A DNA stretch of 64,000 bases from Haloarcula laminariae. GTDB taxonomy: Archaea > Halobacteriota > Halobacteria > Halobacteriales > Haloarculaceae. A model generated the notes under the pieces. The model saw nothing but the letters and a program-made list of their open reading frames with translations. It did not search any database and was not told where the DNA came from. Location of the stretch: NCBI RefSeq assembly GCF_025457605.1, contig NZ_JAMZFY010000002.1:744001-808000 (forward strand), given 5' to 3'. Positions within the stretch are counted from its first letter, which is position 1; every line of letters begins with the position of its first letter. Positions 1-64,000 of this stretch are shown in pieces. The translations under genes were made by a program, and so were the position numbers.

Positions 1-12
1 GGGCGACTGAGG

Positions 13-1245
13 TCAGGGCCGGTCCAGGAACAGCGTCAGGTGGCTGACGATGGTCCGGCTCTCCAGCCCGCCGGCCAGCGCGCCCGACAGGACGCCGATA
101 GTGCTGATGAACGCGCCGGTCCGGACGAGGTCGACGAGGCCCACGACCGGATCTTCGAGGCTCGGCCAGTTCGACATCAGGTTTGGCGGGAAGACGACGA
201 GTTCGATGACGAGCATCACGCTCCAGACGACGGCGAACAGGCCGACCATCGCCCCCAGAAGTATGAGGAAGACAGTCACGTTGACCAGTGCCGTCTGCTC
301 AGTGACAACCCGGTGTCGTTTGCGCGGGAAGGCGAGCTTCTGAGCGAAGAAGACGTACAGCGCGGCGACGAGGACGCTCACCGCCGCGAACAGCGCCGCC
401 GTGAGGTTCCCCATGTGCACGCCCACGTCCCAGGACTCGGCGCTGAAGACGATGACGAGCGTCGGCGCCACCGCCGCTGTCGACAGCTTCGGCAGCGACA
501 GCGGGAGCAGCGGGGCGCGGCTGTTGCCCAGCGCCCGCAGGACCCGACTCGGGTTCCGGGCGGCGCTCGCCCCGTGGAAGGCCAGGCGCCCCAGCGGGCC
601 CCGCGGCGTGGCCTCGTCGGCCGGTATCTCACCCGCAATCCGCCGGAGCTGGGCCGCGACATCGGCGTCTATCGGCGGTATCGACCGCCTGTCGGCAGCG
701 AACTCGAATGGGGCCATGACGCCGCCGTCGGCGTGGCGCGCGCCCAGCACGTGCCCGACCAGATGGGCCAGCAGCGCCGCCCCGTTCCACCGGACCGCGC
801 CGTCGTCGAGTCGGCGCGTCGGCTCGCCCCGTGGCGCCCGCCGGAGGTTCCGCGTCGACAGTACGGCCACCCGCGCCAGCGGCGAAGCCAGCCCCGGGAC
901 GAACCGCTCGCGCCGGGAGACGAGCGGGGCGTCGGTCACCACTGCGACCATGTCGTAGGGCCCCTCGGCCATCTCGTCGGTGGCCCTGTCGAGGAACTCC
1001 GAGGGCCGGCGCCGGTCGGCGTCGGGGAGCCGCTGGGGCGATTCCAGGAAGCACCGCCACGAGACCTCCGTGGCCGCGCCGAACGCCTCGACGGTGTCAG
1101 CGGCGACCTGCGAGGCGAACGACGACAGCCGGTCCGGGTCGGTCCCGGGCGCGTGGGCGACGAACACGCCGACGTCGACCCGCAGGTCGCTCGCCCCCTC
1201 CGTCTCGGCGGCCACGAGCGCGGGCTCCGCTTGGGACTTACTCAT
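13..1245 (-). CDS. Archaemetzincin-like membrane protein with degenerate catalytic site
   Basis: Protein of 410 residues. The N-terminal ~200 residues look like a metzincin-type zinc protease of archaemetzincin type. A stretch around residues 97-135 resembles the archaemetzincin core, and H161, H165 and H171 are spaced as in HExxHxxGxxH, followed by a Met-turn-like GVMAPF (M177). The catalytic Glu is replaced by Leu162 (HLVGHVLGARH), so zinc may bind but classical peptidase activity is unlikely. The C-terminal half has about three hydrophobic segments (roughly 280-300, 320-352, 368-393), which makes it a membrane protein. I chose the ATG giving MSKSQAEP because the upstream extension is Arg-rich and lies in the gap before the divergent gene. 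Seen: motifs and hydrophobicity. Inferred: pseudo-enzyme or non-peptidase role. Confidence 0.75.
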   Translation of the reverse strand: MSKSQAEPALVAAETEGASDLRVDVGVFVAHAPGTDPDRLSSFASQVAADTVEAFGAATEVSWRCFLESPQRLPDADRRRPSEFLDRATDEMAEGPYDMVAVVTDAPLVSRRERFVPGLASPLARVAVLSTRNLRRAPRGEPTRRLDDGAVRWNGAALLAHLVGHVLGARHADGGVMAPFEFAADRRSIPPIDADVAAQLRRIAGEIPADEATPRGPLGRLAFHGASAARNPSRVLRALGNSRAPLLPLSLPKLSTAAVAPTLVIVFSAESWDVGVHMGNLTAALFAAVSVLVAALYVFFAQKLAFPRKRHRVVTEQTALVNVTVFLILLGAMVGLFAVVWSVMLVIELVVFPPNLMSNWPSLEDPVVGLVDLVRTGAFISTIGVLSGALAGGLESRTIVSHLTLFLDRP

Positions 1246-1352
1246 CGCGAGAAAGTTCACTTCCACGACACTTCTGCGTTTGGTCCGTCGCCGACGGATA
1301 CCCACGCAGGCGACTGGCCAAACAGTATGTGGCCCCGGCCACACCGTGTCGT

Positions 1353-2084
1353 ATGGACAAACAGGCCATCAGGGAGCGGGTGTGGGACCGGATGGAAGAG
1401 GAGGGAATCGCCCGGTTCCCGTTTCCGCCCCACGACCGCATTCCGAACTTCGAGGGCGCCCCCGCGGCCGCCGAGCGGGTGACCGAGACCGACGTGTGGG
1501 ACGGCGCCGAGACGGTCAAGGCCAACCCCGACTCGCCGCAGCTCCCACTGCGCCGGGCCGCGTTGCGGGCCGGCAAGACGGTGTACATGGCGGTCCCGCG
1601 GCTGCGTGACCGACGCTGTTTCTACGAACTCGACCCGGCCGAACTGGACGACATCGAGGCCGCGCCGGCCGTCTCGAACGTCGCCGACCACGCCCGGCAG
1701 GTCGGGCCCGAGGCGGTCGGACAGATAGACCTCGTGGTCTCGGGGTCGGTGGCGGTCACCGAGGACGGCGCCCGCATCGGCAAGGGCGAGGGGTACAGCG
1801 ACCTGGAGTACGCCGTTCTGTGCGAGCTGGGGCTGGTCGACGCGTCGACGCCGGTCCTGACAACGGTCCACGAACGGCAGGTCGTCGACGGGCCCGAAAG
1901 CGCCGCTCCGGGGGCGACCGTCCCCGTCGACGACCACGACGTACCGATGGACTACGTCGTCACGCCGGAGCGGACAGTCGAGACCCACAGCCCGTATCCG
2001 CGCCCCGACGGTATCGACTGGGCCACCCTCGACGCGGACCGTCTCGCGGAGATACCGGTCCTGGCCGACCGCCGTCCGGAGTGA
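1353..2084 (+). CDS. 5-formyltetrahydrofolate cyclo-ligase family protein
   Basis: 243 residues. Matches the MTHFS-like fold family: an N-terminal helical part (residues 1-40, with PFPPHDRIPNF) and a C-terminal IGKGEGYSDLEYA motif typical of haloarchaeal members. True MTHFS enzymes convert 5-formyl-THF to 5,10-methenyl-THF using ATP. Many archaeal members are only distant relatives, so the substrate is uncertain. Transcribed divergently from the metzincin-like membrane gene. The start is the ATG encoding MDKQAIRERV; the longer open frame upstream is an antisense shadow of the neighbour. Confidence 0.8.
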   Translation: MDKQAIRERVWDRMEEEGIARFPFPPHDRIPNFEGAPAAAERVTETDVWDGAETVKANPDSPQLPLRRAALRAGKTVYMAVPRLRDRRCFYELDPAELDDIEAAPAVSNVADHARQVGPEAVGQIDLVVSGSVAVTEDGARIGKGEGYSDLEYAVLCELGLVDASTPVLTTVHERQVVDGPESAAPGATVPVDDHDVPMDYVVTPERTVETHSPYPRPDGIDWATLDADRLAEIPVLADRRPE

Positions 2085-2108
2085 TTCCCGCGACTGTGGT
2101 ACAACACT

Positions 2109-2115
2109 GATATAG
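2109..2115 (+). promoter_or_regulatory. TATA-like box for the histidine kinase gene
   Basis: GATATAG centred 26 nt before the ATG at 2138. This is the archaeal TATA-to-start distance expected for a leaderless transcript and supports the chosen start. Confidence 0.5.
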
Positions 2116-2137
2116 GGCAGAACGACCTTTAACGACC

Positions 2138-4027
2138 ATGGAAAACCCCGTGGTCGCAGGGGGGCGACCGCTCACCGCGACGGACGGACGCGTTCACGTC
2201 CTCTACGTCGATACGGCAGCGACCGCGCCCGAGTCCCTCCGCACCGCGGACGGCGTTCACGAGATTCGGACGTGCAGGTCGGTCGAGGCCGCGCTGGCGG
2301 CGCTGGAGACCGAGCGCGTCGACTGCGTCGTCAGCGAGTACACGCTCCCCGACCGCGACGGGCTCGACTTCCTCCGGGAGGTCCGGGACCGGTGGTCGGG
2401 GCTGCCGTTCGTGCTGGTGACCGGCGACGGCGACGAGGCGCTGGCCAGCGAGGCCATCGGCGCCGGCGCGACGGACTATCTGTCGAAGGACAACGTCGGG
2501 GCGCTGGGCGAGCGCGTCGTCTCGGCCGTCACCGACGCCGCCGAACAGGGAGAAATCCTGGGTCGGATGACTGACGCCTTCTTCGCGGTCGACACCGACT
2601 GGCGGTTCACGTACGTCAACGAGGAGGGGCTGTCCATCCTCTGTGAGGCCATCGGCGAGGAGTTATCCGCGGCCGAACTCCTCGGGCGGTCCATCTGGGA
2701 CGAACTGCCGCCGCTCGTCGGCACGCAGTTCTACGACGCCTACCACCGTGCGATGGACGACCAGGAGCCGGTGTCGTTCGAGGCCCACTACGACCCCCTC
2801 AGCACGTGGTTCGCGGTTCGTGCGTACCCGTCGCCGACCGGGCTCTCGGTGTACTTCCGGGACGTGACCGAACGGAAGGCCCGCGAAGAGGAGATGGCCG
2901 AACGCGACCGCGTCCTCCGTGAGGTGTACCGGATAATCGCCGACAAGGACCGGGACTTCGAGGAGAAGGTCGACGAGTTGCTCGGCCTGGGTCGGGAGGT
3001 GCTCGACACCGATTGTGCCGCGCTCTCGTCGATATCGGACGACAGCTACGTCTTCGACATCGTCCACGACCCCTCCGGACAAATCACGAGCGGCGACGTC
3101 ATCCCGCTGAGCGCGACCAACTGCGAGCGCGCGGTCGTCGACGAGGAGACGCTCGTCCTCGGCGACGTCGCCGCCGAGGCCCCGGAGCTGACCGACCGGG
3201 CCGGCTACACCGAGATGGGGACCTCCTGTTATCTCGGGACGCCGGTGTGGGTCGACGGTGAGATAGACGGGACGTTCTGCTTTTTCGACACCGAACCCCG
3301 GACCGACTCCTTCACCGACTGGGAGGTGACGCTCATCGACCTGATGGGCAACTGGGTGAGCTACGAGAGAGAGCGCGAGCGCCACGCGGCACAGCTCACC
3401 CGCGAGCGCAACCGGCTCGACGACTTCGCGAGCCTCGTCAGCCACGACCTGCGGAACCCGCTGACGGTCGCGATGGGTCGGCTCGACATCATCCGCGAGG
3501 GGTACGACGGCGACCCCGACCACGTCGACACCGTCGAAGCGTCCCTGGAGCGCATGGACGCGCTCATCGAGGACCTGCTGGTGCTCTCGCGGTCGGGCAA
3601 ACAGTCGGTGGAGCCGGAACCGCACGTCCTGCGGTCGGTCGCGACGGCCGCCTGGGAGGCGACCGGGTCCGACGACGCGACCCTGCACGTAGTGGACGGC
3701 GACACAACGCTCTACGGGGACACAGTCTCCACCCAGCAGCTGTTCGAGAACCTCCTGCGGAACGCGGTCGAACACGGCGGCGCCGACGTGACCGTTGAGG
3801 TCGGCGCCCTCTCGGACGGCTTCTACGTCGCTGACGACGGGCCGGGCATCCCGCCCGAGGACCGCGGACAGGTGTTCGACAGCGGCTACACGACCAGCGA
3901 CGACGGCACCGGCTTCGGCCTCCGCATCGTCCGCGGGATAGTCGACGCCCACGGCTGGGCTATCGACGTCTCCGAGAGCGTGGACGGCGGCGCCCGCTTC
4001 GAGGTAACCGGCGTCAGAACGGAGTGA
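2138..4027 (+). CDS. Receiver-PAS-GAF histidine kinase
   Basis: 629 residues, no membrane segments, so a cytoplasmic sensor kinase. Domain order: receiver-like (about 18-125), PAS (about 138-245), GAF (about 268-410), HisKA dimerisation domain with phospho-accepting H436 in SHDLRNPL, and HATPase_c with N-box NLLRNAVEHG, G1 DDGPGIP and G2 GTGFGLRIV. The receiver is degenerate: the phospho-acceptor position carries Glu67 (VVSEYTLP) and the usual acidic pair is a single Asp25, although T95 and K117 remain. No partner regulator is adjacent; HalX regulators lie 11 kb away. Signal unknown. Confidence 0.92.
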   Translation: MENPVVAGGRPLTATDGRVHVLYVDTAATAPESLRTADGVHEIRTCRSVEAALAALETERVDCVVSEYTLPDRDGLDFLREVRDRWSGLPFVLVTGDGDEALASEAIGAGATDYLSKDNVGALGERVVSAVTDAAEQGEILGRMTDAFFAVDTDWRFTYVNEEGLSILCEAIGEELSAAELLGRSIWDELPPLVGTQFYDAYHRAMDDQEPVSFEAHYDPLSTWFAVRAYPSPTGLSVYFRDVTERKAREEEMAERDRVLREVYRIIADKDRDFEEKVDELLGLGREVLDTDCAALSSISDDSYVFDIVHDPSGQITSGDVIPLSATNCERAVVDEETLVLGDVAAEAPELTDRAGYTEMGTSCYLGTPVWVDGEIDGTFCFFDTEPRTDSFTDWEVTLIDLMGNWVSYERERERHAAQLTRERNRLDDFASLVSHDLRNPLTVAMGRLDIIREGYDGDPDHVDTVEASLERMDALIEDLLVLSRSGKQSVEPEPHVLRSVATAAWEATGSDDATLHVVDGDTTLYGDTVSTQQLFENLLRNAVEHGGADVTVEVGALSDGFYVADDGPGIPPEDRGQVFDSGYTTSDDGTGFGLRIVRGIVDAHGWAIDVSESVDGGARFEVTGVRTE

Positions 4028-4098
4028 GGTACCGAACTGCGGGCGACGACCCCGCCGCCGGACACAGACTTATGAAATTGTAGGATATACAACAAAAC

Positions 4099-4275
4099 AT
4101 GGCGCACCAACCGGAGCGGCCAACGGAGTACGTCTGTGAGAACTGCAACAACATCGTCGCGGGCGTCGTCGACGGCGAACCGCCCGACCACACGTACCGT
4201 GCGCCGAGGGACTGTCGGGCCTGTGGGAACTCCGCCTTCGTCGAACTGGACCGCTATCCGTCGACGCCACAGTGA
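4099..4275 (+). CDS. Small zinc-ribbon protein
   Basis: 58 residues with two CxxC knuckles, C13/C16 (CENC) and C39/C42 (CRAC), spaced as in a zinc ribbon (rubredoxin-like). The ATG follows an AT-rich stretch (around 4071-4095), in keeping with a haloarchaeal promoter just upstream. Function unknown; such haloarchaeal mini-proteins may bind nucleic acid or protein. It ends 7 nt before the convergent flavoprotein gene. Confidence 0.75.
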   Translation: MAHQPERPTEYVCENCNNIVAGVVDGEPPDHTYRAPRDCRACGNSAFVELDRYPSTPQ

Positions 4276-4282
4276 GGCGCGC

Positions 4283-5689
4283 TCACCCGTCCAGCTGGGC
4301 CACGCAGTCCCTGACCAGCCCGTCGAGGTTCTCGGGGAGCGTCGGATGGTAGGCCCGGTCGGGAATCTCCCGCACGTCAAGTCCCAGCTCGACGACGATT
4401 TGCAGCGTCTTCGCGAAGCTGTCGGCGTGGTAGTGTAGTCCCTGCCACCCCAGCACCGTCCCGTCGGCCGCGTCGACGACGAGCTTCGCGAGGCCCTCGG
4501 GCACGTCCTTCGATTTGAAGACGCCGTCGTCGCTGGCCTGCCGGGTCGCCGTCACCACGCTGTGGCCGGCCGCTCGGGCGCTGTGCTCGTTGTGGCCGAC
4601 GCGGGCGAACGGGTAGACGCCCAGCCCAGAGAAGATGACGTGGTGGTGGACGTTCTCGTAGGGCTGGGGGTCGCTGCCCGCCTCCTGACGCCGGATGTTC
4701 TCGGCGGCGGTGACGCCCTGCTCCTTGGCGACGTGGAGGATGGGCTCCTTGCCGTTGACGTCGCCGACGGCGTAGACGTGGTCGGCGTCGACCGTCTGCA
4801 TGGTGTCCCCGACCCACTCGCCGTCCGCCGAGACGGCCGTCCGCTCCAGCCCCAGCCCGTCGAGCGTCGGCCGCCGGCCGGTGAAACAGAACAGCTGGTC
4901 GGCTTCGTAGATGTCCTCGCGCCCGTCGTCGAATTCGACGGACAGCCGCACGCCGCCGTCCTCGGTCGGTTCGAGGCGCCGCTCGTGGCAGTTCGTCGGA
5001 ATCTCCACGTCCCAGTTGTCCTCGTATATGTCCCTGGCGGCGTCCCCGAAGGCCGGGTCGGCCTCGTCGATGGGCCGGTCGTCGTGCTCTATCACGGTAA
5101 GCCCCATGCCGCCGGCCTCCGCGAGGTAGGGGACCAGCTCCATCCCGATGTAGCCAAAGCCCATCACGATGCCCGAGTCCGGGAACGCCGTGGCGTCGAG
5201 CACGTCGGCGCTCGTCATGTAGTCGACATCGTCGATACCCGGTATCTCGGGGGGGTTTACCGTCGAGCCGGTGGCGACGACGACGTAATCCGCGTCGACG
5301 GTCCGCCCGCCCGCCCGGACCGTGTGGTCGTCGACGAACTCCGCGGTCGCGTGGACGAACTCGACGCCCTCGTGCTCGGTCAGGCCGTGGATTCCCTCGC
5401 GGCGGTGTTCGGCCCAGCCCAGCACGTGGTCGTCCTTGCGCTCGACGGTCGCCGCCAGGTCCACCTCCGGCGGGTCGCCGACGAGGCGCTCGTCGTGGCG
5501 CGCCTGGAACCGGTGGGCGCCGGCCGACAGCACCTCCTTCGACGGCATACACCCCTTGAGGATGCAGAGCCCGCCGCCGGGGTCCCCGTCGTCGATGAGT
5601 GTGAGGTCGATTCCGTCCACGGGGGCGAGTTCGCGGGCGGCGGCCGCGCCAGCGCTGCCGTACGCGCCGATGATGACGACGTGAGTCAT
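4283..5689 (-). CDS. Dihydrolipoyl dehydrogenase-like FAD/NAD(P) disulfide oxidoreductase
   Basis: 468 residues, cytosolic flavoprotein of the pyridine nucleotide-disulfide oxidoreductase class I family. N-terminal FAD Rossmann motif VVIIGAYGSAG; redox-active CxxxxC in LCILKGCMPSK; a central NAD(P) Rossmann segment (GIVMGFGYIGMEL); a second FAD motif, TVDADHVYAVGDV; and the C-terminal catalytic HPT (YHPTLPE) of the dimerisation domain. It is not next to 2-oxoacid dehydrogenase subunits, so it may act as a stand-alone NAD(P)H:disulfide or quinone reductase rather than the E3 of a complex. The N-terminal motif differs from the usual GGTCLNxGC, a sign of a distinct subfamily. Confidence 0.85.
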   Translation of the reverse strand: MTHVVIIGAYGSAGAAAARELAPVDGIDLTLIDDGDPGGGLCILKGCMPSKEVLSAGAHRFQARHDERLVGDPPEVDLAATVERKDDHVLGWAEHRREGIHGLTEHEGVEFVHATAEFVDDHTVRAGGRTVDADYVVVATGSTVNPPEIPGIDDVDYMTSADVLDATAFPDSGIVMGFGYIGMELVPYLAEAGGMGLTVIEHDDRPIDEADPAFGDAARDIYEDNWDVEIPTNCHERRLEPTEDGGVRLSVEFDDGREDIYEADQLFCFTGRRPTLDGLGLERTAVSADGEWVGDTMQTVDADHVYAVGDVNGKEPILHVAKEQGVTAAENIRRQEAGSDPQPYENVHHHVIFSGLGVYPFARVGHNEHSARAAGHSVVTATRQASDDGVFKSKDVPEGLAKLVVDAADGTVLGWQGLHYHADSFAKTLQIVVELGLDVREIPDRAYHPTLPENLDGLVRDCVAQLDG

Positions 5690-5788
5690 GGTGGTGACTA
5701 GCCACCCGGTCTGATAAAGGCATCCGCGCCGTGTTCGCTCCGAGCACGACCGCCGCGGCCGCTCCGGTGGCCGATGGGTTCCCGACAG

Positions 5789-8299
5789 CTAGTCGTCGTC
5801 GCCCGGAGCGGGGCTCCGGCGGCGCCCGAAGCCGGGGAGGCCGCTGAGGCCGGGCCAGACGTTGGTCGCGCGGTGCCAGAGCACCAGCACCGACGGGAGG
5901 ACCAGCAGGGAGGTAAAGAAGGCATAGATGATAGACAGCGCCGTCAGGATGCCGAACTGACCGATGGCGGGGAAGACGGCGAGCGCGAGGACGCCGATGC
6001 CGAAGACGGTCGTCAGCATGCTGCCAAGCAGCGCGCCCCCGGTGCCACGCACCGTGCGGTCCAGCGCGGTCACGAGGTCGTGGTGGTGGTGCTCGTCGGC
6101 GAAGCGGTGGACGACGTGGACGGAGTAGTCCACCCCCAGCCCGATAGTCAGGGCCAGCATCGTCCCCGTGATGGCGTTGAGCGGGATGCCCAGATACCGC
6201 ATCGTCCCGGCGAGCAGGGCGACGGTGACGACGACGGGGACGATGTTCACGAGGCCCAGCGAGGCCCGACCCTCGATGACCCAGTAGATGAACACCAGGA
6301 AGACGGCGGTCCCGGAGAGGGCGATGGCCAGCGAGACGATGGCGGACTCGAAGATGACGTCCGAGACGGCCTGGAAGACGACGGTGCTGCCCGTCGCCGT
6401 CGCCTCGAAGCGGAACCGGTCGGCGACGTCCCGCGCGTCGCTGGTCACCTCGCCGTCGCCGGCGTCGGCCTCGACCTCGTAGGTGATGCGGGCGCTCCGG
6501 TAGTCCTCGGTGATGTAGTTGAGCGCGGCGTCGCGCGAGGAGGACGACAGCAGGTAGTCGTATATCTCCCCGAGGTCGTCGTCGGGGACGCCGTTGTCGT
6601 TGTGGTCGTTGCGGGACACGAGCGCCCGGAACTGCGGGTCACGCTCGGCACGGTCCCGAACGACGGTGACAATCGAGCTCGACTTCGCCCGGCCGTCCTC
6701 GCGGACGAACGACTCCGGCGGGTCGTCGCCGGCCCGATATATCTGTTCGAGGGCGTCGTCCTGACGCATCGGCCCTTCGACGTACACCGTCACCCCACCG
6801 CCCTGTGTCGTGGTGAACCGCTCCTCAAGGAAGTTCGTCGTCCCGGTGACGGTGTACTCGCTGGGCGCGAACGGCTCGGGCAGTGACTCTATCCAGTCGG
6901 GGTTGTCCTCGGGCGGGAGGAAGTCGTCCTGGGAGAACGACGTCGAGATGTCGGTCGCGTACACCCCGGCCCCGGCAGTCACGACCAGCGTCACGAGCAG
7001 GAAGGCGACGGGGGCGCGCTCGGCGATGACGACGCCGCCCCGCAACACGCCGCTGAGACGGGACCCCTCGGAGCCCAGCGGGTTCTGGCTGAAGGTGGGA
7101 ATCGGGTACTCCTCGCGCAGGCGGTCCAGTTCGACTTTCGCGGCGGGGAGGAAGACCCCGAAGATGAGGAAGGTGAAGATGATGCCGACGGCGGCGACGT
7201 AGCCGAAGTCGCGGATGGGCGGGAGGTCACTGGAGAGGTTCGCAAGGAAGCCGATGACGGTCGTCCCGGTGACGATACCGAAAGCGACCAGTAGCTGGTC
7301 GGTCGTGACGCGCATCGACTGACCGATGTCGGTCCCGCCGTCGCGCTCCTCGCGGTAGCGGTTGACGGCGTGGATGCCGAAGTCGATGCCGACCGCCAGC
7401 AACAGCGGGGGCACCGCGATGAGCATCTGGGAGAAGGGGATGCCGGCGAGGCCCATGAAGCCGAACGTCCAGACGATGGCCATAAAGAGGGCGCCCAGCC
7501 CCAGCGCCATGTCGGCCAGGTCGCGGTAGGCGATAGCGAGGAAGAAGAGGATGAACAGTATCGCGGCGGGGACCGTCAGAATCAGCGAGTCGGCGACGAC
7601 GTTGGAGAACTCGTCGGCGAGGATGCCCGACCCGAACACCGTAATCGACCCTTGGCCCGTCGCCTCGACGGTGAACTCGGCCTGGCGCTGGATGTCGGTC
7701 AGCGGGCTGGTCCCGCCCTGCCCCGACCCCGAGGAGAGCCCGGCCGGCAGTTCGTGGGTGACGACGCCGATGGTGGCGGACGCCGACGCCGACTTGCGGT
7801 TGAAGTCGTTGCTGAGCAGCGCGGTAAACTGCGGGTCGTCGGCGGCCCGGCGGACGGCGGCGTCTATCTCGCTGTCGGTGGCCCGCTCGACGGTCCGTAT
7901 CTGCGCCTCCGTCGTCGTCGCGTTCGCGTTCAGTTCCCGGGCGACGATAGCGGCCGCGCTCGACGTCGAAGTCACCCTGAGGCCGTCGTGTTCCTCCAGG
8001 GACTCCTGTGTCCGGAGCATCCGCAACATCGCGGGTCTGCTGAGTACGTTCGACTCCTCCTGGATGAGCTGGGTGCTCCCGGTGTCCGCCGAGAAGGCGG
8101 GTGAGAACTCGGTGTTGACCTGGTCGAAGGCCTCCTCGGCCGGCAGCCCGGTCGTGAACTGCTGGGTGCCGGCGTTCGTCGAGATGTTGCCCAGCCCGGC
8201 GCTGAACACCAGGGTCACGACCAGGAAGGCCAGGACGACTTTCCGGGAGTCATCCACGATGCGGTCGTCGGCCCAGTCGATGTATCGTTGGTAGTTCAT
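5789..8299 (-). CDS. RND/MMPL superfamily exporter (copy 1)
   Basis: 836 residues from the MNYQRYIDW start; the in-frame upstream extension is Arg/His-rich and unlikely. Two-fold RND architecture: one TM, an extracytoplasmic domain, a five-TM bundle, then the same pattern repeated. TM4-like segments carry GIDFGIHAVNRYREE and GLGVDYSVHVVHRF, typical of MMPL/hopanoid-type RND proteins. Probably a proton- or sodium-driven exporter of a lipophilic substrate or cell-envelope component. Residues around 562-573 in the second extracytoplasmic domain hold an Asp/Asn-rich, calcium-loop-like DHNDNGVPDDD. It follows a paralogous exporter on the same strand with an 85-nt gap and is probably the last gene of a three-gene operon. 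Confidence 0.9.
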   Translation of the reverse strand: MNYQRYIDWADDRIVDDSRKVVLAFLVVTLVFSAGLGNISTNAGTQQFTTGLPAEEAFDQVNTEFSPAFSADTGSTQLIQEESNVLSRPAMLRMLRTQESLEEHDGLRVTSTSSAAAIVARELNANATTTEAQIRTVERATDSEIDAAVRRAADDPQFTALLSNDFNRKSASASATIGVVTHELPAGLSSGSGQGGTSPLTDIQRQAEFTVEATGQGSITVFGSGILADEFSNVVADSLILTVPAAILFILFFLAIAYRDLADMALGLGALFMAIVWTFGFMGLAGIPFSQMLIAVPPLLLAVGIDFGIHAVNRYREERDGGTDIGQSMRVTTDQLLVAFGIVTGTTVIGFLANLSSDLPPIRDFGYVAAVGIIFTFLIFGVFLPAAKVELDRLREEYPIPTFSQNPLGSEGSRLSGVLRGGVVIAERAPVAFLLVTLVVTAGAGVYATDISTSFSQDDFLPPEDNPDWIESLPEPFAPSEYTVTGTTNFLEERFTTTQGGGVTVYVEGPMRQDDALEQIYRAGDDPPESFVREDGRAKSSSIVTVVRDRAERDPQFRALVSRNDHNDNGVPDDDLGEIYDYLLSSSSRDAALNYITEDYRSARITYEVEADAGDGEVTSDARDVADRFRFEATATGSTVVFQAVSDVIFESAIVSLAIALSGTAVFLVFIYWVIEGRASLGLVNIVPVVVTVALLAGTMRYLGIPLNAITGTMLALTIGLGVDYSVHVVHRFADEHHHHDLVTALDRTVRGTGGALLGSMLTTVFGIGVLALAVFPAIGQFGILTALSIIYAFFTSLLVLPSVLVLWHRATNVWPGLSGLPGFGRRRSPAPGDDD

Positions 8300-8384
8300 C
8301 TGGTTCGTTCGCTTCCGGCGGTGTCGGTGGTGCGATCGGTACGTTCTGGGTTGGGGGCGGACGTGGATAAACGCCGCCACGCGG

Positions 8385-10862
8385 TCATTTGTCGCCCTCC
8401 GTCGCCGCCTTCGCGGGCCGCTGGTCCGTTGTCACGCCGGGCTCGTCGGTCCACGGGAAGATGGTGTCGGCGACGGTGCCGCTGGCCCCGTCGTACCGGC
8501 GGAGCCGGTCCCAGACCACGAGCACCGACGGGAGGATGAACATCGACGCCAGATAGGCGTAGACGACCGACAGCGCCGTCAGGAGCCCGAAGTTCCCGAT
8601 GACCGGGTTCAGCGCGAGCACCAGCACGCCGATACCGCCGACGGTCGTCAGCATGCTGCCCGTCAGCGCGCCCCCGGTGCCGACGACGGTCCGTCGCAGC
8701 GCGGGTTCCAGCGCCATACTCTCCCGCTCGTCGGCGAAGCGGTGGACGACGTGGACGGCGTAGTCTGTCCCCAGCCCGACGGTGATGGCGAGGATGCTCC
8801 CGTTGATGGCGTTGAAGTCGATGCCGACGAACCGCATCGTGGCGACGAGGGCGACGACGGCCACCGCGATGGGGATGATGTTCGCGACGCCGAGACTGGG
8901 TTTCCCTTCGAGGACCCAGTAGATGCCGACCAGGAACAGCGACGACCCGACGAGCGTTATCAGCAGGCTCTGGATGACCGTATCGAGGATGAGCGCCCCG
9001 GCCGCGTTGAACACGATGGCGATACCGGTCGGCGAGGCGTCCGCGCGGTAGTTGCCCGCCACCTCGTCGCCGGCGGCCGCTATCTCGGCGTTCGTCGCGG
9101 TGCCGTCGGCCGTGTAGATGACCTGCGTGCTCCGGCGGTCCTCGCTGAGGAACTGGTCCAGCTGGCCGCTCTCGGCGAGCGCGTCGTATATCACCGGGAG
9201 GTTGTCGTCGGGGATGCCGTTGTCGTTGTGGTCGTTGCGGGACACGAGCGCCCGGAACTGCGGGTCCTGCTCGGCGCGGTCCCGGACGAGCGTCACGAGG
9301 CTCGTGACCTCCGCTTCGCGGCCCTCGCCCTCTATCTCGTCGGGCGGGTTCCGGCTGGCCCGGTTGAGCGACTCCAGGGCGTCGTCCCGGCGCAGGTCCC
9401 CCTCGACGTAGACGATTACCTGTTCCTCCTGGTCGAAGTGCCGGTCACGCAGGTTGCGGTTCTCGATAGACTGGAACGACTCGGGCGGCGCGAGCGGGCC
9501 GAGATACTGGAGGAAGTCGGGGGTCTCCTCGGCCGGCTGGAGGTCCTCGGCGTCGAACTCGGTGCTGACGCCGGTCGCGTACCCGCCGACGACGGTCGTA
9601 CTGACGAGCACGACTAGCAGGAAGATGACGGGGGTCCGCTTGGCGATTGAGACGCCGCCCGAGAGCAGTCGTCCGAACGCCGAGTCCTCGGAACCGAGCG
9701 GTTCCTGGCTGAACGTCGGGACCGGGTAGCGCTCCCGCAGGCGGTCGATGTACACCTTCGCGGCCGGGAGGAATATCCCGAAGATGAGGAACGTGAAGAC
9801 GATGCCGACGGCGGCGACCAGCCCGAAGTCCCGGTTGGGCGGGAACGCGCTCACCAGGTTCGAGAGGAAGCCGATGACCGTCGTCCCGGTGACGATGCCG
9901 AAGGCGACGAGCACCTGTCTGTTGGTCACGTCCATCGCGTCGACGATGTCCCGCCCCTCGGCGCGGGCCTCGCGGTAGCGGTTGACGACGTGGATGCCGA
10001 AGTCGATACCGACCGCTATCAACAGCGGCGGTACCGACACCAGCAGGGGGTTGAACGGGATGTCGGCGAACCCGATGAAGCCGAACGTCCAGATGAGCGC
10101 CATCACGATGGCGACGACGCCCAGCGCGAGGTCGACGAGGTCGCGGTAGGCGATGAGCAGGAACGTGACGATGAGGACAAACGCCGCCGGCAACACGATG
10201 CCCAGCGACGTGGTGATGGTGTTCGGCGTGCTCCCGAGTACGCGGATGTCACCGCCGACGGTGCCGACGATGTCCCTGGCTCTTTCCTCCCGGTTGTCTA
10301 TCTCGGCGGCGTCGTGTGTCACGGTCGATTCGGTCACCGAGGCCGACGCGGCCTCCCGGTTGAAGTCCTCGCTGACCGACGAGGTGAACCCGGGGTTGGT
10401 CTCGGCGGTCGTCCGGACGGCCTGGGCCACCTCGCGTTCGGTCGCCCCTTCGAGAACCGTTAGCTGTGCGCCCAGCGTCGTGGCGTCGGGGTCGAGCGTT
10501 CGCGCGACCTGTCTCGCCGGCGAACTCGTCTCGGAGACGCGCATGCCGTCGGCGTCGGCGAGCCGCTCCTGTGCCCGCAACGACTGCACCAGCGACTGCT
10601 TCGACAGCGCGTTGTCGTCCTGCTGGAGCAGCGTCGTCGTGGTCGTCGACTCGCCGAAGGAGGCGCCGAAGTCCCGCTGGATGTCCTGGAACGTCTCGTA
10701 GGAGTCCAAGTCCTCGATGAACTGCTGTTGGCCCGTCTCGGTCTCTATCGCGCTCAGGCCACCGGTAAAGGCGACCGTGACGACCAGGAACAGGAGGACG
10801 ATTCGACCGGGCGAGGTCGCGATGCGCTCGTTTACCCAGTCGATGTAACGCTGGTGGCCCAT
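8385..10862 (-). CDS. RND/MMPL superfamily exporter (copy 2)
   Basis: 825 residues, paralogue of the downstream exporter with the same MxxQRYIDW start and the same two-fold RND layout (GIDFGIHVVNRYREA; GLGTDYAVHVVHRF). The extracytoplasmic motif DHNDNGIPDDN recurs at about residues 541-552. A 51-nt stretch around this motif is identical in DNA between the two copies, from a shared tandem duplication or gene conversion. Its start lies 6 nt after the stop of the COG1361-type secreted protein gene, so the two are almost certainly co-transcribed. Confidence 0.9.
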   Translation of the reverse strand: MGHQRYIDWVNERIATSPGRIVLLFLVVTVAFTGGLSAIETETGQQQFIEDLDSYETFQDIQRDFGASFGESTTTTTLLQQDDNALSKQSLVQSLRAQERLADADGMRVSETSSPARQVARTLDPDATTLGAQLTVLEGATEREVAQAVRTTAETNPGFTSSVSEDFNREAASASVTESTVTHDAAEIDNREERARDIVGTVGGDIRVLGSTPNTITTSLGIVLPAAFVLIVTFLLIAYRDLVDLALGVVAIVMALIWTFGFIGFADIPFNPLLVSVPPLLIAVGIDFGIHVVNRYREARAEGRDIVDAMDVTNRQVLVAFGIVTGTTVIGFLSNLVSAFPPNRDFGLVAAVGIVFTFLIFGIFLPAAKVYIDRLRERYPVPTFSQEPLGSEDSAFGRLLSGGVSIAKRTPVIFLLVVLVSTTVVGGYATGVSTEFDAEDLQPAEETPDFLQYLGPLAPPESFQSIENRNLRDRHFDQEEQVIVYVEGDLRRDDALESLNRASRNPPDEIEGEGREAEVTSLVTLVRDRAEQDPQFRALVSRNDHNDNGIPDDNLPVIYDALAESGQLDQFLSEDRRSTQVIYTADGTATNAEIAAAGDEVAGNYRADASPTGIAIVFNAAGALILDTVIQSLLITLVGSSLFLVGIYWVLEGKPSLGVANIIPIAVAVVALVATMRFVGIDFNAINGSILAITVGLGTDYAVHVVHRFADERESMALEPALRRTVVGTGGALTGSMLTTVGGIGVLVLALNPVIGNFGLLTALSVVYAYLASMFILPSVLVVWDRLRRYDGASGTVADTIFPWTDEPGVTTDQRPAKAATEGDK

Positions 10863-10868
10863 CCGTGG

Positions 10869-12452
10869 CTACCGGAACCGCATGTACCCACCCACGGCCA
10901 GCACCAGGACGAGCACGACGCCGCCGATGACCAGCAGCGGCAGGCCGCCGCCGTCGTTCGGTTCGGTGACCTTTATCTCTTCCCGGTAGGTGTCGGAGAT
11001 GCTCGAGTCACCGTCGGGTTCCTCGTAGCGGAAGTCCAGGGAGATGGGGTACCCTTTCTGAAGCGCGCTCCCCTCCGCGCTGACGCTGAAGGTAATCGTC
11101 TCGGACTCGCCGGGTTCGAGTTCGTCGATATACGCTTCGTCGTCGTCGGCGCTGATGGGCGAGGAGGTGAACACCTTCGCGGTGATGTCCGAGAAGGTCT
11201 GGTTGCGCGTGTTCGTCACCGTGACCTGGATGTTGCCGGACTGGCCGACGCCGATGGTGGTGTTGGCCGAGTCGACGCTGAACTCGTCCTGGCTCGGCCG
11301 AACCTGCGCCTGCGCTTCGAGGGTGTCGCTCTCCGCGCGGTCGCCCTCGCTGTTCCGGTAGCTGGCGACGAAGTCGAACTGCTTTGTCCCCGCCTCGGCG
11401 CTGTCGGTGGCGTCGACGGTGAAGCTCACGTCAGTCGAGTCGCCGGGCGCTAGGTCCCCGACCGCGACCTGTGTCTCCTGTGGCGAGAGGTCGCTCTTGT
11501 CGCTGGCCCAGTTGATGACGACGTTGTCGACGGCGCGTGGCCCGTCGTTCGTCACGGTTGCGGCGACGGTCCCCTCTTCGCCGGCTCTGAGCGAGCTCTC
11601 GACCCCGGAGAGCGAGAAGGTCTGCTCGGGGTCGGGCGTGACACTCACCGAGCTGGTGGCTGACTCCTTGCGGACCCCGTCGGGGTTGTCGAAGGCGACC
11701 GAGAGCTGGAACGGATAGCTCTCGACCTGGGCGTCGTCGGTCGCGGCGATGTCGTACCGGAACGTCCGGCTCTCGCCCGGTGCCCACGAGTCGACCGAAC
11801 GGGTGCTCTCGGTCCGCTCGCCGAACGTCAGCTCCCCGTTCTGGCTCGCCAGCGTGACGTCGCTGTTGTTCGCGGCGGTCTGTCCGGTGTTTTCGACGGT
11901 GACGGCGACGGTCCCGCTGGAACCGACCTGCGCGTTCGAGTCGACGTTCGTCACGTCGAAGGTGGCGTCGTCGCTGACGGTGACGGTGACGGTGCGGGTC
12001 CGCGTGACGCTGCTTTGCTGTCGCACGCCGTCCGAAATCTGGCTGTAGTAGTCGTAGCTCAGCTCCACCGGCACGTTGTAGGTGCCGGGCTCGGCGTTCT
12101 CGTCGACGCTGATGTCGAAACTCGTCGTGGTCGGCGATCCCGTCGGGAGGCTCCCGAGCGACCGCGTGCCGGTCGTAACCGATATCGGAGCCTTGCCGTC
12201 TTCGATGTCGACGGTCAGCCCGCGGGCGGTCGTCACCTCGCTGTTCAGGGACGGGTTCTGCTGGTCACCGATGTCCAGGTCGCCCTTGTTGACGAGCACT
12301 ACCTCGAGCGTGCCCTCCTCGCCTGCGGCGACGGTGTCGTCCTGCAGTGTCGCGGTGATGTCCGGGCTCCCCCTGGTGACAGCGGTGGCGGTTCCGGCGG
12401 CGAGCACGAGCGCGGCAGCGACCAGTAACATCGCGAGTGAGCGTTTTTTCAT
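10869..12452 (-). CDS. COG1361/CARDB-type secreted accessory protein
   Basis: 527 residues. Cleavable signal peptide (KKRSLAMLLVAAALVLAAGTATA), several Ig-like NEW3/CARDB repeats with alternating GDLAPGDS/GELEPGES-type turns (about 30-490), and a single C-terminal TM helix (PLLVIGGVVLVLVLAVGGY) ending in MRFR. In haloarchaea such 'S-layer domain' proteins often precede RND exporters and may form an extracellular adaptor or envelope contact. First gene of the operon with the two exporters. Upstream lies a 276-nt divergent intergenic region with a striking palindrome. Confidence 0.85.
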   Translation of the reverse strand: MKKRSLAMLLVAAALVLAAGTATAVTRGSPDITATLQDDTVAAGEEGTLEVVLVNKGDLDIGDQQNPSLNSEVTTARGLTVDIEDGKAPISVTTGTRSLGSLPTGSPTTTSFDISVDENAEPGTYNVPVELSYDYYSQISDGVRQQSSVTRTRTVTVTVSDDATFDVTNVDSNAQVGSSGTVAVTVENTGQTAANNSDVTLASQNGELTFGERTESTRSVDSWAPGESRTFRYDIAATDDAQVESYPFQLSVAFDNPDGVRKESATSSVSVTPDPEQTFSLSGVESSLRAGEEGTVAATVTNDGPRAVDNVVINWASDKSDLSPQETQVAVGDLAPGDSTDVSFTVDATDSAEAGTKQFDFVASYRNSEGDRAESDTLEAQAQVRPSQDEFSVDSANTTIGVGQSGNIQVTVTNTRNQTFSDITAKVFTSSPISADDDEAYIDELEPGESETITFSVSAEGSALQKGYPISLDFRYEEPDGDSSISDTYREEIKVTEPNDGGGLPLLVIGGVVLVLVLAVGGYMRFR

Positions 12453-12677
12453 TGATAGCGGATAGGGCAGTCTCGGGGGTCGTTCTACAGCGACCGACGG
12501 TCCCCCCGCGGTTCGTCGGCCTCCGAATTTGAGCGGCTACTCAGTCAGCTAAAACTCAGGCGCAATTCACTAATTAGCCTTGTGATTTCTCACGTCCACA
12601 CCGCCGTTTCAGCGGGTCGACGGTTCGACCCGGCGTCTGCCGGCACCGAGGTCCTACCCTAACGTTAATGTACTAAA

Positions 12678-12715
12678 CGAACGTTCGTTCGTCCACGTGG
12701 CCGAACGAACGTTCG
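12678..12715. promoter_or_regulatory. 38-bp near-perfect palindrome, probable operator
   Basis: 18 of 19 base pairs match across the centre at 12696/12697; only 12692/12701 mismatch. It contains two 14-bp sites, CGAACGTTCGTTCG and CGAACGAACGTTCG, with centres 24 bp apart, flanking CCACGTGG. The sites look like TetR/AcrR-type operators. An upstream TATA-like TTAATGTA (about 12665-12672) would put the start of rightward transcription near the centre of the palindrome, so a bound repressor would block the small-ORF/membrane-protein unit. Regulator identity is inferred; the nearby TetR gene is the obvious candidate. Confidence 0.65.
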
Positions 12716-12728
12716 GCTACTGGACACA

Positions 12729-12902
12729 ATGATAGTAGACACACACGCCGGCGCGAACACGTACGAGAAGCACGCACAGACTCATCCCGAGCCCGTCGGG
12801 GTCGAACACGGCACGATAGGTAGCCGGGAAAGCACCGAGGACGTCGTCACGACCGGTCTCGACGGGGCCGCTCACGAACGGCCCGAGGACGGGGGTGACT
12901 GA
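12729..12902 (+). CDS. Small hypothetical protein
   Basis: 57 residues starting MIVDTHAGANTYEKHAQTH, His- and Glu-rich, no TM or cysteines, no family recognised. It starts 14 nt after the palindrome and ends 2 nt before the next gene, so it is probably the first gene of a bicistronic unit with the multi-pass membrane protein. It could instead be a translated leader. Confidence rests mainly on position and spacing. Confidence 0.5.
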   Translation: MIVDTHAGANTYEKHAQTHPEPVGVEHGTIGSRESTEDVVTTGLDGAAHERPEDGGD

Positions 12903-12904
12903 CG

Positions 12905-14029
12905 ATGGCGCTCATCTGGGGGTTCGAGGCCGCCCAGCTCGCCGCCCTGCTCATCTGTGGGTTCGCCGGCGGGGCCTTCGGCGCCGCTATCGGCGCGCTC
13001 CCGGCGTTCTGTTTCACCGGCTTCATGGTGCTCGTCGGCGAGGCCGGCAACGTTCTGGGTATCACCGCCGCCGCCGACGGCGCGGCCAACGCCGCCGGCT
13101 TCGCCATCTCGGGCGGCGGTGTCACCGGCAGTCTCGCCTTTGGCCCGGTCTTCGGGCCCCACGTCGCCTTCGCGGGCGGTGTCGCGGCGGCGGCCTACGC
13201 CGCGAAGAACGACGGGATGCCCGAACCGGACGAGGGCGAATACCACCCCGCGAAGGACATCGCCTACGCGCTGGGTACCCGCCCCGACATCCTCGCCGTC
13301 GGCGGCGTCTTCGGCGTCCTCGGCGTCGCCTTCCGGTGGACCTCCCAGGCGACGCTGGTCCTGCCTGTCGACCCGCCCGCGGTCGGCGTCATCGGCACCG
13401 CCGTCGTCGCGCGCCTCGTCTTCGGCTACCCGCTCATCGGCTCGGCACGCGGCAGCGGCCTGCTGGACATGTCGCCGTTCGAGAACGGGACGATGCGGAC
13501 CGCCACCGACGGCGGTGAGGTCCGGACCGACGGCGGCGCGGCGGAGTCCTACCGGCTCGCCGTCGAGCCGTGGCTCCCCCACCAGTACAAGTGGTCCGGC
13601 GTCGCGATGCTCGGTCTCGTCGCCGGCATCCTCGGGGGGTACATCGGCATCATCACCGGCAGCCCCGTGCTGGCGTTCGGTGTCTCCGCGGCGAGCCTGC
13701 TGTTTCTCAACCTCGGCGTGGCGAAGTTCCCGGTGACCCACCACATGACCCTGCCCGGGAGCTTCCTGGCGATAATGCTCACCACGCCCGCGAGCGAGAC
13801 GTCTGCGTCGCTGGCCGGCTTCTCCGACCCGGTCGCCCTCCTCGCCGCGGGCGCTATCGGCGCCCTGGGGGCGCTCGTCGGCGAGGCGGTCCAGCGTGTC
13901 TTCTACGCGCACTCGGACACCCACTTCGACCCGCCTGCGGCCGCCATCATCGTGACGACGCTGCTGCTGGGACTGCTGTCCTACGCCGGCCTCCTGGCGG
14001 GCATCGGCAACATCCCCGGCACGGTGTGA
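12905..14029 (+). CDS. Multi-pass membrane protein of unknown function
   Basis: 374 residues with about nine or ten hydrophobic segments and Gly/Ala-rich helices. The N-terminal GFAGGAFGAAIGALPAF and a later GLVAGILGGYIGIITGSP look like two related half-repeats, somewhat reminiscent of TctA/DUF112-type transporters, but similarity is too weak to assign a family. A soluble loop rich in Asp/Gly (about 180-220) separates the halves. Its place between the palindrome and a TetR gene, divergent from an RND operon, hints at a role in export or envelope physiology. Confidence 0.75.
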   Translation: MALIWGFEAAQLAALLICGFAGGAFGAAIGALPAFCFTGFMVLVGEAGNVLGITAAADGAANAAGFAISGGGVTGSLAFGPVFGPHVAFAGGVAAAAYAAKNDGMPEPDEGEYHPAKDIAYALGTRPDILAVGGVFGVLGVAFRWTSQATLVLPVDPPAVGVIGTAVVARLVFGYPLIGSARGSGLLDMSPFENGTMRTATDGGEVRTDGGAAESYRLAVEPWLPHQYKWSGVAMLGLVAGILGGYIGIITGSPVLAFGVSAASLLFLNLGVAKFPVTHHMTLPGSFLAIMLTTPASETSASLAGFSDPVALLAAGAIGALGALVGEAVQRVFYAHSDTHFDPPAAAIIVTTLLLGLLSYAGLLAGIGNIPGTV

Positions 14030-14227
14030 GCGGCTCCGTGACGCACAGCTGACCGACCGACCCTTTCCGCACACAATGTCACCCGACCACCAACCGACGT
14101 GCCCATGACAGCGACGCCTCTCCGAACGCGGACGGACCGCCGACACCGTCACCAGTCGGGGGATATCGGGGCCCGACGCCCGTCCGCTCGCCCGCCCGTT
14201 CACCGCTCCCGGCCCCCATCACGAAAG

Positions 14228-14248
14228 TATTTCACTGTCAGTGGAATA
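14228..14248. promoter_or_regulatory. 21-bp imperfect palindrome at the TetR gene start
   Basis: Core CACTGTCAGTG (14233-14243) extended by TATT/AATA arms; 9 of 10 pairs match. It ends 4 nt before the ATG at 14253, overlapping the expected leaderless transcription start, so it is a plausible autoregulatory operator. Its sequence is unlike the 38-bp palindrome upstream. Confidence 0.5.
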
Positions 14249-14252
14249 AGGC

Positions 14253-15035
14253 ATGAACATGGCCGGTGACGTTGCGTTCGGTGGCGAGGCCGCCGATACG
14301 CGCGAGAAGATAATGCACGCCACCTACGCCGCGCTCCGGAAACACGGCTACGCGGGCATCTCCATCTCCAGGCTCGCAGCGGAGGCCGACCTCTCGAAGT
14401 CCTCGTTTTACCACCACTTCGACGGGAAAGACGACATCCTGCTGTCCTTCGCGGAGTACACCATCGAGGAGTTCAACCGCGGGTTCGATACCGAGTCCAC
14501 CGGGGACCCGATAGAGGACCTCTACGCGTTTCTCAACATCCTCGTCGGCGTCCACCCGACGGAACGGGACTCGCGCGATGCCGTCGAGCGGATGGGTATC
14601 TGGCTGGAGCTTCGCTCCCAGGCTATCCACGACTCGGCCTTCCGGGAGCAGTTCACGGAGACCACCGACAGGTACATCGAACAGCTCACCGGGATTATCG
14701 AGGCCGGCGTGGAACAGGGGGCCTTCCGGGACGTGGACGCGGAGCAGACCGCGATATTTCTGCTGACAACCGTCGAGGGCGTGTTCGTGACCGCGACGAC
14801 GCGGACCGACGACCTCCGGCCGGTCATCTGGGAGGCGATGGAGGCGTACATCGACTCCCACCTCATCAGCGACAGCGTCCGGCCCGTGGAGGGGTACCAG
14901 TTCGGCGACACCGCCAATTCGCGGGACAGCCGTCCGAGCCGCTGGACCGCCCGACGACCGACCGGCCAGCCGTACGCCTCCCGGGACACGCTGGAGAAGA
15001 ACCTGCGCGAGCCCGGCGACGACGGCACTGAGTAG
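14253..15035 (+). CDS. TetR/AcrR family transcriptional regulator
   Basis: 260 residues. N-terminal TetR helix-turn-helix (about 17-63: REKIMHATYAALRKHGYAG, SISRLAAEADLSKSSFYHHF), then the usual all-helical ligand domain to about residue 210. The last 50 residues form an Arg/Asp-rich, probably disordered tail, longer than typical. Two starts are possible (MNM or the Met two codons in); the first is used. It probably represses itself through the adjacent 21-bp palindrome and may control the neighbouring membrane-protein and RND units in response to a hydrophobic ligand. Confidence 0.9.
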   Translation: MNMAGDVAFGGEAADTREKIMHATYAALRKHGYAGISISRLAAEADLSKSSFYHHFDGKDDILLSFAEYTIEEFNRGFDTESTGDPIEDLYAFLNILVGVHPTERDSRDAVERMGIWLELRSQAIHDSAFREQFTETTDRYIEQLTGIIEAGVEQGAFRDVDAEQTAIFLLTTVEGVFVTATTRTDDLRPVIWEAMEAYIDSHLISDSVRPVEGYQFGDTANSRDSRPSRWTARRPTGQPYASRDTLEKNLREPGDDGTE

Positions 15036-15103
15036 CCGGTCGCCGGCGCTCGGTTCGCGCTGCTCGCGGTCTGGTGCTTCCCGTCGCCGGTCTCACCGCG
15101 GCA

Positions 15104-15682
15104 TCAGTCGCCGCTGCGCTCGATGGACCTGTAGGTCTCGTAGATGGTCTCGAACTCGTCCAGCTCGTCCCGGAGCGCGTTTTCGAGCTCCTCGGCCCGC
15201 GCTTCCAGCGCCGCGTACTCCCTGCTGTCCGCGAGCCCCTCGGCGGACCGCTGTGCCTCCAGCACCTGTAGCTTCGACGTTATCTGGAAGAACTCGTTCA
15301 GCCGGTCGTCCCCGTCTCGCCCGCCCAGGTGCTGTTCCAGCGTCGAGAGCAGCAACTCCCCGTCGACGGGTTTCTGGAGGTAGTCGTCGAAGTCCATCTC
15401 GATGATGTTGAGGTCCGGGTCGACGGCGGTCAGCATGATGACGACGCCCTCGTACCCCCGGTCCCGGAGCCTGGTCAGGACCTCGTCGCCGTGGCAGTCC
15501 GGCATCCGGCGGTCGAGCAGTATCGCGTCGACGCCCGGACCGGCCCGTTCGAGCGCCTCCTCGCCGCCGTGGGCGACACTGGTCTCGTAGGTCGTTCCGA
15601 TTCTGAGCGCCTGTGTCTCAGCCACGTCGGGCTCGTCGTCGACCACGAGGACGTGCGCCCGCCGGTCCGTATCGTGTGGCAC
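15104..15682 (-). CDS. HalX-domain response regulator (1)
   Basis: 192 residues. N-terminal receiver with acidic pair D15/D16, phospho-acceptor D57 in LLDRRMP, and the conserved Lys in DYLQKP; C-terminal helical HalX domain (about 125-190, coiled-coil rich) found almost only in haloarchaea. No DNA-binding motif of known type. A paralogue of the same size lies 0.7 kb away with a membrane PAS-like protein between. No kinase is adjacent. Confidence 0.92.
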   Translation of the reverse strand: MPHDTDRRAHVLVVDDEPDVAETQALRIGTTYETSVAHGGEEALERAGPGVDAILLDRRMPDCHGDEVLTRLRDRGYEGVVIMLTAVDPDLNIIEMDFDDYLQKPVDGELLLSTLEQHLGGRDGDDRLNEFFQITSKLQVLEAQRSAEGLADSREYAALEARAEELENALRDELDEFETIYETYRSIERSGD

Positions 15683-15799
15683 CGGTCGTCATTGTGCCCG
15701 CAGGAAGTTACCTCTTTGCGAGGAACCATCCCGAGCGTCGCCAGTCCCGCCACTCCGTCCCGAAAGAAGTTAACAGATGGGCTGCCGACTCCCACTCGA

Positions 15800-16405
15800 A
15801 TGAGCGAGCAGTCAGACAGGGGGGCCGGCGGGAGCCCGCAGCTCGGTAGCCTCCTGACTGTCGTCGGGTGGATTGCGGTCGGGGCGGTGTCGCTCGCCAT
15901 CGGGCTGGCCGTGCTCGATACCGTCGTCGTACTGCCTTTCTCCCGGGAGGTGGCCGTCGGGCTCGGCCTCGCGCTGGGCGGCGGCGTCGGCGGTGTCGCC
16001 CGGCTCTTCCGGCCCGGCGCCCTCGCCGAATCGCCCGACCAGACGATGACGGTCGATGTCGACACCGACGCCTCGGAGACGCCGACGCCCGAGCCGGCGG
16101 ACCTCTTCGCCGGTCACCCGGACCCCGTGCTGTACTACGCGGCCGAGGGCCACGGGCCGGTCGTTCGGGCGGTCAACACGGCGTTCGGCGAGACCTTCGA
16201 CGTCCCGACCGACCGGCTCGAAGACACCCCGCTTCCTGAGGCCCTCCTGGTGACCGGCGAGGAGACGGTCGACGCCGAGGCGGTCACGGCCGGTGGGCTC
16301 GACCGCATCGTCGACTGCGAGACGACGGTCGGGACCGCACGGTTCCGGCTCAGAACGGTGGCGAACGGCGAGACCGGCTATCTGCTGTACACGCCGCAGA
16401 ACTAG
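15800..16405 (+). CDS. Two-TM protein with PAS-like C-terminal domain
   Basis: 201 residues from MSEQSDRGAGG. Two hydrophobic helices (about 18-45 and 48-70) are followed by an Asp/Pro linker and a domain starting LFAGHPDPVLYYA with AVNTAFGETFDVP, which has the look of a PAS fold. It has no kinase or effector domain. Sitting between two HalX regulators, it could be a membrane sensor subunit in the same pathway; that link is inference. Its TAG stop abuts the stop of the next, convergent gene with no gap. Confidence 0.7.
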   Translation: MSEQSDRGAGGSPQLGSLLTVVGWIAVGAVSLAIGLAVLDTVVVLPFSREVAVGLGLALGGGVGGVARLFRPGALAESPDQTMTVDVDTDASETPTPEPADLFAGHPDPVLYYAAEGHGPVVRAVNTAFGETFDVPTDRLEDTPLPEALLVTGEETVDAEAVTAGGLDRIVDCETTVGTARFRLRTVANGETGYLLYTPQN

Positions 16406-16981
16406 TCAGCTCGGCCGGCGCGTGATGTCCTGGAACGCGGTGTCGATATCCTCGAAGTCCGAGAGCGCGTCGTCCATCTCCGCCTGGAGCGTCTCGGCCC
16501 GCCGTTCGAGCGACTCGACGCCCTCGTTGCCGTCGAGCGTCTGGGCCGTCTTCTCCCCTTTCAGCAGGGCGAGTTTCGACGTGACCTCCAGATACTCCGT
16601 GAGCCGGTCGTCGTACCGCCTGGCGGCGAGTTGCTGGTCGATGGCAGCCACCAGGTCCGCCTTCTCGACGGGCTTGCAGAGGTAGTCGTCGAAGGGCATG
16701 TCGATGATGTCGAAGTCGGGGTCCACCGCCGTTATCATGATGACCCGCGTCGAGATATCCCGGTCCCGTATCTCCTCTAACACCTCGTCGCCGCCGATGT
16801 CCGGCATCCGCCGGTCGAGCAACACCACGTCGATTTCGTCGTCCAGCCTGTCGAGTGCGGCCCCGCCCCCGTAGGCCGTCTCCGTCTCGTACCGGTCGCG
16901 GAGGCGCAACGCGTAGACGTCAGCCACCTCCGCCTCGTCGTCGACGACGAGGACGGTTGCGTCCGCAGTAGACTCTGACAC
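16406..16981 (-). CDS. HalX-domain response regulator (2)
   Basis: 191 residues with GTG start. Receiver with D14/D15, phospho-acceptor D56 (LLDRRMP), Lys in DYLCKP, and a HalX C-terminus; clear paralogue of the regulator at 15104-15682. A TATA-like AATTATATG on the minus strand about 27 nt upstream (17003-17011) fits a leaderless transcript beginning at the GTG. An inverted repeat overlaps the start codon. Confidence 0.92.
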   Translation of the reverse strand: MSESTADATVLVVDDEAEVADVYALRLRDRYETETAYGGGAALDRLDDEIDVVLLDRRMPDIGGDEVLEEIRDRDISTRVIMITAVDPDFDIIDMPFDDYLCKPVEKADLVAAIDQQLAARRYDDRLTEYLEVTSKLALLKGEKTAQTLDGNEGVESLERRAETLQAEMDDALSDFEDIDTAFQDITRRPS

Positions 16982-16998
16982 AGTAGTCTATACTGTCA
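16976..16998. promoter_or_regulatory. Inverted repeat overlapping HalX regulator 2 start
   Basis: Arms TGACACAGTA and TACTGTCA (reverse TGACAGTA, one-base bulge) separated by 5 nt, covering the GTG start and the predicted transcription start. A candidate operator or, less likely, an RNA hairpin at the 5' end of the message. Confidence 0.4.
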
Positions 16999-17109
16999 CG
17001 AGCGGGCATATAATTATTGTGTGGCGAGCGATTCCGGCCCGTCAGCCGGTCTTCACGAGGCACGTAACGGAACTTTAAAGATTGCGTCACGGCCAGATTG
17101 ATAGTAGGA

Positions 17110-17397
17110 ATGCTCGCGCCACCGCTGCAAGTCATCGACAGCTTTCTGCTGAACTACACCATCGGTGATGTCCTGTTGCTCGGGTTCGTCCTCGGTGCCG
17201 TCGGCATCCTGCCGACGCGCTCGCTCAAGACGCTGGGCCTCCACACCGTCTCAATCGGCGTGTTGTTGCTGTTGTTGCCCTCGTCGATGCTGGCACCGAA
17301 CGCCGGTAGTCTGCTCACGTCGTCTTTCGCGTACAAACTGGTCGGGCTCGTGCTGCTGGCGCTCGCGCCGGTTATCTACTCCGTCGGACGGAAGTAA
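17110..17397 (+). CDS. Small three-TM membrane protein
   Basis: 95 residues, three hydrophobic helices (about 20-36, 44-60, 74-91), Leu-rich, no family recognised. The ATG is used; an in-frame TTG at 17098 is an alternative. A CTTTAAAG element lies about 30 nt upstream. The stop abuts the convergent NAD kinase stop with no gap. Confidence 0.65.
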   Translation: MLAPPLQVIDSFLLNYTIGDVLLLGFVLGAVGILPTRSLKTLGLHTVSIGVLLLLLPSSMLAPNAGSLLTSSFAYKLVGLVLLALAPVIYSVGRK

Positions 17398-18249
17398 CTA
17401 CCCCAGTTTCTCCAGGGCGGTGAAGAAATCGAGCGGTGGGCCGGCCAGCCGAATCGGCTCGCTCGCCCGCGTCACTGTCACTTGCTCGGGCGGCGATAGC
17501 TCCGCTCTGATGCGGCCGTCGCTGACGACACACCCTTCGTCGGTGGCCGAGACCGACACCGTCACGTCGCTGTCGACGTCGGCGACGAGCGGCGGCATCC
17601 CGTCGGCCTGTGCCATCCCCGAGATGACGATGCCCCCCACTGCGGGGTGGACGAGCGGCCCGCCCTCGCTCAGGTTGTAGGCGGTAGAGCCCGTCGGCGT
17701 CGCGACCAGCACGCCGTCGGCGTGGCCGCTGGTGTACAGCGAGCCGTCGATACGGACCTCGAACTCGGCGCCGCCGCCGCTCCCGCGGTGCGAGCCCTGG
17801 ACGACCACTTCGTTGAGCGCGGGCGACAGCCCCCAGCCGTCGCCCGTCGCCCGCAGCCGGGGCATCGCCCTGGTCCGTGCGCTGCCGGTCCGCTGGATGT
17901 GTTCGACCTCGGCGACGACCGTCTCGACGGCCTCCTCGGGCGCCAGCGCGTTCAGGAACCCGACTTCGCCCAGGTTGACGCCCATGATGGGGGTCGAGCC
18001 GGCGCCCCGGGCCGCATAGAGGAAGGTCCCGTCGCCCCCGATGCTGACGACCAGGTCACACGCCCGCATCTCCTCGACCGGCCGCGTCAGCGGCGTGGCG
18101 GCGTCCCAGGCCTCGTGGTCCGACAGCGCTCCGCCAGTGGTCTCGTCGACGGCGACCGTCGCCGAGACGTCGTGGAGCCGGTCGGTCAGCGTGCTCGCGA
18201 GCGCCATCGCTCGGTCGTTGTCCCGCTGTGCGACGATACCGACAGTCAT
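17398..18249 (-). CDS. nadK: NAD kinase
   Basis: 283 residues from MTVGIVAQR. ATP-NAD kinase family: GGDGT motif in VSIGGDGTFLYAARG and the NE/D-type segment SPALNEVVVQG plus TPTGSTAYNLSEGGP of the C-terminal beta domain. It phosphorylates NAD+ to NADP+. The start at 18249 is preferred over an upstream Met because GGTTTATGG on the minus strand (18273-18281) sits 28 nt upstream, as expected for a leaderless gene. Divergent from the KaiC-like gene. Confidence 0.93.
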   Translation of the reverse strand: MTVGIVAQRDNDRAMALASTLTDRLHDVSATVAVDETTGGALSDHEAWDAATPLTRPVEEMRACDLVVSIGGDGTFLYAARGAGSTPIMGVNLGEVGFLNALAPEEAVETVVAEVEHIQRTGSARTRAMPRLRATGDGWGLSPALNEVVVQGSHRGSGGGAEFEVRIDGSLYTSGHADGVLVATPTGSTAYNLSEGGPLVHPAVGGIVISGMAQADGMPPLVADVDSDVTVSVSATDEGCVVSDGRIRAELSPPEQVTVTRASEPIRLAGPPLDFFTALEKLG

Positions 18250-18297
18250 TGGGGGCGGTTCCCGCCGGGCGACCATAAACCCTCCACGACGGCAAGC

Positions 18298-18303
18298 TTA
18301 TAT
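18298..18303 (+). promoter_or_regulatory. TATA-like box upstream of KaiC-like gene
   Basis: TTATAT centred about 26 nt before an ATG at 18327 that opens a 10-codon reading frame (MAVCGRWSRE) whose TGA overlaps the ATG of the KaiC-like gene at 18356. Confidence 0.5.
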
Positions 18304-18355
18304 TCGTCCCCAAGAGTTTGGAAGCCATGGCTGTCTGTGGCCGGTGGTCGCGCGA

Positions 18356-19498
18356 ATGAGCGACGGCGAGGACGACCGCGACGACGACTGGTTCGAGAGC
18401 GCGTTCGAGGACGACTCGGACGGGTCCGGCGACGGGGCCGACGACCCCGACAGCGACGCGGACAGTGAGACGCCGTTCGCGAACGAGGACGACGGCGGTG
18501 ACAGCCCCTTCGACGATGGTGGGAGCAGTCCGTTCGACGACGAGGGCGGTGACAGCCCATTTGACGACGACAGCGGTGGCAGTCCTTTTGACGACGATGG
18601 CGGTGGCAGTCCTTTTGATGACGACGGCGGAAGCCCCTTTGACGACGACGCCGGTGACAGCCCCTTCGACGATGACGGCAGCGAGTCCGGCTCGGACGAC
18701 GGCGGGAGCCTCTTCGGCGACGACTTCGCGACGGCGTTCGAGTCCGCCGGCAGCCCCGGCGGCGGCTCGGGGACCGAGTTCGAGGAGGAGGACTTCGACT
18801 CCGACATCCCCCGCATCGACGTGGGTATCGAGGGGTTAGACCGGATGATACAGGGCGGAATCCCGCGCCGCCACCTCATCGTCTCCATCGGCTCGGCGGG
18901 GACCGGGAAGACCACTTTCGGCCTGCAGTTTCTCCACCACGGGCTGGAGAACGGCGAGAACTGCGTCTTCATCACGCTCGAACAGTCCCACGCGGCTATC
19001 ATGGACACCGCCAACGACCGCGACTGGGAGTTCGACAAGTACGAGGACAACGACCAGCTGGCCGTCGTCGACCTGGACCCGGTCGAGATGGCAAACAGCC
19101 TCGACAACATCCGCGGCGAGCTCCCCGGACTCATCGAGGACTTCGACGCCGACCGCCTCGTCCTCGACTCCGTCTCCCTGCTGGAGATGATGTACGACAA
19201 CCCCGCCAACCGGCGCACCGAGGTGTTCGATTTCACCCGGTCGCTGAAGGCCGCCGGCGTCACGACGATGCTCACCTCCGAGGCCAGCGAGGACAACCCC
19301 TACGCCTCCCGGCACGGCATCATCGAGTATCTGACCGACGCCGTCTTCGTTCTCCAGTACGTCCGCTCGGAGACCCGCGAGACCCGCCTCGCCGTCGAGA
19401 TACAGAAGATACGCAACGCCAACCACTCACGCGAGACCAAACCCTACGAGATAACGATGGACGGCATCAGCGTCTACCAGCAGGCCAACATCTTCTGA
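18356..19498 (+). CDS. KaiC-like RecA-fold ATPase with acidic SPFDD-repeat tail
   Basis: 380 residues. Residues 1-150 are an acidic, probably disordered region with seven copies of SPFDD starting at S50, 58, 67, 76, 85, 93 and 102. Residues 150-380 form a single KaiC/RadA-like domain with Walker A GSAGTGKT (179-186), Walker B-like RLVLDSVS and a C-terminal core ending in ETKPYEITMDGISVY. Single-domain archaeal KaiC-like ATPases serve in signalling or motility (e.g. ArlH); here no archaellum genes are near. The repeats may be a docking or phosphorylation platform. Start supported by the ATGA junction with a 10-codon upstream frame. Confidence 0.9.
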   Translation: MSDGEDDRDDDWFESAFEDDSDGSGDGADDPDSDADSETPFANEDDGGDSPFDDGGSSPFDDEGGDSPFDDDSGGSPFDDDGGGSPFDDDGGSPFDDDAGDSPFDDDGSESGSDDGGSLFGDDFATAFESAGSPGGGSGTEFEEEDFDSDIPRIDVGIEGLDRMIQGGIPRRHLIVSIGSAGTGKTTFGLQFLHHGLENGENCVFITLEQSHAAIMDTANDRDWEFDKYEDNDQLAVVDLDPVEMANSLDNIRGELPGLIEDFDADRLVLDSVSLLEMMYDNPANRRTEVFDFTRSLKAAGVTTMLTSEASEDNPYASRHGIIEYLTDAVFVLQYVRSETRETRLAVEIQKIRNANHSRETKPYEITMDGISVYQQANIF

Positions 19499-19570
19499 GG
19501 CTGGTGGACACGGCCATCGAGACGTTTGTCGAAACTACCATTTATTTGGCCCACCGGCGAACTCCCGGGC

Positions 19571-20014
19571 ATGACCTTGCTCGTCCCATTCGACGGTTCG
19601 GAGCTCTCGGAAGCCGCCCTCGAACGCGCAACTGAGTTCGCGGAGTTCACCGGCGAGGACGTGCTCGCGTTGACCGTCGTGCCCGACCAGCCGGAGTACG
19701 CCCTCTCGCGGAACTGGGTCGACGCCGAGGAGCCGTTCGACCCCGGGGCGGTCGCCGAGCGGTTCCGCGAGCGCGTCGCCGACATCGCTCCCGAGGCCGA
19801 GTTCCGCTACGAGGTCCCCGAGGACGTGAGTTCGATGGCCTCCATCACGACCGACGTGACCCGGACCATCCGCGCGGTCGCCCACGATGTCGGCGCCTCC
19901 GTCGTCTTCATCGGTAGCGAGAACGCAGGTCGCGTCTCCTCGCCGGTGTCGAGCGTGGGCGCGCCCGTCTCCGAGGACCCTGGGTACGACGTCTACATCA
20001 TCAGGCACGCGTGA
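19571..20014 (+). CDS. UspA family protein
   Basis: 147 residues, universal stress protein fold beginning MTLLVPFDGSELSEAALERA. It lacks a clean G-2x-G-9x-G(S/T) ATP loop near the C-terminus (IGSENAGRVSSPVSSVG), so nucleotide binding is doubtful. A TTTATTT box about 28 nt upstream supports the ATG. It follows the KaiC-like gene by 72 nt and has its own promoter. Confidence 0.85.
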   Translation: MTLLVPFDGSELSEAALERATEFAEFTGEDVLALTVVPDQPEYALSRNWVDAEEPFDPGAVAERFRERVADIAPEAEFRYEVPEDVSSMASITTDVTRTIRAVAHDVGASVVFIGSENAGRVSSPVSSVGAPVSEDPGYDVYIIRHA

Positions 20015-20076
20015 GCGCGGCAGTCCAGCCGGCCTCGGCACGCCCAAGTCGGCAATCCAGCTCTTTTCCGTCCCGC

Positions 20077-20508
20077 TTATCGCACGACAGTCACCGGAAC
20101 GTTCGCCCGCCGGACGACGGTTTCGGCGACGCTGCCGAGCAGGATGCGGGACATCCCCGACCGGCCGTGGCTCCCCATCACGAGCTGGTCGATGTCGTTG
20201 TCGTCGGCGTAGTCGACGATGGCCGTGGTCGGCCGGCCGACCTCGATGACCGTCTCGACGGTCTCGACGCCGGCCTCGCGGACGACGGCCTCCAGCTCGT
20301 CGAACCGCTCTCGGGCCTCCGTCTGTCGCTGCTCGTACCACTCCTCCGAGAAGGAGGGGACCGACGCCTGTGCGCTGTAGCCGGCCTCGGCGGGGTTGAT
20401 GACGTGTAAGAGTACTATCGCGTCGTCGGGGAAGGTCTCGGCCGCGAACTCGGTGGCCGTTCTGGCCTGGTCCGAGCCGTCGACCGGGACGAGGATTCGT
20501 CTGCTCAT
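20077..20508 (-). CDS. UspA family universal stress protein
   Basis: 143 residues starting MSRRILVPVDGSDQA. Complete UspA domain with ATP-binding loop GSHGRSGMSRILLGSVAETV and C-terminal VPVTVVR. Cytosolic, probably an ATP-binding stress protein. Convergent with the other UspA gene, which it resembles only distantly. The Met three codons in is used as start because MVRM would be a less usual N-terminus. Confidence 0.9.
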   Translation of the reverse strand: MSRRILVPVDGSDQARTATEFAAETFPDDAIVLLHVINPAEAGYSAQASVPSFSEEWYEQRQTEARERFDELEAVVREAGVETVETVIEVGRPTTAIVDYADDNDIDQLVMGSHGRSGMSRILLGSVAETVVRRANVPVTVVR

Positions 20509-20639
20509 ACGTACCATGGCAGTACCGCCGGGCTTGAATGTTCGGCCGAGGGGCTCACTCGCTCGGCGTTTCGGTGTACACTCTCACTCCGTTCGCCACA
20601 GCTCCGCGGGTCGCTATCCGAGCTGGTGACCAAACCTCG

Positions 20640-22454
20640 CTAATCCCGGCCGTGTCGCGTCACACACGTCGAGAGCCCGATGAGTTCGACCGGTTCGGAG
20701 TTGTCCGGCGAGTAGACGACCCGCTGGCCCTTCTCCATGTAGGGCACCTTCGATTCGAGGTTGCTGGGGATGTTCACGGCCTTGATAGCGTCCTCGTCGC
20801 CGAGGTTCAGGACCATCGTCGTGTTTATCTGCTTGAACACGGGGTCGGCGATGTCCTGTGGGTCCTGCGTGATGAGATAGAGGCCCAGCCGCTCCTTGCG
20901 GCCCTGCTTGGCCGCTTCGGTGAACTTCCCGATGACCTTCCGGCCCTGAACGCTGTCGGCGTCGGTGAGGAAGTTGTGTGCCTCGTCCATCCCCAGGACG
21001 AGCGGCGTCTCCTTGATGCGGTCGTAGGCGGGGTCGTTCGAGAGCTTCTGGTCGATGAGCAGGCTCGACACGGCCAGGACGATAGTCGAGGCCGTCCGCG
21101 AATCGGTGATGTGGTAGGTGGGAATCACGGTCAGCCCGCCGGCCCGCACCAGCTGGGATATCTGGTCGGTGATGGGGCGGGCGTCCTGGTCGAAGACGCC
21201 GCCGAAGCCCCGGACCCGGCGTTTCACGGCGTCGAAGGTGGCCTCGTGGATGTCGCCGGTCTCGTCGAGTTCCTCCTTGAGCGCGGGGTCGGAGAGGAAG
21301 GTCGTGAACTGGTCGTAGGTGCCGCCCCGGCCGAACTCCCGCTTGAACCGCGGGAGCAGGGTGTTGACCAGCGCGCCGTACTGGTTGTCGTTGAGGCTGG
21401 AGCCGGCGATGAGCCACGGGTTCGAGTGGACAAGCGAGAAGGGGATGGTGAACTCGACCTGTTCGGCGCGGTGGTGGCTGGCGCTGTAGTCGGCGCCGGC
21501 GACCTTCGGCACGAAGGCGATGGTGTCGTCGTGGCCGCCGGTCTTGACGCCCTCGCGCTCACAGCGGCGGGCGAACTCCTCGTCCAGCTTCGGGTTGTCG
21601 TCGTGCATCTGGGCGTACTCGTCCTGGGGGTCGAACTGGACGACGGCGAGTTCCGGCGTGCGGCCGTCACCCATCTCGTAGGTCCGCCCGAGATACTGCC
21701 GGAGGACGTTCTTCGAGCTGTGGGTCTTCCCGGAGCCGGTGCCGCCCGCGACCAGCGTGTGCCGGAAGACGAGCGGGTCGCCCGACTCGTAGTCGTCTTT
21801 CAGCCGGTAGTCGATGGTCGGAGGGCGGGCCCCGGTCCTGACCTTCTCGCCGCCGACCGAGAGGTGACCCAGGAAGACGCCGTCCTCGGGAATCTTCAGC
21901 CCGGTCTTTATCTCCGATTTGTCCGTCGCCTCGCGGACGACGGTCTCGGGCTTGGGGACGCGGTCGGTCATCCGGCGCTTGAGTTCGTCGCCGTCCTGGT
22001 AGAGGACCGCGATGGGGTCCAGCGACGCCATGAACTTGAAGTCCTGCTCGTCGATGCCGGACTCCCGCATCGCGCGCCGGGCGTGTATCTCGGTGGCGTC
22101 GTCGGCGCGGAACTCCTGGGCGTACTCCAGGGCGGAGATGCGACAGAACAGGCGCTCGCCGTCGGGGTAGGGGACCAGGAGGTACTTCCCGAGGCGGACC
22201 CGCGAGCGGTTCTGGACGGTGACGTAGGCCCGGAGGTTGCACTCGTCGTCGTCCTCGCTGATGCGGAGCCCGTCGGCCGCCGAGAGGACGCCCAGCCCGC
22301 TGTCGCTCCCGGCCGGCGCCACGTCCACGTCCTGGAAGTCGTCGTCCGTGGCGGACTGGGCGTCCCCGCTGGCCCCGCTGTCGGCGCTCGCGGGCGACTC
22401 GTCGCTGTCATCGCCCCCGCCGTCGAAGTCAGTGAAATCCCCGAGGTCGGACAT
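20640..22454 (-). CDS. herA: HerA-type DNA translocase ATPase
   Basis: 604 residues. The first ~60 are acidic and disordered; then a HAS-barrel-like beta domain (about 70-200) and a FtsK/HerA ATPase with Walker A GGTGSGKT (237-244), Walker B LVLGMDEAHNFL, and a C-terminal sensor part ending STCVTRHGRD. HerA hexamers pump DNA for the NurA nuclease in archaeal end resection, usually with Mre11-Rad50. NurA lies 1.3 kb upstream on the same strand, with two unrelated plus-strand genes between. Start MSDLGDF chosen over MGGC because of its typical N-terminus. Confidence 0.9.
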   Translation of the reverse strand: MSDLGDFTDFDGGGDDSDESPASADSGASGDAQSATDDDFQDVDVAPAGSDSGLGVLSAADGLRISEDDDECNLRAYVTVQNRSRVRLGKYLLVPYPDGERLFCRISALEYAQEFRADDATEIHARRAMRESGIDEQDFKFMASLDPIAVLYQDGDELKRRMTDRVPKPETVVREATDKSEIKTGLKIPEDGVFLGHLSVGGEKVRTGARPPTIDYRLKDDYESGDPLVFRHTLVAGGTGSGKTHSSKNVLRQYLGRTYEMGDGRTPELAVVQFDPQDEYAQMHDDNPKLDEEFARRCEREGVKTGGHDDTIAFVPKVAGADYSASHHRAEQVEFTIPFSLVHSNPWLIAGSSLNDNQYGALVNTLLPRFKREFGRGGTYDQFTTFLSDPALKEELDETGDIHEATFDAVKRRVRGFGGVFDQDARPITDQISQLVRAGGLTVIPTYHITDSRTASTIVLAVSSLLIDQKLSNDPAYDRIKETPLVLGMDEAHNFLTDADSVQGRKVIGKFTEAAKQGRKERLGLYLITQDPQDIADPVFKQINTTMVLNLGDEDAIKAVNIPSNLESKVPYMEKGQRVVYSPDNSEPVELIGLSTCVTRHGRD

Positions 22455-22543
22455 ACAGCCACCCACGGTAGCCGGGGATTAACACCTTTCCCCGGCGCGG
22501 CGGAAGTGGAACGCTTACCCTTCTGGCCCACAGACCGACCCAC

Positions 22544-23335
22544 ATGAACCCGGTGCGGCTGATGTCGTTCAACGTTCGGTACGACACCGCCATCGACGGG
22601 CGCCACAACTGGGCCCATCGGCGGCGGCTGGTAGCCGACACCATCCGGTATCACGACCCGGACGTGGTGGGCGTCCAAGAGGCGATGACCCACCAGCTCC
22701 GGGAGCTGGAGACCATGCTCCCGGGCTACGAGTGGGTCGGCGACGCCCGCGATACGGTCGCACCGAGCGGGGAACACACCGCCGTCGGCTACCGGCGCGA
22801 CCGTTTCAGCGGGCTGGGGACCGACACGTTCTGGCTCTCGGAGACGCCCGAGGCGGCCAACTCCGTCGGCTGGGACGCCCGCCACCCGCGGGTCGCGACC
22901 TGGGTCCGCCTGCGCGAGGCCGGGACCGACCGCGCGCTGGTCGTGCTGAATACCCATCTCGACCACCACGGCGAGCGCGCCCGCCGGGAGGGTATCGAAC
23001 TGGCCCTGTCCCGACTCGCCGGGCTCGTCGACGACGAGGCGGTCGTCGTCTGCGGGGACTTCAACTGCGTCGTCGGCGGGCCGGCCCACGCCGCCGCCAC
23101 CGGCTACGACCTGGGCGGCGGGCGCCGGCTCCGCGACAGCCGCGAGCTGGTGTCGAGCCGTCACGGGCCGACGACGACCCGGACCGACTTCGAGGACCTG
23201 CTGCCGGGGATGGGCATCGACCACGTCTTCGTCAGCGACGACGCCGCGGTCACCGGCTGGTCGGCCGTCACCGACCGGGACGACGACCACTACGCCTCCG
23301 ACCACCTCCCGGTCGTGGTTGACTGCGAGTTCTGA
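22544..23335 (+). CDS. Endonuclease/exonuclease/phosphatase (EEP) family hydrolase
   Basis: 263 residues with all core EEP motifs: N in MSFNVRYD, E in VGVQEA, GDFNCVVGGP, and the C-terminal SDHLPVVVD. Metal-dependent phosphodiesterase fold. Haloarchaeal members are often called metal-dependent hydrolases, and the substrate is unknown (sugar-phosphate, lipid or nucleic acid). No signal peptide, so cytosolic. Its location between herA and nurA allows, but does not prove, a DNA-related role. Confidence 0.88.
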   Translation: MNPVRLMSFNVRYDTAIDGRHNWAHRRRLVADTIRYHDPDVVGVQEAMTHQLRELETMLPGYEWVGDARDTVAPSGEHTAVGYRRDRFSGLGTDTFWLSETPEAANSVGWDARHPRVATWVRLREAGTDRALVVLNTHLDHHGERARREGIELALSRLAGLVDDEAVVVCGDFNCVVGGPAHAAATGYDLGGGRRLRDSRELVSSRHGPTTTRTDFEDLLPGMGIDHVFVSDDAAVTGWSAVTDRDDDHYASDHLPVVVDCEF

Positions 23336-23390
23336 GACCGGGCTATCCGAGGGAGTGACGCTTTTGCCGCTCGGAGGCCTACTCTCGGCT

Positions 23391-23723
23391 ATGTTACTCG
23401 TTTCCGGCACTGCCGGCGAGGCGGGCCTGACCGGGACGCTGTACGAACCCGGCGAGGAGCCGCCGTCGTACCGCGGCGCGCCGGAGGAGGGGGCGCCGTA
23501 CGTCTGGGTGTGCGATGCCTTCTACGAGGTCGAGAGCGGCGGGAAACCACAGACTATCGGCGACCGGACACTCCGCATCGCCTTCGAGTCGCCGGCGCCC
23601 CGCGGCTTTCCGGACCAAGCGGCGGCGCTGTCGGCCGCGAAAGACCACGTCCGAACCCAGTTCGCCCGGCTGGGCGTCCCCGAAAGCGAGGTCGACATTA
23701 CCGTAGAGCGGCCCGACGGCTAG
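23391..23723 (+). CDS. Conserved haloarchaeal protein of unknown function
   Basis: 110 residues, MLLVSGTAGEAGLTGTLYEPG onward, with a YVWVCDAFYEVESGG core and an amphipathic C-terminal helix. It resembles a small protein family common in haloarchaea (possibly DUF7113), which I recognise only by eye. No catalytic motif. Its stop overlaps the nurA stop by 4 nt on the opposite strand. Confidence 0.7.
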   Translation: MLLVSGTAGEAGLTGTLYEPGEEPPSYRGAPEEGAPYVWVCDAFYEVESGGKPQTIGDRTLRIAFESPAPRGFPDQAAALSAAKDHVRTQFARLGVPESEVDITVERPDG

Positions 23724-24970
23724 AACTTCTCCTCGATGGCGCCCCACCGGAGGTCGTTGTAGGAGGCGTCCCGGTCCATCCCGAACTCCCGCTCGATTCG
23801 GCGGGTGAGCTCCTCGCTGCCCTGGCGGTCGATGCTGGCGAGTTCGTCGGCCTTCGAGACCGCCAGCGGCGGCCCCTGTTCGGCGGCCACGTCGTGTAAC
23901 AGCTGGCGCGTGAGCCGGTCCCGCCGCTCCGGGTCCCGCGTGAACGCGTAGGGCGCCTCCACCCGGAAGACGAGGTCCGTCCGCGGGTCGTAGACGACGA
24001 AGAAGGTCACCTCGTAGGCCTCGGGGTCGAGTTCGCGGTCGATGCCCAGCGCGTCGCCGTCGGCGGCCAGCATGCCGTCGGTGCCCGCCCGCGAGCGGAA
24101 CCAGTTAGTGCAGGTCAGCGCGTCCGTCAGTCGCTCGCCGTCGTCCCGGCGTTCGAGCACGTGCCGGAAGAATGCGCTGTCGCTGTTCCAGGGCGCCGCC
24201 GTCTTCTTGCGGACGACGCGGGTCAGCGGTTTGCGCGAGGAGGTCTTCACGAACCCGACCAGGGGGATGTCACGCTCGACGAACCGCTCGACGAGTTCGA
24301 CGTAGTTGCCCACGACGGACTTCGGTCGGTCGTCCTCGGCCAGCAGGTCGGCGAGTTCGCTGTCGCGGTCGGCCCACCGGAGCAGGCCGGTGGGGTAGAT
24401 TGGGCCGTCGAGGACGAACAAATCATCGACGGCGTCGGCGTTCAACAGCGCGTGTTCGCTCTCGGCCAGATACAGCGCCAGCGCGTGGACGACCCGCTGT
24501 TCGAAGCGGTCGACTTGCGGGGCGTCGAGCACCCGGCGGCGGGCGTAGCCGCGGTCGTCGGCCCGCCACTCGTCGTCGAAGGCGAGCGTCGCGTCGTTCG
24601 AGTGGACCGCCATGATGATGGTCCGGCCGCGGTGGAGCTCCACGTCCGAGGGGGTCGCGCTCATCGCGGCCTGGGCCACGTCCAGTACCAGCCCGTTCTT
24701 GAACGTCGTGGGGTTGATGGTCCCCGAATCCAGCCCGTGCTGGGTCGGGAACGGCGGGTCCGCCAGGGCGATGTCCTCGATTGGGACCTTCCGGCGGCGT
24801 TGCTCGCCCAGCGGGGCGAGTATCTCGCGGCCGTCGGTGTCGTACAGCGGGTCCAGAAACGACGCCCACACGTCCTCGGCGGCGGCCCCCTGGTCGCTCG
24901 TCTCGACGGTCGCTCCCACCTGTCCGGCCAGCTGGGCGATACCGTCGACGTGCACCGGGTCCAGCGTCAT
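23720..24970 (-). CDS. nurA: NurA domain nuclease
   Basis: 416 residues. NurA 5'-3' nuclease family: acidic residues in the LDSG element (D81, corresponding to the family's DGS) and in LFVLDGPIY (D188), with a long C-terminal domain PLAVSKADELASI typical of NurA. It works with the HerA translocase in DNA double-strand-break end resection. Haloarchaeal NurA is longer than the ~340-residue Sulfolobus form. HerA follows on the same strand after two divergently read genes. Confidence 0.88.
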   Translation of the reverse strand: MTLDPVHVDGIAQLAGQVGATVETSDQGAAAEDVWASFLDPLYDTDGREILAPLGEQRRRKVPIEDIALADPPFPTQHGLDSGTINPTTFKNGLVLDVAQAAMSATPSDVELHRGRTIIMAVHSNDATLAFDDEWRADDRGYARRRVLDAPQVDRFEQRVVHALALYLAESEHALLNADAVDDLFVLDGPIYPTGLLRWADRDSELADLLAEDDRPKSVVGNYVELVERFVERDIPLVGFVKTSSRKPLTRVVRKKTAAPWNSDSAFFRHVLERRDDGERLTDALTCTNWFRSRAGTDGMLAADGDALGIDRELDPEAYEVTFFVVYDPRTDLVFRVEAPYAFTRDPERRDRLTRQLLHDVAAEQGPPLAVSKADELASIDRQGSEELTRRIEREFGMDRDASYNDLRWGAIEEKF

Positions 24971-25096
24971 GTGCGAGGGTTCGCCGGTGGCGGCATAACT
25001 CTGGTGGGCTGGGGAAACAGTTAGGGGTGTCCTGTCGCTACGCGGACACAGTGCTGTCGAAACTGCGCCCGCGCCGTCCCGCCGGAGGCGACTGAC

Positions 25097-26011
25097 GTGG
25101 TCGTCTTCGACGTGCTCTACGTCGGCGTCTCGGTCGTCGCGCTGTGGTTCGGCGCCGACCAGTTCGTCACCGGCGCCTCGCGGGTCGCCCGCCGGCTCGG
25201 CGTCCCGGGGCTCGTCGTCGGGCTCACCGTCGTCGCCTTCGGCACCTCGGCCCCGGAGTTCGCGGTGACGATAGACGCCGCACTGGCCGGCCAGTCGGAC
25301 ATCTCAGTGGCCAACGTCGTCGGCTCCAATATCCTGAACCTGGGGTTCATCCTCGGCGGCGTCGCCCTGGTCCGGGCCATGGCGATGTCCCGGACCCTCG
25401 TGGCCCGCGACGGCCTCCTGCTCGTGGGCTCGACCGCGGTCCTGCTGGCCGTCGCCGCCGACGGCCGCCTCTCCGCCGTCGAGGGCGCGGTGCTGTTCGC
25501 GTCGCTGCTCGCGTACCTGCTCGTGCTCTCCCGGGCCGGCTCGACCGACGCGGAGACGGCGGCCGACCCGTTTCACCCGCCCGACGCCGGTCGGCTGCTC
25601 GTCGGCCTCGCGCTGGTCGTCGGCGGCGGGCACCTGCTTGTGGTCTCCGCCGTCGACATCGCCCGGGTCGCCGGTGTCTCCGAGTGGGTCATCGGGCTCA
25701 CTATCGTCGCCGCGGGCACCTCGCTGCCGGAGTTTGCCACCTCGCTGGCCGCCGCCAGGGCCGGCCGGACCGGCATCTCCGCGGGGAACCTGGTCGGTAG
25801 CTGTATCTTCAACGTCCTCGGTGTGCTGGGGCTGGCCGCGCTCGTCCGGCCCCTCGCCGTCTCCCCGGCCGGCGTCGAGGGAGCGGCGTGGCTGCTGGGA
25901 ACCACCGTGCTGGTCGTCGTGTTGTTCTACACCGAAGAAACGCTCACTCGGCTAGAGGGTGGCTTGCTGGTCGTCCTGAACGCCGCGAACTGGCTCCTGA
26001 ACCTGCTGTGA
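25097..26011 (+). CDS. Sodium/calcium exchanger family (CaCA) antiporter
   Basis: 304 residues, about ten TM helices in two inverted repeats. Each repeat carries the CaCA alpha motif: GLTVVAFGTSAPEFAV (about 41-56) and GLTIVAAGTSLPEFATS (about 200-216), each with the metal-ligating Glu. Exchanges Na+ (or H+) for Ca2+ across the cytoplasmic membrane. GTG start, preceded by GGAGG 8 nt upstream, a rare clear Shine-Dalgarno in this window. The stop abuts the convergent gene. Confidence 0.93.
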   Translation: MVVFDVLYVGVSVVALWFGADQFVTGASRVARRLGVPGLVVGLTVVAFGTSAPEFAVTIDAALAGQSDISVANVVGSNILNLGFILGGVALVRAMAMSRTLVARDGLLLVGSTAVLLAVAADGRLSAVEGAVLFASLLAYLLVLSRAGSTDAETAADPFHPPDAGRLLVGLALVVGGGHLLVVSAVDIARVAGVSEWVIGLTIVAAGTSLPEFATSLAAARAGRTGISAGNLVGSCIFNVLGVLGLAALVRPLAVSPAGVEGAAWLLGTTVLVVVLFYTEETLTRLEGGLLVVLNAANWLLNLL

Positions 26012-26401
26012 CTACTCCTTGGTCGACTCGCGCAGGAGCCGCTCGATGGCCTCGGCTATCTCCTCGTAGGAGCCCATCGAGAGGCCGTCGGTGGTGATGA
26101 GGACGCCCTGTCGGTCCGTGGTCGCCCGGAGCAGGTAGCCGTTCTCGAAGGCCCGGACGGTGAACCGGTAGTCGCCGAGCTCGGACTCCTGGTAGGCGTT
26201 CTTCGTCTGTTTGTACCCCTGCCACTCGTGGCCGACGAAGTCGTTGAGGTCCGCGTCCCGCTGCAGATCGTCCCGCAGATAGAGTTGCTCGAAGTTCGCC
26301 CGCGTGAAGTAGGTCACGGACCGCAGCGAATCGCCAGTCGCTGTCCGCGCTGTTGTGACGATGCTGTCGGCCAGATCGTCCGAGAGGATGTTACGCGTCA
26401 T
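26012..26401 (-). CDS. Conserved haloarchaeal protein of unknown function
   Basis: 129 residues from MTRNILSDDLAD. Looks like a single alpha/beta domain with YFTRANFEQLYLRDDL and a C-terminal VLITTDGLSMGSYEEIAEAI. Similar small proteins occur throughout haloarchaea without known function. No metal or nucleotide motif. Divergent from gpmI and convergent with the CaCA exchanger. Confidence 0.7.
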   Translation of the reverse strand: MTRNILSDDLADSIVTTARTATGDSLRSVTYFTRANFEQLYLRDDLQRDADLNDFVGHEWQGYKQTKNAYQESELGDYRFTVRAFENGYLLRATTDRQGVLITTDGLSMGSYEEIAEAIERLLRESTKE

Positions 26402-26521
26402 GCCGGAAAGGTGACGGGCCACCCTCTTAACCTCCGGGTTCCAGCTATCGAAGGTGAGAGCCGGTCCCCCGAGACCCTCCGGACCGAAGGGCTATTACCC
26501 CGCTCGTGAGACCGTCCGAAT

Positions 26522-28081
26522 ATGCAAGTCGGGCTCGTAATCCTCGACGGCTGGGGGCTGAATCCGGACGAGAACGCACGGGACGCCGTGGCCGCGGCCG
26601 AGACACCGAACTTCGACCGGTACCGCGAGGCCGGCGCGGACTCGACGCTTACGACCCACGGCCGCCGGGTCGGACTGCCGGAGGGCCAGATGGGCAACAG
26701 CGAGGTCGGCCACCTCAACATCGGCGCCGGGCGCGTGGTCAAGCAGGACTCGGCTCGGGTCTCCGACGCCGTCGCCCGCTCGCGCGGCAACAGCCCGCCG
26801 GACGCCGACGACCAGGACCCGCCCTTCTTCGAGAACGAGGAGCTGCTGTCGGCGTTCGACTACGCCGAGACCAACGACGGGAAAGTCCACTTCATGGGGC
26901 TGGTCTCGGACGGCGGCGTCCACTCCTATCAGGACCACCTCCACGCGCTCATCGAACTCGCCGACGAGCGCGGGACCGAGGCCGTGACCCACGCCTTCAC
27001 CGACGGCCGTGACACCTCGCCCAAGGGCGGCGAGGGGTACCTCTCGGAGCTTTCCGCCCACGCCGAGACACACGGTACCGGCCACGTCGCGACGGTGACG
27101 GGTCGGTACTACGCGATGGACCGCGACCAGAACTGGGAGCGGACCCGCCGGGCCTACGACGCCGTCGTCGACGCCGAGGGGGACCACAGCGTCGACACCG
27201 CCGTCGCCGCGGCCACCGAGTCCTACGCCCGCGACACCACCGACGAGTTCATCGAGCCGACCGTCGTCGGCGACTACGAGGGAATGGACGACGGCGACGC
27301 CGCTATCTTCTTCAACTTCCGGTCGGACCGCGCCCGCCAGCTCTCCCGGATGCTCGCGGACATCCGCCCCGACGCCTGGGGGGCCGACACCGAGCCGCCC
27401 ACGGTTCGGCTGGTAACGATGACCCAGTACGACAGCACGTTCGACCTCCCCGTCGCCTTCCCGCCCAACCAGCCCGCCGACACCTACGGCGAGGTGCTCT
27501 CGGCGGCCGGCCTGACGCAGTTACGGCTGGCCGAGTCCGAGAAGTACCCCCACGTCACCTACTTCCTCAACGGCGGCCGCGAGGTCGAGTTCGAGGGCGA
27601 GCGCCGGGAAATCGTCCGGAGCCCCGACGTGCCCACGTACGACCTCCAGCCGGAGATGAGCGCCCCCGGTGTGACCGACAAAGCGCTCGAAGTCATCGAC
27701 TCCGACGACCCCGACGCGCTCGTCCTGAACTACGCCAACCCCGACATGGTGGGCCACACCGGCGACTTCGACGCCGCCGTCGAGGCCGTCGAAGCCGTCG
27801 ACGAACAACTGGGCCGGCTGGTCGAGGCCATCCACGGCGCCGGCGGCCACGTCCTCGTCTGTGCCGACCACGGCAACGCCGACGACATGGGCACCGAGGA
27901 CGACCCCCACACCGCCCACACGACGAACCCGGTACCGTTCATCTACGTCGCGCCGGACGGGACCGCGGCCGGCCTGCGCGCCCGCGACGGCGGCACGCTC
28001 GCGGACCTCGCGCCGACCATGCTGGAGCTCATCGACGTGGACCGGCCCGAGGCGATGACCGGCGAGCCGCTGGTCGAGTAA
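26522..28081 (+). CDS. gpmI: 2,3-bisphosphoglycerate-independent phosphoglycerate mutase
   Basis: 519 residues, the full length of the bacterial-type iPGM. DGWG metal site at the N-terminus (D9), phospho-serine S60 in GNSEVGHLNIGAGRV, and the C-terminal metal motif CADHGNADDMG. Interconverts 3- and 2-phosphoglycerate in the lower glycolytic/gluconeogenic pathway. Stop codon TAA abuts the kptA stop on the other strand with no gap. Confidence 0.96.
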   Translation: MQVGLVILDGWGLNPDENARDAVAAAETPNFDRYREAGADSTLTTHGRRVGLPEGQMGNSEVGHLNIGAGRVVKQDSARVSDAVARSRGNSPPDADDQDPPFFENEELLSAFDYAETNDGKVHFMGLVSDGGVHSYQDHLHALIELADERGTEAVTHAFTDGRDTSPKGGEGYLSELSAHAETHGTGHVATVTGRYYAMDRDQNWERTRRAYDAVVDAEGDHSVDTAVAAATESYARDTTDEFIEPTVVGDYEGMDDGDAAIFFNFRSDRARQLSRMLADIRPDAWGADTEPPTVRLVTMTQYDSTFDLPVAFPPNQPADTYGEVLSAAGLTQLRLAESEKYPHVTYFLNGGREVEFEGERREIVRSPDVPTYDLQPEMSAPGVTDKALEVIDSDDPDALVLNYANPDMVGHTGDFDAAVEAVEAVDEQLGRLVEAIHGAGGHVLVCADHGNADDMGTEDDPHTAHTTNPVPFIYVAPDGTAAGLRARDGGTLADLAPTMLELIDVDRPEAMTGEPLVE

Positions 28082-28735
28082 TCAGCCGTCGCTTTTGCTG
28101 AGATACCGCGACGGCACGCGGTCCGTCGTGTACGTCGCCTCGCCACGTTTGGCGATGTCGCGGCCGTCCCGCTCCATCGCCGCGGCGTCGACTTCGAGAA
28201 TCACGGGGTCGCTGGCGTGGCGACTGCCCACCGCTCGGGCCGTCTCGACGCTCGCCGAGAGGTGGACCCGCTGGCGGTTCATCGGGCGGAGCCCCTCGGC
28301 GAAAATCGAATCGAGGTCGCGGGGCGCGGTGCCGTGATAGAGCGTCTCCGGTACCGGACCGCCGTCGTCCTCGATGGTCACGTCGACCGAGTGGCCGTAG
28401 GCCGCCCGCACGCGGTCGGGCTCGTCACTGGTTCCGGGGTCCCGCTCGAACCGGCCCTTCGGGTCCGTCGCCACGACGGCGGTGACGGTCGCCCGGTCGG
28501 CCCACCCGTATTTCGACTCGACGGCGTCGACGAGGTCGGGAAACGGCGTCCAGCCCGCCCCGTCGAGCGCCACACCGGCGTCGTCCGGGAAGTGCCGCAG
28601 CGCGCCCGACATGAACTTCGAGAGCTGTCGGCGCCGGCTCCCGTCGATGACCCGCTCGCCGACCGCCCCACAGCGCGGGCACTCGCCGCCCTCGAAGAAG
28701 CCGTGGTCGCTACACCGTCGAACGTTCTCGGGCAT
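28082..28735 (-). CDS. kptA: RNA 2'-phosphotransferase with N-terminal zinc finger
   Basis: 217 residues. Residues 1-30 carry a Cys-rich finger (C8, C19, C22 with a nearby His); the rest is KptA/Tpt1 with RRRQLSKFMSGALRH, LYHGTA, and MNRQRVHLSAS. Tpt1 removes an RNA 2'-phosphate using NAD+, giving ADP-ribose 1'',2''-cyclic phosphate and nicotinamide. It follows nadC by 38 nt on the same strand, so it may be read from the nadABC operon. Archaeal tRNA splicing does not generally leave a 2'-phosphate, so its physiological target is open. Confidence 0.93.
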   Translation of the reverse strand: MPENVRRCSDHGFFEGGECPRCGAVGERVIDGSRRRQLSKFMSGALRHFPDDAGVALDGAGWTPFPDLVDAVESKYGWADRATVTAVVATDPKGRFERDPGTSDEPDRVRAAYGHSVDVTIEDDGGPVPETLYHGTAPRDLDSIFAEGLRPMNRQRVHLSASVETARAVGSRHASDPVILEVDAAAMERDGRDIAKRGEATYTTDRVPSRYLSKSDG

Positions 28736-28773
28736 GGTGTCCCGTCGGTCGGTGTCGGTGAAAAGCCCCCTGC

Positions 28774-29619
28774 TCACCCCGTCCGAAACGACAGGTCGAG
28801 CGTCGGCGCGGAGTGCGTGAGCGACCCCATCGAGACGATGTCGACGCCCGTCGCGGCGTAGTCGGGCACCGATTCGACCGTGATTCCGCCGCTGGCCTCG
28901 GTGAGCGTCCCGCCGTCGGCCTCTGCCACGAGTTCGACGGCCCGCTCGGTCTCGGCGGGTGTCATGTTGTCGAGCAGGACGATATCGGCGCCCAGCTCGG
29001 CGGCCCGGGGGGCGTCCTCGACTGACTCGACCTCGACGTCGAGCTTGGTGGCGAAGGAGGTCCGCTCGCTGAAGTGGTCGATAGCGCCGGCCAGCCCCAT
29101 CTCGGCGACGTGGTTGTCCTTGACCATCACCATGTGCGAGAGGTCGAGGCGGTGGGTATCGCCGCCGCCGGCCGCGACGGCCCGCTTCTCGACGCCGCGG
29201 AGCCCGGGGGTGGTCTTGCGGGTGCCGGCGATAGCGGTGTCCGCGGAGACGCTCCGGGCGGCGTCGACGGCCGCCGCCGTCCTCGTGGCGATACCCGACG
29301 CGTGGCCGACCACGTTGACGGCGACGCGTTCGCCGCGCAGCACGTCGCGAGCGGGCCCCGCGACTTCGAGGACCACGTCGCCGGGCTCGATTCGGTCGCC
29401 GGCTTCGACCCGCTCGGCGGTTCCACCGCCCCGCTCCGGGGCGCTTCGCACCTCGCAGCCGAGATAGTCGAACACCGCTCGCGCGGCGTCCAGCCCGGCG
29501 ACGGTTCCGCCCTCCTTCGCCACCAGACGGCCCTCGGTCTCGCCCGGCACGTCGTTGGTCACGTCGTGGTGACCCACGTCCTCGCGGAGCCACCGTTCGA
29601 CGTCGGCGTCGGTGATCAT
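28774..29619 (-). CDS. nadC: Nicotinate-nucleotide pyrophosphorylase (quinolinate PRTase)
   Basis: 281 residues. QPRTase motifs: AGTRKTTPGLRGVEKRAV, HRLDLSHMVMVKDNH, DIVLLDNM, and TEASGGIT. Converts quinolinate and PRPP to nicotinate mononucleotide in de novo NAD+ synthesis. Its ATG shares one base with the nadB stop (TGATG), indicating translational coupling. Confidence 0.96.
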   Translation of the reverse strand: MITDADVERWLREDVGHHDVTNDVPGETEGRLVAKEGGTVAGLDAARAVFDYLGCEVRSAPERGGGTAERVEAGDRIEPGDVVLEVAGPARDVLRGERVAVNVVGHASGIATRTAAAVDAARSVSADTAIAGTRKTTPGLRGVEKRAVAAGGGDTHRLDLSHMVMVKDNHVAEMGLAGAIDHFSERTSFATKLDVEVESVEDAPRAAELGADIVLLDNMTPAETERAVELVAEADGGTLTEASGGITVESVPDYAATGVDIVSMGSLTHSAPTLDLSFRTG

Positions 29620-31118
29620 CAGTCCGCGGCGGGCTCCGGGGCGCTCCCGACGAGGTTGTGGGTCCCCACGGACTCGCCGTTCTCGCTGGCGTGGCGCGCG
29701 ACCAGCAGCGCCGTCACGCTGGCGTGACGCAGCTCGTACAGCGACCGGCTGGTCCGGGTGCGGACGTAGGCGTCGACCTCGCCCTTGAGCCGGCGGAGCA
29801 GCGCCATCGCCGTCCCGAGTTCGTCGGGGTCCCGTTCGACGCCCAGTTGCTCGTCCATCACGCGGCGCAGGCGGTGCATCTTGTCGGCCGCGAACCGGTC
29901 GGGGAGGTCGGGGTCCCGCTCCAGCAGGTCGGGGGCCTCTATCGGCTCGACGGACCTGCCGGCGGCGTCCTCGCCGGCCCGGAGGCCCCAGACCAGCCCT
30001 TCGAGCAGGGAGGTCGAGGCGAGGCGGTTCGCCCCGTGGACGCCCGTCCGGGAACACTCCCCGACGGCGTAGAGGCGGTCGAGCGTGGTCCGGCCGCGGT
30101 CGTCGACCGCGACCCCGCCACAGAGGAAGTGTTCGGCGGGCGCGACCGGGATGCCCCGGTCGTAGTCGATGCCGTGTTCCTCGCACCGTTCTGCCAGCCC
30201 GGGGAACGCCGCGGCGAAGTCGAGCGGCGAGACGTCGAGCAGTACCTCGCCGGTGGCCTCGCGTTCGGCCGCCACCGCGCGGGCGACCACGTCGCGGGGC
30301 GCGAGCTCGGCGTCGTCGTGGTACTCCGGCATGAACCGCTCGCCGTCGCCGTTGCGGAGCAGTCCGCCCTCGCCGCGGACGGCCTCGCTGACGAGGAACA
30401 CGCCGCCGTCGCTCCCGTCGGGGAGCGCGACGGTCGGGTGGAACTGGACGTACTCCATGTCCGCCACGTCCGCGCCCGCGAGCGCGGCCATGGCGATGCC
30501 GTCGCCGGTGGCCATATCGGGGTTCGTCGTCCGCGGGTAGAGCTCGCCGATGCCGCCGGTGGCGAGGACGACGCTCCCGGCGTAGTGGGGACGGACCTCG
30601 CCGTCGGATTCCAGCATCGCGCCGTGGACCCGGCCCTCGTGGCGGACGAGTTCCAGGGCGGCGGTGTCGTCCCGTATCTCGACGCCGTCGTGGGCGTCGA
30701 GGTAGTTCAGGAACGGGACGTGGATGTGCTTGCCCGTCGCGGCGTCCACGTGGAGGATGCGGTCCTCGCTGTGGGCGGCCTCGCGGGCGAAGTCGAGCCC
30801 GTCGCCGTCCGCGTCGAAGTCGACTGCCAAGGTGTCAAGCAGCACGTCCTCGACGGCGTCGTTGGCGTTCTCGACGAGCACGTCGACGGCCTCGGGGTCG
30901 GCGGTGCCGTCGCTCGCGGCGACGATGTCCTGTTTGAACTGCTCGGGGTGGTCCCGCGAGACGGCGATGCCGCCCTGGGCCCACCACGAGGAGGCCCCCT
31001 CGGGGCGGGTGGCCTTCGTCGCCACGGTCACGTCGCTGCCCTCGCGTACCGCGCCCAGCGCGGCCGCCAGCCCGGCGATGCCGGAGCCGACGACGAGCAC
31101 GTCTGACGTTTCACTCAT
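29619..31118 (-). CDS. nadB: L-aspartate oxidase
   Basis: 499 residues. FAD-binding GSGIAGLAAA at the N-terminus; the succinate-dehydrogenase-like flavoprotein active-site region EGASSWWAQGGIAVS; GANRLASTSLLEGLVWG near the FAD/active site; and a C-terminal helical domain. Oxidises L-aspartate to iminoaspartate for NadA. Two starts are possible: an ATG overlapping the nadA stop (31124) and the second Met (31118), which has GGAG 8 nt upstream; the second is used. Confidence 0.95.
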   Translation of the reverse strand: MSETSDVLVVGSGIAGLAAALGAVREGSDVTVATKATRPEGASSWWAQGGIAVSRDHPEQFKQDIVAASDGTADPEAVDVLVENANDAVEDVLLDTLAVDFDADGDGLDFAREAAHSEDRILHVDAATGKHIHVPFLNYLDAHDGVEIRDDTAALELVRHEGRVHGAMLESDGEVRPHYAGSVVLATGGIGELYPRTTNPDMATGDGIAMAALAGADVADMEYVQFHPTVALPDGSDGGVFLVSEAVRGEGGLLRNGDGERFMPEYHDDAELAPRDVVARAVAAEREATGEVLLDVSPLDFAAAFPGLAERCEEHGIDYDRGIPVAPAEHFLCGGVAVDDRGRTTLDRLYAVGECSRTGVHGANRLASTSLLEGLVWGLRAGEDAAGRSVEPIEAPDLLERDPDLPDRFAADKMHRLRRVMDEQLGVERDPDELGTAMALLRRLKGEVDAYVRTRTSRSLYELRHASVTALLVARHASENGESVGTHNLVGSAPEPAAD

Positions 31119-31120
31119 GG

Positions 31121-32242
31121 TCATATCTCCAGCATCCTATCGAGCGCGACCTGTGCCAGTTCCTTCTCCTCGGGCGCGACCTCGATGACGTTGCGCTCGC
31201 GCCCCTCGACGAGTTCCTCCAGCACCCACGTCAGGTAGTTGGGGTCTATCTGGCGCATCGCGTTGCAGTCCATGCAGGCGTCGCCACAGAGCGGCACGAC
31301 GTTCACCTCGGGGTGCCACCGCTGGAGGTGGTGGGTGAGGTGAATCTCGGTGCCGATGGCCCACGTCTCGCTCGGTTCGGCCTCGGCCACTTTCTCGCAG
31401 ATGGTCGCCGTGGACCCGCTCACGTCCGCGGCCTCGACGACCTCGCGGCGGCATTCGGGGTGGACGATGACGTTCGCCTCGGGGTGCTCCTCGCGGATTC
31501 CCTCGACGTGGCTCTCACGGAACCGCTCGTGGACCTGGCAGTATCCCTCCCAGAGGATGACGTCGTTCTCGACGGCCTCGGCGGCGGTGGTCCCCTCGGG
31601 GTCCCAGGGGTCCCAGTCGACGATTTCCTCTTCCATCCCCAAGCGGTGGGCGGTGTTCTCCCCCAGGTGTTTGTCCGGCAGGAACAGGACCTTATCGCCC
31701 CGCTCTAGGGCGTACTCGAAGGCCTCGTGGGCGTTCGAGGACGTACAGACAAGCCCGCCCTGCTCGGCGCAGAAGGCCTTCAGGTCGGCGTAGCTGTTCA
31801 TGTACGTGACGGGGATGATGTCCTCGTCGGTCTCAGCGGTGAGTTCGGCCCACGCGGCGTCGACCTGGAGCGCCTCGGCCATCCCGGCCATGGGACAGGA
31901 CGCCTCCATCGACGGGAGGATGACGCTCTGGCTGTCGTCCGTGATGATGTCGGCGGACTCGGCCATGAACGTCACGCCGCCGAAGACGACGTAGTCGGCG
32001 TCGGCGGCCGCGGCCTCCTTGCTCAGCTGGTAGGAGTCCCCGACGAAGTCCGCGTGTTCGACGATTTCCCGGCGCTGGTAGTTGTGCCCCAGGATGACCA
32101 CGTCGTCGCCCAGTGTTTCGAGCGCCGCCTCGATGCGCTCGGTCCGTTCGTCGTCCCCGAGCTCCCGATAGGCCGGTGGGAGCTGTTCGAGGTTGTCGTA
32201 TTTGAAGAGACTGAGGTCGGTATCGAACTCAGCCGTTTCCAT
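31121..32242 (-). CDS. nadA: Quinolinate synthase A
   Basis: 373 residues from METAEFDTD. [4Fe-4S] enzyme condensing iminoaspartate and DHAP to quinolinate. Conserved Cys in EASCPMAGM and in CGDACMDCNAM, plus GHNYQRREI, TYMNSYADLKAFCAEQGG and VHPECRREV. First gene of nadABC. A CTATAG box 24 nt upstream fits a leaderless start here rather than at the Met three codons earlier. Confidence 0.96.
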   Translation of the reverse strand: METAEFDTDLSLFKYDNLEQLPPAYRELGDDERTERIEAALETLGDDVVILGHNYQRREIVEHADFVGDSYQLSKEAAAADADYVVFGGVTFMAESADIITDDSQSVILPSMEASCPMAGMAEALQVDAAWAELTAETDEDIIPVTYMNSYADLKAFCAEQGGLVCTSSNAHEAFEYALERGDKVLFLPDKHLGENTAHRLGMEEEIVDWDPWDPEGTTAAEAVENDVILWEGYCQVHERFRESHVEGIREEHPEANVIVHPECRREVVEAADVSGSTATICEKVAEAEPSETWAIGTEIHLTHHLQRWHPEVNVVPLCGDACMDCNAMRQIDPNYLTWVLEELVEGRERNVIEVAPEEKELAQVALDRMLEI

Positions 32243-32262
32243 TGCGGGCAAAGTGGACCCTC

Positions 32263-32268
32263 CTATAG
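32263..32268 (-). promoter_or_regulatory. TATA-like box of the nadABC operon
   Basis: CTATAG about 24-28 nt upstream of the nadA ATG. Further upstream an inverted repeat ATTGAA-N11-TTCAAT (32293-32315) encloses A5T5, a possible regulator site. Confidence 0.4.
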
Positions 32269-32480
32269 GTGGCTAGTCGTTCGGACCCCTCTATTGAAAA
32301 ATTTTTGCCTTCAATACATTCCGATGGGGAAAATCCTAGGTCGGTATCGGCCTTTGTCGAATTTTGGTATGTGGTAGCAACTGACACGATGCCGTCGCCG
32401 AGCACCTCCGGGCCGGCCGTCTCCCCGGATCGGCCACCGGCAAGAGCAACTGTTAGGGGGCCGGCCCGCAACCGGCCTGT

Positions 32481-33692
32481 ATGACAGACGCCGAGACGCT
32501 CGCCCGGCAGGTACGGGACGGCGAGTTGCGCCTCTACGAACTGGAAGACCACGCCGACGCCGAGACGGCCGCCGCCGCTCGCCGGCGGCTCTTGCGGGAG
32601 GAAACCGGCGCCGACCTCTCGACGGTGGGGGAGTACGCCTTCGACGCCGCCGACGCCGACAGCAACATCGAAAACATGGTCGGTGCGGCCCAGATACCGA
32701 TGGGCGTCGTCGGACCGTTGCCCGTCGACGGCGGGGCCGCCGACGGCGAGCACTACCTGCCGCTGGCGACGACGGAGGGGGCCCTGCTCGCGAGCGTCAA
32801 CCGCGGCGTCTCGACGATTCGCCACGCCGGCGGCGCGACGGCGAGGGTTCTCAAGTCAGGGATGACGCGCGCGCCGGTGTTCAAGGTAGACGACGTGGCG
32901 GCGGCCGGCGAGGTGTCTGCGTGGGTCCGCGAACACGTCGACGAACTGGCCGAGGCCGCCGAATCGACGACCAGTCACGGCGAACTCCAGGACGTGACGC
33001 CCTACGTCGTCGGCGACAGCGTCTTCCTCCGGTTTTCCTACGACACGAAGGACGCGATGGGGATGAACATGGCCACCATCGCCACCGAGGCGGCCTGCGA
33101 ACTCGTCGAAAGCGAGACGCCCGCCGACCTCGTCGCCCTCTCGGGTAACCTCTGTTCGGACAAGAAGCCCGCCGCCATCAACGCCGTCGAAGGCCGCGGG
33201 CGGACGGTGTCGGCGGACGTGCTGATTCCCCACGAGCAGGTCGAGGAGCGCCTGGACACGACGACGGCGGCCATCGCCGAGGCGAACACGAGAAAGAACC
33301 TGGTCGGGTCGGCGAAAGCGGGCGCGCTGGGGTTCAACGCCCACGCCGCGAACGTGGTCGCCGCCGCCTTCCTCGCGCTGGGCCAGGACGCCGCCCAGGT
33401 CGTCGAGGGGTCGAACACCATCACGACCGTCGACGCCCGCGAGGAGGGGCTGTACGCCTCGGTGACGCTGGCGTCGCTGGAGGTGGGTACCGTCGGCGGC
33501 GGCACCTCGCTGCCGACCCAGTCCGAGGCCCTGGACGTGCTGGGCTACGCCGGCGGCGGCGACCCGGCCGGGAGCAACGCCGACGCGCTCGCGGAGGTCA
33601 TCGCCGCGGGCGTCCTGGCCGGCGAGCTCTCCCTGCTCGCGGCGCTGTCCTCGCGGCATCTCTCCTCGGCCCACGCCGAACTCGGCCGGTAG
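32481..33692 (+). CDS. hmgA: HMG-CoA reductase (class I, NADPH)
   Basis: 403 residues. Motifs: ENMVGAAQIPMGVVGPL, catalytic Glu in ATTEGALLASVNRG, DAMGMNM (NADPH site), SGNLCSDKKPAAIN with the catalytic Lys, and NAHAANVVAA near the catalytic His. Makes mevalonate, the precursor of archaeal isoprenoid lipids; the target of statins in halophiles. Divergent from nadABC across a 238-nt region. Confidence 0.97.
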   Translation: MTDAETLARQVRDGELRLYELEDHADAETAAAARRRLLREETGADLSTVGEYAFDAADADSNIENMVGAAQIPMGVVGPLPVDGGAADGEHYLPLATTEGALLASVNRGVSTIRHAGGATARVLKSGMTRAPVFKVDDVAAAGEVSAWVREHVDELAEAAESTTSHGELQDVTPYVVGDSVFLRFSYDTKDAMGMNMATIATEAACELVESETPADLVALSGNLCSDKKPAAINAVEGRGRTVSADVLIPHEQVEERLDTTTAAIAEANTRKNLVGSAKAGALGFNAHAANVVAAAFLALGQDAAQVVEGSNTITTVDAREEGLYASVTLASLEVGTVGGGTSLPTQSEALDVLGYAGGGDPAGSNADALAEVIAAGVLAGELSLLAALSSRHLSSAHAELGR

Positions 33693-33776
33693 GTCACGCC
33701 ACTGTGCCGGGTCGCCGGCCGCTGTCGGTGTACCACGAGTGCGAACTTTTGTGCCATCCCCCGCAAACGGACGTAT

Positions 33777-34265
33777 ATGGCCGATTCGGAGTATCCGATA
33801 GACGACCTCGACAGACAGATTATCCACGCGCTCCAGCGCGACGCGCGCCACACGTCCGCGAGCGAGATAGCGGAGTCACTGGACGTCTCGGCCCGGACCG
33901 TCCGGAACCGAATCAGCAACCTGGAGGAGGCCAACGTCATCCGGGGGTACGACGTCGACGTGGACTACGAGGCCGCCGGCTACCAGCTACACACGCTCAT
34001 TGTCTGTACGGCGCCGATTCACGAGCGCGAGGAGATAACCCAGCGGGCCCTCGACGTGGACGGCGTCGTCGCCATCCGCGAGGTGATGACCGGCGCCGAC
34101 AACGTCCACGTCGAGGTGGTCGGCGTCGACGGCAACGACCTCAGCCGCATCGGTCGCGACCTCAACGATATCGGACTGGAGGTCGTCGACGAGGACCTCA
34201 TCCGCAACGAGTACACGCGGCCGTTCCACCAGTTCAGCACGGAGTCGGATGTCGATGATAAATAG
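33777..34265 (+). CDS. Lrp/AsnC family transcriptional regulator
   Basis: 162 residues. N-terminal winged HTH (IDDLDRQIIHALQRDARHTSASEIAESLDVSARTVRNRI) and a C-terminal RAM/ACT-like effector domain (about 75-150). Cytosolic, forms dimers or octamers. AACTTTTG about 30 nt upstream fits a leaderless start. Its targets may include the downstream permease operon, but the 151-nt gap suggests separate promoters. Confidence 0.92.
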   Translation: MADSEYPIDDLDRQIIHALQRDARHTSASEIAESLDVSARTVRNRISNLEEANVIRGYDVDVDYEAAGYQLHTLIVCTAPIHEREEITQRALDVDGVVAIREVMTGADNVHVEVVGVDGNDLSRIGRDLNDIGLEVVDEDLIRNEYTRPFHQFSTESDVDDK

Positions 34266-34416
34266 GGATATATTTCCGACAATCTTCCTATAGAGCACGT
34301 CTATTTCTGAAACGGAATTCAAACCCAACTCTTTATCCGCTTCCGGAACCTATGCTGGGTACTGACTGCGCGGTGCGACGGCCCCGGCCGTCCGACGCCG
34401 CCGGTTCCCACACAAT
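34266..34416. other. AT-rich intergenic region between Lrp gene and permease operon
   Basis: The AT-rich first half (ATAGGGATATATTTCC, CTTCCTATAGAGC) contrasts with the genome average and probably holds the 3' end of the Lrp transcript and promoter elements for the downstream operon (CTTTAT at 34331-34336). No RNA gene or strong hairpin seen. Confidence 0.35.
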
Positions 34417-34878
34417 ATGACGCTCCGAACCCGCCTCGAAGGACCCCTCGCCGGCTCGCCAGCGCCGTCGCTGCTCGTCGTCACCGACAGCTACGTCGGG
34501 ACCACGCTCGCCGCTGACTACGAGTCCGTGGCCGACGTCGGCCTCGTCACTGACAGCGAGCGCGTCGCCAAACGCGCTCCCGACGGCGTCAGGACCGACG
34601 TCGGCGACCTGACGGCCCCCGAGACACTCGCTGCCGGCTCCGAGGCGACCGTCGCGGTGGTCGCCGTCGGGCGGGACCGACGGGCACTGCTGGTGACACA
34701 GCTGCTCCGGACGCAGTTCGATATCGGTTCCGTCGTCGTCCTGCTCAACGACCCCGAGCGACACGACGTCGTCGACGACGTGGCGACCCACGTCGTCTGC
34801 GGGTCGAGCTGTCTCTCCGGCGAACTCGGTGCCGCTCTCGAACAGACGCTCCCGGAACCATCGGAATCCCATTCATGA
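34417..34878 (+). CDS. Degenerate RCK_N/TrkA-N-like protein
   Basis: 153 residues with alternating beta/alpha pattern and a VVVLLNDPERHDVVDDVATHVVC segment typical of TrkA-N (RCK) Rossmann domains, but the glycine-rich nucleotide loop is lost (VVTDSYVGTTLAA). It overlaps the permease gene by 4 nt (ATGA), so the two are translationally coupled. Likely a regulatory subunit of the APC-UspA transporter that no longer binds NAD; this role is inferred. Confidence 0.7.
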   Translation: MTLRTRLEGPLAGSPAPSLLVVTDSYVGTTLAADYESVADVGLVTDSERVAKRAPDGVRTDVGDLTAPETLAAGSEATVAVVAVGRDRRALLVTQLLRTQFDIGSVVVLLNDPERHDVVDDVATHVVCGSSCLSGELGAALEQTLPEPSESHS

Positions 34879-37049
34879 CGAAAAATCTCGAACGCGACCT
34901 CGGCCTCCCCTCAGTTCTGGCTATCAGCATCGGCGCGATGATCGGCAGCGGCATCTTCATCCTCCCGGCACTGGCGCTGAAAATCGCCGGCCCGGCCGTC
35001 ATCGTCGCCTACGCGCTGGCCGGTCTGCTCGTCGTTCCGGCCGCCCTCTCGAAGTCGGAGATGGCGACAGCGATGCCCGAAGCCGGCGGGACCTACATCT
35101 ACATCGAGCGCGGCATGGGGCCGCTGCTTGGCACCATCGCCGGCGTCGGCACGTGGTTCTCGCTGTCGTTCAAGGGCGCGCTGGCGCTGGTCGGCGGCGT
35201 CCCCTATCTCCTCTTGCTCTTTGACCTCCCGCTGAAACCGGTCGCGCTGGCGCTGGCTGGGGCGCTCATCCTCATCAACATCGTCGGCGCCAAACAGACG
35301 GGCCGGCTCCAGGTCGGCATCGTCATCGTGATGCTCGCGGCGCTGGGCTGGTTCGCCGCCGGCAGCGCCCCCAGCGTGCAGTCGGCCAACTACGCGAACT
35401 TCTTCGCGGACGGTATCGGCGGCCTGCTGGCGGCGACCGGGCTGGTGTTCGTCTCGTATGCCGGCGTCACCAAGGTCGCGAGCGTCGCCGAGGAGGTCGA
35501 GGACCCGGGCAAGAACATCCCGCTCGGCATCCTCGGCTCGCTCGTGTTCACGACGCTCCTGTACGTCGCCATCGTGGCCGTCCTCGTCGGCGTGACCGAC
35601 CCCGGCAGCGTCGCCGGCTCGCTCACCCCGGTCGCGGTCGCCGCGGAGGCGACGATGGGACAGCTCGGCGTCATCGCGGTCATCCTCGCGGCCATCCTCG
35701 CGCTGGTCTCGACGGCCAACGCGGGCATCCTCTCCTCGTCGCGGTACCCCTTCGCGATGAGCCGGGACAAGCTCGCGCCGCCGTCGCTCTCGGAGGTCAG
35801 CGAGCGGTTCGGGACGCCCCTGAACTCCATCACGCTCACCGGCGCGGTGTTGCTAGTACTCATCGCCTTCGTCCCGATACTGGACATCGCAAAGCTCGCG
35901 AGCGCGTTCCAGATAATGGTATTTGCGCTCATCAACGTCGCCGTCGTCGCCTTCCGCGAGGGGTCGGCGGAGTACGAACCGGAGTTCACCTCGCCGCTGT
36001 ACCCGTGGATGCAGATATTCGGCGCCGTCACCGGCGCGCTGTTGCTCACGCAGATGGGGACCGTCGCGCTGGTGGGCGCCGTCGTCATCGTCGTCGGCAG
36101 CGTCGCCTGGTACTTCGCCTACGTCCGCCAGCGGGTCGACCGCGAGGGCGCGGCGACCGACGCCATCCGCCGCCAGGTCGGCCGTGAGGCGCTGACGGAC
36201 GTCGAATCGGCCATCGAGACCAACCCCAACGAGGTGCTCGTCGCCCTGACGAAAAACGACGGCAGCGCACGCGAACGGGCGCTGGTCGCGCTGGCTGCGG
36301 ACCTCGTCCGGCCCGACGACGGGCGCGTCGTTGCGGTCCGGTTCCAGGAGGTGCCCGACCAGGTCCCCCTGACCGACGACATGACGGCCCAGTCCTCGGC
36401 CGACATCTCCTTCGAGACGCGGACGGAGGCCCTGGCCGACGAACTCGACGTCGAGGTCGAGGCCGACGAAATCGTCAGCCACGACACGAAACACGCCATC
36501 GTCAACTACGCGGACCACCGCGGGGTCGACACCATCGTGGCCGAACACGAACCCCTCAGGCTCCGGTCCCGAATCGGCGGCGACCCCATCGACTGGGTCG
36601 TTCGACACGCCCACTGTGACGTGTTGCTCGTCGACAACCTGGGGTATAACGGCCCGAAGGAAATCGCACTCTCCGGCGACGGCGGTCCGTACCCGCCGCT
36701 GGCCGTGAAAGTCGCCGGCGACATCGCCCAGGCCAACCGCGGCAGCGTCTCGCTGTGGCACCCGGGCAACGGGAGCGACGTGCAACAGCAGACTGTCACC
36801 GACTACCAGTCCGAACTGTCGTCGATGCTCTCGGTCCCGGTGCGGTCGGAGGCGTTCCGGACCGACGGGGGCGCCCCGCCCCGACCGGACGTGTTGGTGC
36901 GCCGCGGCGCCGACCAGCGCCTCCGCAACGCCGTGCTGGACGACGGCCCGACCGTCCCGAACCCCGGCTGTACGACCGTCACGGTGTACCCCCACGAGTC
37001 GCGCCGCCCCGGCCTCGGCCGGCGGCTGCTCGAACGGCTGACCTATTAG
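34875..37049 (+). CDS. APC-family permease fused to UspA-like domain
   Basis: 724 residues. Residues 1-430 form a 12-TM APC transporter (IGAMIGSGIFILPA in TM1, ANAGILSSSRYPFAMSRD in TM8). Residues 440-724 hold two UspA-like segments (EVLVALTKNDGSARERALVALA; CDVLLVDNLGYNGPKEIALSGDGG). Such fusions occur in archaeal amino-acid/cation transporters, where UspA domains sense nucleotide or energy state. Substrate unknown; amino acid or polyamine most likely. Coupled to the RCK-like gene upstream. Confidence 0.9.
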   Translation: MTKNLERDLGLPSVLAISIGAMIGSGIFILPALALKIAGPAVIVAYALAGLLVVPAALSKSEMATAMPEAGGTYIYIERGMGPLLGTIAGVGTWFSLSFKGALALVGGVPYLLLLFDLPLKPVALALAGALILINIVGAKQTGRLQVGIVIVMLAALGWFAAGSAPSVQSANYANFFADGIGGLLAATGLVFVSYAGVTKVASVAEEVEDPGKNIPLGILGSLVFTTLLYVAIVAVLVGVTDPGSVAGSLTPVAVAAEATMGQLGVIAVILAAILALVSTANAGILSSSRYPFAMSRDKLAPPSLSEVSERFGTPLNSITLTGAVLLVLIAFVPILDIAKLASAFQIMVFALINVAVVAFREGSAEYEPEFTSPLYPWMQIFGAVTGALLLTQMGTVALVGAVVIVVGSVAWYFAYVRQRVDREGAATDAIRRQVGREALTDVESAIETNPNEVLVALTKNDGSARERALVALAADLVRPDDGRVVAVRFQEVPDQVPLTDDMTAQSSADISFETRTEALADELDVEVEADEIVSHDTKHAIVNYADHRGVDTIVAEHEPLRLRSRIGGDPIDWVVRHAHCDVLLVDNLGYNGPKEIALSGDGGPYPPLAVKVAGDIAQANRGSVSLWHPGNGSDVQQQTVTDYQSELSSMLSVPVRSEAFRTDGGAPPRPDVLVRRGADQRLRNAVLDDGPTVPNPGCTTVTVYPHESRRPGLGRRLLERLTY

Positions 37050-37090
37050 ACGACCGGTATCTTTTCGGACGCGCCACTCCCGATATCCGT

Positions 37091-37603
37091 ATGGACAGTC
37101 GCGAGTACGAGTTCGAGGGAGCCGAACCCGATATCCACGGATACGCCCACGTCAGCCGCGAATCGACGGTCGTCGGTGACGTGCGTATCGGCCCGAACGC
37201 CAACGTCTGGCCGGGGGCGGTGCTCCGGGGCGACGTCGGCGCCGTGGAAGTCGGCCGCGAGTCGGCCATCGGCGACGGCGCCGTCCTCCACGCGTCGACC
37301 GTCGGCGAGAAGGTGATGGTCGGCCACGGGGCCGTCCTGAACGACACCGAGGTGAACGACGGCGCCCTCATCGGGTTCAACTCCACGGTCAGCGACGCTA
37401 TCATCGGCCGGGGCTCCATCGTCGCGATGGGGACCGTCGTCCCGCCGGGCTACGAGGTGCCCCCCGAGTCGTTCGTCCGGGGGAGCCCCGCACAGGTGAC
37501 GCCCCTGTCGGAGACGACAATCGACCCCGACGAAGTGTTCGAGGCCTTTTCCTCGGGGGACTACGCGAATCTGGCTGCGCGACACGGGGACCTATTTGAG
37601 TAG
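37091..37603 (+). CDS. Gamma-carbonic-anhydrase-like left-handed beta-helix protein
   Basis: 170 residues, hexapeptide repeats from about 27 to 105, C-terminal helix. Conserved R46 and D48 (LRGD), H67 (AVLH) and H79 (VGH) fit the gamma-CA site, but the third zinc ligand, expected five residues after H79, is N84 (GHGAVLND). This may abolish carbonic anhydrase activity or give another metal geometry; many relatives are acyltransferase-like or inactive. The downstream repeat hairpin may terminate its transcript. Confidence 0.88.
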   Translation: MDSREYEFEGAEPDIHGYAHVSRESTVVGDVRIGPNANVWPGAVLRGDVGAVEVGRESAIGDGAVLHASTVGEKVMVGHGAVLNDTEVNDGALIGFNSTVSDAIIGRGSIVAMGTVVPPGYEVPPESFVRGSPAQVTPLSETTIDPDEVFEAFSSGDYANLAARHGDLFE

Positions 37604-37605
37604 TG

Positions 37606-37634
37606 CGAGGCGTCGAGCGCAGCGAGACGCCTCG
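37606..37634. terminator. Hairpin after the gamma-CA gene, repeat copy 1
   Basis: Perfect 9-bp stem CGAGGCGTC/GACGCCTCG with an 11-nt loop, two bases after the gamma-CA stop. No U-run follows, so it may be an RNA-end stabiliser or a repeat rather than a classical terminator. Confidence 0.45.
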
Positions 37635-37705
37635 AAACGGAACGGCGAACAGCGTGAGCCGTGGAGTCGGGTGAAGTACTGAGCGCAGCGAGACGCCTCG
37701 AAACG
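37615..37705. repeat. 25-bp direct repeat pair in intergenic region
   Basis: The 25 bases at 37615-37639 recur exactly at 37681-37705 (66 bp apart). The unit begins GAGCGCAGCGAGACGCC. Copy 1 forms a hairpin with upstream sequence. Copies of this sort of GC-rich motif are scattered in haloarchaeal intergenic DNA and behave like REP elements. Confidence 0.6.
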
Positions 37706-37774
37706 ACGCAGGACCGGGGGGAACCGCGGGTCCGCCGCCGGTGCCCGCCCGCACTCCGATTGCTGGACGGGGCA

Positions 37775-37783
37775 CTTATAATG
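37775..37783 (+). promoter_or_regulatory. TATA-like box for GCS2-like gene
   Basis: CTTATAATG about 28 nt before the ATG at 37806; fits a leaderless start. Confidence 0.45.
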
Positions 37784-37805
37784 CAAGAGCCGCCACAGTT
37801 GCTCC

Positions 37806-39740
37806 ATGGACGATATCGTCGACCTGGTGCGCCGCTCGCTGGCCGATGCGACTGACGAGGAGTTCACCGACCGGGTCGACGCACAGGCCGCGGAACTTCG
37901 CCGGGCTATCGCCGCCGGCGAGTTCGACAACGAGGCCTTCTCGGTCGGCCTGGAAGTCGAGCTGTACGCGATAAACAGCGTGCCGGAGCCGCCCGAACCC
38001 GAGGGCGATGAGGACGAGGAAGACGACGCGGACGCTTCGGAACGGGACGAGAGCGACCTCGACGACGACCTCTCGGGCGGTGGCGGCGGGTCGTCGTGGG
38101 ACGGCTCGCTGGAGCCGCAGTCGTCGTCCGGCGGGAGCGGTGCCTCCCTGGAGCCGGACAACGAGACGCCGCCGCCCGAGGAACCCGGCGGTGGGGCCGA
38201 CGACGGAAGCGCGGACGACGCCACTGACGACGACTTCGGCCCCGGCGAGGGCCCATCCCTCGACGTGGACCCGGACAGCCCGCTCGCGCCTGACGACCCC
38301 GAGGACGTCGACCCCGAGGAACCCGAACCGGCGGTCGAGGCCGAAGCCGAGAGTGAGGACGACGAGCCGTACATGGACCCCGAGGCGTGGGAGGGGCGGC
38401 TCACCCGGCTCCCGGACGTGGTGTTCGAGGGCGAGGCCAACAAGGAGCTGGGGCTGCACAACGCCGAGATAAACACCGAGCCCAACAGCTTCGACGGCGC
38501 GGGGATGGAGGTCCAGACCACGGCCGTCGAGATGCACACCAAGCAGGCCCGACAGCAGGCGAGCAAGCACAACTGCGAGCTGGTGTTGGACGCGATGTGG
38601 ACGATTCCGCCCGAGGAGGGCGGCGAGGAATACCTCTCGGCCCACGAGGAGCGCGACGGCGTCGTCCTGGCGGACAACATGCGCCAGGCGCCGCGGTACG
38701 TCGCGCTGGATAACGAGGCGCTCCAACACGCCGGCGGGTCTATCGACTTCTCCGTGCCGGGCTACGAGGGGGACTTTCCCACGATTCTGTTCGAGTCGCT
38801 GGCCACCTCGATTCAGCCCCACCTCCAGATTCCCGACAGCGACGCGTTCCCGACGTACTACAACGCGGCTATCCGGACACTGGGGCCGCTGCTCGCGCTG
38901 TCCGTGAACTCGCCGTTCCTGCCCGCCGACTTCTATCCCGACGACACCGACGGCGAGTGGCTCTGTGCCAACACCGACCACGAACTGCGCATCGCGGCGT
39001 TCGAGCAGTCGGTCAACACGAGCGAGAGCCCGAAGGTGCGGGTCCCACGGGACATCGACACCGTCGAGGACGTGGTCGACCGGGTCGTGGCCGACGACCT
39101 CTTTGGCCCGTTCCTGCGGGAGTGGCTCGACGACAGCGAGCGCGGGAGCCTCGAGGACCGCATCTGGGAGTTCGACCACAAGCGGGGGACCTACTGGCGG
39201 TGGCTCCGCTGTGTCGTCGGCGGGACGCCGGTCGAGGGCGCCAGCGACGAGCGCTCCCTGCGCATCGAGTACCGCCCGCTGCCGACCCAGCCCCACGTCA
39301 AGGATATGATCGGCCTACAGGCGCTGACGGTCGGACTCATCCGCGGGCTCGTCGTCGCGGACCACCCGGTGACGGAGCTGCCCTGGCGGGAGGCCGAGCG
39401 GAGCTTCTACGCCGCCGCCGCGGACGGGCTCGACGCCGACCTCTCGTGGGTGACCGTCGACGGCGAGCGCACCACCGACCACGGGGTCATCTTCGACGAG
39501 CTGTTCCGGTTCGCCCGGCTGGGACTCGAAGAACAGGGGATTCCCGGGGCCCGCATCGACGAGTACCTCGAACCCATCGAGGAGCGCTACGCCGCCGGTG
39601 AGACGCCGAGTTCCTGGAAGATAGACCGCGTGCGGGCGGGGCTGGACGACGGGCACGACCTCGATACGGCTATCGCCGAGATGCAGCGGGCGTACTTCGA
39701 GCGGTCCCGCGACCACCACGCCTTCGCGGAGTGGCTGTGA
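37806..39740 (+). CDS. Glutamate-cysteine ligase (GCS2)-like protein with acidic insertion
   Basis: 644 residues. Residues 1-57 contain GLEVELYAI (48-56), the first GCS2 active-site strand. Residues about 58-190 are an acidic Asp/Glu/Pro/Gly/Ser-rich, surely disordered insert. The enzyme fold resumes near 198 with ELGLHNAEINTEPNSF, HDGVV-like and RIEYRPLPTQP motifs and runs to the end. Relatives form gamma-glutamylcysteine or other carboxylate-amine bonds; the true haloarchaeal GshA is shorter (about 360 residues), so this may be a distinct carboxylate-amine ligase. Cytosolic. Confidence 0.8.
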   Translation: MDDIVDLVRRSLADATDEEFTDRVDAQAAELRRAIAAGEFDNEAFSVGLEVELYAINSVPEPPEPEGDEDEEDDADASERDESDLDDDLSGGGGGSSWDGSLEPQSSSGGSGASLEPDNETPPPEEPGGGADDGSADDATDDDFGPGEGPSLDVDPDSPLAPDDPEDVDPEEPEPAVEAEAESEDDEPYMDPEAWEGRLTRLPDVVFEGEANKELGLHNAEINTEPNSFDGAGMEVQTTAVEMHTKQARQQASKHNCELVLDAMWTIPPEEGGEEYLSAHEERDGVVLADNMRQAPRYVALDNEALQHAGGSIDFSVPGYEGDFPTILFESLATSIQPHLQIPDSDAFPTYYNAAIRTLGPLLALSVNSPFLPADFYPDDTDGEWLCANTDHELRIAAFEQSVNTSESPKVRVPRDIDTVEDVVDRVVADDLFGPFLREWLDDSERGSLEDRIWEFDHKRGTYWRWLRCVVGGTPVEGASDERSLRIEYRPLPTQPHVKDMIGLQALTVGLIRGLVVADHPVTELPWREAERSFYAAAADGLDADLSWVTVDGERTTDHGVIFDELFRFARLGLEEQGIPGARIDEYLEPIEERYAAGETPSSWKIDRVRAGLDDGHDLDTAIAEMQRAYFERSRDHHAFAEWL

Positions 39741-40463
39741 CTACGTCTCCCGCTCGGTGAACCACTCGGGCATCACCGCGGTCCCCTCGCCGGTCCAGAC
39801 CCGAAAGCGCACCGTCCGGACGGTCCCGCCGGCGTAGCGCTCCCGGTGGTCCATCGCGCGGACGATGCCGTTCCCGTCGACGTACAGCGTCGAGTTGGCC
39901 GCCACTATCGTCCGGGACCCCGGCCGCGAAAGGGTCGAGTCGGTCGTGTTCGCCCGCAACACCGCCATTTCGGTCCCGTTGCGGGTGACCGTGTCAGTCC
40001 GTTCGTAGACGAGCCCGGCGACGTGGCGCTGGAGGACGAACCGGCCGGAGGCGCTGTCGACGTATGGGAGCTCCCAGCCGCCGGGGCTGACCCGGACGCT
40101 CCCGTCCGCGCGGCGCTCGTACCGGCGGCCGTCGGCCACCACCGCTTCGTCGGTCGTGTCAGTCACATGCCGGACCCGGGTCCGCTTCCCGTCGCGGTCG
40201 ACCCACACGTCGGTCGTTGAGAGGTTCCCGCCGACCACCACGCGCCGGTGGAAGTCCCGGGTCGACAGCGCTGCCCGGTGGTCCGCGATGATGCGGCCGA
40301 CCGCGGGCGTGCCGTCGGCCGTCACCGGGAGCGAGAGCTCCGGGGCCGACGCCGTCGGTACGGGCGCCGGCGTGAGCTCCGGGGTGTCGGACGACGTGTC
40401 GCCGCCGAAGGCGCCGCTACAGCCGGCCAGGACGACGACGGCGAGGACGAGCATCCGACGCAC
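39741..40463 (-). CDS. Lipoprotein of unknown function
   Basis: 240 residues with GTG start giving MRRMLVLAVVVLAGCSG: a short Arg-rich n-region, hydrophobic core and lipobox LAGC, so it is probably lipid-anchored outside the membrane. The mature part is beta-rich with DVWVDRDGKRTRVRHVTD and VYVDGNGIVRAMDHRER segments, resembling LolA/outer-membrane-carrier-like repeats seen in haloarchaeal lipoproteins. Stop abuts the GCS2-like gene's stop. An ATG three codons in is an alternative start but would lose the charged n-region. Confidence 0.72.
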   Translation of the reverse strand: MRRMLVLAVVVLAGCSGAFGGDTSSDTPELTPAPVPTASAPELSLPVTADGTPAVGRIIADHRAALSTRDFHRRVVVGGNLSTTDVWVDRDGKRTRVRHVTDTTDEAVVADGRRYERRADGSVRVSPGGWELPYVDSASGRFVLQRHVAGLVYERTDTVTRNGTEMAVLRANTTDSTLSRPGSRTIVAANSTLYVDGNGIVRAMDHRERYAGGTVRTVRFRVWTGEGTAVMPEWFTERET

Positions 40464-40530
40464 GCGTGCTTCTTCGGGCCGGCGTGACAAGTAGACCGAG
40501 GAATCGGGCAGCCCGCGCCGACGGACCACC

Positions 40531-40537
40531 ATTTATC
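40531..40537 (+). promoter_or_regulatory. TATA-like box of the peroxiredoxin gene
   Basis: ATTTATC, about 29 nt before the ATG at 40563, supporting a leaderless start. Confidence 0.45.
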
Positions 40538-40562
40538 CGGTGCCCGCCCGTATGCAACATCG

Positions 40563-41036
40563 ATGGTATCCACAGGCGATTCCGCACCCGACATCTCCGC
40601 GACGGTCGCGAACGGAGAGGTAGAGGCGTTCGAACTGTCCGACCACCTGGGCGACGGCCCGGTCGTGCTCGCGTTCTTCCCCGGCGCGTTCACCCCGCCG
40701 TGTTCCAACGAGATGGTGGCGCTGCAGGAACACCTCGACGACTTCGAGGCCGCCGGCGCGACGATTCTGGGCGTCAGCGCCGACTCGGCGTTCTCGCAGA
40801 ACGCCTTCCGCGAGGAACACGGGCTGGAGTTCTCGCTGGTCAGCGACATGGGCCGCGACGCCATCGACGCCTACGGCGTCCGAATCGACATCGAGGACCT
40901 CGGCCTGCTGGGCGTCGCCAACCGCTCGGTGTTCGTCCTCGACGACGACGGCGAGGTCACCTACAGCTGGGTCGCCGACGACCCGACCAACGAGCCGGAC
41001 TACGAGGAGCTGCTCGACGCCGCCGAGAGCGCCTGA
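40563..41036 (+). CDS. Peroxiredoxin (AhpE/Bcp-like)
   Basis: 157 residues. Thioredoxin-fold peroxidase with the peroxidatic Cys47 in FTPPCSNEM (family motif PxxxTxxC). No second conserved Cys is seen at the usual 2-Cys resolving position, so it is probably a 1-Cys type reduced by a cellular thiol. Detoxifies hydrogen peroxide or organic hydroperoxides. Confidence 0.92.
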   Translation: MVSTGDSAPDISATVANGEVEAFELSDHLGDGPVVLAFFPGAFTPPCSNEMVALQEHLDDFEAAGATILGVSADSAFSQNAFREEHGLEFSLVSDMGRDAIDAYGVRIDIEDLGLLGVANRSVFVLDDDGEVTYSWVADDPTNEPDYEELLDAAESA

Positions 41037-41074
41037 ACGCGAGCGAGAGCGCTTTTCTGTGCCGTTTTGACGCG

Positions 41075-42124
41075 TCAGTGGCGACTATCCCAGCCCGGAG
41101 CGGGCGAGACGCCGGTCCCGGACTCGACCGCCCGGAGGTCGAAGCGGTCGCCGTCGATGGGGACGCCGTCGAAGGGGTCCGAACCGAGCAGGAGCGCCCC
41201 GTCCAGGTCGGCGTAGTCGACCAGCGGCGCGAGGTGGACGGCGGCGGCCAGCGAGGCGCTGGACTCGACCATACAGCCGAGCATCGTCCCGAGGCCGTGC
41301 GCGTCGGCCGCATGGACGAGCCGCCGGGCCGCCCGCGGGCCGCCGCATTTCACGAGCTTGACGTTGACGACGTCGCAGGCCTCGGCCAGCCGGGGAACGT
41401 CCGCGGCGGTCCGGCAGGCCTCGTCGGCACACACCGGTGTCGCCGTCGCGTCGGTGACCCGGCCGAGGCCCTCGATGTCGGCGGCGGCGACGGGCTGTTC
41501 GAGCAGCGTCACGCCGCCTGCTTCCAGCCACCCGGCCTTCTCGACGGCCTCGTCGGCGCCCCAGGCGCCGTTGGCGTCGACCCGCAGCTCCGCCTCGGGT
41601 GCGGCCTCGCGGACGGCGTCGAAGCGGGCCCGGTCGTCGCCGCCGCCGAGCTTCACCTTCAGTATCGGGAAGCCCGCCTCGACGGCCGCTTCCGCTTTCT
41701 CGGCCATCCGCGCTGGCGGGTCCAGACCGACAGTGTAGGTCGTCGGCGGCACCCCGTCGGGGTCCAGTCCCCACTGGCGATACAGCGGGACGCCCAGGTC
41801 GCGGGCGGCGCAGTCGGCGACGGCGACAGTGACCGCGCTGCGGGCCGCCGGCTGGTCGGGCGCTTCCTCGCGGAGCCGTCGCTCGATTCGCTGGCCGGCG
41901 TGGGGAGTCCCGGCTTCGGCGACGGTGTCGAGCAGGTCGGGGAGCGCCGCCGCGACCGACTCGGCCGTCTCGCCGAAGTACGGGGACGGGGCGACGCCGC
42001 CGTACCCCGTGGTCCCCTCGCCGGTCAACTCGACGACGACGGACTCGGAGACCGCGCTGGTGCCGCGGCTGATACCGAACGGCGTCGACAGCGGCAGGTC
42101 GTGGCGGGTGACGGTCCAGTTCAC
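41075..42124 (-). CDS. dgcA: Enolase-superfamily epimerase/racemase, DgcA-like
   Basis: 349 residues, GTG start sharing 4 nt (GTGA) with the preceding DUF1611 gene stop. Enolase superfamily, muconate-lactonising/dipeptide-epimerase branch: KVK (K156, K158), metal ligands D183, E209 (LLEQP), D234 (ADE), then NVKLVKCGG. Alone it would be called L-Ala-D/L-Glu epimerase. Its coupling to DUF1611 matches the DgcN-DgcA D-glutamate pathway, in which DgcA racemises N-acetyl-D-glutamate. Specific substrate is inferred from context. Confidence 0.88.
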   Translation of the reverse strand: MNWTVTRHDLPLSTPFGISRGTSAVSESVVVELTGEGTTGYGGVAPSPYFGETAESVAAALPDLLDTVAEAGTPHAGQRIERRLREEAPDQPAARSAVTVAVADCAARDLGVPLYRQWGLDPDGVPPTTYTVGLDPPARMAEKAEAAVEAGFPILKVKLGGGDDRARFDAVREAAPEAELRVDANGAWGADEAVEKAGWLEAGGVTLLEQPVAAADIEGLGRVTDATATPVCADEACRTAADVPRLAEACDVVNVKLVKCGGPRAARRLVHAADAHGLGTMLGCMVESSASLAAAVHLAPLVDYADLDGALLLGSDPFDGVPIDGDRFDLRAVESGTGVSPAPGWDSRH

Positions 42125-43131
42125 AGTACCGCGTCCAGTACGTCGTCGGGCACCCCGTCCCGGACCGGGTCGGTCGCCGGCGCGCCGATAGCGTCGCCGT
42201 AGGCCGCCACGGCGTCGGTGGCCGCGTCGTCGTCGAGCCCGCGGGTGTTCAGCGCGCCGGCGGCGACCGAGGCCCCGGAGACCGGCGCGGCCATCCGCTC
42301 GTAGAGGTCGGCGTAGTCGGCGGACGGCGGCAGTTCGAACGACTCGTAGCCGTGGACGGCCTCCCGGCCGGCCTCGTGGCACATGACCAGCGCGTCGGGT
42401 GCCGACCCGTGGAGGACGCTCGTCGTCACGCCGGAGTAGGCGGGGTGGGCGAGCGCCCCCTGGCCCTCGACTACTATCAGGTCCAGCCCGACCGGCGTCT
42501 CGACCAGCCGTTCGACCGCGCCGGCGGCGTAGTCGGCGACGACGCGGTCGACGACGATGCCCCAGCCCTCGATGACGACGCCGGTCTGGCCGGTCGGCAC
42601 GACGGCGGCGTCGAGCCCGCGCTCGCGGGCGGCGTCCCGGAGCTCGTAGGCCGTGGTCATCTTCCCCGTCGAGCAGTCGGTGCCGACGGTGGTGACGACG
42701 GTCGCGTCGACCTCGGCGGCGGTCCCATCGGCCACGGAGAGGTCCTCGGGCGGCCTGCGCACGTCGACGAGCCCCCCATCGTGTTCCGTGGCAAGGCTGG
42801 CCAACTCCTCGTCGTCGGCCAGAAAGTAGTGCAGTCCCGAGAGGACCTGACAGCCACGTTCCAGCGCGGCGCGAACGTCGGGCCGCCAGGACTCGTCGAA
42901 CTCGCCGCCGATCGGCGCGATGCCGATGACGAGGGCGTCGACCTCGGGTACGTCGGCCATCGAGGCGACGATAGGGGCGTCCTGTACGTCCGGGACGTGG
43001 TCGGCGACCCGCGTGCCCGCGCCGGCCCGGTCCAGCACCGCGCGGACCTCGTGGTCGCCGTAGCGGAGCAGTCCGACCGCCGTCTTGGCGCGGTCGGGGA
43101 ACGACTCGTGAGCGAGGACGGCGACCTGCAT
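42121..43131 (-). CDS. dgcN: DUF1611 family D-glutamate N-acetyltransferase, DgcN-like
   Basis: 336 residues from MQVAVLAHESF. N-terminal Rossmann-like DUF1611_N, C-terminal P-loop-like domain with GTDCSTGKMTTAYEL (about residue 155 on). DgcN proteins N-acetylate D-glutamate as the first step of a D-Glu catabolic route found in marine bacteria and haloarchaea; the next gene is the partner epimerase. A TTTAGG element 28 nt upstream (43159-43165) suggests a leaderless start here. Older annotations call the family an NAD-dependent epimerase. Confidence 0.87.
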   Translation of the reverse strand: MQVAVLAHESFPDRAKTAVGLLRYGDHEVRAVLDRAGAGTRVADHVPDVQDAPIVASMADVPEVDALVIGIAPIGGEFDESWRPDVRAALERGCQVLSGLHYFLADDEELASLATEHDGGLVDVRRPPEDLSVADGTAAEVDATVVTTVGTDCSTGKMTTAYELRDAARERGLDAAVVPTGQTGVVIEGWGIVVDRVVADYAAGAVERLVETPVGLDLIVVEGQGALAHPAYSGVTTSVLHGSAPDALVMCHEAGREAVHGYESFELPPSADYADLYERMAAPVSGASVAAGALNTRGLDDDAATDAVAAYGDAIGAPATDPVRDGVPDDVLDAVL

Positions 43132-43213
43132 AGGGGTTCGGTCGCGTGGCGAGCGCCTAAAGCTAGGGTCTACGGTCATGGTTGTGTTTAGTTACGTGGT
43201 AAGAGTGGCAAAC

Positions 43214-43410
43214 AGCCAGAAAGCCCCCGCGTTCTCAGCTTTGACTCGCGGCTTTGCCGCTCGTCAAGACGTGGGACCGAAGGTCCCACGCGACCCGCGG
43301 CTCGCTGCGCTCCAGTAGGTGCTTGCGTCGCCGGGGGTCGCTGAGAACGCGGACCCTTTCATTCCACCCAAAGCCAGTTGACCAGCCGGCACGGGTGGGG
43401 CTTTCTGGCT
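43214..43410. repeat. 197-bp nested inverted-repeat element
   Basis: Outer arms of 14 bp, AGCCAGAAAGCCCC (43214-43227) and its exact complement (43397-43410); inner arms of 12 bp, CGCGTTCTCAGC (43228-43239) and its complement (43340-43351). Inside lie a GCGGC-TTT-GCCGC hairpin (about 43248-43260) and a 9-bp hairpin CGTGGGACC-gaa-GGTCCCACG (43270-43290). No ORF fits it. It fills most of the 312-nt gap before dgcN. Could be a MITE-like element or a structured RNA; no target-site duplication is obvious. Confidence 0.65.
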
Positions 43411-43443
43411 CTCTCAGTCAGTTCCTGCTAAAATAAACCCCGG

Positions 43444-44337
43444 TCACGGCACGACCAGCCGCACGGTCCACAGCGACCGCACGGCGTCGGAAAGCGCTGC
43501 TTCCGGGTCGCCGGTCGCATCGACCGCCTTCGTCACCGCCGCGCGCTCGTCGAACTTGTGGATGACCGACCCCTCGCCGACGACGTACAGCCGCTCGGGG
43601 TCGACCTCGTCGATGGCGGCCCGACAGCGGTCGACGTGGCTGGCTATCTGCTGGTCGCGCAGGCGCTCGAACCGGGACTGGGAGAAGCCGCCCTTCGAGT
43701 GCTGGCTCTTGAGTTCGGAGTCGAAGCCGTGAAACGCCGTCCGCTCGCGGCCGTCGTACTCCCCGAGCGCGAACAGGTCCGAGCGGACCAGGGCGACGGT
43801 GTGTTCGCCGGCGGGTTCGAACCACGACCGCTCGAACTGGACGTGGTCGTCCCAGCCCGCGAACGGTTCGGGTGGCGCGGGCACCGAGAGGCAGGCCGAC
43901 AGCAGCCCCGCGTCGTCGGTGACCGCGAGGCACGGGGCGGCGCCGGCGACGGTTTCGCTCCGGTCGCCGAAGGCCTCGCGGACCGCGTCGGGCACGTCGT
44001 GCTCGCCGGCCACGTAGGCGGTGAAGACGCCCTCCCGCTCGGTCTCGAACGACGCCAGCCGGTCGAGGACTTCGCGGACACGCGCCCCGTGGAGGCGTTC
44101 GGCCTCGCGGTCCCCGGCGGCGCCGTCGGCCGACTGCAGGCGCTCGACGCGGTCCTCCAGCTCGGCGACGCGGTCCTCCAGTCGGTTCTCCCGCTGCTCG
44201 GCCCGCTGGCGAGCCGTCGACGCCTCGGCGCGGCGCTCCTCCTCCGCTTCGAGCTGGCGTTCGAGGTGGCGATTTGTCTCTTCGAGCTCGGCGACGCGCT
44301 CCTTCAGCGACGCGCGCCCCAGCAGCCGGTCAAGCAT
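43444..44337 (-). CDS. Vms1/Ankzf1-type (VLRF1) peptidyl-tRNA hydrolase-like protein
   Basis: 297 residues. Residues 1-80 form a coiled coil rich in Glu/Arg heptads; residues about 85-297 form the VLRF1 release-factor-like domain with HSKGGFSQSRFERLRDQQ, where the GxSQ loop (Q220) replaces the eRF1 GGQ. Eukaryotic Vms1 cleaves peptidyl-tRNA on stalled 60S subunits; archaeal relatives are thought to do the same in ribosome rescue. The N-terminal coil could bind the ribosome or dimerise. Confidence 0.85.
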   Translation of the reverse strand: MLDRLLGRASLKERVAELEETNRHLERQLEAEEERRAEASTARQRAEQRENRLEDRVAELEDRVERLQSADGAAGDREAERLHGARVREVLDRLASFETEREGVFTAYVAGEHDVPDAVREAFGDRSETVAGAAPCLAVTDDAGLLSACLSVPAPPEPFAGWDDHVQFERSWFEPAGEHTVALVRSDLFALGEYDGRERTAFHGFDSELKSQHSKGGFSQSRFERLRDQQIASHVDRCRAAIDEVDPERLYVVGEGSVIHKFDERAAVTKAVDATGDPEAALSDAVRSLWTVRLVVP

Positions 44338-44387
44338 GGGAGCTACTGGCTCCGGCGACCGGCTTAAAACTGGCTGCCGGCGACAGG

Positions 44388-44747
44388 CTACACCGCGCTG
44401 TCGGGCACCGCGTCGGCCGTGTCCGCGACCGACAGCAGCTGGGCCGCGTGGTCGGCCTTCGCGAGGAACACCTCGCTGAGGCTGGGCGGGTTCCGGATGT
44501 CGGCGGACTCCAGGACCGCCTCGGGGACCGCGAGCGTGTCCGCCGGCACCTCCTCGTCCCCGCGGACGGGGAAGTGACGCCGGCCCAGCTTCATCACCAG
44601 GGGCATGTCTGTCCGTGTTACCCCCTCGTCGCCGTACAACTGCTGGTTCACTCGCTCGTGCTGGTCCCGACACATCGCGGCCCCGCCCTCGCGTGGCTCC
44701 ACGTAGAGGCGGCCGAGGTAGTAGCCGCGTGAGAACTGTTCGAACAT
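44388..44747 (-). CDS. Conserved haloarchaeal protein (possibly DUF5802)
   Basis: 119 residues from MFEQFSRGYYLGRLYVEP. Compact alpha/beta protein with VNQQLYGDEG and MPLVMKLGRRHFPVRGDE; C-terminal amphipathic helix. Resembles a haloarchaea-restricted family. TTATATAT on the minus strand (44773-44780) lies 29 nt before the ATG, a strong leaderless promoter. It precedes the VLRF1 gene by 50 nt on the same strand, so the two may be co-transcribed. Confidence 0.75.
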   Translation of the reverse strand: MFEQFSRGYYLGRLYVEPREGGAAMCRDQHERVNQQLYGDEGVTRTDMPLVMKLGRRHFPVRGDEEVPADTLAVPEAVLESADIRNPPSLSEVFLAKADHAAQLLSVADTADAVPDSAV

Positions 44748-44772
44748 CGGTACGCGTGAACGATGCACATAC

Positions 44773-44780
44773 ATATATAA
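44773..44780 (-). promoter_or_regulatory. Strong TATA box
   Basis: Minus-strand TTATATAT 29 nt upstream of the start at 44747; the best match to an archaeal TATA box in the window. Confidence 0.6.
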
Positions 44781-44846
44781 AAGCCTTCGGCGAAATCCTC
44801 TTGTCGGCGGGCTATTCTACCGCTAACAGCCTCCTCTGAATCCGCC

Positions 44847-44873
44847 GCGGGTCCCGGCCACCGGGATACCCGC
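44847..44873. other. Intergenic hairpin between divergent genes
   Basis: GCGGGT/ACCCGC plus CCCGG/CCGGG stems (11 bp in all, 2-nt bulge, loop CCA) in the 259-nt gap 44748-45006. Function unknown; could be part of an untranslated leader or a short RNA. The same gap holds a TTTTATA box (44934-44940) for the next gene. Confidence 0.35.
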
Positions 44874-45006
44874 CGTGGTGACCGGACACGGATACGGGCC
44901 GCCCGGCGTGGCTACTTGAATCACCGGCTCTACTTTTATAGCGGTATCATGAATGGTAATGGAAGATACCGGAACATTTGAGTGAGAAACCCCCAGGGTA
45001 TGGTGT

Positions 45007-45177
45007 ATGGACGGTACCGAACCCAGATACTCTGTCCCCGAGTCAGTCCTCGAACACCTGTGGGCTGCTCACGACACGGCCGGAGACGAGGACGCGCTGT
45101 ATCACCTCCGCGAAGCGATACAGATCGCCGAGAGCGAGGTCGAGGCCGTCGCCGACATCGAGGAAGTCGTCGAGTAG
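45007..45177 (+). CDS. Small acidic helical protein
   Basis: 56 residues, MDGTEPRYSVPESVLEHLWAA onward, rich in Glu/Ala, predicted two amphipathic helices. No family recognised. A TTTTATA box 70 nt upstream suggests a leadered transcript. Preserved reading frame and haloarchaeal codon use support it as real. Confidence 0.55.
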   Translation: MDGTEPRYSVPESVLEHLWAAHDTAGDEDALYHLREAIQIAESEVEAVADIEEVVE

Positions 45178-45314
45178 TCCCGTCCGCGGTCCGATGCCCG
45201 TTCCGGGGGGACGGTCCATCGCGGCTGGTGACCGACACGGCTGTGCCGCATCCATCGCTCGGTAGGGGGCGAGTGAACCGACAGTGTTTCCGACCGCGCC
45301 ATCGCAGGGACTGT

Positions 45315-45950
45315 ATGGACAAGCGGGGACCGCTCCCACGGACGTACGCGCGATACTACTTGGAGAACGCGCCGAGCCTGGTGTGGCTGGTCGTCGTCAA
45401 CGCCGTGGCCGTCCTCGTCGGAGTCCGCTACTACGTCGAGACGATGCCCGGCGTCTCGACCTTTCTCTGGCCGCTGTACGCCGACTCGCCGACCGCCCTG
45501 TTCCTCATGACGCTGTCGCTGGTGACGCTGTGGCCGGCTCTCGGTGGCTCGCTGGACGACATGCCGATGAACCGCCCGCTGGCCTACCTCCACACCATCG
45601 CCCTGGTGTGGCTGGTGAAAATGGGCGTCTGGACGGTCGTCGCGCTGAACCTCGGGTTCGACGTGTACTTCCCCGCGCTGTGGGCCTACTTCGGGATTAT
45701 CGTCACGCACGTCGGCTTCGTCGCCGAGGGGGCCTTAGTCCCACACTACGCGCGGACGACCCGCGGCGCGCTGGCGACGGCGCTGGTCCTGGCGCTTGCC
45801 AACGACGTGCTGGACTACGGCTTCGGCTACTACCCGCCGCTGCGCTACGACCCCGGCCCCGCGCTCGTCGTCGCCACCGTGGCCCTGTCGGTCGGTTCGG
45901 TGGCACTGGCGGCCCGTTGGTTGCCCCGACTCGACGAGAGCGGTGTATAA
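45315..45950 (+). CDS. DUF1405 membrane protein
   Basis: 211 residues, about six TM helices (about 22-42, 58-75, 84-105, 115-135, 147-165, 175-196). MDKRGPLPRTYARYYLENAPSLVWL fits the DUF1405 family of archaea and bacilli. Function unknown; cytoplasmic-membrane location. Confidence 0.82.
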   Translation: MDKRGPLPRTYARYYLENAPSLVWLVVVNAVAVLVGVRYYVETMPGVSTFLWPLYADSPTALFLMTLSLVTLWPALGGSLDDMPMNRPLAYLHTIALVWLVKMGVWTVVALNLGFDVYFPALWAYFGIIVTHVGFVAEGALVPHYARTTRGALATALVLALANDVLDYGFGYYPPLRYDPGPALVVATVALSVGSVALAARWLPRLDESGV

Positions 45951-46044
45951 ACGCTCTTGGACTAGCTCGGACGGTTTCGAGCGGACGTGAACGACACGAA
46001 CGAACGGGCCGGTTTTTATTTCAGGGACGCTCATAGGTCGGTAG

Positions 46045-47190
46045 ATGACTCACCGGCACACGCTGCTCGTCGTGTCGGTCGCCCTCGCCATGCTGGTCTC
46101 GCCGACCATACTGGCCCAGGAGACCGCGACGGCGACCCGGAACACGACCAACGAGAGCGGGGAGACCGCTGGGATGGGGGCGCAGTTGACGGCGTTCACT
46201 CAGTCTACGTCCTCGGCGGTGAACGACTCCGTCGAGAACGGGATGTGGAAGGCGGGGTTCAATCAGTCAAACGCCAGCGACAGGGCCCGTCTTGTCCGGG
46301 ACCGGACGGGGACCCTGGAGCAACGGCTGGACCGGCTCCAGTCCCGGAACGAGAGCCTGACGGAGCGCTACGAGAACGGCTCGCTCCCGGAACCGGCCTA
46401 CATCGCCCGGCAGAGCCGACTCAACGCCCGCATCGACGCGCTGCGGACGGCGGTCAACGACACCGACGAGGCCGCGACCCGGGCCGGCGTGAACGACAGC
46501 CGGCTGGAACACCTCAGGCGGAACGCGTCCGACCTGACCGGTCCGGAGGTCGCGGCCATCGCCCGCGGGCTGGGCGGCGGGCCGCCGGACGACCGGGACG
46601 AGCGTGGGCCCCCAGTGAACCGGACGGGGGGTGACCAAGCCGGCGAGCGCGGACCGCCAGCGAACCGAACCGGGGGCGACCAAGCCGGCGAGCGCGGACC
46701 GCCAGCGAACCGGACTGAGGGCGGGGACACACCGGGCTCGGGCAATGCTCCGGACGGCAGACCATCGGGTCCCTCGGACTCCGATGACGGCAGTGATTCA
46801 ACGCGGGCCGGGAACGGCGGTTCGGAGGGTGGAAATGATGATGGTTCCGACGACGGTGACAGCGACGACTCGGACGCCGGGAACGGCGGCTCGGACGCCA
46901 GTGACCGCGGCGGTTCGGGCGCAGGGAACGGTGGCGGTCCAGACGCCGGAAACAACGACGGTTCGGACGCCGGGAACGGTGGCGGTTCAGATGCCGGGAA
47001 TAACGATGGTTCGGACGCCGGGAACGGTGGCGGTTCAGATGCCGGGAACAACGACGGTTCGGACGCCGGTGGCAGTGACAACTCGAACGCTGGGAACGGC
47101 GGCGGCTCGGACGCCAGTGACCGCGGCGGTTCGGGCGCCGGGAACGGAGGCGGGAACGGCGGCGGTGCGCCCGGTCGCTCCGGAAACTGA
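46045..47190 (+). CDS. Secreted Gly/Asp/Asn-repeat surface protein
   Basis: 381 residues. Signal peptide 1-24 (ends TILA-QETA). Residues 25-170 are helical with many N-x-S/T sequons (NTT, NES, NDS, NQS, NAS, NDT). Then a 15-residue tandem unit with NRTGGDQAGERGPPA (about 2.5 copies near 190-225), and a Gly/Ser/Asp tail with a 16-residue unit DAGNNDGSDAGNGGGS (nearly three copies) framed by two copies of GGSDASDRGGSGAGNGGG-type sequence. Probably a glycosylated cell-surface or secreted protein. TTTTTATTT lies about 30 nt upstream. Followed by an ArsR-like regulator after 50 nt. Confidence 0.8.
   Translation: MTHRHTLLVVSVALAMLVSPTILAQETATATRNTTNESGETAGMGAQLTAFTQSTSSAVNDSVENGMWKAGFNQSNASDRARLVRDRTGTLEQRLDRLQSRNESLTERYENGSLPEPAYIARQSRLNARIDALRTAVNDTDEAATRAGVNDSRLEHLRRNASDLTGPEVAAIARGLGGGPPDDRDERGPPVNRTGGDQAGERGPPANRTGGDQAGERGPPANRTEGGDTPGSGNAPDGRPSGPSDSDDGSDSTRAGNGGSEGGNDDGSDDGDSDDSDAGNGGSDASDRGGSGAGNGGGPDAGNNDGSDAGNGGGSDAGNNDGSDAGNGGGSDAGNNDGSDAGGSDNSNAGNGGGSDASDRGGSGAGNGGGNGGGAPGRSGN
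46853..47160 (+). repeat. Coding tandem repeats in the secreted protein
   Basis: 48-bp units encoding DAGNNDGSDAGNGGGS and variants, with silent and conservative changes between copies. Likely to expand or shrink by slippage, giving length variation of the surface tail. Confidence 0.7.
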
Positions 47191-47240
47191 CGGATAGTTG
47201 AGGGTCACCCTTTTTTACCACGGCCCATTACGTCAGGTGA

Positions 47241-47888
47241 ATGGACTCCGCCGAGTTGCTCGACTTGCTTGGAAACGCCAACCGCCGGCGGATTCTGCGC
47301 CTGCTCGCGCACAAGCCCTGCTACGTCACCGAGATAAGCGAGTATCTCGGCGTCAGCCCGAAAGCCGTCATCGACCACCTCAAGAAGCTGGAGGCGGCGG
47401 GGATGGTCGACTCGCGGACCGACGACCAGCGACGGAAGTACTTCTCTATCGCGCGGAACCTCCGGCTCGAGGTCCGCGTCTCGCCGTACGAGTTCGGGAC
47501 CAAGAGCGCCTACCCGTCCAACACTGGGCTCGACATCTCCACGTGTCGGCACCTCTCCATCGAAGTGGAGGACGAGGACGGCGGCGACCTCCGGGACATG
47601 GCCCGACAGCTCGCGCGGCTCGAACAGCTGGAAAACGAGCTGTCGCTGGCACAGCGATGGGTCCAGGGCCGAGTGACCGACATCCGCGACCGGTTCGACG
47701 ACGCCGTCGAGGACGGCGAGGGACGGCTGTACGCGGAGCTCGTGAGCGCGCTCACCCCCGGTCCGGCGTCCGTACAGTCGCTGGCCCGCGAGATTGAGGC
47801 CCCGCCGGAACTCGTCGAGAAGGCACTCGGTGACCTGGCCGACGAGGGCGTCGTCGAGCGGACCGACGACGGCTGGCAGCTGCGTTAG
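47241..47888 (+). CDS. ArsR-family winged-helix transcriptional regulator
   Basis: 215 residues. N-terminal wHTH (LLDLLGNANRRRILRLLAHKPCYVTEISEYLGVSPKAVIDHLKKLE), a middle segment with SISTCRHLSIEVEDEDG, and a second wHTH-like C-terminal region (ALTPGPASVQSLAREIEAPPELVEKALGDLADEGVVERTDDGW). The double arrangement is common in haloarchaeal ArsR-like proteins. Probably regulates the upstream secreted protein. Overlaps the next, convergent stop by 4 nt. Confidence 0.88.
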   Translation: MDSAELLDLLGNANRRRILRLLAHKPCYVTEISEYLGVSPKAVIDHLKKLEAAGMVDSRTDDQRRKYFSIARNLRLEVRVSPYEFGTKSAYPSNTGLDISTCRHLSIEVEDEDGGDLRDMARQLARLEQLENELSLAQRWVQGRVTDIRDRFDDAVEDGEGRLYAELVSALTPGPASVQSLAREIEAPPELVEKALGDLADEGVVERTDDGWQLR

Positions 47889-48343
47889 AGCTCGCGGGTC
47901 AGTCCGGCACGGAGGTCCCGGCCGAAGTAGTGGCCGCCCAGCGAGAGCACCAGCCCGACGGCGGCGGCGATGGCGAACAGCCGCGTCCCGTTCAGGCCGG
48001 CGAGCAACTGCGGGAGCAGCGAGGTGACGACCGACAGCCCGGCCAGCAGGCCGCCGGCGACGGCCGTCTCGGCGTAGCGGCGTTCGCGGTCCAGCAGGCC
48101 GTGGACGAACGCCCCCACGGGGATACCGGCGAACGCGGTGAACGGAATCATCGGGATGAGACTGCCGAGCGTCATCCCGCCGCCGATGGCGACGAACGCG
48201 ACCACCAGCGCCCGGACCGAGAAGTAACTGCCGCCGGACTCGTCGGCGCTCTCGTCCGTCAGCGGGCCGGTCGACGCCTCCGTCACGTCGGTGACCGGGT
48301 CGGCGTCCGAGTCGCGGCTTCGTTCCGCCGTCTGTTCGGACAT
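47885..48343 (-). CDS. Small membrane protein of unknown function
   Basis: 152 residues from MSEQTAERSRD. Acidic N-terminus (1-37) then four hydrophobic helices (about 43-65, 68-88, 95-116, 120-140), with GGGMTLGSLIPMIPFTAFAGIPVGAF. No family recognised. Divergent from gatD. Confidence 0.75.
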   Translation of the reverse strand: MSEQTAERSRDSDADPVTDVTEASTGPLTDESADESGGSYFSVRALVVAFVAIGGGMTLGSLIPMIPFTAFAGIPVGAFVHGLLDRERRYAETAVAGGLLAGLSVVTSLLPQLLAGLNGTRLFAIAAAVGLVLSLGGHYFGRDLRAGLTREL

Positions 48344-48476
48344 ACGTCCACTGTGCTCGCTGGACCTATGTCTGTTGTGGGCGCGTCTGACACGCGTCAG
48401 CCACCGGGACACCGCGGCACCGGCCCGGCCGGGGCGAACGAGTGGGTTCAAGTCACACCGGCCAGAACTGGCGGAT

Positions 48477-49724
48477 ATGAACGCAGGCGACCGGGTCCGC
48501 GTCGACCGCGCGGACCAGCGCTACGAGGGCGTCTTGCTCCCCTCCAGCACGGACGACCACCTCGTGGTCAAGCTCGACGGGGGGTACAACGTGGGTATCG
48601 ACCGCGACGCCGCGAGCGTCGACGTACTCGAGTCCGACGTCTACGACGTCGAGAGCGCACAGGACGAGGAGGCGAGTTCGGAGATAGAGTTCGACGACGA
48701 CCTCCCGACGGTGTCGCTCATCTCGACCGGCGGGACCATCGCCTCGACCGTCGACTACCGCACCGGCGCGGTGACGGCACAGTTCGACGCCGAGGACGTC
48801 CTCCGGGCGGTACCGGACCTGGCGGGGATGGCCAACTACCGGGGCCGGGTCGTCGCCAACATCCTCTCGGAGAACATGACTCCGGACGTGTGGCAGGACC
48901 TCGCGAGCGCCATCCGCGACGAAATCGAGGCCGGGGCCGACGGCGTCGTCGTCATGCACGGCACCGACACGATGCAGTTCACCGCCTCGGCGATGGCTTT
49001 CATGCTCGATACGCCGGTCCCCATCGTCTTCACCGGCAGCCAGCGGTCGGCCGACCGCCCCTCTTCGGACAACGTGATGAACGCCGTCTCGGCCGTCGAG
49101 GCGGCCAAAAGCGACTGCGCGGAGGTGCTGGTCTGTATGCACGAGACCGAGGCCGACGACCGCTGTGCGCTCCACCGGGGCACCCGCGTCCGGAAGAACC
49201 ACACCTCCCGCCGGGACGCCTTCGAGACGGTGGGCGCAAAGCCCCTGGGCGTCGTCGACTACGACACCGACGGCGAGAGCGCAGTGTCGTTCCGCCGGGA
49301 GTACGAGTCCCGCGGCGAGGCGGAGCTGGCGCTGCACGACGACCTGGCGACCGACGTGGAGCTCGTGAAGTTCACGCCGGGGATGGACCCCGGACTGCTG
49401 GAAGCCGCCGCCGAGGGAAGCGACGGGCTGGTAATCGAGGGGACCGGCCTGGGCCACGTCAACACCGACTGGATATCGGTCATCGAGGACCTCGATATCC
49501 CCGTCGTGATGACCAGCCAGTGTCTCGAAGGCCGGGTGTGTGACCGCGTCTACGACACGGGCCGCGACCTGCTCGACGCCGGCGTCGTCGAGGGCGAGGA
49601 CATGCTGCCCGGCACCGCGAAGGTCAAGCTGATGTGGGCGCTCGCAAACAGCGACGACGCCGCCGACACGATGGCGACGCCGCTGGCCGGCGAGATCCAG
49701 CAGCGGTCGACGCCGTGGCTCTGA
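48477..49724 (+). CDS. gatD: Glu-tRNA(Gln) amidotransferase subunit D
   Basis: 415 residues. N-terminal SH3-like (1-65), then an asparaginase-type domain with STGGTIAST (catalytic Thr) and VVMHGTDTMQFTA, and the archaeal C-terminal part. With GatE it forms the archaeal amidotransferase that releases ammonia from Gln/Asn to make Gln-tRNA(Gln). gatE is not in this window. Confidence 0.95.
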   Translation: MNAGDRVRVDRADQRYEGVLLPSSTDDHLVVKLDGGYNVGIDRDAASVDVLESDVYDVESAQDEEASSEIEFDDDLPTVSLISTGGTIASTVDYRTGAVTAQFDAEDVLRAVPDLAGMANYRGRVVANILSENMTPDVWQDLASAIRDEIEAGADGVVVMHGTDTMQFTASAMAFMLDTPVPIVFTGSQRSADRPSSDNVMNAVSAVEAAKSDCAEVLVCMHETEADDRCALHRGTRVRKNHTSRRDAFETVGAKPLGVVDYDTDGESAVSFRREYESRGEAELALHDDLATDVELVKFTPGMDPGLLEAAAEGSDGLVIEGTGLGHVNTDWISVIEDLDIPVVMTSQCLEGRVCDRVYDTGRDLLDAGVVEGEDMLPGTAKVKLMWALANSDDAADTMATPLAGEIQQRSTPWL

Positions 49725-49840
49725 CGCCGTTGCGCCCGGCGGCGGGCGGCCAGCGGTAGACGCCGAGCCACCGGCGGCCGCGCCGAACGCACACGGACCG
49801 CGCCGGAAACCATTTATCAGCGGACCGGCACGGTGGAGAC

Positions 49841-51073
49841 ATGGCTTCCCTCCCCGTCGAGATTCTGCTGGGCATCTATCTGGGGCTGCTCGTTGGCGTC
49901 ATCCCGGCGCTGGTCTCGTGGGCCCTGGGATTTACGTTCAAGTACTTCACCGGGGTCTCCATCCCCGGGCTCGGTGTCGTCGTCCTCGCCATCGCGCTGG
50001 CCGGCGTCAGCGGCGGCCTGCTGGCCCTTGCCGACAAGTCCATCACGTCGGCGCCCAACGCCGAGCGCGTCGTCACCGCCATCCTCCTGGTCGGGATGGT
50101 GTCGCTGTACGCCCACAGCAAGGGCGACAAGATGGGCGCGGAGTTCCCGCGGCGGCTCTCGCTGCGGGGACTGCGGGACAAGCGCCTCTCGGCCGACGTG
50201 GTGGAGCTGGTCGGTGGGCGCGACGAGGTCCGGATTCGCGTGGCCGGCGACGTGGCCGACATGGAGGGGTATCCGCCCCTGCCGGAGTCGCTGCGGGCCG
50301 AGATACGCGACGGGGAGTGGACCTTCCCCGTCGACCTCCGCATCGGCGAACTCGAAGCGCGACTCGAGGAGCGCCTGCAGACGGAGTTCGACCTCGGCGA
50401 CGTGGCCGTCAGTATCGACGAGAAGGGGCGGGCGACCGTCGTCGCCGCGCCGCCGTTCTCGGGGCTCTCGAAGCGAATCACCGACGGCCGCCACGCGGTG
50501 TCGGTCGACGCCCTGCTCCCGACCGGGCTCGCCCGCAACGACGAGGTGACGGTGCTGACGCCCGACGCCGAGGTGCGGGGGACCGTCATCAGTGGACGGA
50601 CGAAAGACGCCGAGAAAGGCGTCGAGAAAGCCGCCGAGACGCCTGACCCGCCGTCAGTGGCCGACGCCGACGCGCCGCCGGCGGCCGTGCGGGCACCGAC
50701 GACGACCGGCGGCGAGGGCCGGCTGACCGTCGCGGTGAACCGGACCGACGCGGGACCGCTCCTGCGGGCCGACAGCGCGAAGGTAATCGTCGAACCCCGG
50801 GGCACCCGCCGCGAGTACGAACTCATCTCCCTGCTGCGTCGCGCCGGCAACCGCTTCCGGCGAGTGACCCTCGACGCCGAGAGCGAACTCGCCGGCAGTA
50901 CGCTCCGCGCGGCGCGCGTCCGCGAGAGCTACGGCATCGCGGTCCTGGCCGTCCGGAAACCGGGCGGCTGGCGGCTGGCACCCCGGGGCGACACCGAACT
51001 CGTGGCCGGCGAGGAGCTGTACGTCGTCGGGACGAGGGACGCGCTGGACGCGTTCGAGGAGGTGGCCCGATGA
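49841..51073 (+). CDS. Membrane protein with C-terminal RCK_C (TrkA_C) domain (subunit A)
   Basis: 410 residues. Three TM helices at the N-terminus (about 7-30, 38-62, 74-92), a cytoplasmic beta-rich middle, and an RCK_C domain (about 325-410) ending EELYVVGTRDALDAFEEVAR. There is no K+-selectivity filter (TVGYG), so it is not a classical channel. ATTTATC upstream (about 49811) fits a leaderless start. Overlaps the next gene by 4 nt (ATGA). Paired with a paralogue, probably a hetero-oligomeric membrane complex. Confidence 0.78.
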   Translation: MASLPVEILLGIYLGLLVGVIPALVSWALGFTFKYFTGVSIPGLGVVVLAIALAGVSGGLLALADKSITSAPNAERVVTAILLVGMVSLYAHSKGDKMGAEFPRRLSLRGLRDKRLSADVVELVGGRDEVRIRVAGDVADMEGYPPLPESLRAEIRDGEWTFPVDLRIGELEARLEERLQTEFDLGDVAVSIDEKGRATVVAAPPFSGLSKRITDGRHAVSVDALLPTGLARNDEVTVLTPDAEVRGTVISGRTKDAEKGVEKAAETPDPPSVADADAPPAAVRAPTTTGGEGRLTVAVNRTDAGPLLRADSAKVIVEPRGTRREYELISLLRRAGNRFRRVTLDAESELAGSTLRAARVRESYGIAVLAVRKPGGWRLAPRGDTELVAGEELYVVGTRDALDAFEEVAR

Positions 51074-52338
51074 CCCTCCTGCAGGTCAACTGGGCGATCA
51101 GCGACCCGGTGATACTCGCCGCACAGCTGGTCGGCACCGGGGTCGCCGCCGCGGCGGCCGCCGCCCTCGTCGCTCTCGTCTACCGCTGGTACGTCCGCGA
51201 GCGGGTCCCGACGGGGCTGGGCGTCCTCTTCGGGCTGACCGTCGTGACGGCGTATCTGGGGACCAAGGGCGCGCTGGGCGCCGTCATCTCTGACCCGGGG
51301 TCACAGAGCGCCATCCTCCGGTCGAGCGACGTGTTGCCGAACCTCGCCGCCTTCGCGCTGGGGGCGCTGGGCTCCTCGGTCGGCATCCGCGTGGGCGACG
51401 TCGTCGGGACGGACCTCTTTGCCGCGACCGGCGGCCGGACCGTCGACGCCGACGTGAGCGAAATCGTCCAGACTGTCGGTCGGGTCACCTCGGTGAAGCT
51501 CCCGGAGGACGTCGACGATATCGTCGGCTACGACCCGATGCCGGCGGCGACGAAACAGACGTTCGCGGGCAAGCGGTTCCTCTTCCCCCGCCGGCTGACG
51601 AAGACCGAACTCAGAGAGCGCCTCGTCAGCCGGCTCAAGACCGACTACGGCGTGGGCCACGTCGACCTCGAACTCGAGGACGACGGCACCGTCGAGTACA
51701 TCGCCGTCGGCTCGCGGGCCGCCGGTATCGGCCCCACGCTTCCGCCGGCGACCAACGCCGTCGCAGTGCGGGCCGACCCGGCCCACGCCGCCAGCTCGGG
51801 CGACCTCGTGCAGGTGTGGGACACCGACCCCGCCGAACGGGTGTTGACCGGCGAACTGCGCGGTGTCGCGGGCGACGTGGTCACCATCGCCGTCGACGCG
51901 GACGACACGTCGAAGCTCGACCCGACCCGGGAGTACAAACTGGTGACGCTCCCCGTCCAGGACCGTCCCGACCGGGAGTTCGCCTCCCTGCTCCGGGCCG
52001 CCGACGAGACGATGGGGACTATCGCCGTCCCCGCGGGCAGCGAACTCGTCGGCACGCCCGTCGGCGAGCTCGGCGTGACTGTCGCGGCCATCACCGGGCC
52101 GGACAGACAGCCGGAGCCGATTCCCTCGCGGGACAGAGTGCTCGACGACGGCGACGTGGTCTACGCCATCGCGACGCCGGAGGCGCTCCGACGGGTCGAG
52201 GCGGCCGCAGGCCGGACGCGGCCGCCCGAGGTAGCCGACGCGGCCACGGACGAGTCGGGCGCGACCGACGGCGACCTCGTCGGGGACAGCGCCGGCGGAG
52301 ACGACGCCGAACTGACCGACGAGGACGCGCGGAACTGA
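51070..52338 (+). CDS. Membrane protein with RCK_C domain (subunit B)
   Basis: 422 residues. Three TM helices (about 14-38, 48-65, 85-105), a soluble middle, an RCK_C-like domain (about 290-380, ending VYAIATPEALRRVEAAAG) and an acidic tail. Translationally coupled to subunit A and similar in layout, so the two arose by duplication. No ion pore recognisable. May regulate, or form, an ion transport complex; inferred. Confidence 0.78.
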   Translation: MTLLQVNWAISDPVILAAQLVGTGVAAAAAAALVALVYRWYVRERVPTGLGVLFGLTVVTAYLGTKGALGAVISDPGSQSAILRSSDVLPNLAAFALGALGSSVGIRVGDVVGTDLFAATGGRTVDADVSEIVQTVGRVTSVKLPEDVDDIVGYDPMPAATKQTFAGKRFLFPRRLTKTELRERLVSRLKTDYGVGHVDLELEDDGTVEYIAVGSRAAGIGPTLPPATNAVAVRADPAHAASSGDLVQVWDTDPAERVLTGELRGVAGDVVTIAVDADDTSKLDPTREYKLVTLPVQDRPDREFASLLRAADETMGTIAVPAGSELVGTPVGELGVTVAAITGPDRQPEPIPSRDRVLDDGDVVYAIATPEALRRVEAAAGRTRPPEVADAATDESGATDGDLVGDSAGGDDAELTDEDARN

Positions 52339-52386
52339 CCGCCACAGCGGCACAACGCTCAAGTCGGACGCTCTCCGGGGTCCCGT

Positions 52387-52662
52387 ATGGAGTGGAAACT
52401 GTTCGCGCACCTCCGCGACGCCGCCGGCGACGAGACGGTCAGTGTCGATGTCGAGCCCGGCGCGACCGTCGGGGAGGCCCTCGCCGCGCTGGTCGAGACC
52501 GAGCCGGCGCTGCGAGCGGCGCTGTTCGAGGACGGCGACCTGGCCGACCACATCCGCCTGCTGGTCGACGGCGAGGACGCCTTCGCCGACGCGGCGGGGC
52601 TGGAGACGGTCGTGACCGAGGAGACCGAGTTAGCGCTGTTTCCCCCGGTCAGCGGCGGCTGA
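52387..52662 (+). CDS. samp1: SAMP1-type ubiquitin-like small archaeal modifier (MoaD family)
   Basis: 91 residues, MEWKLFAHLRDAAGDETVSVDV onward, beta-grasp fold, ending LALFPPVSGG. The C-terminal diglycine and the whole sequence layout match Haloferax SAMP1, which is adenylated by UbaA and joined to lysines (sampylation), and can act in molybdopterin synthesis. Slightly longer than Haloferax SAMP1 (87). E1 enzyme is not in the window. Confidence 0.93.
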   Translation: MEWKLFAHLRDAAGDETVSVDVEPGATVGEALAALVETEPALRAALFEDGDLADHIRLLVDGEDAFADAAGLETVVTEETELALFPPVSGG

Positions 52663-52721
52663 GGGCTCTGTCCTGACGTAGCGGTCAAAAAAGGTCGGGG
52701 TCGGACGTTCGCTTCCGCGGG

Positions 52722-52763
52722 CGTCTCGATTGCCGCGCGGTTACACCGCGCGAATCGGAGACG
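52722..52763. terminator. Hairpin between convergent samp1 and icd
   Basis: Outer arms CGTCTCGATT/AATCGGAGACG (one bulge), inner perfect CGCGCGG-TTACA-CCGCGCG. Lies between two convergent genes and is symmetric, so it can serve both as a bidirectional terminator. An A6 run (52687-52692) sits upstream. Confidence 0.55.
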
Positions 52764-52769
52764 GTGGCT

Positions 52770-54032
<1,263 letters not shown>

Positions 54033-54056
54033 ATCGTCGCCCATGATAGTTGTGCC

Positions 54057-54063
54057 TAAATTA
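54057..54063 (-). promoter_or_regulatory. TATA-like box of icd
   Basis: TAATTTA on the minus strand about 28 nt before the ATG at 54032, only 16 nt before the other Met. It decides the start. Confidence 0.5.
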
Positions 54064-54184
54064 CTGCCGCTTTCTCACAAACTTGGTAACGCACCCCACC
54101 CGCCGGTCGGGTTCGACGTTCTCGGCGCCGGCGGCGTCCAGCGGCGGGGAACATGCTTTCCGTCCGACAGTCGAACCGGACAGT

Positions 54185-55036
54185 ATGCACGTGGCAGTCC
54201 ACGGCGGCGCCGGGAGCCCGTCCGAGGCGCCGGCCGACCGACAGCGGACACTCGCTGACGCGGCAGCGACCGCCAGCAGCGCAGACACGCCCCTCGACGC
54301 CGTCCGGGCGGCCGTCCGCCCGCTGGAGCGGGACCCCGCGTTCAACGCCGGCGTCGGCGGCGCGGTCCAGAGCGACGGCGTCGTCCGCACCGAGGCCGGC
54401 GTGATGACCGACGACGGGGTCACCGGGGCCGCGGCGGGGCTGACGGGCGTGGCCCGCGCCGCCGACGTGGCCGCCGTCGTCGCCCGCGAGACGCCCCACC
54501 TGCTGGTGGCCGGCGACCCGGCGGTCGAGCTGGCCGCCGCGAGCGGCATCGAGACGGGCGTGGAGCTGCTGACCGACGGGACGCGCCGCCGCTACGCGGA
54601 GGCCGACCCGCCCGACCACGGGACCGACGCCCACCTCGACTGGGTCCGGGACCGCTTTGGCGGCACCGACACCGTCGGCGCGGTGGCGACCGACGGCGAG
54701 CGGCTGGCGGCGGCGACCTCGACCGCCGGTCGCTGGTTCGCGCTGGCGGGCCGCGTCGGCGACGTGCCACAGCGGGGAGCCGGCTTCTTCGCCGACGACC
54801 GCGGCGGCGCCAGCGCCACCGGCGAGGGCGAGGCCATCGCCAGGTTCGGACTGGCCCGGCGAGCGGTCGAACTGCTCGACACCTTCGGTCCGCGGAACGC
54901 CGCCGACACGGCTATCGCCGAGTTCGAGGCCGAAACCGGCGGCCGGGCCGGCGTGCTCGTGTTGGACCACGAGGGCCGGGTCGGCAGCGAACGCAACACC
55001 GCCGTGATGCAGACGGCCCGCGGGTCGGCCGACTGA
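54185..55036 (+). CDS. Isoaspartyl peptidase/L-asparaginase (Ntn hydrolase, T2)
   Basis: 283 residues. Family-T2 fold with FNAGVGGAVQSDGVV and autocleavage/catalytic Thr163 in GGTDTVGAVATDG; GDVPQRGAGFFAD forms the substrate-binding Gly-rich loop. The precursor is expected to cleave before T163 into alpha and beta chains. Hydrolyses beta-aspartyl peptides or asparagine. Starts MHVAVHGGAG, usual for the family. Confidence 0.92.
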   Translation: MHVAVHGGAGSPSEAPADRQRTLADAAATASSADTPLDAVRAAVRPLERDPAFNAGVGGAVQSDGVVRTEAGVMTDDGVTGAAAGLTGVARAADVAAVVARETPHLLVAGDPAVELAAASGIETGVELLTDGTRRRYAEADPPDHGTDAHLDWVRDRFGGTDTVGAVATDGERLAAATSTAGRWFALAGRVGDVPQRGAGFFADDRGGASATGEGEAIARFGLARRAVELLDTFGPRNAADTAIAEFEAETGGRAGVLVLDHEGRVGSERNTAVMQTARGSAD

Positions 55037-55087
55037 GCGCCGGCCCGATGGAAATTCATTTGCCGGCCACACCCGAACCAGTCGGAT

Positions 55088-55984
55088 ATGAGTGACGTGG
55101 ACTTCGACGCCGAGCAGTACGAGAAGTGTCGCGAGGCCGGGAAAATCCTCGCACAGGTGCGCGACGAGGCCGCCGAGCGCGTCGAGGTGGGCGCCTCCCA
55201 CCTCGAAGTCGCCGAGTGGGCCGAAAACGAGATTCGGGAGCTGGGCGGCGAGCCCGCCTTCCCGGTCAACATCTCCATCGACGAGGAGGCCGCCCACGCC
55301 ACGCCCGAACGGGACGACGACAGCACGTTCGGCGAGGAGATGGTCAACCTGGACATCGGCGTCCACGTCGACGGCTGGCTCGCCGACACCGCCGTGACGG
55401 TCGACCTCTCGGGACAGGACGAGCTGGCCGACGCCTCCGCCGAGGCGCTCGACGCCGCACTGGAGGTCGCGGGGCCGGGCGTCGACGTGGGCGAGATAGG
55501 TGCCGCGGTCGAGGACGTTATCGAGGGGTACGGGTTCAACCCCGTCGTCAACCTCACCGGCCACGGGCTGGGCCACTGGGAGCAACACACCGCGCCGAAC
55601 ATCCCGAACCGCGAGGTGGCCCAGGGGGCGACCCTGTCGCCGGGCGACGTGGTCGCCATCGAGCCGTTCGCGACGGACGGCCGCGGCAAGGTCAAGGAGG
55701 GGTCCAGCGAGGAGATTTTCGCGCTCGAACGCGAGGGCAACATCCGGGACCGAACCGCCCGGCAGGTGCTCGACCAGGTCACCGAGGAGTTCAAGACCCT
55801 GCCGTTTGCCGCCCGCTGGCTCGACTCCCCGCGGGCGAAGATGGCGCTGCGCCGGCTCACACAGCAGGACATGGTCCACGGCTACCCCGTGCTGAAAGAG
55901 GCAGACGGAAAGTACGTCAGCCAGAAGGAACACACCGTCATCGTGACCGACGACGGCGTGGAAGTGACGACGCGCTCGCGGTAG
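55088..55984 (+). CDS. map: Methionine aminopeptidase type II
   Basis: 298 residues. Metal ligands in NLDIGVHVDGWLADTAVTVD, GHGLGHWEQHTAPNIPN, VVAIEPFATDG and EHTVIVT; the helical insertion (LPFAARWLDSPR) identifies type II. Removes N-terminal Met from nascent proteins. The last 33 nt are repeated 157 bp downstream with one mismatch, behind a hairpin element. Confidence 0.96.
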   Translation: MSDVDFDAEQYEKCREAGKILAQVRDEAAERVEVGASHLEVAEWAENEIRELGGEPAFPVNISIDEEAAHATPERDDDSTFGEEMVNLDIGVHVDGWLADTAVTVDLSGQDELADASAEALDAALEVAGPGVDVGEIGAAVEDVIEGYGFNPVVNLTGHGLGHWEQHTAPNIPNREVAQGATLSPGDVVAIEPFATDGRGKVKEGSSEEIFALEREGNIRDRTARQVLDQVTEEFKTLPFAARWLDSPRAKMALRRLTQQDMVHGYPVLKEADGKYVSQKEHTVIVTDDGVEVTTRSR

Positions 55985-56012
55985 AGTCTCCGTTCGTCCG
56001 AGCGCGGTTCGC

Positions 56013-56041
56013 GGGACCGAACGAAGTGAGGTCCCGTTTTT
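56013..56041 (+). terminator. Hairpin plus T-run after map
   Basis: GGGACC (56013-56018)/GGTCCC (56030-56035) with an 11-nt loop, followed by GTTTTTT (56036-56042). Reads as an intrinsic-type terminator for map, though it belongs to a larger repeat element. Confidence 0.55.
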
Positions 56042-56044
56042 TCG

Positions 56045-56107
56045 CCCACGTTTTTCGAGGAGCGGTCCGCGAGTAGAGCGAGCGGACCCGACGACGAAAA
56101 AGGTGGG
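56045..56107. repeat. Palindromic repeat element (MITE/REP-like)
   Basis: Outer arms CCCACGTTTTTCG (56045-56057) and CGAAAAAGGTGGG (56095-56107), 12 of 13 pairing; inner arms GGTCCGC/GCGGACC (56064-56070, 56082-56088), loop GAGTAGAGCGA. Elements of this look are scattered in haloarchaeal genomes. No coding capacity. Confidence 0.6.
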
Positions 56108-56269
56108 AGGACGGCGTGGAAGTGACGACGCGCTCGCAGTAGCGCGGTCGCTTGCGGTACCGATTTGTCCGTAGGTCCGGGGCAGTCTCCCGACGGCGAA
56201 AACGTGGAGGAATCGCTCGCGTATTTTAACGGAACTCGACGGCGGGGCGTTCCCGACGAACAGGGCGGC

Positions 56270-56467
56270 TCAGGCGTTGTTCATCCGCGTGCTCGTCGTC
56301 GCGCCACAGACCTGGCACTCGCTGACCCGGTAGGGCTCGCGCGAGAACTCGGCGTTCTCGGCTTTGGTGCTCTCGGTCTGTATCTGGACGCTGACCGCGT
56401 GGGGCGTGTCGCGCCCGCAGTCCGAACACGCCTCCGACATATCGACCCCGTCGTTTGTCGTAGCCAT
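56270..56467 (-). CDS. Zinc beta-ribbon protein
   Basis: 65 residues from MATTNDGVDMSEACSDCG. Two CxxC pairs (C14/C17 near SEACSDCGRD and CQVCG) form a zinc ribbon; ends STRMNNA. Similar haloarchaeal mini-proteins (possibly DUF7835) are widespread, function unknown. No gene follows downstream before the map repeat element. Confidence 0.8.
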   Translation of the reverse strand: MATTNDGVDMSEACSDCGRDTPHAVSVQIQTESTKAENAEFSREPYRVSECQVCGATTSTRMNNA

Positions 56468-56634
56468 TCTACCCGATACTCCCGCCGATAATAGCATAAA
56501 AACCCTCTACCGTTCCGTCCGTTCAGACCGTTTATCCCCCTAATAGGGGCCGATTGCTGCGGTCGTCGGTTGCCGCGGTCGACAGCCCATTTCGGCGCTG
56601 TTCTCAGCCACTGATATTCGGTTCAACCCGTGAA

Positions 56635-56666
56635 CGGCCGAAATATTTATATACTATGTTCGGCCG
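56635..56666. promoter_or_regulatory. Inverted repeat around TATA box of the HIT gene
   Basis: CGGCCGAA (56635-56642) and TTCGGCCG (56659-56666) flank ATATTTATATAC. A protein bound to both arms would cover the TATA box, as in archaeal repressor sites. The resulting transcript starts near 56674 and has a ~30-nt leader with GGAG before the ATG. Confidence 0.5.
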
Positions 56667-56704
56667 GTCGAAGTGGTTTTGCACCGGGAACCGGAGCCAC
56701 CTGT

Positions 56705-57262
56705 ATGGACAGCGTCTTCGCGCCGTGGCGCATCGAGTGGGTCGAACGAGAGGAGCGAAACCCCGACGAGGACTGTGTCTTCTGTGCGTTCCGTGACGAC
56801 GGGGCCGACCGCGAGAACCGCGTCGTCGCCCGTAGCGACCGCGCGTTCGTCCTGCTGAACAACTACCCGTACAACCCCGGCCACGTGATGGTCATCCCCC
56901 ACGACCACACGGGCGAGTACGGCGACCTCGACGACGAGACGCTGCTTGACCACGCCCGGCTGAAACAGCGGGCCTTCGACGCGCTGGAGCGGGGGCTTGG
57001 GCCGGACGCGTTCAACGCCGGCCTGAACCTGGGCGGGTCCGCCGCCGGCGGGTCCATCGACGACCACCTCCACACCCACGTCGTCCCGCGCTGGGAGGGC
57101 GACACCAACTTCATGCCCGTGGTCGGGGACACGCAGGTCATCGTCGAGGCCGTCGACGACAGCTACGGCCGGATACACGAGGCGTTCGCCGAGCAGGACG
57201 GGACCACCGTCCCCGGGCCCGACGCCGCCGTCCGGGTCGAGGCGCCTCCGAAGGGGCTTTAG
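56705..57262 (+). CDS. HIT family nucleotide hydrolase/transferase
   Basis: 185 residues. CxxC zinc knuckle (CVFC) at 29-32, NNYPYNPGHVMVIPHDH, and the catalytic triad HLHTHVVPRW. Closest to Ap4A phosphorylase/hydrolase-type HIT proteins of archaea. GGAG lies 8 nt before the ATG, so this gene is leadered, unlike most neighbours. Confidence 0.93.
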   Translation: MDSVFAPWRIEWVEREERNPDEDCVFCAFRDDGADRENRVVARSDRAFVLLNNYPYNPGHVMVIPHDHTGEYGDLDDETLLDHARLKQRAFDALERGLGPDAFNAGLNLGGSAAGGSIDDHLHTHVVPRWEGDTNFMPVVGDTQVIVEAVDDSYGRIHEAFAEQDGTTVPGPDAAVRVEAPPKGL

Positions 57263-57286
57263 CCGCCACCGACAACTCCAGGATAG

Positions 57287-58201
57287 ATGTCGCGACGGGG
57301 CACACTCCGGCGGGTCGGCCTGCTGGTCCTCGGCGTCAACCTCGCGCTGGCGGCGCTGAAAGGCGTCGTCTGGCTCACGACGGGGAGCCTGGCCGTCCAG
57401 GGCGAGGCGGTCAACAGTGCCGCCGACACCGCCTACTCGCTGGTCATCGTCGCCGGGCTCTACCTGACGACCCGGCCGCCGGACTTCGAACACCCCCACG
57501 GCCACGAGCGCATCGAGCCGTTCGTCTCGCTGTTTGTCGCCGCGGGCATCTTCTTGGCCGGCGGCGTCGTCCTCTGGCAGGCGATAGGGGCGCTGGCGGC
57601 CGGAACCGTCGCCGTCACGCAGGGCCCCTACGCCGTGGGCGTCCTCCTGCTGTCGGCGGTCGCGAAGTACGGGCTCTACCGCTACTGTCTGGCCGCCGGC
57701 ACCGAGACCAACTCCCCGGCGCTGGTCGCGACGGCCAAGGACAACCGCAACGACATCCTCACCGCCGGGGCGGCGCTGGTGGGCGTCGCCGGCGCGACCG
57801 CCGGCTACCCGCTCGCGGACCCGCTGGCGGCCATCGTCGTCGCCGTCGGCATCCTCTACACCGGCTACGAGGTGGTCCGGGACAACGTCGCCTATCTGGT
57901 GGGGGCGGCCCCGCCGGAAGACCTCCGGCGGGAGATTCTCGAACGCGCGCTGGCCCACGACCAGGTCCGGGGCGCCCACGACGTCATCGCCCACTACGTC
58001 GGCCCCGAGATAGACGTGAGCCTCCACATCGAGGTCGAGGGCGAACTCACGCTGTACGAGGCCCACAACATCGAGACGGAGGTCATCAAGTCGGTGCAGG
58101 CGTTGCCGGAGGTCGACGACGTGTTCGTCCACGTCGACCCGAAGGAACTGGGCGAGTGGAAGGACGACGACGAGGTCGAGCGGCTCGCGGACCTGGAATG
58201 A
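57287..58201 (+). CDS. Cation diffusion facilitator (CDF) transporter
   Basis: 304 residues. Six TM helices followed by a cytoplasmic ferredoxin-like domain (about 208-290) with HDVIAHYVGPEIDVSLHIEVEG. The metal sites carry NSAAD in TM2 and DNRND in TM5, with no His, which points to Mn2+ (or Fe2+) rather than Zn2+ type; this is inferred from family rules. Efflux of divalent metal against protons. It follows the HIT gene by 24 nt. Confidence 0.92.
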   Translation: MSRRGTLRRVGLLVLGVNLALAALKGVVWLTTGSLAVQGEAVNSAADTAYSLVIVAGLYLTTRPPDFEHPHGHERIEPFVSLFVAAGIFLAGGVVLWQAIGALAAGTVAVTQGPYAVGVLLLSAVAKYGLYRYCLAAGTETNSPALVATAKDNRNDILTAGAALVGVAGATAGYPLADPLAAIVVAVGILYTGYEVVRDNVAYLVGAAPPEDLRREILERALAHDQVRGAHDVIAHYVGPEIDVSLHIEVEGELTLYEAHNIETEVIKSVQALPEVDDVFVHVDPKELGEWKDDDEVERLADLE

Positions 58202-58286
58202 CGGGACGAGGGGGTCGTCGCGGGTTCCCGCGGCGGCCACCTGACGAAGGAAGTTAAGACCATCAGCGCCGCGCGGTTCGCGGCGG

Positions 58287-58295
58287 ACTTTATGG
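58287..58295 (+). promoter_or_regulatory. TATA-like box for the DoxX-like gene
   Basis: ACTTTATGG 28 nt before the ATG at 58319; it excludes the upstream ATG at 58292 as the start. Confidence 0.5.
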
Positions 58296-58318
58296 CGGAT
58301 GCGGCCGTCCGGTACGGT

Positions 58319-58705
58319 ATGACGGACGACAGCGACGGTACGACGTTCAGGCTCGGACGGCTCGTCTTCGGCCTCGGGATGGCGCTGCAGGCCTCCGAGG
58401 ACTTCCGGGACATGGACGACACCGTCGAGTACGCCGAGTCGGCGGGGGTGCCGCTCCCGGACCTGCTCGCGCCGCTGGCCTCTGGGATGATGTTCGTCGG
58501 GGGTCTGGGCGTCGCCTTCTGGCGGCTCCCCCGTCTCGCGACGGGTGCGGTCGCCAGCTTCCTGGCGGTGGTGACCCTGACGATGCACGACTTCTGGAAC
58601 GCCGACCCGGAGGACCGGGACGGCGAACGGCTCGCCTTCTTCGGCAACATGGCGATGTTCGGCGCCGCGCTGGCGTTCCTGCGGGAAGCCTGGAGCGGCG
58701 ACTGA
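58319..58705 (+). CDS. DoxX-like four-TM membrane protein
   Basis: 128 residues from MTDDSDGTTFRLGRL. Four TM helices (about 13-27, 50-70, 76-95, 105-122), with MALQASEDFRDMDDTVEYAESAGVPLPDLLAPLA matching the DoxX family. Possible role in quinone-linked redox or thiol stress. No partner gene nearby. Confidence 0.85.
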   Translation: MTDDSDGTTFRLGRLVFGLGMALQASEDFRDMDDTVEYAESAGVPLPDLLAPLASGMMFVGGLGVAFWRLPRLATGAVASFLAVVTLTMHDFWNADPEDRDGERLAFFGNMAMFGAALAFLREAWSGD

Positions 58706-58719
58706 ACGCTAAAACCGTA

Positions 58720-60003
58720 TCAGTCGGCCAGCGGCGCCCGCTCGACCGGCTCGCCGAAGGCGTAGACGGTGCTGTGGCTCGTGATCTCGACGTCGACGAA
58801 ATCGCCAACTTCCAGCCCGCGTTCCTCGGCGTCGACGATGACGACCTGCCGGTAGGCCTCGTCGTAGCCCACCAGCGACTCGTCGGTCCCGTCCTCGACC
58901 AGCAACACGGAGGAGGTCCGGCCGACCATCTCCTCGTGGGCCGCGCCGACCACGTCCATCTTCAGTTCGCTCATGGCCTTCGAGCGGTCCTTCTTGGTCT
59001 GGCCGCCCAGCCCCTTCATGTCGGCGGCGTCGGTGCCGGGCCGCTTCGAGAACCGCGTGACGTTGATCTTCTCCGGGGTCGTCTCCCGGAGCAGCGCCAT
59101 CGACTGCTCGTGGTCTTCGCCGTCCTCGGTGGGGAAGCCCACGATGAAGTCCGTCGAGAGGGTCCAGTAGTCGAGCGCGTCGTCGAAGGCGTCGACCACG
59201 TCGAGGTACTCGTCGACGCTGTGCTGGCGGCGCATGTCCGCGAGCACGTCGTCGCTGCCGGACTGGACCGGCGCGTGGATGAAGTTGTACAGCTCGTCGT
59301 GTTCAGCGAAGACCGCCGCGAGCTCCTCGCGCACGCCGTGGAGGCCCTTCGGGTTCGCCATCCCGACCCGGACCCGGAACTCGCCGTCTATCTCGGTACA
59401 GATGCGGTCCAGTAGCTCGGGCAGCAGGCTCGTCCCCTGGTTGGTGTCCCAGCCGTAGACGCCGGTGTCCTGGCCCGTGATGCGGATCTCCTTCGCGCCG
59501 GCGTGGACCAGCGCGCGGGCCTTCTCGACGTTCTCGGCGACCGACGGCGACTCGATGCGGCCCGTGGCCTGCTTCGTGATGCAGTACGAGCAGTCGCTCA
59601 TACAGCCCCGGGCGATGGGGAGGATGCCGACGACGCCGTTGATGACCGTCTCCGTGTCGGGTGTCACCGTGGGACACTCCCCGTTGAGGACGTACTGGGG
59701 CACGTCGTCCCAGTGCAGCACCTCGGCGTCGAGGCCGGCCTCGCGGAACTCGTCGCCCTGGGCTAACGCCATACACCCCGTGACGACGAGGTCGGCGGGG
59801 GTCTCCGAATCCAGTTCTTTGGCCCGGCTGAGCATGTTGCGCTCGGTCTTCTCCAGCACCGTGCAGGTGTTGAGGATGGCCACGTCGGCCGACTCGGCAT
59901 CGTCGGCCGGGTGGTGGCCGCCCTCGCGGAGCGCCTGCTCTATCTGCTGGGTCTCACCTCTGTTGGAGGTGCACCCGTACGTCTCGATGTGATAGCGGGC
60001 CAT
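58720..60003 (-). CDS. tRNA N6-threonylcarbamoyladenosine(37)-C2 methylthiotransferase (archaeal MtaB/CDKAL1 type)
   Basis: 427 residues. N-terminal UPF0004 domain with [4Fe-4S] Cys11 (ETYGC), Cys47 (NTCTV) and the TGCM Cys; radical-SAM CxxxCxxC in RGCMSDCSYC; C-terminal TRAM domain. Converts t6A37 to ms2t6A37 in ANN-decoding tRNAs. Archaeal members are closer to CDKAL1 than to bacterial MtaB. Confidence 0.94.
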   Translation of the reverse strand: MARYHIETYGCTSNRGETQQIEQALREGGHHPADDAESADVAILNTCTVLEKTERNMLSRAKELDSETPADLVVTGCMALAQGDEFREAGLDAEVLHWDDVPQYVLNGECPTVTPDTETVINGVVGILPIARGCMSDCSYCITKQATGRIESPSVAENVEKARALVHAGAKEIRITGQDTGVYGWDTNQGTSLLPELLDRICTEIDGEFRVRVGMANPKGLHGVREELAAVFAEHDELYNFIHAPVQSGSDDVLADMRRQHSVDEYLDVVDAFDDALDYWTLSTDFIVGFPTEDGEDHEQSMALLRETTPEKINVTRFSKRPGTDAADMKGLGGQTKKDRSKAMSELKMDVVGAAHEEMVGRTSSVLLVEDGTDESLVGYDEAYRQVVIVDAEERGLEVGDFVDVEITSHSTVYAFGEPVERAPLAD

Positions 60004-60104
60004 CGGTTAGTACGATTCAGTGGGCTGAGAGCAAAAAGGGCGACGGATTGGCCGCCGAGCGCGCTCGGGGCGCCACGACCCGACACTCGCTGCTGTACTC
60101 CCGC

Positions 60105-60329
60105 TCACGACACCGAAATGAGTTCGAACACGACCCGGAGGAGCGGGAACCGTCGCTCGTCGGTCTGGAACCACAGACTCACCGCCGTCCCGGCCGCGAG
60201 GGCGGCCAGCCCGGCGAGCGGCCCGACCAGCAGGGACAGCGCCTCGCCGACGGGCGCGGCCCACGTGGCGGCGACGGCCACGACCACGGCGAGCGGGGTC
60301 GCGTCCGCGAGCGCGGTCAGGAAGCCCAT
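60105..60329 (-). CDS. Small two-TM membrane protein
   Basis: 74 residues from MGFLTALADATPLAVVVAVAAT. Two hydrophobic helices (about 10-30, 33-54) and a C-terminal RFPLLRVVFELISVS. Its ATG shares one base with the deoC stop (TGATG), so it is translationally coupled to deoC. No family recognised. Confidence 0.7.
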   Translation of the reverse strand: MGFLTALADATPLAVVVAVAATWAAPVGEALSLLVGPLAGLAALAAGTAVSLWFQTDERRFPLLRVVFELISVS

Positions 60330-60970
60330 CAGCGTTCCGACCGCTGGTCGTGCCACTCCTCGACGATGGTGTCGCCGCTCGACGCGCCGATACGCTCGGC
60401 CCCGGCCTCGAACATCGCCTCGGCCTCGGCCCAGGAGCCGATGCCGCCGCTGGCTTTGACCGGCCGGTACTGGCTGAGGAGTTCGACGTCCTCGACGGTC
60501 GCACCGCCCTCGGAGAAGCCGGTGGCCGTCTTGCAGTAGGCGGCGCCGGCGTCCGCCACCAGCCCCCCGACCCGGTGGAGTTCCGACTCCGAAAGCAGCG
60601 GCGCTTCGACGATGACCTTCACCGGAATCGGGACGGCGGCGACGACCTCCGAGAGGTGGTCGCGGACGGCCTCGTCCTCGCCGGCCTTGAGCCGGCCGAC
60701 GTTACAGACCACGTCGAGTTCGTCTGCCCCCTCGTCCCAGGCGGTCCGGGCCGCCGAGCAGACGGCGTCCGTCGCCCCCTGGCCGTGCGGGAAGTCGACG
60801 ACCGCGGTCACGGGGACGTTCGCGTACTCGGTCGCCAGCGGGAGCGCCCACGGCGGGAGACAGGCCCGCATCCCGTACTGCAGCGCCGCGTCCAGGCAGT
60901 CGCGGACCGCCTCGGGGCCCGTCGTCGGTCCCAGCACCGTGTGTTCGATGCGGTCGGGTACGTCGTCCAT
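60329..60970 (-). CDS. deoC: Deoxyribose-phosphate aldolase
   Basis: 213 residues from MDDVPDRIEHTVLGP. TIM-barrel with Schiff-base Lys in AAYCKTATGFSEGG, and the second Lys in PVKASGGIG. Splits 2-deoxyribose 5-phosphate to acetaldehyde and glyceraldehyde 3-phosphate. With the uridine phosphorylase 1.2 kb away it fits pentose/nucleoside catabolism. The upstream Met (MRAICIPGM) is a less likely start. Confidence 0.94.
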   Translation of the reverse strand: MDDVPDRIEHTVLGPTTGPEAVRDCLDAALQYGMRACLPPWALPLATEYANVPVTAVVDFPHGQGATDAVCSAARTAWDEGADELDVVCNVGRLKAGEDEAVRDHLSEVVAAVPIPVKVIVEAPLLSESELHRVGGLVADAGAAYCKTATGFSEGGATVEDVELLSQYRPVKASGGIGSWAEAEAMFEAGAERIGASSGDTIVEEWHDQRSER

Positions 60971-61053
60971 ACCCGGTATGCAGATGGCACGCACCTAAAC
61001 GTCCCGGCACGGAGGCCGGAAGCTTTTCCTCGCCCCGGAGCGCCGTGGGGGAT

Positions 61054-61887
61054 ATGATATTGCCGTCGGGGTTCGGGTTACCGCCGCTGCCGTATCTGGT
61101 CGCGCTCGTCGGCGGGGCGTTCCTCATCGCCGCGCTGCTGGTCGCGCTGGAACCGCCCGTCGACCAGCGGACCGTCGTCGCGCTGGCCCCGTGGATGGCG
61201 CTGGGGGGCGCCCTGCACGCGCTCAACCAGCCGCCAATCGAGCTGTACGACGCGGCGCTGGTCCCCCTCTTTGGCACGCCGTCGGTGTATCTCACCACGT
61301 TCAACCTCATGGGCGCGGTGTGGCTCCTGCTCTCGTTTTTCGGCGTCCGCACCGGCAACAGCGGGAACATCTCGCGCAACCTCGGGCTGGTCGGGACGGG
61401 CGTCCTGACCGTCATCCTGCTGCTGTCCGCCGTCACCGCCCTCCGGTCCGGCCTCGTCGACCCGGTCTGGCCCGCGCTGTCGGTGCTGCTCTCGCTGTTC
61501 GTCGCCGCCATCGCCGTGCTCGCCGTTGCGCTCTGGCGGACGCCGCTCATCATCCGGGCGCGCTACGCCGCCCCGACCGTCGTCTTCGCCCACGTCTTCG
61601 ACGGCATCTCGACGGCTATCGGGACCGACGTGCTCGGCGTCGGCGAGCGCTCGCCCGTCCCGCGGGCCATCATGGAGTTCGCCGCGGGGCTGCCGACGGC
61701 ATCGGCCATCGGGAGCGGGTGGCTGTTCGTCCTCGTGAAGCTGCTCGTCGCGGTCGCCGTCGTCGTCCTCATGGACGACTACCTGAACGACGAACCCGTC
61801 GAGGCGAGTCTGGTCCTCTCGCTCGTGACCGCCGTCGGCCTCGGGCCGGCGACGAACAACGTCGTCCTGTTCCTCTTCGCCGGCTGA
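61054..61887 (+). CDS. DUF63 family membrane protein
   Basis: 277 residues, about eight TM helices. Matches the archaeal DUF63 family (MILPSGFGLPPLPYLVALVGG; AHVFDGISTAIGTDVLG). Function unknown. Integral cytoplasmic membrane. Confidence 0.85.
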   Translation: MILPSGFGLPPLPYLVALVGGAFLIAALLVALEPPVDQRTVVALAPWMALGGALHALNQPPIELYDAALVPLFGTPSVYLTTFNLMGAVWLLLSFFGVRTGNSGNISRNLGLVGTGVLTVILLLSAVTALRSGLVDPVWPALSVLLSLFVAAIAVLAVALWRTPLIIRARYAAPTVVFAHVFDGISTAIGTDVLGVGERSPVPRAIMEFAAGLPTASAIGSGWLFVLVKLLVAVAVVVLMDDYLNDEPVEASLVLSLVTAVGLGPATNNVVLFLFAG

Positions 61888-61893
61888 CTTCGG

Positions 61894-62118
61894 CTACTCC
61901 TCCTCGGACAGCCGTTCCGAGAGGTTGCGGTACATGATGCCGTAGAGAAACGCCGCCGCCAACAGCCCGAGCCCGATACCGAGAACCGGGGACTGGCCCG
62001 TCCCCCCGGCGATGCGCTGGGCGCCTACCGCCAGAAAGCCGAGTAGCAGGCCGAACACCAGGGCGATGAGCCCCGGCTTTCGCATCCGCGGGTGGAACAG
62101 GGAGATGTCGTCGCTCAT
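61894..62118 (-). CDS. Small two-TM membrane protein
   Basis: 74 residues from MSDDISLFHPRMRKPG. Two TM helices (about 18-34, 44-62) and an acidic C-terminus (RLSEEE). Common in haloarchaea next to other membrane genes; function unknown. Six nt separate its stop from the DUF63 stop. Confidence 0.68.
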   Translation of the reverse strand: MSDDISLFHPRMRKPGLIALVFGLLLGFLAVGAQRIAGGTGQSPVLGIGLGLLAAAFLYGIMYRNLSERLSEEE

Positions 62119-62198
62119 GACTGGGCTGTCGCGACGGACCCACGTCATTGTTCCGGAGAATCCACCGCGGTTTTACCCCCCGCCACCGAACGGCCGGC

Positions 62199-62924
62199 AT
62201 GGCCAAACAGCCCCACCTGCTGGTAGAATCGGGCGACCTGCACGACGTCGTCTTGCTGCCCGGCGACCCCGGCCGCGTCGACCGCATCGCCGGCCACTGC
62301 GAGGACAGCGAGGTCGTCGCACAGAACCGCGAGTACAAGCTCGTCAACGCCACCTACAAGGGGCGGGACCTGACGATCTGTTCGACCGGCATCGGCTCGC
62401 CGTCGGCCGCTATCGCCGTCGAGGAACTGGCCGCCGTCGGCTGCGAGACGTTCGTCCGCGTCGGCACGACCGGCGCGCTCCAGTCCGGTATCGAAATCGG
62501 CGACATGGTCGTCGCCACCGGCGCCGCCAAGGACGAGGGGACCACCGAGCGCTACGAGGACACGGCCGTCCCGGCGGTCCCGTCCTACGACGCGCTGACC
62601 GCCCTGGTCGATGCGGCCGAGGCGAACGGCGAAGACGTCCACGTCGGGCCGGTCGCCACGGACGACGCCTTCTACGCCGAGACCGACGAGTACGTCCGGG
62701 ACTGGGAGGCCGCGGGGCTGCAGTGCGTCGAGATGGAGGCCGCCGCCATCTTCTCGCTGGCCCGACGGAAGGGCCTCTCCGCCGGCGCTATCTGTACCGT
62801 CGACGGCAACCTCGTCGAGGGGACACAGAAGGGAGAGACCGACGACGAGGAACTCCCCGAGAAGGCGAGCAACAACGTCGAGCGGGCCATCGACATCGCG
62901 CTGACGGCCGCGGCCTCGCTGTGA
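62199..62924 (+). CDS. udp: Uridine phosphorylase (nucleoside phosphorylase family)
   Basis: 241 residues. NP-I family: LPGDPGRVDRI, VGTTGALQ and AGLQCVEMEAAAIFSLAR with the ribose-binding Glu-Met-Glu. Releases uracil and (deoxy)ribose 1-phosphate. Substrate uncertain; haloarchaeal members are usually annotated uridine phosphorylase. With deoC it could send deoxynucleoside carbon into glycolysis. Confidence 0.93.
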   Translation: MAKQPHLLVESGDLHDVVLLPGDPGRVDRIAGHCEDSEVVAQNREYKLVNATYKGRDLTICSTGIGSPSAAIAVEELAAVGCETFVRVGTTGALQSGIEIGDMVVATGAAKDEGTTERYEDTAVPAVPSYDALTALVDAAEANGEDVHVGPVATDDAFYAETDEYVRDWEAAGLQCVEMEAAAIFSLARRKGLSAGAICTVDGNLVEGTQKGETDDEELPEKASNNVERAIDIALTAAASL

Positions 62925-62967
62925 GGCGGCCGGGAAGCTTAGGGGCCCGTCCGTTCACCCGTTAGCT

Positions 62968-64000
62968 ATGCTCAAGGAGTTCATCCAGCGGCTCCGCGCG
63001 CTGGCGCTTCGCCTCCGTCGGGTCGAGCGCCGGGAGCTGCGGGAGTTTCGCCGCTGGGCCGAGACGACCGACCGGCTGGTCCACCTCTCGGTGCTCGTGT
63101 TCGTCCCGCTGCTCATCGGGCTGGTGACGCTGCTGTCGAACGCCGTCCCGGCGCTGTCGTTCCTGCTCTTTCCGCCGCTTGCCTCCGGCAGCTACACGCT
63201 GTTTGCGAACCCGCGCGGGAAGTACGCCGACCCCGGGCAGTTCGTCGCCGGGCTGACCATCGGCGCGGCCTGCGGGCTGGGGGCCCTGTGGGTGTCGAGC
63301 GCGTTTCTCACGGTCCCCGCGGGACAGCTCCGCGTCGCCGCCGGCGCGGCCGTCCTGGCGACGCTCGCCACGGGCCTCATCACCTGGCCCTTCGACATCG
63401 AGGAGCCGTCGGCGTACTCGACGGCGCTGCTGGCGCTGCTGGTCCAGCCGGCCCAGCGGCTGGCCTTCCTGGGAAGTATCTTCCTCGCGAGTTCCCTCGT
63501 CGCCGTCGTCTTCGTCGTCTGGCGCAACCGGTTCTACGACCGGCGGGCGACGGTGCTGTACGAGTCGACGACCGGCGACGACCACGTGCTGGTCCCGATG
63601 CGCGGCGACCACGCCCACGCGACGGCGATGCTCGCCGCCCGCCTGGCCGCGGCCCACGAGGCCGGCAAGGTCGTCCTGCTCGATATCGTCCCGGACACCG
63701 AGGCCGCCGAGGCCGAGCGGGCGATGCTGAACGGGGGCGCGGGGGCCGGCGGCGTGGAAGCGGCCGGCGTCGACCAGGCGGACGAGGTGAGCGACGCGCT
63801 CCGCGAGCGGGTCGACCGGCTGGAGTCGCGGGCCGCGACCGTCGAGACGCGGGTCGGCGTCCCCTGTCAGGTGGTCGTCGCCGCCGGGGAGGAGCCGGCG
63901 GCGGCGACGCTGCAGGCGGCCGAGTCGACGAACTGCGACCTCATCGCCGCCCCCTACGAGAGCGAACACGGCGCCCTGACGGCGTATCTCCGCCAGCTGT
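62968..64000 (+). CDS. HPP-family membrane protein fused to UspA-like domain (partial)
   Basis: At least 344 residues; open to the window edge, so the C-terminus is missing. Amphipathic basic N-terminus (1-35), then four TM helices (HPP type: about 42-60, 64-80, 90-115, 118-140, and a later one near 170-188), then a cytosolic UspA-like part beginning HVLVPMRGDHAHATAMLAARLAA. Haloarchaeal HPP-UspA fusions may take part in nitrite or anion transport; function inferred. Confidence 0.8.
   Translation, partial: MLKEFIQRLRALALRLRRVERRELREFRRWAETTDRLVHLSVLVFVPLLIGLVTLLSNAVPALSFLLFPPLASGSYTLFANPRGKYADPGQFVAGLTIGAACGLGALWVSSAFLTVPAGQLRVAAGAAVLATLATGLITWPFDIEEPSAYSTALLALLVQPAQRLAFLGSIFLASSLVAVVFVVWRNRFYDRRATVLYESTTGDDHVLVPMRGDHAHATAMLAARLAAAHEAGKVVLLDIVPDTEAAEAERAMLNGGAGAGGVEAAGVDQADEVSDALRERVDRLESRAATVETRVGVPCQVVVAAGEEPAAATLQAAESTNCDLIAAPYESEHGALTAYLRQL

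Follow-up and report, generated by a model that had tools for sequence, protein, structure and literature searches.

A putative IS6-type miniature element of Haloarcula laminariae with a class-wide structured module that may be maintained as RNA

Elements of the IS6 family generate 8-bp duplications and have GG tips and a TGTt motif, and ISfinder examples of the family include MITEs of 227 and 336 bp (PMC7986276). The element described here, of about 260 bp, resembles those MITEs in its two IS6 ends with GG tips and TGTt, its 8-bp duplication and its freedom from a transposase gene; unlike theirs, its interior is a class-wide structured module with no recognisable IS sequence (PMC7986276). It also resembles the MITEs, SMRs and PATEs of Haloquadratum, which are short, non-coding, mobile haloarchaeal repeats with inverted repeats or palindromes; as described, the SMRs lack target duplications and the IS605-derived PATEs lack terminal repeats, whereas framed copies of the present element have both (PMC3119063). 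Membership of the SMRs was rejected on the 8-bp target duplications of related copies, and membership of the PATEs on the terminal inverted repeats. The REP / BIME repeats of enterobacteria are interspersed palindromic intergenic repeats, as is the present element; by description they differ from it in sequence, and the fixed internal loops and IS6 ends seen here set the two apart. A final comparison is provided by QMITE2 of Coxiella burnetii and similar MITEs, which are likewise multicopy and have transcripts predicted to form a stable fold, while the fold considered here, unlike that of QMITE2, is backed by compensatory changes and a wobble asymmetry and extends over a whole class (PMC10969869).

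The element is situated in a 64-kb stretch of H. laminariae DNA (the window), between two genes on the minus strand: a VLRF1-type release-factor-like gene upstream (43444..44337; Pfam acVLRF1, 104 bits, cut-off 27) and a dgcN-like gene downstream (42121..43131; NCBIfam DgcN, 243 bits, under the cut-off of 480). As an earlier note on this DNA had described, the outer arms (AGCCAGAAAGCCCC, 43214..43227, and GGGGCTTTCTGGCT, 43397..43410) are complementary at 14/14 positions and the inner arms (43228-43239 and 43340-43351) at 12/12, and two internal hairpins are present, at 43241-43267 and 43270-43290. The predicted RNA fold of 43190-43440 has an energy of −133.9 kcal/mol on the plus strand (z −8.2 against dinucleotide shuffles) and −135.0 kcal/mol on the minus strand (z −6.9), and 0 of 200 shuffles matched the native fold. 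In the window the arm motif occurs at two sites only, the two arms of the element, where 0 were expected. Chance does not account for the inverted repeats, which are genuine. The earlier note gave the element an extent of 197 bp, 43214-43410, and stated that it contained no ORF. The arms do lie in that interval; the terminal repeats, however, stand outside it, so the element is larger, at about 43180-43439. As to coding, no plausible gene and no transposase gene was found within the copy, but short mechanical ORFs do overlap it, namely a 60-aa TTG ORF (43254-43436) and the terminal part of an antisense ORF of 171 aa (43418-43933).

The terminal repeats, the target duplication and the loss of the second half of the copy are all additions to that earlier description. 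The terminal repeats read GG..GTGTTTAGTTA.. and ..TTTTAGC. On the left, the terminal repeat and its spacer (43180..43213, plus strand) begin with an A-type end (GGTTGTGTTTAGTTACG...), which recurs at a constant distance from the arm in 77 class A ends; autonomous IS6-type elements likewise have the GTGTTTAGTTA of this repeat at their 5′ ends. On the right, the terminal repeat (43411..43439, minus strand) has a B-type end, GG.TTTATTTTAGCAG, and has lost about 5 bases. The remnants of the target duplication, ACGGTCAT (43172..43179) and CCGGTCAC (43440..43447, overlapping the stop codon of the VLRF1-like gene), have decayed to 6/8 identity; this 8-bp repeat was missed by the automatic duplication register because the right terminal repeat is short. 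Inside the left arm lies the first strand of a helix designated P1 (43228..43239), pairing at 12/12 positions with the second strand (43340..43351), followed by an optional double-hairpin insert (43240..43290), formed by the two internal hairpins of the earlier note, that is shared with copies L002 and L021 and missing from most others. The structured module itself was identified by cmsearch with model R1 at 43289..43351 on the minus strand (59.5 bits, E 6.4e−14), the single match in the window.

In full copies the order is frame, arm, module, central hairpin (CCCCTTTCAGTCCCACCC..GGGTGGGACTGAAAGGGG), inverted second module, arm and frame. The nearest copy, L002, has 95% identity and both modules, whereas the window copy lacks the second, its truncated central hairpin (43352..43398) being joined to the right arm. 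By this comparison, the window copy is a one-module deletion derivative of a two-module element. Single-module copies are common. Some copies (L003, L021 and L029) have an additional, recurring double hairpin inserted in the module, for instance GTTCGAAAGGCGC..GAGAGAGC..GCTCTCTC.

It is apparent from a search of haloarchaeal genomes that the element is not single-copy. BLAST of its own genome gave 38 matching pieces, and the arm motif was found there at about 16 sites when chance-looking matches within genes were left out; in all, 49 of the 98 genomes searched, its own included, contained matches. In many copies the frame GG-N-N-GTGTTTA stands at one set distance from the arms, and 12 of these copies have 8-bp direct duplications, with at most one mismatch, directly outside it (eight are perfect). 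The same two ends, with perfect 8-bp duplications, were found in intact IS6-family elements of the genus. The A-type and B-type ends match both ends of such elements at three loci (L249, L257 and L262), and these autonomous elements have a transposase gene in place of the module core. Two 211-aa transposases of the intact elements scored 184 and 182 bits, against an NCBIfam IS6 cut-off of 125.

In the element's own genome the matching IS was seen as a degenerate copy, and a single IS6-type transposase match was obtained (L260), with ends that are related yet not the same. The window copy is therefore probably immobile now. The degenerate IS with the same terminal repeats (L203, G000:C1:1175332-1176017) has ORF fragments that resemble an IS6-type transposase by eye; a Pfam scan of these fragments gave no match. 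A solo frame was also observed (L069, G000:C2:267904-267985): it retains arm remnants and the two IS6-type ends but has lost the core, and the direct repeat GTCGACAGTC flanks it.

The insertion site was compared with those of relatives. Orthologues of the dgcN-like gene were found by tblastn in 28 other genomes of the genus, with the VLRF1-like gene upstream in 22; the upstream gene was unmatched in the remaining six, which are thus uninformative on the insertion site. The ends of the two matches are 35–93 bases apart in the 22 relatives versus 316 in the window. Three of these gaps (G002, G010 and G008) were compared in full and all are empty sites: in G002 and G010 the gap reads ...GTCGTCCCGTAACCCTAGCTTTAGG, and in G008 it is slightly longer, while in the window the element sits between ...GTGCCGTGACCG and ATGACCGTAGACCCTAGCTTTAGG. 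The other 19 gaps, judged by length without base-by-base alignment, are too short to hold the element. The start of the dgcN-like gene is at 43131 (or 43179), and the gap consequently holds a likely promoter of that gene as well. The sequence CTAGCTTTAGG (43157-43167, minus strand), upstream of this start, is conserved in G002, G010 and G008; it is likely to be the dgcN-like promoter, kept intact despite the insertion.

Because copies duplicate 8 bp, intact IS6 elements share their ends and the orthologous site is empty, the element is, on comparative grounds, a non-autonomous IS6-type element (MITE), and the window copy an old, shortened one. Its ends match those of autonomous IS6 elements, its relatives have the 8-bp duplication and it has no transposase gene. 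An IS6-family transposase acting in trans would have moved it to its present site.

The module, about 70 nt in length, consists of the variable helix P1 followed by short helices parted by conserved A-rich internal loops, with conserved unpaired bases GAA/A, GA/A and AA/A as read on the outward strand. Ninety-four distinct 5′ strands of the P1 stem were found, and over 144 distinct stem pairs the mean P1 pairing was 10.6/12 within a copy versus 7.0 between copies. In alignments of 13 and 12 equal-length modules, 11 of the 12 P1 pairs have changes on both sides, and compensatory cells numbered 44–45, as compared with about 11 in shuffles and 3–7 in slid controls. These modules were chosen because they had the same length and an evident stem, and one of them supplied the structure, so pairing percentages lean towards the structure and the compensatory counts are the firmer evidence. 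The outer arms also change in paired fashion in other families (for example, CCTCGAAAG/CTTTCGAGG and CCACGAAAG/CTTTCGTGG).

P1 pairing reaches 100% when the outward strand is read, with G.U as the sole kind of one-sided change; on the inward strand those cells become A.C. When 88 distinct stems with at least 9/12 Watson–Crick pairs were read on the inward strand, A.C exceeded G.T by 34:6 (p 8e−6), and by 23:4 without the commonest position. Both halves have their wobble on the outward strand, so within one element it lies on opposite DNA strands. From this asymmetry we infer selection on an RNA transcribed outward, with the reservation that strand-biased mutation could in part be responsible for it. 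Taken together, the pairing data suggest that the folded shape of the module, probably as RNA, has a role. The earlier note had offered a branched RNA fold and a non-autonomous mobile element as alternatives. The covariation and strand-biased wobble between copies bear out the former, and the many copies, 8-bp duplications, empty orthologous sites and matching autonomous elements bear out the latter, so the two are supported as true together; the case that the note had named as contrary to its reading, a single copy lacking compensatory changes, is contradicted on both points.

The loop pattern of the module was searched for in sampled Halobacteria; it was present in 202 of 391 genomes and 60 of 86 genera, and a reversed-pattern control gave zero among the matches listed. 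Of 295 genomes sampled from the phylum, at least 33 gave a match to the covariance model, all of these inside the order; the count is a lower bound since 17 candidates per genome were scored. A scan of contigs with the 14-base arm pattern gave mostly chance matches in bacteria. Plasmids gave partial matches only, the named carriers including Natrinema, Natronorubrum and Halobaculum; a phage collection gave no match to the element, and none of the viral contigs had one exact module pattern. In agreement with the earlier note, which had recognised no known RNA family, an Rfam search of the window at the gathering threshold returned no family; when an E-value cut-off was applied to five other loci, they matched microRNA models only, far below gathering, and these matches were taken as chance. 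No account of the element or the module came up when the literature was searched with the element sequence, the module motif and keywords. In one genome (G076), modules on contigs C2, C22, C24 and C37 lie within 35–256 bp of a contig start, a position that would follow from assembly breaks at near-identical copies.

We consider it rather probable that the element is an IS6-type miniature transposable element with the class-wide module as cargo, the fold of which is kept since it acts as an RNA transcribed outward. Full copies carry two modules in inverted orientation around the central hairpin, of which the window copy keeps one; because the two are inverted, transcription from either side would give one sense module. 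Such an RNA would most likely serve the element's own life cycle, through transcript stability or processing or through protein binding, and would not be a switch for the adjoining genes. Against this proposal are the decayed 6/8 duplication, the degenerate IS of the same genome and the unbiased orientation of the module: set against their neighbouring genes, 64 single modules were oriented 35:29 and 30:34, a weak test given the crude gene calling.

The same core occurs also on a second, unrelated kind of end. Copies without the IS6 frame have a CTAG boundary, mostly 38–74 bp away from the arm and in many cases on each side (L066, L012, L302, L305, L312 and others, plus family-wide pattern matches). 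The discovery set had 58 CTAGs, 49 of them in one phase of three. Among sequences from a family-wide pattern search, the CTAG-to-arm distance was 2 mod 3 in 96 of 104 (p 1.6e−36), a sample in which orthologous flanks lower the independent number, a few discovery-set loci recur and framed copies were excluded by eye. Every third base of these ends is a purine in about 70–74%, and the signal ends at the CTAG. A coding origin was rejected: the phase is not carried on through the core, TGA occurs in frame without avoidance, and variation is equal at codon positions 2 and 3. At a locus upstream of leuS (L379-L396), the flanks are common to Haloarcula species and the interior modules differ, and in two species (G028 and G031) the flanks adjoin each other without an intervening core. 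Tandem arms were observed in L066, L012, L328, L369 and L370, in which a CTAG-bounded flank and arm are followed directly by another. A broader reading, held tentatively, is that the module represents an undescribed haloarchaeal RNA class within mobile elements, carried on IS6-type and on triplet-stepped, purine-phased CTAG ends, and moved or exchanged by a mechanism not yet described.

The hairpins might instead matter as DNA, with single-stranded or cruciform element DNA being recognised in transposition and pairing selected accordingly. The very stable hairpins on both strands, the occurrence of one core with two unrelated end types and the coreless flanks in two species are in keeping with this. 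It is nevertheless unlikely, since autonomous IS6-type elements with the same ends have a transposase gene and not the core, and outward-strand wobble in both halves is not predicted by a single-strand DNA intermediate.

Less probable again is that pairing is kept without selection, through template switching that corrects one palindrome arm from the other. Changes in P1 nearly always reach full Watson–Crick pairs and entire stems differ between copies, as such correction would have it, but it predicts neither conserved unpaired bases nor strand-biased wobble, and it leaves the class-wide conservation of the loop motif unexplained. An RNA is favoured over palindrome repair because the wobble pairs prefer one strand.

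That the element acts in cis to regulate or insulate its neighbours, here the VLRF1-like and dgcN-like genes, is the least probable reading of all: it lies between two co-directional genes with the module's outward strand as their transcribed sense, but those genes are close together in relatives without the element, the insertion leaves the likely dgcN promoter whole on its downstream side, and the unbiased orientation noted above speaks, within the limits of crude gene calling, against a general cis-regulatory or terminator role.

With an outward-transcribed RNA as the preferred reading, the module, present in roughly half of the haloarchaeal genomes sampled, would constitute a new RNA-like family linked to archaeal mobile DNA, and haloarchaeal genetic systems make its expression and role directly testable.
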